A DNA stretch of 20,131 nucleotides from IMG/VR virus record IMGVR_UViG_3300028388_002640, positions 1 through 20,131 of that record; one strand, given 5' to 3'. Source of the stretch: a virus. The position numbers and the translations under genes are program-made. Positions 1 to 20,131 of this stretch are shown here, in pieces. Position 1 is the stretch's first letter. Each line of letters begins with the position of its first letter. Below the pieces are notes generated by a model, which had not been told where the DNA came from, did no database searches, and saw only the letters and a program-made list of their open reading frames with translations.

Positions 1-2672
1 AGGTAACGAAGAGCGTCTCTGTATTCTGTTTCTATCCCAAGTTGCTCTGCGAGTGCTTCACGTTTCGCTTCCGTCTCCGCATCAATCGCCGCGAGTTTCG
101 CGTCTAGTTCAATCTCTGTGTTTGATATCGCCCGTAGTGTCGCTTCTTCCGCTGCTGTTAAAGACGTTACTTTCTTCAGATCGGTTATCAGTTTGTCAAT
201 ATCTGCTTGTCTTTTCGGGTCGCTCAATGCGTCGGCAAACGCGCTTTTGAATGCGTCAGTTGCTTGCGTTGTTTTTTCAAGCACACCTTCAAGCCGTTGT
301 AATTCTTTCGCGTTCTCATTGCTGCCAAAATCAAAAGCAAGCCCGACAAGTGATTGTGCGAACCCCATCAGTAGACCGTTGTATTGTTGTATCGTGTTTG
401 CTAACTGGGAGAGTTGCTGTTGTGCAAACCTATCTTGTATTTGTTTTATTTTTTCCGCCGTTGCTTTTTCAATTGCAACGCGTTCATCGGAACCATCTTG
501 ATACAAAGACGCAAGGCGTGCGCCTTCAAGTTCCGCCGCCGCTACTGAGGCGTCAAGCCGTTGTTTGTCAGTTGCTGCTGTGTACTGTAGCAACTCAAGT
601 TGTCTTTGTTTTTCCGTCGCGAGAGCGCGGTCTTCTATCATCGCTATTTTTTGTTTCGCCGCTTCGCGTATTCTTTTTTCTTGCTCAACGCTATCAGAGA
701 GACTTTTCACTTTCTCGATTAAAAGTGCTGCTTGGTCTTTAATTGCTTTTTTTTCTGCCGCGGTGTCGCCCGCAACTGCCAACTGTGTGAACTGTGATAC
801 CTCACTTCGTATTTGTTTTTCTTGCCTTGCGCGTTCTCTCAACGCGTCAAGTTTTGACTGCGATATATTTTTTAAACGCTTTAACGCGTTGCGCTCTGTC
901 CCAATGCCTAGCGCGACGGCTTCCGCAATGACTTCATTTTCTGTTGCCGTTGCGTCTGATAGCGCGCGCTTGTACTCAACCGAACTCTTCCCGTAATCTT
1001 CGCGGGCGTCAGATAGCCGTTGTTTGCTTTCTTCAAGCGTTCTTAGTAGATCGTTGCGCGTATCCACAAGTGCGTCGTCTACACCTGCGCTTGCTGCTTT
1101 CGCTATCTTCGGGGTTTCCGAACGTATGCTAGCAGCTAGAGGTTTTATGACTGAAGTTGTTACTGATTTTAATTTTCCGCCGATATCGAAAGAGACGCTG
1201 TCTATACCGCTACTTATTGTGCTTTCGACTGTGTCTTTAATTTGTTTTTCAGCTTCTTTTTTTTCTTTCTCAAGCCCGGCTATTTTTTCGTCTAGTTGTA
1301 AGTTCTTAGTGCCCCTCACAGTGCGCGTAAATGTACGGCCGGCAGACGTTGAGGTATCGACTTCAACCGGCATCCCAGTTACAGGGTCAACTGACCCTTC
1401 TGTCGTAACTCCAAACCCGCTTCTCGCAAGTTCACCGCCGGTCGGCGTTTTATCTTCCACTCTCCTATCTATTTCTTTACTTCGTTCTTTTTTTGCTGCC
1501 GCAATTTCTTTATCTATTTTCTCTACGCGTCTGACCGCGACTTGTATCTCTACACCCGCTTTTGTGCCGTCAAGTTTTTTAAGTGCCTTCTCAAGATTTT
1601 CGACTGTAACGCCGGCTATACCCGCGACTTTCGCTGCGCGTCCGGCTTCATTCAAAAACGTGTTCATATCCTGCGCCGCGTTGAACGAGGACAAACCGAG
1701 TGCTGCCATGCCGCCCGCGACGACGCTAATTATACCGACGACGGGGTTGATAGAAGAAACAAAACCAACGATAACAGGAATAAGGGAAGACAGGGCAGCA
1801 CCGAAGGCAAACACTGCGGGCGTTATAATGCCGAGTCCAATTATCAACGCTTTTATCGGTGCGTCGAGTTGAGTGAAAAACTTAACCGCGTTGCCGAGTA
1901 TTTTTATCATCGGTTCGAGGGCCTGGAATATCATACCCCCGATACTTTCTTGCAAATCACCGAACGAATTATTAAGTTGGTCTAACGCACCGACGCCTTC
2001 CGCCGCCGCTTTCGCGCTGCCCCCGAATTGACTCTCTAGTTCTTTGAGTATAATTGCTTGCGCTTCTGCGACTTTGTTTGTCTCGACGAGTGTCTTGATT
2101 GTCTCTTCTTGCGAGTCGGTGAATTGTATACCGACTCGTCGCAATGCCGTTAAGCCTTGCACCGGGTCATTGAGCGCCTTGCCTACCTGTATAGCGGATT
2201 CTTTCAGCCCCTGCCCCATCGCTTGCGATACGTCGAGTATTGAGGCGGTCGCGCGGTTGAGAGTGTCCCCCCCAATTTCTTTGAACGTGAGGAGTAAAGA
2301 CTGTACACCTATAATCGCCTCATCACCAAAAGTCGTTACATCTTGTAAAGACGCCGCGAACGCTTTTAATTCGTTTGCGCTCACGCCCGCGACATTGCCT
2401 GTCGATTTTATAACCGCGTTTAATTGCTGCTCCGCTTTCGCTTGGACGGTGAACGCTTTGATTGTTGAGCCAACGACGCCCGTGACTATATCGAACGACG
2501 CCTTAAGGGAGGCAACCGCTGCCCCGACTTTCAGTATTGATTGCTCTTGGTTCGCGAAAGACTTGTCAATTTTTTTGCTGCTGTTGTTTATAGATTTTGT
2601 AAGACGGTCTACATTTTTTTCGGCGGCTTTTGTTTTCGCCTCGAATAGTATTTCGACTTTATCGCTTGCCAT
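1..2672 (-). CDS. Tail tape measure protein, C-terminus cut by window edge
   Basis: Sets tail length and is packed inside the tail tube during assembly. The minus frame is open from the ATG at 2672 to the window edge, giving about 890 residues without a stop. The N-terminal part (about residues 90-190) has the TP901-type tape measure pattern, including VQSLLLTFKEIGGD and a following Ala/Gln-rich helix. A hydrophobic, Gly/Ala-rich segment lies near residues 270-325. The rest is long charged helices likely to form coiled coils, as expected for this family. A strong SD (AGAGGTGA) lies before the ATG, inside the end of the -1 extension of the chaperone gene, which overlaps this gene by 14 bases. 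Such a chaperone/tape measure arrangement is the usual one. The full length cannot be stated because the 3' end is outside. Confidence 0.93.
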   Translation of the reverse strand, partial: MASDKVEILFEAKTKAAEKNVDRLTKSINNSSKKIDKSFANQEQSILKVGAAVASLKASFDIVTGVVGSTIKAFTVQAKAEQQLNAVIKSTGNVAGVSANELKAFAASLQDVTTFGDEAIIGVQSLLLTFKEIGGDTLNRATASILDVSQAMGQGLKESAIQVGKALNDPVQGLTALRRVGIQFTDSQEETIKTLVETNKVAEAQAIILKELESQFGGSAKAAAEGVGALDQLNNSFGDLQESIGGMIFQALEPMIKILGNAVKFFTQLDAPIKALIIGLGIITPAVFAFGAALSSLIPVIVGFVSSINPVVGIISVVAGGMAALGLSSFNAAQDMNTFLNEAGRAAKVAGIAGVTVENLEKALKKLDGTKAGVEIQVAVRRVEKIDKEIAAAKKERSKEIDRRVEDKTPTGGELARSGFGVTTEGSVDPVTGMPVEVDTSTSAGRTFTRTVRGTKNLQLDEKIAGLEKEKKEAEKQIKDTVESTISSGIDSVSFDIGGKLKSVTTSVIKPLAASIRSETPKIAKAASAGVDDALVDTRNDLLRTLEESKQRLSDAREDYGKSSVEYKRALSDATATENEVIAEAVALGIGTERNALKRLKNISQSKLDALRERARQEKQIRSEVSQFTQLAVAGDTAAEKKAIKDQAALLIEKVKSLSDSVEQEKRIREAAKQKIAMIEDRALATEKQRQLELLQYTAATDKQRLDASVAAAELEGARLASLYQDGSDERVAIEKATAEKIKQIQDRFAQQQLSQLANTIQQYNGLLMGFAQSLVGLAFDFGSNENAKELQRLEGVLEKTTQATDAFKSAFADALSDPKRQADIDKLITDLKKVTSLTAAEEATLRAISNTEIELDAKLAAIDAETEAKREALAEQLGIETEYRDALRY

Positions 2673-2862
2673 TTTTATCACCTCTTTCGCGTGTCGCTTT
2701 TTCGGTTATGTAATTTCGCTCTGCTTCTTCCGCGATTTGCTCAAGCCGAAGGCGGTAGGGGGTTTCGGAACTATCACGCCATCGGTCAACTGGTATGCGC
2801 CCCACCGTGCATGAACGCCAAAAATCTGACGGATAGTCTGCCCCAACGCTTGCGCCACCGCT
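2659..2862 (-). CDS. -1 frame extension of the tail assembly chaperone (T part of GT)
   Basis: This stretch is open in the -1 frame relative to the chaperone. It is entered by slippage on the A10 run, would add 67 residues and would give a fusion of about 235 residues. The added part contains PVDRWRDSSETPYRLRL followed by a charged helix. A TPY-x-L motif before a charged helix is, from memory, common in the downstream part of tail assembly chaperones of Gram-positive phages. It ends 14 bases inside the tape measure gene and carries that gene's SD, as expected for a T-type segment. It could start alone at an ATG at 2892, but that codon has no good SD. The role, binding tape measure and tube subunits during assembly, is inferred from lambda gpGT. 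Confidence 0.65.
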   Translation of the reverse strand, partial: SGGASVGADYPSDFWRSCTVGRIPVDRWRDSSETPYRLRLEQIAEEAERNYITEKATRERGDKNGKR

Positions 2863-3365
2863 TTTTTTTTTAGCAGTCCCCAATAATCCCAAATTGTTTC
2901 AACGACATCTCGTGCGAACTGCGCGTCTCCCATGTAACGAGTATAAAACGCTTTCATTGTTTGTTTGCGCTTTTTTTTCTCCGTGTACGGTTCGCATAAT
3001 CTCCATACGGTTCGCGCGTTCATCGCTTCAATCGTATTTATCGCTGCTATCTTCTCTTCTGTTAGTTCTTCATCAGCGATAAGTTTTTCAACGGCTTTCG
3101 CCCGCGCAGTGATTGTTGATATGAATCTTAACGTATCCATAACTGGCAGATGTGCGCACGTCAAAACACAGTCGTCATCAATCTTGATATTTAAAACACA
3201 ATTGCGTTCTGTCTCGATATACGACGGGGGCGTTTCTGATACGCCGGCTCTGTCTATGTATCGATACTCGACTTTTGTTCGCTTCCCACGCATTATAAAA
3301 TACGTCGCCGCCCATGCAATGAACGGCGACGCAAATAACGTAAATAAAAATAAGTGATTAAGCAT
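2706..3365 (-). CDS. Putative tail assembly chaperone, zero-frame product (gpG-like)
   Basis: The zero-frame protein has 219 residues. Its place between tail tube and tape measure, and a slippery A10 run near its end with an overlapping -1 frame, identify it as the G part of a G/GT tail assembly chaperone pair, which coats the tape measure during tail assembly. The body is charged and helical, with WDYWGLLKKK just before the slip site. The ATG at 3365 overlaps the tail tube stop by 8 bases and has only a weak SD, so translation may be coupled. Odd point: residues 1-24 are strongly hydrophobic (LFLFTLFASPFIAWAA), unlike a cytoplasmic chaperone. A start at Met25 (3293) would remove this stretch but has no clear SD. 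Family identity rests on context and recoding layout, not on a recognised domain. Confidence 0.7.
   Translation of the reverse strand: MLNHLFLFTLFASPFIAWAATYFIMRGKRTKVEYRYIDRAGVSETPPSYIETERNCVLNIKIDDDCVLTCAHLPVMDTLRFISTITARAKAVEKLIADEELTEEKIAAINTIEAMNARTVWRLCEPYTEKKKRKQTMKAFYTRYMGDAQFARDVVETIWDYWGLLKKKAVAQALGQTIRQIFGVHARWGAYQLTDGVIVPKPPTAFGLSKSRKKQSEIT
2862..2873 (-). other. Slippery A10 run for programmed -1 frameshift
   Basis: On the minus strand the zero frame reads CTA AAA AAA AAA GCG. This gives A AAA AAA heptamers, where two lysine tRNAs can slip back one base and then read AGC GGT in the -1 frame. The upstream zero frame and the downstream -1 frame both stay open across it. Ten A residues in a row could also hide a sequencing length error. 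Confidence 0.65.
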
Positions 3366-4135
3366 CTTTCAAAATGTGTAGACCGAACCCTGACTCAGAA
3401 GAGTCCGCCAAGAGATCTTGTAAAACCTCCGCCCGCACTTGAACCGTTTTGTAAGCCTCCCCGTTGCCATCAGTTTGCGACGCGATTGTTCCCTGTACTC
3501 GCGGGTGCCAAACAACTTCGGTGCGCCCATCCGGTAGTGCTGTTACCAGTTGTAACGACATTTCCGGCAGTGTTATTATATCGGAAGCAATACCTCTTGA
3601 CGTTTGTGCTGTTTGTAGCCCGTGTCCCGATACATACTGCATCAAGTTCTCAAGGATACCTTCTGATACAACATTTTTAACGTCAAGATTGTACGCAATC
3701 TGTTCGCGTATTTTTGCAATCGCGACTTTAACTTTCGGAGTGCCAATTTGTATCTCTGCTGTTTCTTGCGACGAGTCGTTTTCAAAGTTTTCAATCCAAC
3801 CTAAATACTTGCCGTAAATACCGGACGCAAAATCGCCCGCCACTGTCGGCTCGTACACGACAACTGAATAAGTCGCGGCGTCTGTGAATGAACCGCCTGT
3901 GGTGAAGTCGTTCTCCAACACCGGTGCCGCGCAAACAACTGTAACGTCTGAACCGGAAACTGTTGTGTCAGAAATCGCGCCCCAACATTTTTCTGAAATC
4001 GGTTGTCGCTGTCGTGTACGTCGCCGTCCCAGAGAAGTGTATCTTCTGCGCGAATACGTAGCGAGTCGCGATAGCAACATCGTTCGCAAGTTGCGACGAG
4101 TTTTTCCCCGTATACCCTATAGGTGTTATAGCCAT
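3358..4135 (-). CDS. Putative major tail tube protein, reading frame interrupted near the 5' end
   Basis: Context (after a terminator-like gene, before chaperone and tape measure) and beta-rich composition suggest the major tail tube protein, which polymerises into the tube around the tape measure. The gene seems to begin at the ATG at 4135, behind the SD AAGGAG, and reads MAITPIGYTGKNSSQ up to a TGA at 3968-3970. The remaining 206 or so residues, from AISDTTVSGSDVTVV to the C-terminus LHILKDA, lie in the +1 frame. That second frame can be followed back to 4089, but there it gives an Arg-rich run without an SD, typical of an out-of-frame reading of the first part. One joined product would be about 258 residues. 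A one-base insertion in the G4 run (3980-3983) or A5 run (3988-3992), a true mutation, or +1 recoding would each explain it. Confidence 0.65.
3968..4135 (-). CDS. 5' reading frame of the tail tube gene (55 codons, stops early)
   Basis: This open frame of 55 codons plus TGA has the best SD and start of the region: AAGGAG six bases before ATG, overlapping the stop of the gene before. It reads as a sensible protein start (MAITPIGYTG, then DVAIATRYVFAQKIHFSG) and ends TTC TGA C. It is best taken as the N-terminus of the tail tube protein, not as a separate gene, because the next frame continues with structural-protein-like sequence and has no start of its own. Confidence 0.6.
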   Translation of the reverse strand: MAITPIGYTGKNSSQLANDVAIATRYVFAQKIHFSGTATYTTATTDFRKMLGRDF

Positions 4136-4138
4136 TTT

Positions 4139-4510
4139 TTACTCCTTAGTAATTATTAATTTTAGAATGTAGTCAAGTGTTATTCTAAACACATCATCTG
4201 TGTACTCCGCGAGACCGTCAGTGATACGATAGCCGCGCTCTTTGCGGAAATTAGCAAGCGACGTGATGAGTCTTTCGAACATATTCAAAACCGCGATTGT
4301 ATCACCGTCGTTCCCGACAATTTCAATCTCGCACTCGAACTCAAGCGGTTGTACGTCTTCCAACTGAAACGACATCGCAATGTCGCCGACTGGTTTTATC
4401 CGCACTTCCGGCTTCGCTAAAAACTCATAGTCGTCGTTGCCTATTATCACCCGTGTTTCGCACTCACGGGTGAGGTGCTCCCTCAATTCTTCTAACGCCG
4501 ATGTCAACAT
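4139..4510 (-). CDS. Putative tail terminator / tail completion protein
   Basis: Small protein of 123 residues with an N-terminal helix (SALEELREHL), an alternating beta pattern in the middle and a C-terminal beta segment (DVFRITLDYILKLII). Size, fold pattern and location just upstream of the tail tube gene match tail terminator or tail completion proteins (lambda gpU / HK97 gp10 type), which cap the tube and join tail to head. No diagnostic motif is visible, so the call rests mainly on synteny. Its ATG overlaps the stop of the preceding connector gene by one base (TAATG), with GGTGGTGAT as SD. Its stop overlaps the SD of the tail tube gene. Confidence 0.5.
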   Translation of the reverse strand: MLTSALEELREHLTRECETRVIIGNDDYEFLAKPEVRIKPVGDIAMSFQLEDVQPLEFECEIEIVGNDGDTIAVLNMFERLITSLANFRKERGYRITDGLAEYTDDVFRITLDYILKLIITKE

Positions 4511-5412
4511 TACATCACCACCGGAAGGACGCTACCGCGCCCGCCTTGCTTTTGCTCTTCATCGCTAATATCTCCGTCGTCATCGCTATCGATAGCATAC
4601 GGGAGCGAACTCAACGCTTGTGAGTAAAGCCCCGCGAAACGCTCGTGCTGTATCTCCCATCTATCGCCTGCCTCATCGATACGGTTGCCGAACCATATCT
4701 GTAGTGCGCGATAAATGGTGAGATTTTGCAGTCTCGTTGCGTCAATGAGCCTACCCGCCAATCCGATGACCGCGCGGATATCCGCCACGACTAACTGGTG
4801 CGCCACCTGTATTGTCTCCTCGTAAGAAGAGCGTACCGTCACCATATCGTCAACCGATGTTGCCGTCGGAAGCGCGGGCGAAAAAGTCAACTCGCCTGTC
4901 GTGCTATTGTACGCCGTAACTCTACCTCGATATAACGCGTTGCTAGAGTCGACTATCTCAACCCATCCGCCTTCGTAGTTCGTCCCGGTCGCCGTCAGAC
5001 CTATACAGATTGCGGTCGTCGTTGTTCCCGCGCTGCTGCACTTGTACGAGTCCTCGAACGAGTCGCTTTTCAAAAGCGGTGCGTAGTGATACAGGTCGTC
5101 GTCCGAAACCGTGTTAGTCATCGGGTGAGGAACCGCATCAAACAGTTCCACGCGCTCATACTCAACGCCGCCCACAGTATACGTTAATACAATCTTCGCA
5201 TTTTGTGTTACTGTGGTTATGTCGGTCGCAAGTATGCTATACGTAACATCACCGCTCGCACTTATCGTCGCGGCGCCTGTCGATACAGATGTGCCGTCAA
5301 CGTATACCGTCGCCGTCGCGGCGGAAGGTACAAGTTGCAGCCCGCGTAGAAAAAACGCGAACCTAAATGTCGTCGCTGTCGACGTCTGTATCTCGTACGG
5401 GTTCAGTCTCAT
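4510..5412 (-). CDS. Putative head-tail connector/neck protein with C-terminal EF-hand loop
   Basis: Protein of 300 residues. Residues about 10-95 are beta-rich and Thr/Ala-rich (an Ig-like or beta-sandwich fold is possible). The part after residue 95 (PMTNTVSDDDLYHYAPLL) and the helical part from about residue 195 (ETIQVAHQLVVADIRAVIG) resemble head completion or connector proteins that dock on the portal. Near the C-terminus, residues 275-286 are DSDDDGDISDEE, a canonical EF-hand calcium loop with D1, D3, D5, G6, I8 and E12. The position between capsid genes and the tail terminator supports a neck role. The start (ATG at 5412, SD AAGG) lies 50 bases inside the previous gene. Exact family not recognised. 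Confidence 0.5.
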   Translation of the reverse strand: MRLNPYEIQTSTATTFRFAFFLRGLQLVPSAATATVYVDGTSVSTGAATISASGDVTYSILATDITTVTQNAKIVLTYTVGGVEYERVELFDAVPHPMTNTVSDDDLYHYAPLLKSDSFEDSYKCSSAGTTTTAICIGLTATGTNYEGGWVEIVDSSNALYRGRVTAYNSTTGELTFSPALPTATSVDDMVTVRSSYEETIQVAHQLVVADIRAVIGLAGRLIDATRLQNLTIYRALQIWFGNRIDEAGDRWEIQHERFAGLYSQALSSLPYAIDSDDDGDISDEEQKQGGRGSVLPVVM

Positions 5413-5623
5413 TTTTCGCCTTGCGTTTTGTTTTTATCTGCTTGCGCCCACGTATATCAACAACGCTTCTCTCTTCCGCTTCTTCGAACGAAATGCGCGC
5501 GCGTGATAGTTCGCCTATCCCGGACGGCATTATATATCCGTCTTCGGTTGTCGCGATATGCGTGTACACTTCGCCGTCAATCAGCAGCGCCGTTTGCGAC
5601 GGTGGAAGTTTATATCTTGTCAT
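5363..5623 (-). CDS. Small hypothetical protein of the connector region
   Basis: 86 residues starting MTRYKLPPSQTALLIDGE, with a short beta-like N-terminal half and a charged, basic-then-acidic tail (KTKRKAKNETEPV, then DTDVDSDDI). The ATG at 5623 is chosen because it has a good SD (AGGGGAG) and overlaps the end of the previous gene by 14 bases. A longer version reaching back to 5674 would be an out-of-frame reading of that gene. The phrase LIDGEVYTHIATTEDGYIMP suggests a small beta fold. Function not recognised; the neighbours suggest a head or neck accessory role. Confidence 0.6.
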   Translation of the reverse strand: MTRYKLPPSQTALLIDGEVYTHIATTEDGYIMPSGIGELSRARISFEEAEERSVVDIRGRKQIKTKRKAKNETEPVRDTDVDSDDI

Positions 5624-5834
5624 CGGTCTCCCCTTTCGGCGGTCTCCCACGCTTCGGTTTTTTCGCTTGCTCAACCAACTCGAGAGCGTCGTACATATTG
5701 TCGGGCATGTCCTTTATGTTGATAGCCCTGCCCGCATAATGTGCGAACACCGCAAGAGACGGGACAAACAAAGTATCGCCTTTGCGCTTCGCTTCGTAAA
5801 AACCGCCTTTGTAATATAGATATGTTTCTTTCAT
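5610..5834 (-). CDS. Small hypothetical protein with AT-hook-like C-terminus
   Basis: 74 residues. The N-terminal part (MKETYLYYKGGFYEAKRKGD) looks like a small beta domain, followed by a helix (PDNMYDALELVEQAKK). Residues 58-67 are KKPKRGRPPK, a good match to the AT-hook core (RGRP flanked by basic residues and proline), which binds the minor groove of AT-rich DNA. The ATG at 5834 forms an ATGA overlap with the preceding stop and has SD AGAGG. An earlier GTG at 5858 is possible but would lie deep in the preceding gene. Function unknown; DNA binding is inferred from the motif alone. Confidence 0.55.
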   Translation of the reverse strand: MKETYLYYKGGFYEAKRKGDTLFVPSLAVFAHYAGRAINIKDMPDNMYDALELVEQAKKPKRGRPPKGETDDKI

Positions 5835-6034
5835 TTTCTGCCTCTGTCTGTTTTCCACTTGTGCATTTCTCTTTCGAGGTTTGCGTTTTTGTGAGACGCG
5901 CGGACGCTCTTACACATCCGCGCGTAGTCGTTATAATCTATCTCGCCACGCTCATAACGTCCTTCAATAGCAGCACACGCTACTTCCGCATCATGATGAC
6001 GCTCGTCGTAAGTGCGCTCTTTAAGGTCAACCAT
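5831..6034 (-). CDS. Small charged hypothetical protein
   Basis: 67 residues, highly charged and probably all-helical (KERTYDERHHDAEVACAAIEG, then a basic tail EMHKWKTDRGRK). Starts at the ATG at 6034, two bases after the stop of the preceding gene, with SD AAGGGA. Ends in an ATGA overlap with the next gene. No recognised family. Its place between capsid and connector genes suggests a head-associated or assembly role, but nothing in the sequence proves this. Confidence 0.55.
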   Translation of the reverse strand: MVDLKERTYDERHHDAEVACAAIEGRYERGEIDYNDYARMCKSVRASHKNANLEREMHKWKTDRGRK

Positions 6035-6036
6035 CG

Positions 6037-6390
6037 TTATCCCTTGAATGCGTAGTGTGCCACTATGCGCGCTTCTCCGGCGCTTGAGTCGCCGTTGCCG
6101 TCTATATAAATCGCGGTAAGCTTTTGCGCGTCAGTAGCGCTTATAATTTTACCGGGGTTAAGAAGCGTTGTTGCCACAACACCGGCACTCGAGACGTCCT
6201 CACCGTCAAGGAAATAGTCAGTATCGCCGCTATAGCCAACGTCCACAGTGTTAGCACCGGTTCCGTTAAACGCTGTCGATACAACTAGATACATAGCGTA
6301 GACAAACGAGTTCGGCGGCAATTTCTCCGCAAGCGATTTCGACGTCGTATCTTCATGTGTTAAGTTTGTTACTATCGTACTCGTATTCAT
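6037..6390 (-). CDS. Putative capsid accessory/decoration protein
   Basis: 117 residues right after the major capsid gene, with a very strong SD (AAGGAGGGA) at the ATG at 6390. The sequence is Gly/Ser/Thr/Asp-rich and alternates short hydrophobic strands (FVYAMYLVVSTAF, KLTAIYIDGNGDSSAG, ARIVAHYAF) with loops, typical of small jelly-roll or beta-sandwich virion proteins. Phages often encode a decoration or head-stabilising protein here, and a strong SD fits a product made in high copy. The family is not firmly recognised; a head fibre or spike protein is an alternative. Confidence 0.5.
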   Translation of the reverse strand: MNTSTIVTNLTHEDTTSKSLAEKLPPNSFVYAMYLVVSTAFNGTGANTVDVGYSGDTDYFLDGEDVSSAGVVATTLLNPGKIISATDAQKLTAIYIDGNGDSSAGEARIVAHYAFKG

Positions 6391-6401
6391 CTTGTCCCTC
6401 C

Positions 6402-7364
6402 TTATGCCAATGGACCGCGTAGCACGGTCATCGGTACATACTTTACGTCGCTCTCTGCCAACTCATAATTACCGAGTGTTGCTAGGTCAGTGTCTGTGAT
6501 AATGTCGCTGTCGGAAGCCGTCCATGCGATATTCTTAAACTTCAACGCGAACCGATTGTAAAATTGAACCTTCTCCCCGATTGTATCGGTGGAAGAAACC
6601 ATCTTAATGTACGGTGTCGTATTGAGTCGAACCATCAGACTGTTCGGTTCGCAAATAAGAGCGTAGTAATCGCTCCCGTTTGTTACGATGTTGTCGTCGG
6701 TATAAAAGAACGCACCAACAATTGTACCGATATCTCCGCGGGTAACAATGTCCGCACGCTTCGCTTCGTCAATCGTCGCGTTCGCATACGTAACGAAACC
6801 GAGGGAGACATAGTGCCAATATACGGCGCTATGCGTCATGATGATTTTGCTTCTGTTACCATACTCACCGCGCTTCGCCATCGTATCGGCGATATCGCCA
6901 AACGCCAAAACGGTTGCGCCGGTGTCGTTAATGTTTGTCCCTTCGTTTTCAAGGAAGAGCCCAACTCCGTTTGCGTGTTTGACCATCGAGTAGTTGAGAT
7001 ACTGTGCGCTCGCTTCGCTGATTGCTTGCACAAGGTCGGCGTCGCTATCGTTGCGCCCGAGTATGTCGTTTTGTATCTGGTCGAGATTGACTGCGCGACC
7101 TCTCTGTATGATCGGCATTTTGTAGTCAGAAAATACTTTGGTGTCGGCGTCAAGATTTGTACTAATGCCAATCGCTTGCCCCGCTTGCGAGTCTTGGAAA
7201 ATCTTACGAGTCGCCCAATAAATTGATACGCCTGTGAGGTCGCCGGGCGCTCCCATCTCGACTAGAGGCGTTTGCATTAGCTTTGCATCGTTAGCATATG
7301 ATACCCCTATGACGTCCATCAAATCGCGTCGTACGGTGGTATCGGAATAACTAGGTGTAGCCAT
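6402..7364 (-). CDS. Major capsid protein
   Basis: 320 residues. It forms the icosahedral shell, almost certainly with the HK97 fold. The call rests on position directly after a scaffold gene, downstream of portal and MuF genes, on length, and on sequence style: an N-terminal arm (TTVRRDLMDVIGVSYA), a central stretch with KIIMTHSAVYWHYVSLGFV typical of the A-domain helix, and a beta-rich C-terminal part (KVQFYNRFALKFKNIAWTAS). The ATG at 7364 has SD TAGGAGA. No N-terminal delta domain like that of HK97 is visible, which fits use of a separate scaffold. Antisense open frames across this gene are shadows. Confidence 0.85.
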   Translation of the reverse strand: MATPSYSDTTVRRDLMDVIGVSYANDAKLMQTPLVEMGAPGDLTGVSIYWATRKIFQDSQAGQAIGISTNLDADTKVFSDYKMPIIQRGRAVNLDQIQNDILGRNDSDADLVQAISEASAQYLNYSMVKHANGVGLFLENEGTNINDTGATVLAFGDIADTMAKRGEYGNRSKIIMTHSAVYWHYVSLGFVTYANATIDEAKRADIVTRGDIGTIVGAFFYTDDNIVTNGSDYYALICEPNSLMVRLNTTPYIKMVSSTDTIGEKVQFYNRFALKFKNIAWTASDSDIITDTDLATLGNYELAESDVKYVPMTVLRGPLA

Positions 7365-7373
7365 TTTTGTCTC

Positions 7374-7985
7374 CTATAACTTTTGTGTTTTTTCCCATTC
7401 TCGAAAACGTTGGAACTGTGAGGGGTTTTGCTGTGCTATTTCGTAACGCTTTTTCGTGTCGAACCGCATCGTTTTGAACAAGTCTAGTTCGCTCCCGTCA
7501 TGTGCCGTTTGCGCTTTGCTCGTAGCCGGCGCGCTTGGCGGACTCACTTTGCTTGTCGGCTTTAGCTTACCGAGTCGCTCAAGTTTTTGCTCGTGGGTAA
7601 GTGTCGGGTGCGAAATAATAGCGTCTGCTAAATCCTCGTCAATGCCTTCGGCTTCGCGTTTCAGTAGCACGTCAAACGATTGTTGAAGCAGTTCAGATTT
7701 TTCTTTGTACTGCTCCATCTCTTTAAGTTCGCGCGATTTTTGTTCTGCCAATTCTTGCCATTTGTTTTGTTCCTTTAGCTGTTCTTCAACGGCTGCTTTT
7801 TTTTCGGCTTCCAATTTTTCGGCGCGCAATCTGTTTGATTTTGCTTCCTCTCGCAATTTTCGTACGTATTCTTCAGGGAATGTTTTCTCAGCGTCATTCG
7901 CGTCTTGCGTTTCTGCCGATGTGTGCGCGGTTTCAACCGCTTCGGAATTTTTTGCGGCATCAGCCGCGATGTTTGATTCACTCAT
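7374..7985 (-). CDS. Capsid scaffolding protein (DUF4355-like)
   Basis: 203 residues. It guides assembly of the major capsid protein into the procapsid and is then lost. Sequence shows the classic pattern: a polar, acidic N-terminus (about 1-35), then FPEEYVRKLREEAKSNRLRAE opening a long Glu/Lys-rich coiled coil to about residue 110, then a linker rich in Pro/Ser/Ala (KVSPPSAPATSKAQ) and a basic C-terminal helix (FQRFREWEKTQKL) of the sort that contacts the capsid shell. The ATG at 7985 has a strong SD (TAGGAGG). The 50 bases before it form the largest gap in the head module and may contain a promoter. Confidence 0.85.
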   Translation of the reverse strand: MSESNIAADAAKNSEAVETAHTSAETQDANDAEKTFPEEYVRKLREEAKSNRLRAEKLEAEKKAAVEEQLKEQNKWQELAEQKSRELKEMEQYKEKSELLQQSFDVLLKREAEGIDEDLADAIISHPTLTHEQKLERLGKLKPTSKVSPPSAPATSKAQTAHDGSELDLFKTMRFDTKKRYEIAQQNPSQFQRFREWEKTQKL

Positions 7986-7998
7986 CTGAACCTCCTAT

Positions 7999-8027
7999 AA
8001 TGTACTAAATTTTTTTGATTATGTCAA
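7999..8027 (-). promoter_or_regulatory. Possible sigma-70-type promoter before the scaffold gene
   Basis: Read on the minus strand, the gap between the basic protein gene and the scaffold gene has a perfect TTGACA (8022-8027), a 17-base AT-rich spacer and TACATT (7999-8004), matching four of six -10 bases. The weakness is that the -10 box ends only 13 bases before the ATG, so a normal start point would fall in or after the SD and give a near-leaderless transcript. Confidence 0.3.
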
Positions 8028-8035
8028 GTGCTATT

Positions 8036-8452
8036 TTACCTTTTTCTCATCACTCTCATGCTTTGCGCCATGCGCCCGGTATAGTGCATATCTATACGCG
8101 CTCGCCTTCCACTTTCACCTTTCTTCTCGAGATACGTACCCGTCCCTTTTTTGAAACTGCTCCCGTCGCCGCCTTTCCCCGATAGCCAATTTTTTACAAT
8201 TATTTTCTTCGCCTCCAACGCAACGCGTTTCACATAGTAAGGGAGACGGCGCTTATCAATTCGCCAATCTTGTTTCTCCACAAGGCGCTGTTTGTCTTGC
8301 CGGTTAAGCCTCATCATGTTCGGGCGTATGTCTTGATTGCTCGCCGCTTTCCGTCGTTCACTCGACGGGAACCCCAACGTGTAATATACGCGTTCAGCAA
8401 GCGCGGTCTCGATTGCTTTTGTGCTTGGTATTTTTATTTTCACGCTACCCAT
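8036..8452 (-). CDS. Small basic head-region protein, function unknown
   Basis: 138 residues, strongly basic, starting MGSVKIKIPSTKAIETALAE. The C-terminal part (LSGKGGDGSSFKKGTGTYLEKK, then MHYTGRMAQSMRVMRKR) recalls phage head-tail or morphogenesis proteins that end with a TG-x-M/L-x-x-S motif, but the match is loose. The ATG at 8452 is preferred: it overlaps the end of the MuF gene by 8 bases with GTGGAT as SD. The same frame is open to 8521, but that part would overlap the MuF gene much further. The position between MuF and scaffold suggests a minor head or adaptor role, which is inference. Confidence 0.55.
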   Translation of the reverse strand: MGSVKIKIPSTKAIETALAERVYYTLGFPSSERRKAASNQDIRPNMMRLNRQDKQRLVEKQDWRIDKRRLPYYVKRVALEAKKIIVKNWLSGKGGDGSSFKKGTGTYLEKKGESGRRARIDMHYTGRMAQSMRVMRKR

Positions 8453-9206
8453 TTTTTTTATCCACTGGGACGAAATAGTGCCGGCAATTAAATCCTCCAC
8501 CGTGCGTCCATGCGTTCCCAATCTGACCGTTCGCCAACTCTTGCCACTCTGCTTTTGTCTTGATACCGTCTAAGTGTTCCGCACAAAAAGGTCGCGTCAG
8601 ATTATCGTCTTGACCGACGTATTGGTAATATTCGAACCCCAACTCTTCAGCCCCCTGTGCGTTGACTTCTCTGTAATAACTACTTGTCGCGGTGTCAACC
8701 CAAGTCTTGACATATGCTTTGTTGTCTCCGGTGAATAGATTGCGCAACTGCGCGATAGCGGTCTCCCTCTCTGTCTGCCCGAACTCGAGTTGAAATATTG
8801 CGTTTGCTATTCCGTTTCTCATTCGCGCCGTTACTTCGTCGAGTAAAAGCACATTCGCGTTTTTGAGAGAGGTCAGTCTTGCAAGCCCATCGTCGGTGAA
8901 CTTAAACCCTCGCCCTGCGCCGGCTTTATAAGCGTCGTAGATTTTGTCTGTCAGTTGCTTGTACGTCTCGTCAAGCCTTGCGGATGTTAACTCCCCGTAT
9001 CCGCTAGAGTTGATTGCCTTATTAACGCCAGCCACAATCTCGCTGTATACCGGGGTAACGTCAAGCCCCTGTCGTGCGAAGTCGTTGTATATGCTCACAA
9101 CCCCCCGTTCAATGCGTGGGAATATTCGGTCGTAGTCTTTTTGCCAATCGTTTATAAGTTTGTCGACTGCGCTATTCACAATCGAGAGTTCTTTCTCAAG
9201 ACTCAT
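8445..9206 (-). CDS. Phage minor head protein, MuF (Mu gpF-like) family
   Basis: 253 residues. Members of this family are minor capsid components made next to the portal and needed for head morphogenesis. The N-terminal two thirds is helical (residues 1-150). The C-terminal part has the family hallmarks: KTWVDTATSSYYREVNAQGAEE, then DDNLTRPFCAEHLDG (C208, H211) and GGGFNCRHYFVPV (C241, H243), a likely zinc site. Location directly after the portal gene is standard. The ATG at 9206 overlaps the portal stop by 11 bases. Instead of a clear SD it sits behind a GAAGAAGAAG run encoding the acidic portal tail, so translation is probably coupled. No toxin domain is fused to the C-terminus. Confidence 0.88.
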   Translation of the reverse strand: MSLEKELSIVNSAVDKLINDWQKDYDRIFPRIERGVVSIYNDFARQGLDVTPVYSEIVAGVNKAINSSGYGELTSARLDETYKQLTDKIYDAYKAGAGRGFKFTDDGLARLTSLKNANVLLLDEVTARMRNGIANAIFQLEFGQTERETAIAQLRNLFTGDNKAYVKTWVDTATSSYYREVNAQGAEELGFEYYQYVGQDDNLTRPFCAEHLDGIKTKAEWQELANGQIGNAWTHGGGFNCRHYFVPVDKKNG

Positions 9207-10722
9207 CTTCTTCTTCTTCTTGCGTCGGTTGCGTTGCCGGCGATACTGTTACACCGGACATACCGCCGCTGATCTCCCGCTTGTTACGTTCGTATTCCAT
9301 GACTGCCTCTTCTCTTGTGAGGTCGGCGTTGTCCTCCATGATATAGTCGACTGGGCTTTTTATTCCGTTGGTTATTTCGATTGCCATCATGCCGGCTTCT
9401 TCGTTCGCGGGCATTGCCGGTTTGATTTCGGCGAAGTCAATTTTTAATTTACCTTCCGGGAGTTTATCGCCGGACTCATACTCGTATATAGTCCGCGCTA
9501 TATTGTGTATCTCATGTTCGGCGTTTCGATATATCGGGACATTCATCTCGCGCATTTCGTTCATGCGTTGCGCTTCCTGTACTATTTGCGTTGCTGTTTT
9601 TACTCCCGTTGTGTCAGAGTTGATCCCGCGCTGCTTCAAGACTTCAACCCGCTTGTCTTTGACGCCTTCCCATATCGCATTAAAATCAGATTGCATATTG
9701 AAAGTGCCAGCTTCTTCAGCAGACAACCCCGCCGGGTCGGCGTTCTCCATCACAATAAAATTGCCTGCGCCGATAGTGAGGCTTTCCCCGTACGGTTTGC
9801 TATCGGTTGTCTTGATATATCCCTGCAGGTGTGATTGCGTCTTCACTGCCTCCATGTATCTTGTTAACATGATTGCCGTTGTTAGGTTCGCTTGCAATAA
9901 GTCGTCGTTCCCGTCGAACCTTAGTATCGGTTCGATTAGCGGGCGTAGGGAAACAAGGACAAACGGCAATACAGCATTACCATCTTTATCTCTGTACGGG
10001 TTCTCCTCCCACTCGTCGATGTACTGCTCCGCCCCGTAAGTGTTGCTTTTGATTTTGTATATGCGACTGGAGCCGTCGTCTTCCAATGTCCACATATACG
10101 CGGTGTTGTATTGATAGTCGCGCCCGGCTTGCTCTTTACTCCAGCGCCAATAATTTATCGGATCAACCATTTTTGTTATCGAGTTCGCGCCGTAGGTCGA
10201 TTGTGGGAAAATCATCTCATCGTACAACTCAATGCCGACGTGATATTTCACACCTGTTATTTCCATCGTTTCGGGATTAAAAAAAATCTCGACATTATCG
10301 AAGTTCATCACGTCGTATTCTATCCGCCCGTTCCGCCAAAGTGGGTGCACCACAACATGACCGACAAGATTAGCATACTCATCGACAAGCCGCATTTTTA
10401 GATTGAGTTCGTCCCAACGCATAAGGTCTTCGTAGCCTTCAACTTCTGTCCCGTCTGTTTCGAGGGAGCGCGCCGGTGGGCGTTTGTAAACAACGCTCAT
10501 CGTTTTTATTACCTCCCTCACGAGGTTAATCTCCGTGCTGTATAGCATACGCAAGCGGTCATAAGTCTTAGGCTGATACTGGCGGTGCAACTCGTTGAGT
10601 ATCATATAGTCCCATGTCCCCTCATACATATCGCGCAGAATACGGACATAGATTTTCGGCACTAGCGTTGATTGCGCGCTTATCAGATTGATTATATCGT
10701 CGAACGTTTGAATACTTGGCAT
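9196..10722 (-). CDS. Portal protein (SPP1 gp6-like family)
   Basis: 508 residues. It forms the dodecameric ring at the DNA-packaging vertex. The sequence reads as a typical portal: N-terminal helices (YSTEINLVREVIKTMSVVYK with the RPPAR segment), a beta-rich wing (VVHPLWRNGRIEYDVMNFD), the stem/crown region with helices around LTTAIMLTRYMEAVKTQSHL, and a helical C-terminal part with GVKTATQIVQEAQRMNEM. It ends in a very acidic tail (QEEEEDES). The length agrees with SPP1-type portals, and it lies directly after the large terminase. The ATG at 10722 has SD AGGAGA. Confidence is high from both sequence and gene order. Confidence 0.92.
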   Translation of the reverse strand: MPSIQTFDDIINLISAQSTLVPKIYVRILRDMYEGTWDYMILNELHRQYQPKTYDRLRMLYSTEINLVREVIKTMSVVYKRPPARSLETDGTEVEGYEDLMRWDELNLKMRLVDEYANLVGHVVVHPLWRNGRIEYDVMNFDNVEIFFNPETMEITGVKYHVGIELYDEMIFPQSTYGANSITKMVDPINYWRWSKEQAGRDYQYNTAYMWTLEDDGSSRIYKIKSNTYGAEQYIDEWEENPYRDKDGNAVLPFVLVSLRPLIEPILRFDGNDDLLQANLTTAIMLTRYMEAVKTQSHLQGYIKTTDSKPYGESLTIGAGNFIVMENADPAGLSAEEAGTFNMQSDFNAIWEGVKDKRVEVLKQRGINSDTTGVKTATQIVQEAQRMNEMREMNVPIYRNAEHEIHNIARTIYEYESGDKLPEGKLKIDFAEIKPAMPANEEAGMMAIEITNGIKSPVDYIMEDNADLTREEAVMEYERNKREISGGMSGVTVSPATQPTQEEEEDES

Positions 10723-10731
10723 TATTATCTC

Positions 10732-12015
10732 CTATATCAGTAGCATTTTGTTTTCTTTCTTTACCGGTGGGAAACGGTTTATCGCGAAGTAATAAAAAGC
10801 CGTCCCCAAATGGCTGTACTTATCGTGTATCGGTAGGCTCCCTTGTTTCACTTCATTATTTTTGTCAAGCGGATAAGACCATTGCTCAAACATCTCAACC
10901 GTTTTAGGGCATTGTTCTTCGCAGATACTTATAGCCGGTATGATTTCGTTCCCCGCGATGATGTGGTCTGCGACTTTCCAGCGCGTCTGATATTGCATGT
11001 CTAAGCCTCTTATGCCGTCATCATACGGTGCGGACAATATGGATACCCACGACTTGAGAGACGCATTTCGCGCGGCACCGGACGGGTCGCAAGCGTGTTT
11101 GCCGCGTGGCAACAGGTTCTTTCTCACCTGTGCTTTATACCAGTCCACCGGCTTTTCGTTTGCGACGCACTCCCACACTATATTTATTTTGTATCCGCGC
11201 TTGTATTTTTGGTCTCGAGGAACCGGCACAATTTCAAACGCCATAATCGCGGTGTCGTCCGATACCCCAAAATCCCAACCGTACCACACTTCGCCTGTTA
11301 TTTTTTTCGCGTCGAACGGTGTTTCGACTAGATTGTTTTCGCGCGAAAATGAGTAGTATACCTGTGCGTCTCCGTGCGCTATCGGTTCACCTTCCCATAC
11401 GTGTAGGTATTTATTGTAGTCGTATGCTTTGTCATATTCCATTTCGGAACGTAACACGTCTGGAAAGAAAGGGTTGTCGTTGTAATTGATTTTTTGCCGT
11501 ATTGTGTCCGTCCGATATTGTAAGACGTAGTCAACATACACGGGGTCGTTCGGCAAAGTCGGGTTGAAAGTGAAAATGACCTTGCTGTTCTTCTTCCTTA
11601 TCGTCGGCGTCAGTATCTCTAGGGATTGGCGCGATACGCTTTGCGCCTCCTCAACCCAGCAGTAGTCGATACCCTCTATCGATTTGATAGACGCACTTGT
11701 TTCTTTCTTTAGCCCGCGGAAAATGAAAGTTGTCCCGTTCGCGCCGGTTATTTCGTTTTTTTGTATCGTATAGAAACGCTCAAAAGTTGGGTTGCTTTTT
11801 ATGCGGTCTGATAGTAGGGAGTGTACAGAGTCTGATATTGAGTTTTGGACTTCGCGGCAACACAAAATGCGCGTCGGCGTGTAAAGCCCGATAGTGAGTA
11901 GATAGATAGCGACTGACCACGACTTAGCGCTGCCACGCCCCCCGTAGAGAGCTGTGAACCTTTTGCCTGCGGTTAGTGCTGTTACGGCTTTTTGCGGCAC
12001 GTCTATTGTTATCAT
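10732..12015 (-). CDS. terL: Terminase large subunit
   Basis: ATPase and nuclease motor that packages DNA into the head. From the ATG at 12015 it has 427 residues. The ATPase domain shows Walker A GGRGSAKS (25-32), Walker B IDYCWVEEA (117-124, catalytic Glu at 122/123) and the coupling motif FTFNP (148-152). The nuclease domain (RNase H fold) shows acidic residues in GWDFG (D248), HACDPSG (D310) and PIHDKYSHLGTAFYYF (D398). The ATG overlaps the small subunit stop as TGATG, with GGGGTG as SD; a GTG at 12018 is the alternative start. Similarity is to the SPP1/T4-like group. The packaging mode (headful or cos) cannot be told here. Confidence 0.95.
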   Translation of the reverse strand: MITIDVPQKAVTALTAGKRFTALYGGRGSAKSWSVAIYLLTIGLYTPTRILCCREVQNSISDSVHSLLSDRIKSNPTFERFYTIQKNEITGANGTTFIFRGLKKETSASIKSIEGIDYCWVEEAQSVSRQSLEILTPTIRKKNSKVIFTFNPTLPNDPVYVDYVLQYRTDTIRQKINYNDNPFFPDVLRSEMEYDKAYDYNKYLHVWEGEPIAHGDAQVYYSFSRENNLVETPFDAKKITGEVWYGWDFGVSDDTAIMAFEIVPVPRDQKYKRGYKINIVWECVANEKPVDWYKAQVRKNLLPRGKHACDPSGAARNASLKSWVSILSAPYDDGIRGLDMQYQTRWKVADHIIAGNEIIPAISICEEQCPKTVEMFEQWSYPLDKNNEVKQGSLPIHDKYSHLGTAFYYFAINRFPPVKKENKMLLI

Positions 12016-12488
12016 CACACACCCCGTATCACGACTTGTTCAGGCGGTGTTATCGATACGCTACTCTCTGACCTCTCTGTCGACTGTCCTGTCTGTAGCC
12101 TGTATGTTGCGACTATCTTTTCGTGCGCTCTCGCAAGCGCCTCTAATTCGCGTATGTCGATATCAGTCCCCCCGTCTTTTATCCGCGCGGTCATCTCGTT
12201 CATCTTGCCTTTGAGCATATCGCGGATTGTGCGCCCGATGAATAGCAGTTCTCCGTTTGTTTTGACTAAGTTTTCCGCCTCTTCCTCTATCAGTTTCTTT
12301 TTCGCTTTTTCAACCGCTTTTAATCTGACTTCACGCTTATCACTTTTTTTCACACCATCACAATACCGCCAAACTGCCGTGTGCGATACCCCGTATTTTT
12401 CCCCAATTTCAGCGTATGTGCTACCGTTAGCATACTCTTCGCGGATTGCTTCGCGCTGTTCGTCTGTTAGTTTGCCTCTACGTGCCAT
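12015..12488 (-). CDS. terS: Terminase small subunit
   Basis: 157 residues. It recognises phage DNA and feeds it to the large subunit. Residues about 8-45 form a helix-turn-helix (LTDEQREAIREEYANGSTYA, then EKYGVSHTAVWRYCD) for DNA binding. The middle is a Lys/Glu-rich helix (VKLKAVEKAKKKLIEEEAEN-like region, residues 56-75) and helices of the oligomerisation part, and the tail is a loose Ser/Thr-rich stretch ending VVIRGV that may contact the large subunit. The ATG at 12488 has SD AGAAGGCG and lies 3 bases after the methyltransferase stop. Position directly before the large subunit confirms the call. Confidence 0.88.
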   Translation of the reverse strand: MARRGKLTDEQREAIREEYANGSTYAEIGEKYGVSHTAVWRYCDGVKKSDKREVRLKAVEKAKKKLIEEEAENLVKTNGELLFIGRTIRDMLKGKMNEMTARIKDGGTDIDIRELEALARAHEKIVATYRLQTGQSTERSESSVSITPPEQVVIRGV

Positions 12489-12491
12489 TTG

Positions 12492-13499
12492 TTACGCCTT
12501 CTCTTTGTAATAAGGTTCTAATACTGTTTCTTTTAGTGATGTAGCAATAGCCCTCATCATAAGCGGTGGTACAGAATTACCAATACGCGCCCACTGATTT
12601 GCAAACGTGCCATGTAGTTTATAGTCATCAGGGAAAGACTGAAGACGTTTGAGTTCTTCAATAGTCAAATGCCTGTTCTCCACAGGGTGTATTAAGCCAG
12701 CTGAATTAGTAATCAGTTTCAAAACAGTTTTTGACGGTTTATTGTACCCGATTCTTACAATTCCGAACCCTTTGCCTTCGCCTAGTATGTCTTCTGCGGT
12801 TCTCCAGTTCTTAATTTGTTTAAACAACTCTATTACTGACATACCTTTTCTTTTGCCTTTTGTATAGTCGAAAGGTGGGAAAGTTTTGTTTTCCACCTTC
12901 TCAAACGCTTCGCGTACTGTTACGATTTTGTCAGAAGGTTTTGGATATTCAAACTCATATTGGATGTCATCACGAACACCTACAAATATAAGCCGCTCTC
13001 GGGATTGCGCTACTCCGTAGTATTTCGCATTCATGAGTTTGCATTTTACACGATAACCGCATTCCTGTAGTGTACTCATTATTATTTTCCACATCCCTTT
13101 CATCTTGCCTTGAGTCATTCCCGATACGTTTTCCATAACAAACGCTTTGGGTTGTATTCCTTTTATAAGCACAGCATACGCTTTAAAAAGTTCGTTTCGG
13201 CTGTCGCCAACATCCCGCTCCCCACAAACAGAAAACCCTTGGCATGGTGGGCTCCCATCTAGTACGTCTAGTTCCCCTTGCGTGATGTTAAGTTCTTTCA
13301 TCATTTCTTCAGCAGAAACTGTCGTTATATCACGATTCCAAACAGGAAAATTAAAATTATCTTCCAATGTCTCGCAAGCGTTGTTATCCCATTCAATCGC
13401 TAGAAGTTCGTTATATCCAGCTATTTTGTAACCAATCGAAGAACCACCCCCACCCGCAAAGGTTGAAATAACTGTCGGGGTTACCATACTACCACTCAT
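12492..13499 (-). CDS. C5-cytosine DNA methyltransferase (Dcm/HhaI family)
   Basis: 335 residues. It transfers a methyl group from SAM to cytosine C5 in DNA. All main family motifs are present: I FAGGGGSSIG (14-23, SAM binding), IV GSPPCQGFS with catalytic C86, VI MENV (E123), VIII AQSRERLIFVGV (164-175), IX HLTIEELKRLQSFPDDY and X IGNSVPPLM (306-314). The target recognition part between VIII and IX is short, so the site cannot be guessed. No partner restriction enzyme lies next to it, so a likely job is shielding phage DNA from host restriction. By hand count its lines are about 37-47% GC against 45-62% in sampled neighbours, which suggests later gain. The ATG at 13499 overlaps the ParB-like gene by 11 bases; an ATG at 13487 is an alternative start. 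Confidence 0.93.
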   Translation of the reverse strand: MSGSMVTPTVISTFAGGGGSSIGYKIAGYNELLAIEWDNNACETLEDNFNFPVWNRDITTVSAEEMMKELNITQGELDVLDGSPPCQGFSVCGERDVGDSRNELFKAYAVLIKGIQPKAFVMENVSGMTQGKMKGMWKIIMSTLQECGYRVKCKLMNAKYYGVAQSRERLIFVGVRDDIQYEFEYPKPSDKIVTVREAFEKVENKTFPPFDYTKGKRKGMSVIELFKQIKNWRTAEDILGEGKGFGIVRIGYNKPSKTVLKLITNSAGLIHPVENRHLTIEELKRLQSFPDDYKLHGTFANQWARIGNSVPPLMMRAIATSLKETVLEPYYKEKA

Positions 13500-13995
13500 A
13501 TCCGCATTTTGGGCATTTGTGGTCTGTGTCTATATCAGTTATTTCTTTTTCGCCATCGCCTGCTGTTTCAGTCTCAATCCCAACTTTACTAATCTCGTCA
13601 AACTCGAGAAAGTCAAGGTCGCAATCTATCTCGTCCAACTCCACCGATAACATCGGCACGTCCCATGTCGCGAGTTCGCCGGTCTTGTTGTCAACAATAC
13701 GGTAAGCTTTGCACTCGTCTTCTGATAGCCACCTACCGTTCTTCTGTGCCGGTTGTATCCATACATGTTGTTCTTTCAACGAGTTCAGAGCGGCGTGTCG
13801 AGTATGTCCCACAACTATGACTCCGTCTTTATCAATCACGATAGGTTGCTGTTGCCCGTATCTCCGTATGCTTTCCGCTACCGGCTTCACCGCCTGCTCG
13901 TTATGACGCGGGTTGCGCTCATAAGGCGTGATTGCCTCTATCTGTACCATCAGACGGTCGCCGTCAACCCATGTTTCGTGTCCGTTAATTGTCAT
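13489..13995 (-). CDS. ParB/Srx-domain protein with C-terminal zinc knuckle
   Basis: 168 residues. Residues about 15-110 are a ParB-like domain: ITPYERNPRHNEQAVKPVAE, SIRRYGQQQPIVIDKDG, VVGHTRHAAL (GHTR box at 63-66), then YRIVDNKTGELATWD and an acidic stretch to about 157. It ends KCPKCGYEW (C161, C164), a half zinc ribbon at the very C-terminus. Recent work shows that ParB-fold domains bind and hydrolyse CTP or ATP. In phages this type is often fused to, or next to, DNA methyltransferases, and here it lies just before one. A role in DNA modification or its control is more likely than partitioning, since no ParA gene is seen. The ATG at 13995 has SD GGGGTGA and overlaps the previous gene by 11 bases. 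Confidence 0.85.
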   Translation of the reverse strand: MTINGHETWVDGDRLMVQIEAITPYERNPRHNEQAVKPVAESIRRYGQQQPIVIDKDGVIVVGHTRHAALNSLKEQHVWIQPAQKNGRWLSEDECKAYRIVDNKTGELATWDVPMLSVELDEIDCDLDFLEFDEISKVGIETETAGDGEKEITDIDTDHKCPKCGYEW

Positions 13996-14251
13996 GCTTC
14001 ACCCCTTTCAGGTTTTTTATCAAAACGTCGATATGCTTTTGCAGTTTTTTAATTTCCGCCTCTTTCCTGTGGGATAAGGAAAACTTGCGGGCGCTGCTGA
14101 TGATATCGACAACAATAGTCAAGAATACAGGGAGAGCGCTTAGCGCAAAAATAACCGCGTACGTCGTGTTGATAGAGTATACCGTTAGTGTTAGCACTGT
14201 ATATGCCGCGATAGTCGCGCCGGCAATAACGTAACCGATTATCCTACTCAT
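13985..14251 (-). CDS. Small membrane protein with two helices, unknown role
   Basis: 88 residues. Two hydrophobic segments (about 4-25, IIGYVIAGATIAAYTVLTLT, and 31-53, YAVIFALSALPVFLTIVVDI) are followed by a basic, Lys-rich helix (RKEAEIKKLQKHIDVLIKN). This layout is seen in holins, but there is no lysin gene nearby, and many phage membrane proteins look alike, so I do not call it a holin. The ATG at 14251 is chosen: it has SD AAGGTGA and overlaps the preceding stop by 8 bases. An upstream ATG at 14275 would add eight residues inside the previous gene. Confidence 0.6.
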   Translation of the reverse strand: MSRIIGYVIAGATIAAYTVLTLTVYSINTTYAVIFALSALPVFLTIVVDIISSARKFSLSHRKEAEIKKLQKHIDVLIKNLKGVKHDN

Positions 14252-14456
14252 CGCCTTCACCTTTCTGTATCTCATTAATTTGTTCGCGCGTTTGCGTCGC
14301 TATTGTTTGTATTATCGAGTCAGTGTCTTTGTATGATAATTGTAACGGCGCTTGTGAGAAGACGCCTATGATTAAATCTGCTTGCGCGACGGTCATCTCA
14401 ATTGATAGCATTTCATCGCCTTTAATTTGTTTTTTTTCTTCACCGTTGTTATCCAT
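14244..14456 (-). CDS. Small hypothetical protein
   Basis: 70 residues. The charged N-terminus (MDNNGEEKKQIKGDE) is followed by MLSIEMTVAQADLIIGVFSQ and a helical acidic C-terminus. The second part resembles short phage proteins that follow the pattern of a beta strand plus two helices, but no named family can be given. The ATG at 14456 has SD AAGGA. An ATG at 14411, behind AAAGGCGATG, would give a 55-residue version that keeps the more conserved-looking part. Function unknown. Confidence 0.5.
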   Translation of the reverse strand: MDNNGEEKKQIKGDEMLSIEMTVAQADLIIGVFSQAPLQLSYKDTDSIIQTIATQTREQINEIQKGEGDE

Positions 14457-14483
14457 TTTTTTTCCTTGCCTAAAAATATTTTT

Positions 14484-16817
14484 TTATACGTCGTATGTCA
14501 TGCCTACATCGATATCCGCGTAGTCTACCGAGCCCGGTGAGCCGCATGTGAAACGAACGATAAACCCTTCGCTGCCCGAACCGTTGATGGCAGTGCTTAA
14601 CTCCGCACGTTTATACGCGAACGGTTCCCCGTTTGTAATGTCGGATTCTGCCCCGTGGTCGGTATTCATATCGCATATGACCCCGTCTCCGGGTACAAAA
14701 GCCGCCGCGCTATAAGACCAACCGGTTAAACTGTGTTTGAGTAGTTCAATGTTAAAACCTGTGTCGCTTGAACCAGACTTCCCCTCGACTTCAAAATCTG
14801 TGATTGTGAAATCACGATTGCCGTTGTCGTCATATTTCGCGAACCCATAGTTAAAATCCAGCGAGTATGTTGTCGGTGTCCCTGTAACTGTGTAAAGTTC
14901 GAACGTTACCGTGCCTAGCCATTTTTTGGCTGTCTCTAGATATCCATCTAAGGTGAGAGACGTTATGTCATCTGTAAGTACTTCGCTATCGGTTGCCGTT
15001 CGCACTCCGCCGTCTGTTATGCTTGTTCCCGTTACCCTCAAGCCGACTTGTCCTGCGTCAACCGTCCCCGCCCCGCCAGCAACAATAAAAGCATGCGCGG
15101 CGTATGAATTGGTTGAGCTCCCGTATGTTTGTGTCAGACTTGCGTTTGTTAGCGTTACGTCTGTCGCGGGCGCGTCGTAAAACCCGAAGACATAAAAGGA
15201 ACCCGTTGCGTTTGGACTGCGGAAAAATGCGGACTTAAAATTGAGTGTTTTCGTCAACGTGTGTTCTATGTTCGCACTATCGAGATAGTATAATTCACCG
15301 TCAGACTTTGCGTACATTTGCCCATACCCTGTGCGCGCCGCCGGCTTTGTCAGCGTCTCCGAAAAATGTACGTACGAAGCGAACTCCGTTATACCGCTGT
15401 TATGTAGCCCGATATTTAATGTCCCACCTCGAGACGGCTCTTCAATGTAGAGACCGTATTGATTTGCGACTGATACATTCGCTCCCAACGCGCTTAGATC
15501 TTGATAGTAGTACCCGTATAAGTTTGTTACTGCTAGAGAGCCCCCACTTGTGATTGCCGTGGAGAAGTCTGTGTTCGCGTAAAACTCCGAAACCCCAACG
15601 AACGTCGCCGGCGCCGATAAAGCCGAGCTGTTGACAACCCCGCAACGGTTGCTTGCCAATGAAATCGGCGTAAAACTCCACGTGCCTGTTCCCGGGTTGA
15701 TACTTGGTGAGTTAAGAAGAGACGCGGATACCGCGGTTGTGTTGCTACTATCAACTACTTGCCCAACTGTTCGAACCACGCTTGACGAACTGTCCGACAA
15801 ATTGCGGTATACTGTAAGCGCATTGAAAATATTTGTCGAACGTCGAAGAGAAATAGAACTCCCAAAATCGGCTACATTAACACCTCCGCCCGCTGCGATA
15901 CCAAGTGTATTGTCTCCCGAACGATAAACGCCGAGGTCTGTGTCGCTTTGGAATGTGAACGCCGGTGAAGATGATGAGCCGTCAAACGCAAAAACGTTCG
16001 GCGGATAGAAATCACCGTTAGATAGCCAGTATGTCAATTCGCTGTTTGTGGCGAGTGATAAAGAGCCGTCTGTCGGGTCTATGGAAAAAATGTAATTGCG
16101 TTCCGAAGCTGCCGCGTCCGCCGTTATCTGCCAATAATCAGACGCAATTATACTATACGGTTTTGTAAGCGCACCGACCGTTATTGTCTTCCCTGCACCA
16201 ACCGAAAAATCATCCGAAAGAGTTACCGGCTTCCCAACTGTGCCGTCAAGCAAGTCGTCGAGTAGTTGCAAAGCCTTGCGTGTATCCGTTTCGGTATTTG
16301 TCAAGATTGCGCCGTTGAATGTGCCTGCGGGCGTATAGATATCGAGTAGCCCGCCGTCATTAACTTTCCCCCCAGCGACACCGTCTTTGTCGGCAAGTGT
16401 TAACCCGTCAGTATCGCGCGCGCGGAATGCGTCGCTTGCGAAATACTTGCCGTCTGCCATCCCCTGGTCGCTTGCGAACCAATCCCCTAAACGAGACCAA
16501 GCGGCACCGTCGCTACGATATACGCCTGCTTCTTTTTTTGTCCCAAGTAAAAAAACACCTGTCGTCGTTTTCACGACGTAGTATTCGTCAGCGTGGTCTG
16601 CCGCGGCGGGGAGGTCTGCGTATGTTGATACCTCACCGGCTATCGCGATACCTCCTCCTATGAGGGAGTTAGAAGAGCCGTCCCACCAATATATATTATT
16701 ATTGTAACGGTAGAGACGCGGGTCGCCACTTGTAACAAGTGCCGCGGTCTCCGCAAACGGTAGTTGAGAGACAGTAACTAATCCTATCGCCCCTTGCGCT
16801 GTTCCGGAATATGCCAT
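14484..16817 (-). CDS. Large fibre-like virion protein (putative tail fibre or appendage)
   Basis: 777 residues, rich in Gly, Ser, Thr and Asp, with repeated short beta motifs typical of trimeric fibres. At about 67-112 there is TYADLPAAADHADEYYVV with GVYRSDGAAWSRLG, a small module common in phage fibres. At 293-312 DTDLGVYRSGDNTLGIAAGG and at about 430-480 VTNLYGYYY, VANQYGLYI and TLNIGLHNSG give the YGLY-type repeats of fibre shafts. The C-terminal 200 residues look like a beta-sandwich tip; no chaperone domain such as peptidase S74 is visible. The SD (GGAGGAG) is strong. It lies between early genes and the terminase, away from the tail genes, so a head fibre is also possible. Receptor binding is inferred. 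Confidence 0.65.
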   Translation of the reverse strand: MAYSGTAQGAIGLVTVSQLPFAETAALVTSGDPRLYRYNNNIYWWDGSSNSLIGGGIAIAGEVSTYADLPAAADHADEYYVVKTTTGVFLLGTKKEAGVYRSDGAAWSRLGDWFASDQGMADGKYFASDAFRARDTDGLTLADKDGVAGGKVNDGGLLDIYTPAGTFNGAILTNTETDTRKALQLLDDLLDGTVGKPVTLSDDFSVGAGKTITVGALTKPYSIIASDYWQITADAAASERNYIFSIDPTDGSLSLATNSELTYWLSNGDFYPPNVFAFDGSSSSPAFTFQSDTDLGVYRSGDNTLGIAAGGGVNVADFGSSISLRRSTNIFNALTVYRNLSDSSSSVVRTVGQVVDSSNTTAVSASLLNSPSINPGTGTWSFTPISLASNRCGVVNSSALSAPATFVGVSEFYANTDFSTAITSGGSLAVTNLYGYYYQDLSALGANVSVANQYGLYIEEPSRGGTLNIGLHNSGITEFASYVHFSETLTKPAARTGYGQMYAKSDGELYYLDSANIEHTLTKTLNFKSAFFRSPNATGSFYVFGFYDAPATDVTLTNASLTQTYGSSTNSYAAHAFIVAGGAGTVDAGQVGLRVTGTSITDGGVRTATDSEVLTDDITSLTLDGYLETAKKWLGTVTFELYTVTGTPTTYSLDFNYGFAKYDDNGNRDFTITDFEVEGKSGSSDTGFNIELLKHSLTGWSYSAAAFVPGDGVICDMNTDHGAESDITNGEPFAYKRAELSTAINGSGSEGFIVRFTCGSPGSVDYADIDVGMTYDV

Positions 16818-16868
16818 GTATTACTCCTCCATATAATATACATGATTACAACAGGAAATGCAACTGTT

Positions 16869-17201
16869 TTATCTATTTTTTTTCTTCCCACTGTTTATTT
16901 TGTACGTTTTTATTTTTCGAATCTCTTCCCCGTAATAGTATCGTTCCCATTCTTCGCGCCCTATTCCGTTCCCATGTATATCCCCTATTTCGGCTACTCG
17001 TATATGTTTTCTTTCAACACTTCCGTTCGAAAGCATTGCGTAAGACGGGTGTGCGACTGCGTCGTGGTTTGTGAACGTGCTAGAGACTTTTTTCTTTACA
17101 GACATTTCAGGATCGCTTTTGCATTCAGTCCCGCAATAAAAGCACCTTTCATCCCCAACTGTTTTGTTTTTACCGAAAAGCCTTGACGCTGTTATTCTCA
17201 T
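16869..17201 (-). CDS. Small zinc-finger-like hypothetical protein
   Basis: 110 residues starting MRITASRLFGKNKTVGDE. Residues about 20-27 read CFYCGTEC, a possible metal-binding knuckle, followed by VKKKVSSTFTNHDAVAHPSY and a Lys/Arg-rich tail (KTYKINSGKKKNR). The CFYCG plus FTNHD pattern recalls small phage zinc proteins, but I cannot name a family. The ATG at 17201 forms an ATGA overlap with the previous stop and has SD AAGGGTG; the frame stays open to 17240 but that would run into the previous gene. About 50 bases without a gene follow it. Confidence 0.55.
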   Translation of the reverse strand: MRITASRLFGKNKTVGDERCFYCGTECKSDPEMSVKKKVSSTFTNHDAVAHPSYAMLSNGSVERKHIRVAEIGDIHGNGIGREEWERYYYGEEIRKIKTYKINSGKKKNR

Positions 17202-17686
17202 AATGCACCCTTTGTTTTTTTTATTGCGTCCATCGCCCATGAAAAATAATCACGTAACTGCTCATCACTTAAATGTGTTGCGTGGGAAATACTAAACAGA
17301 TTGACAACCGTTATAGATTTGTAGCTGCCTCGGGAGTATCTTTCTTCCGCATAAAAATACTCAGGGTGTTCTCGTGCGTATTCCAACTTTAATGCGTGAT
17401 GCAAATTCTCTACGCTTTGTGTTTTTGTTTTTCCCATGTACTCCGCTGTCAAACTTTCGTGTGCGTGTTCGATATGGTTTATTAGCTCGCACCAATACGC
17501 TTTGTGCATCTGCCAACGGTTGATATTTTTCCCGCGTAGTTTTGTTTTTTTTACTTCGAGTCTGTACACATCCCCGGGTTCGCCGAAACGAAACAAAGAT
17601 TTGAAACAATCGTTATCAAACTCTGTGCACGGCACAAGTTTTATTTCTCCGTCAACATTTTCTTTAGCTTCAAGGTGTATGTTCAT
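17198..17686 (-). CDS. Possible NinB/DUF1367-like phage protein
   Basis: 162 residues. Pattern features: DVYRLEVKKTKLRGKNINRW in the first third, NRWQMHKAYWCELINHIEHA, then SVENLHHALKLEYAREHPEY and a C-terminal SDEQLRDYFSWAMDAIKKTKG. The order of a beta-rich start, an RW/YW helix, an LHxxLK helix and an acidic SDEQ helix resembles NinB/DUF1367-type proteins, which in lambda act in recombination. The match is from memory and loose. The ATG at 17686 lies in the second copy of a 95-base tandem duplication, so the original SD (GGGAG, from the end of the previous gene) now lies 95 bases further upstream. It may instead be started by coupling to a 32-residue remnant frame. Confidence 0.45.
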   Translation of the reverse strand: MNIHLEAKENVDGEIKLVPCTEFDNDCFKSLFRFGEPGDVYRLEVKKTKLRGKNINRWQMHKAYWCELINHIEHAHESLTAEYMGKTKTQSVENLHHALKLEYAREHPEYFYAEERYSRGSYKSITVVNLFSISHATHLSDEQLRDYFSWAMDAIKKTKGAL

Positions 17687-17789
17687 TTCCACATTTTGAA
17701 ACAATCGTTATCAAACTCTGTGCACGGCACAAGTTTTATTTCTCCGTCAACATTTTCTTTAGCTTCAAGGTGTATGTTCATTTCCACAT
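17600..17789. repeat. Perfect 95-base tandem duplication
   Basis: Bases 17600-17694 and 17695-17789 are identical by direct reading (both begin TTTGAAACAATCG and end TTTCCACAT), with no bases between them. Matching ends where 17599 differs from 17694 and where 17695 differs from 17790. The unit holds the last codons and stop of the membrane protein gene and the first 29 or so codons of the NinB-like gene. As 95 is not a multiple of three, the second copy shifts frame. Confidence 0.95.
17683..17781 (-). pseudogene. Truncated duplicate start of the NinB-like gene (32 codons)
   Basis: The upstream copy of the duplication keeps the original ATG (17781) with its ATGA overlap to the preceding gene and the SD GGGAG. 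It encodes MNIHLEAKENVDGEIKL, as the intact gene does, but the copy junction makes it end KMWK with a TGA at 17683-17685. That TGA overlaps the ATG of the intact gene. It is best seen as a by-product of the duplication that could act as a leader frame for coupled translation. Confidence 0.7.
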
Positions 17790-18017
17790 CTCCCAACGTA
17801 TATCGCCCGCGCGCTCTTGTCTATATTTTATGCTGTCGTTTATGGTATTATAGTACGCTTTATTTAGTGCCTCAAACTTTTTGCATTTGTACTCGTACAT
17901 ACCCTTATAAAAGTTTGCTTCATTTTGCGCTGTTGCCAAAAGTGCCGCAAGAACAATTATTGAACATATTGCGCCGATATACGAACCGATTAAAACTGCT
18001 TTCGTTATCCAATTCAT
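17778..18017 (-). CDS. Single-pass membrane protein, unknown role
   Basis: 79 residues. One hydrophobic helix (about 5-30, TKAVLIGSYIGAICSIIVLA and a few residues beyond) is followed by a polar, helical region with many Tyr, Lys and Glu residues (ANFYKGMYEYKCKKFEALNK). The layout, a short tail plus a soluble helical part, is like an inner-membrane spanin or a small phage membrane protein, but there are no lysis neighbours. The ATG at 18017 overlaps the VRR-NUC stop as ATGA and has SD AGGAG. Its own end lies in the 95-base duplication. Function unknown. Confidence 0.6.
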   Translation of the reverse strand: MNWITKAVLIGSYIGAICSIIVLAALLATAQNEANFYKGMYEYKCKKFEALNKAYYNTINDSIKYRQERAGDIRWEMWK

Positions 18018-18316
18018 TTTTTTACTCCTAAATTATCTATAATTTTTTTGAAGTCTTCGAACGTCCGGACTATGTAATACCGAAAACCGTTAGCCTCTAT
18101 ACACGAACGCCAAACAAACTGCGCCTTGCTCATGACTCCGACAAGTGTCTTGATCTCAATCTGTATATGCTTGCCTTGATACCATATAAGCAAGTCTGGT
18201 AATCCGGCGTCGTGTCCTCCGCGTTTATGCGCTCGTCCCTTTTCACGGTGATAAAACATTATCCCGCGAACGCGCAAATATTCGTTACATTTTTTTTGCA
18301 ATTCGTGTTCTGTCAT
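18014..18316 (-). CDS. VRR-NUC domain nuclease
   Basis: 100 residues, the length of a stand-alone phage VRR-NUC domain (PD-(D/E)xK fold). Motifs: a basic N-terminal segment (HREKGRAHKRGGHD), GLPDLLIW with D41, IQIEIKT with E54 and K56 as the metal-binding core, then a Q (Q66) in SKAQFVW and a strand-helix YYIVRTFEDFKKII at the end. VRR-NUC proteins cut branched DNA (Holliday or flap-like) and occur in phage replication modules, where a junction-resolving role is the usual guess. The ATG at 18316 overlaps the HNH stop as ATGA. All catalytic residues seem present. Confidence 0.9.
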   Translation of the reverse strand: MTEHELQKKCNEYLRVRGIMFYHREKGRAHKRGGHDAGLPDLLIWYQGKHIQIEIKTLVGVMSKAQFVWRSCIEANGFRYYIVRTFEDFKKIIDNLGVKK

Positions 18317-18600
18317 CTTACTCTATCCTTTGCGTATTCAATTTGTCGTATCGCCGCGTTATGTATCATGGTGTTCCCACGAACAGATGATTGCATTGCG
18401 ACTGCGTTTCTCATCTCCGTTTTATGCGCCCTCTTGTGGCACCGAGCACAAAGAGGGAATAGCGTTAGCCCTAGTATTTCATTTGCATTACCAAGCCGCT
18501 TATTATGTTGTCTTCCGTACGCGTGATGCATTTCGCTATACTCCTCCCCGCATATAACACAGCGCTCGCCAAAAGTTTTTTTTGCTTCTGTAATGTTCAA
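18313..18600 (-). CDS. HNH endonuclease, small phage type
   Basis: 95 residues with a full HNH core: CVICG (C14, C17), MHHAYGR (H25, H26), N40 and PLCARCHKRAH (C51, C54, H55, H59). The four cysteines form a structural zinc site and the histidines the active site. It sits between the helicase loader and VRR-NUC, not beside the terminase, so a replication or recombination role is more likely than a packaging role; a free-standing homing enzyme cannot be excluded. The start is a TTG at 18600, overlapping the previous stop as TTGA, nine bases after a clear GGAGGG SD. No in-frame ATG is better: the next one is at residue 24, inside the active site. Confidence 0.85.
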   Translation of the reverse strand: MNITEAKKTFGERCVICGEEYSEMHHAYGRQHNKRLGNANEILGLTLFPLCARCHKRAHKTEMRNAVAMQSSVRGNTMIHNAAIRQIEYAKDRVR

Positions 18601-19400
18601 CCATTTTTTCCCTCCAAAAAAATAAACTCCGCACCCTCTCGTATCCTGTTATAGAGAGCGTCTATATCGCCGGTGTCGTCATATCCACGCCATAAGTCGC
18701 CAAGCAACTCATCTGATGTGTACACCGTAGGAAGCCCGTTGCTTCTCCGATAGTCAAGTATCGGATATATAACGTTGCTGTATAGTGCCGGCGTTAGTTT
18801 CGATTTTGAGATGTCATCCCAAAATAAAACCCCGCACGTGCTTGCTCTCTCAACACGCGCTTGCATTTTCTCCGCCGGGACTAATTCGTATCGAGTCCAT
18901 GAACATACATCGCTGCCACGAATGAAGTATGTATCACCCCCGCTAAAAAGAGCCGCCCTCATCATACAAGTGAGCAAGTGAGTTTTCCCTGTGCCACTCT
19001 CTCCGCTTATGAAGACTGTCCGCCTTTGTCGAGTCGCTATCCATGTTTCGAAAAAATTCTTAACCGATTCATCACACCAGCGAAACTGTTCGATTGTCTT
19101 CTCCGCGTATTTTTCACCAACGCGTTTTTTTATCAAGGATACAAGCCGCGCTTTATGCTCCGCTTTTTCTCTTGCTCTTTCGGCTTGCTTTTCCAACTCG
19201 TCAATCTCCGCTAATTCAGGTTGCATGACGCAATCGCAAGGATACGTTATCTCTTTGAGTACAGACGCAAGAGCACCAGACGGCGCGGTTGTTATCATTC
19301 CTGTCCAATCGCACTTTTCGCACCCTTCCCCGTTCGCACGTTTTTCTTCTTGCGCGTCTTTTAGTTTTTTGATACGCGCATTGATTTCTCTCAACTCCAT
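18597..19400 (-). CDS. DnaC-like helicase loader ATPase
   Basis: 267 residues, AAA+ family (DnaC/IstB-like). It probably loads the replicative helicase at the phage origin. Residues 20-60 carry a zinc site (CEKC at 27-30, CDC at 55-57), then a charged linker helix (residues 65-95). The ATPase part shows Walker A GESGTGKT (133-140), Walker B VLFWDD (191-196), a sensor-type PTVYTSDE (224-231) and R252 in LYNRIRE as a likely arginine finger. Length is usual for the family. The ATG at 19400 has SD GAGGAG. It lies six bases after the initiator, the same order as O-P in lambda. No helicase gene is seen in this window. Confidence 0.88.
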   Translation of the reverse strand: MELREINARIKKLKDAQEEKRANGEGCEKCDWTGMITTAPSGALASVLKEITYPCDCVMQPELAEIDELEKQAERAREKAEHKARLVSLIKKRVGEKYAEKTIEQFRWCDESVKNFFETWIATRQRRTVFISGESGTGKTHLLTCMMRAALFSGGDTYFIRGSDVCSWTRYELVPAEKMQARVERASTCGVLFWDDISKSKLTPALYSNVIYPILDYRRSNGLPTVYTSDELLGDLWRGYDDTGDIDALYNRIREGAEFIFLEGKNG

Positions 19401-19406
19401 TTTTTT

Positions 19407-20131
19407 TTACTCCTCTTTATTTTTTTCTCTTTCCCGGCGGGCGGCGTTCTCACGGTTATACCTTTCTGCTTCTTCTTTCATCCGGCGCCGTTTATCCTCT
19501 CGTTTCCGTTCTATTTCATCCTGTGAGGGCTTTTTCTTTTTGTTTTTTGTTGCGTTCGCAATCATTATGTCGCATACGTTTTTCTCGCTCCACCCCTGTT
19601 CGCATGCTTGCCGTATATCACTCTCCCCGAGAGAGTATTTGTCTATGATAGATATCACCCGTGTATACATAGACTCCCGGGGGTACGCACATTTCACTGC
19701 CTCATATACGCGACAAAATGTAAGCCATGATTTGTTTTTGCTTTTCGATGCGCTGGTGTTTTGATTTTCTTCGGAACCCTTTTTTATATTAATACTTGTA
19801 TTATTAATACTTGTAATATTCTCTTTATCATTTGTGATAATAGGGGTCTTATAATTTCCGTAAATAGGGGTATTATCATTTGCGATAATAGGGGTATTAT
19901 CATTTGCTGGGGTAGGCGCTGCTTTCCCAGCGATATACAACCTGCGCTGTTTTATCTCTTTTCCTTCCCGTATTATTTGCGCACTAAGATACCCTAATTT
20001 TACAAGTTTCGATATCCATCTACTTATTGTTACTTTCGTAACTCCGTAAAGGTCTGCAAGATACGCGTTAGAAGGGTACGCGTATCCGTGCTTATTCGAA
20101 AGGCATGTGATCTCTCCGTATAGCAGTTTTT
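19407..20131 (-). CDS. Phage replication initiator with N-terminal HTH, 5' end outside window
   Basis: The frame is open to the window edge, so the true start lies beyond 20131. The visible part begins KLLYGEITCLSNKHGYAYPS and continues NAYLADLYGVTKVTISRWIS, a winged-helix DNA-binding domain of the type found in phage replication initiators (19986-20077 holds the helix-turn-helix). After it comes a low-complexity linker rich in ANDNTPII-like repeats, then a middle domain (WLTFCRVYEAVKCAYP, DIRQACEQGWSEKNVCDIMI) and a highly charged C-terminal helix (KREDKRRRMKEEAERYNRE) that may contact the loader. A TTG at 19940 could start a shorter version, but that would drop the HTH. The linker DNA has iterons, so the protein probably binds its own gene, like lambda O. 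Confidence 0.8.
   Translation of the reverse strand, partial: KLLYGEITCLSNKHGYAYPSNAYLADLYGVTKVTISRWISKLVKLGYLSAQIIREGKEIKQRRLYIAGKAAPTPANDNTPIIANDNTPIYGNYKTPIITNDKENITSINNTSINIKKGSEENQNTSASKSKNKSWLTFCRVYEAVKCAYPRESMYTRVISIIDKYSLGESDIRQACEQGWSEKNVCDIMIANATKNKKKKPSQDEIERKREDKRRRMKEEAERYNRENAARREREKNKEE
19783..19822. repeat. AT-rich stretch with two 15-base repeats, possible unwinding element
   Basis: Directly beside the iterons, on the side towards the helicase loader gene, lies an almost pure A/T run with two copies (19787-19800 and 19802-19815, period 15) of TATTAATACTTGTA read on the plus strand. In lambda-type origins the AT-rich melting region also follows the iterons. It is still coding (TSINNTSINI in the initiator linker). 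Confidence 0.6.
19812..19907. repeat. Iteron-like 24-base repeats, putative replication origin
   Basis: On the minus strand, four consecutive 24-base units occupy 19884-19907, 19860-19883, 19836-19859 and 19812-19835. The first has a perfect dyad, GATAATA CCCC TATTATC. Units two and three keep the CCCC centre with imperfect arms. The fourth is degenerate, keeping ACAAATGATAA. They encode an 8-residue peptide repeat of the ANDNTPII type in the initiator linker. Lambda has the same layout: palindromic iterons inside the O gene. Confidence 0.75.

Follow-up and report, generated by a model that had tools for sequence, protein, structure and literature searches.

Why does a gene for a phage replication initiator carry an array of short, dyad-containing repeats in its coding sequence? 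An earlier sequence-only reading of this locus had proposed a replication origin embedded in the gene, as in lambda O. We followed this up in the window, by which we mean the whole 20,131-base stretch of DNA analyzed, a complete IMG/VR record that is classed as linear, i.e., a phage fragment. Our main conclusion, which we hold with a probability of roughly 90%, is that the repeats are a theta-type phage replication origin of the lambda O kind, inside the initiator gene and bound by the initiator itself. This conclusion is drawn from comparative sequence analysis.

The repeat array and its gene neighborhood

The replication region of the window is on the minus strand. The initiator gene is its last gene and is cut at the 5' end by the end of the contig, and the N terminus of the protein is absent from the window. 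A helix-turn-helix (HTH) initiator had been expected around the repeats, and the protein did match the HTH_36 family of Pfam (PF13730; 5.2e-12; 45.8 bits against a cut-off of 25). It also matched three PHROGs, phrog_19658, phrog_270, and phrog_428, all of them for replication initiation. The gene for a DnaC-like helicase loader starts six bases 3' of the initiator gene. Therefore, the O/ori/P layout described in the sequence-only reading is present, with an initiator, in-gene repeats, an AT-rich stretch, and then a loader gene (Table 1).

The array is in the linker coding region, which separates the HTH domain from the C-terminal part. Four 24-base units had been described there. Three are whole, but only half of the fourth is preserved. 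The 22-mer core of the units is present in three copies, compared to 0.00 in shuffled sequences. A perfect GATAATA-CCCC-TATTATC palindrome occurs in one unit only (P = 0.005 under synonymous recoding). Perfect dyads with two 5-base arms and a 6-base core numbered 3 in the window region, with 0.20 expected (P = 2e-4). An exact 18-mer search of viral sequences returned six matches, three in homologous initiators and three in unrelated genes.

The 45 nucleotides past the last dyad are 87% AT, compared to 59% for the whole gene, and the AT content in the window is above the synonymous expectation (0.84 versus 0.77). Two 15-base repeats had been noticed in this AT-rich stretch, and they are indeed tandem 15-mers (19802-19816 and 19787-19801) that are 93% identical.

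Table 1. Features of the replication region of the window
Feature	Position	Strand	Basis
DnaC/IstB-like AAA+ helicase-loader gene	18597..19400	-	phrog_50 (DnaC-like) 9.4e-26; PF01695 1.4e-7
Replication initiator gene, encoding an N-terminal winged-helix domain (HTH_36), a disordered linker, and a helical C-terminal part	19407..20131	-	PF13730, PHROGs, AlphaFold
Two tandem 15-mers (TTACAAGTATTAATA / ATACAAGTATTAATA), proposed DNA-unwinding element	19787..19816	-	
Fourth unit, only the first half (ACAAATGATAA) preserved, runs into the AT-rich stretch	19812..19835	-	
Proposed iteron adjoining the AT-rich stretch, perfect dyad TTATC-ACAAAT-GATAA	19825..19840	-	
24-bp unit 3, GGAAATTATAAGACCCCTATTATC	19836..19859	-	Sequence repeat
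Proposed iteron, degenerate, TTTAC-GGAAAT-TATAA	19849..19864	-	
24-bp unit 2, GCAAATGATAATACCCCTATTTAC	19860..19883	-	Sequence repeat
Proposed iteron, perfect A-centered dyad TTATC-GCAAAT-GATAA	19873..19888	-	
24-bp unit 1, GCAAATGATAATACCCCTATTATC	19884..19907	-	Sequence repeat
Predicted recognition helix KVTISRWISKLVKL, model residues 32-45	19995..20036	-	AlphaFold helix H32-45

Two other parts of the window's minus strand are recorded here as observations. A gene for a 777-amino-acid protein without a PHROG match (14484-16817) sits between methyltransferase/ParB-like genes and the replication genes. The protein may be of the tail or receptor-binding type, which is a guess from reading it. 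Upstream of the terminase genes, at 12492-13995, a C5-cytosine DNA methyltransferase adjoins a ParB-N-like protein.

Related initiators share one dyad design

We used tblastn to gather relatives of the initiator from viral contigs and from prophages in bacterial genomes. A profile of the winged HTH (wHTH) domain found it in 496 of 502 sequences, and 157 were left after dereplication by linker DNA. Homologous initiators came from Staphylococcus, Macrococcus, lactobacilli, Enterococcus, Lactococcus, Clostridia, and Erysipelotrichaceae. Others were in Fusobacterium, Treponema, Brachyspira, Flavobacterium, and Aquimarina records and in many metagenomic viral contigs. Among the 157 dereplicated linkers, initiators with the dyad design come from several bacterial phyla. 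The next gene encodes a helicase rather than a helicase loader in some relatives.

When the linkers were compared side by side, a single design emerged. A CC-rich spacer (usually TACCCCTA) and the dyad arm5-NNAAAN-arm5' recur with a period of 23 to 24, and an AT-rich stretch follows, often with AATAATACAAGTATTAAT. Phages differ in their arms, and a change on one side of the dyad is matched on the other. Arm types included TTATC or TTAAC (the window type), TTGAC, TTAAA, TTGAA, TGTAC, TAGAC, TAGGC, TCCAC, CGGGC, GTATC, and others. A clear arm call was lacking in 65 of the 157 linkers (about 40%), several of which show repeats by eye.

The AT-rich stretch exceeded the AT content predicted by synonymous codon usage in 77 of 89 homologues. 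Within it, the element AATAATACAAGTATTAATAATACAAGTATTAAT (19787-19816 in the window) is near-identical across phages of different genera and has the strongest synonymous constraint within the initiator gene. Because of these two properties, melting may not be its only role.

The dyad is centered on the A-rich core

What is conserved is a dyad of 16 bp, arm5-NNAAAN-arm5', with TACCCCTA between successive dyads, either as such or as the reverse complement. In a tandem array, a dyad centered on the A core and one centered on CCCC look alike. We compared loop lengths between matching arms, which were picked independently of loop type. A-rich loops were of even length in 83 of 89 cases, whereas C/G-rich loops were of any length. 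An almost invariably even length implies a fixed axis at the core, so the dyad is A centered and CCCC is the spacer. Pairing was also more frequent across the A core than across the C spacer (74 versus 43, a count biased by how the unit was defined). Together, the parity and the pairing rule out CCCC as the family-wide dyad center. Thus, the dyad reported earlier (GATAATA CCCC TATTATC) is real, but its axis is the A-tract, half a unit away from where it had been placed.

Spacers are 6 to 8 nucleotides long, and their orientation can flip to GGGG. All but one of 90 short spacers had CC or GG (66 had CC; 23 had GG only). The spacers between dyads (e.g., 19889-19896 in the window) are mostly TACCCCTA and sometimes GGGGTA, while the arms vary freely. 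A GC clamp, a contact for the wing, or phasing are our guesses for the role of the conserved CC/GG.

Arm bases covary with the start of the recognition helix

If the initiator binds its own repeats, its recognition helix should change with the arms. We calculated mutual information between each wHTH column and each arm base in the 89 initiators with a clear arm, using the remaining wHTH columns as a control for shared ancestry. Helix position +6 was associated with arm base 1 (z = 13.7), position +3 with bases 2 and 3 (z = 10.0 and 12.2, respectively), and position +7 with base 5 (z = 13.9). Each of these positions ranked top among all wHTH columns tested for its arm base; arm base 4 had no strong partner column. 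At +3, V went with TA (14/14), I with TA (4/4), E with TG (16/16), and H with GT (3/3). At +6, S went with T (74/79), R with C (3/3), and K with G (2/2), and at +7, R went with C (41/46) and K with A (12/14). These pairings nearly amount to a code. The window initiator has V at +3, R at +7, and TTATC arms, consistent with V specifying TA and R specifying C.

In the window protein, the residues that covary with the repeat arms by column-wise mutual information are K32, V33, T34, S36, and R37. They open the recognition helix in an AlphaFold model, in which the wHTH domain (residues 1 to 66) has a pLDDT of about 96. The pLDDT of residues 76 to 131 is below 50, and the linker that carries the repeats is predicted to be disordered.

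We also predicted arms from distant relatives, with partners limited to less than 55% identity outside the helix. The five recognition residues predicted 3.32 of the 5 arm bases, compared to 2.40 for the rest of the domain and 2.44 for a random partner. Shared ancestry is therefore not the explanation, because the recognition residues of distant relatives predict the arms and the rest of the domain performs at chance. In a matched-pair test, +3 was again the best column, although the contrast was modest (P = 2e-3), since few pairs share an arm (7 same-arm pairs). Taken together, the arm covariation, the prediction from distant relatives, the position of the helix in the model, and the disordered linker suggest that the initiator itself is the likely binder of the repeats. 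In two distant sequences, one from a Clostridium genome (L174) and one from a metagenomic virus (L362), the rare arm GTATC and a rare Lys at +6 occur together, in what is apparently convergence.

We think it probable, though less certain than the origin itself, that the HTH_36 phage initiators of several phyla are one coevolving lock-and-key family in which +3, +6, and +7 largely specify the arms of the in-gene dyads. A literature search, which covered older and subscription phage papers thinly, found no earlier report of a covariation code or of an HTH_36 origin. As far as that coverage goes, neither the code nor the occurrence of a single dyad design in several phyla has been reported, and we make no claim of priority.

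Binding by the initiator, as judged from covariation, does not by itself show replication. Furthermore, the closest solved folds are winged-helix regulators of the MarR/ArsR type (matches in a PDB profile search were weak). The dyads might then be operators only, bound by the initiator to regulate its own operon while replication starts elsewhere. We consider this unlikely. The sites are deep in a coding region and not at a promoter. They adjoin an AT-rich stretch that is synonymously constrained, and they precede a helicase loader (or helicase) gene. Perfect sites were confined to the initiator gene in all three of the window, phage 77, and phage c5. Finally, the cis requirement in phage 80alpha fits an origin (PMC5499656).

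The repeats are constrained as DNA

The sequence-only reading had also judged that the peptide repeat (ANDNTPII) looks dictated by the DNA. The opposite would be that selection favors a peptide of this type and that the dyad in the DNA follows from it. In favor of this view, a peptide repeat can be seen in the window, units stay in one frame in most genes, and permuting the codons of the window linker alone kept many dyads (P = 0.20). However, 65 linkers together had 470 inverted repeats, compared to 155 ± 15 after synonymous recoding and 247 ± 16 when synonymous codons were permuted within each linker. Units were read in more than one frame in 39 of 72 genes, and all three frames were used overall. 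A single DNA unit was read in several frames in L092, L096, and L111. Because units occur in several frames, peptides of the PIDEK type and the LLTKKSIP type arise from one DNA unit, and peptides are wholly different between clades. Among 34 staphylococcal homologues, synonymous divergence was 0.38 in the wHTH domain, 0.115 in the repeat linker, and 0.057 in the AT-rich part.

These comparisons bear out the earlier claim. Dyads exceed what synonymous recoding leaves, the repeats show reduced synonymous change, and across homologues the dyads are kept while peptides and even reading frames drift. We looked among the homologues for a kept peptide repeat with its dyad broken by synonymous changes. 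None was found, and the reverse was seen, synonymous divergence being lowest over the repeats and the AT-rich part. With the linker also predicted to be disordered and the arms covarying with the HTH domain, selection on the peptide is very improbable and, on these sequence comparisons, already contradicted.

Clustered dyads are typical of operators and packaging sites too, but that these are sites for another DNA-binding protein (a phage repressor or a host factor) or a packaging or recombination signal that lies in the gene by chance is highly improbable, because the arms, even in distant relatives, track the recognition helix encoded by the repeat-bearing gene itself, and a host factor would not vary its site from phage to phage.

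A model for initiation at the proposed in-gene origin

We propose that initiator dimers (dimerization being suggested by the dyad alone) would bind the 16-bp A-centered dyads through their winged-helix domains. Residues at the start of the recognition helix would read the 5-bp arms, in line with the covariation. By analogy with lambda, the loaded array might strain and open the adjoining AT-rich 15-mers. The C-terminal part may recruit the DnaC-like loader encoded by the next gene, and the loader would place the host replicative helicase for theta replication. Initiator and origin would be inherited as one self-matching unit. The gene could tolerate peptides imposed by the DNA because the sites lie in a disordered linker.

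Most temperate phage origins are unmapped. If the lock-and-key family is real, origin specificity could be read from protein sequence, and the origin could be located directly in many uncharacterized temperate phages. Such a sequence rule would narrow each origin down to tens of bases and would match initiators to the origins they serve. Through the covarying helix residues, initiator-origin specificity could be tested directly in vitro, and at small scale. The locus is also a candidate natural case of one DNA stretch that is both protein code and binding site, with the cost borne by a disordered linker.

Comparison with known phage origins

In lambda, the iterons are inverted repeats within gene O, and dimers of the O protein bind them and open the AT-rich region next to them (PMC5043065, PMC7466680). 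The likeness to the window is close. The lambda iterons have an A-tract center (TCCCTC-AAAAC-GAGGGA), lie in the middle of the initiator gene in all three frames, and are spaced by 20 to 24 bp (PMC7466680, PMC5043065). As in the window, they are followed by an AT-rich stretch and then a loader gene. However, the core is 5 nucleotides with 6-bp arms in lambda and 6 nucleotides with 5-bp arms in the window family, which also has the conserved TACCCCTA spacer. The lambda loader is P, whereas the window has a DnaC/IstB-like AAA+ ATPase. The DNA-binding domain of O is PF04492; that of the window initiator is PF13730, and it has no PF04492 match. HMMER and hhalign comparisons of the two initiators gave no match. 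The putative window origin resembles ori-lambda in how it would work, but the domain, the lack of detectable sequence similarity, and the DnaC-like downstream gene set it apart from the lambdoid type. The initiator had been called apparently unrelated. This holds for lambda O at the sequence level, but the protein has matches in other families of phage initiators, some of them labeled O-like.

TP901-1 ORF13 and Tuc2009 Rep (ORF16) bind repeats in their own genes, which act as the phage ori (PMC8965321). ORF13 had a weak HTH_36 match (24.5 bits, cut-off 25). The repeats of both phages differ in sequence from those of the window, and the C-terminal domain of the Tuc2009 protein is a different one (PF06926). 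The initiators of TP901-1, Tuc2009, r1t, and 80alpha did not match our family wHTH profile.

Staphylococcal phages provide a closer comparison. ORF016 of phage 77 is directly homologous and shares the dyad design, with TTGAC arms. The product of the adjoining ORF013, a loader homologue, binds the host helicase (PMC4887207). ORF016 and 80alpha ORF20 both belong to phrog_428, although ORF20 is too distant for the wHTH profile and its in-gene repeats have another sequence. A putative origin is annotated inside ORF20 in the 80alpha record, and ORF20 could not be complemented in trans (PMC5499656). By eye, we saw in-gene dyads in 80alpha (TTTTCCAACGTTGGAAAA and ACCGTTAACGGT; positions 2675-2900 of L505, 9674-9899 of the phage) and in TP901-1 (TTTCC-n7-GGAAA). 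Since such dyads are visible in other initiator clades, the covariation approach may extend past this one.

In SPP1 (gp38/oriL), the initiator gene contains an origin that has repeats and an AT-rich unwinding element (PMC6316719). SPP1 is set apart, by its description rather than by sequence comparison, in that it has direct repeats, a second origin elsewhere, and a phage-encoded DnaB-type helicase. An origin embedded in its initiator gene is thus of a known kind, represented by lambda, SPP1, TP901-1, and 80alpha, and the window family adds to that kind.
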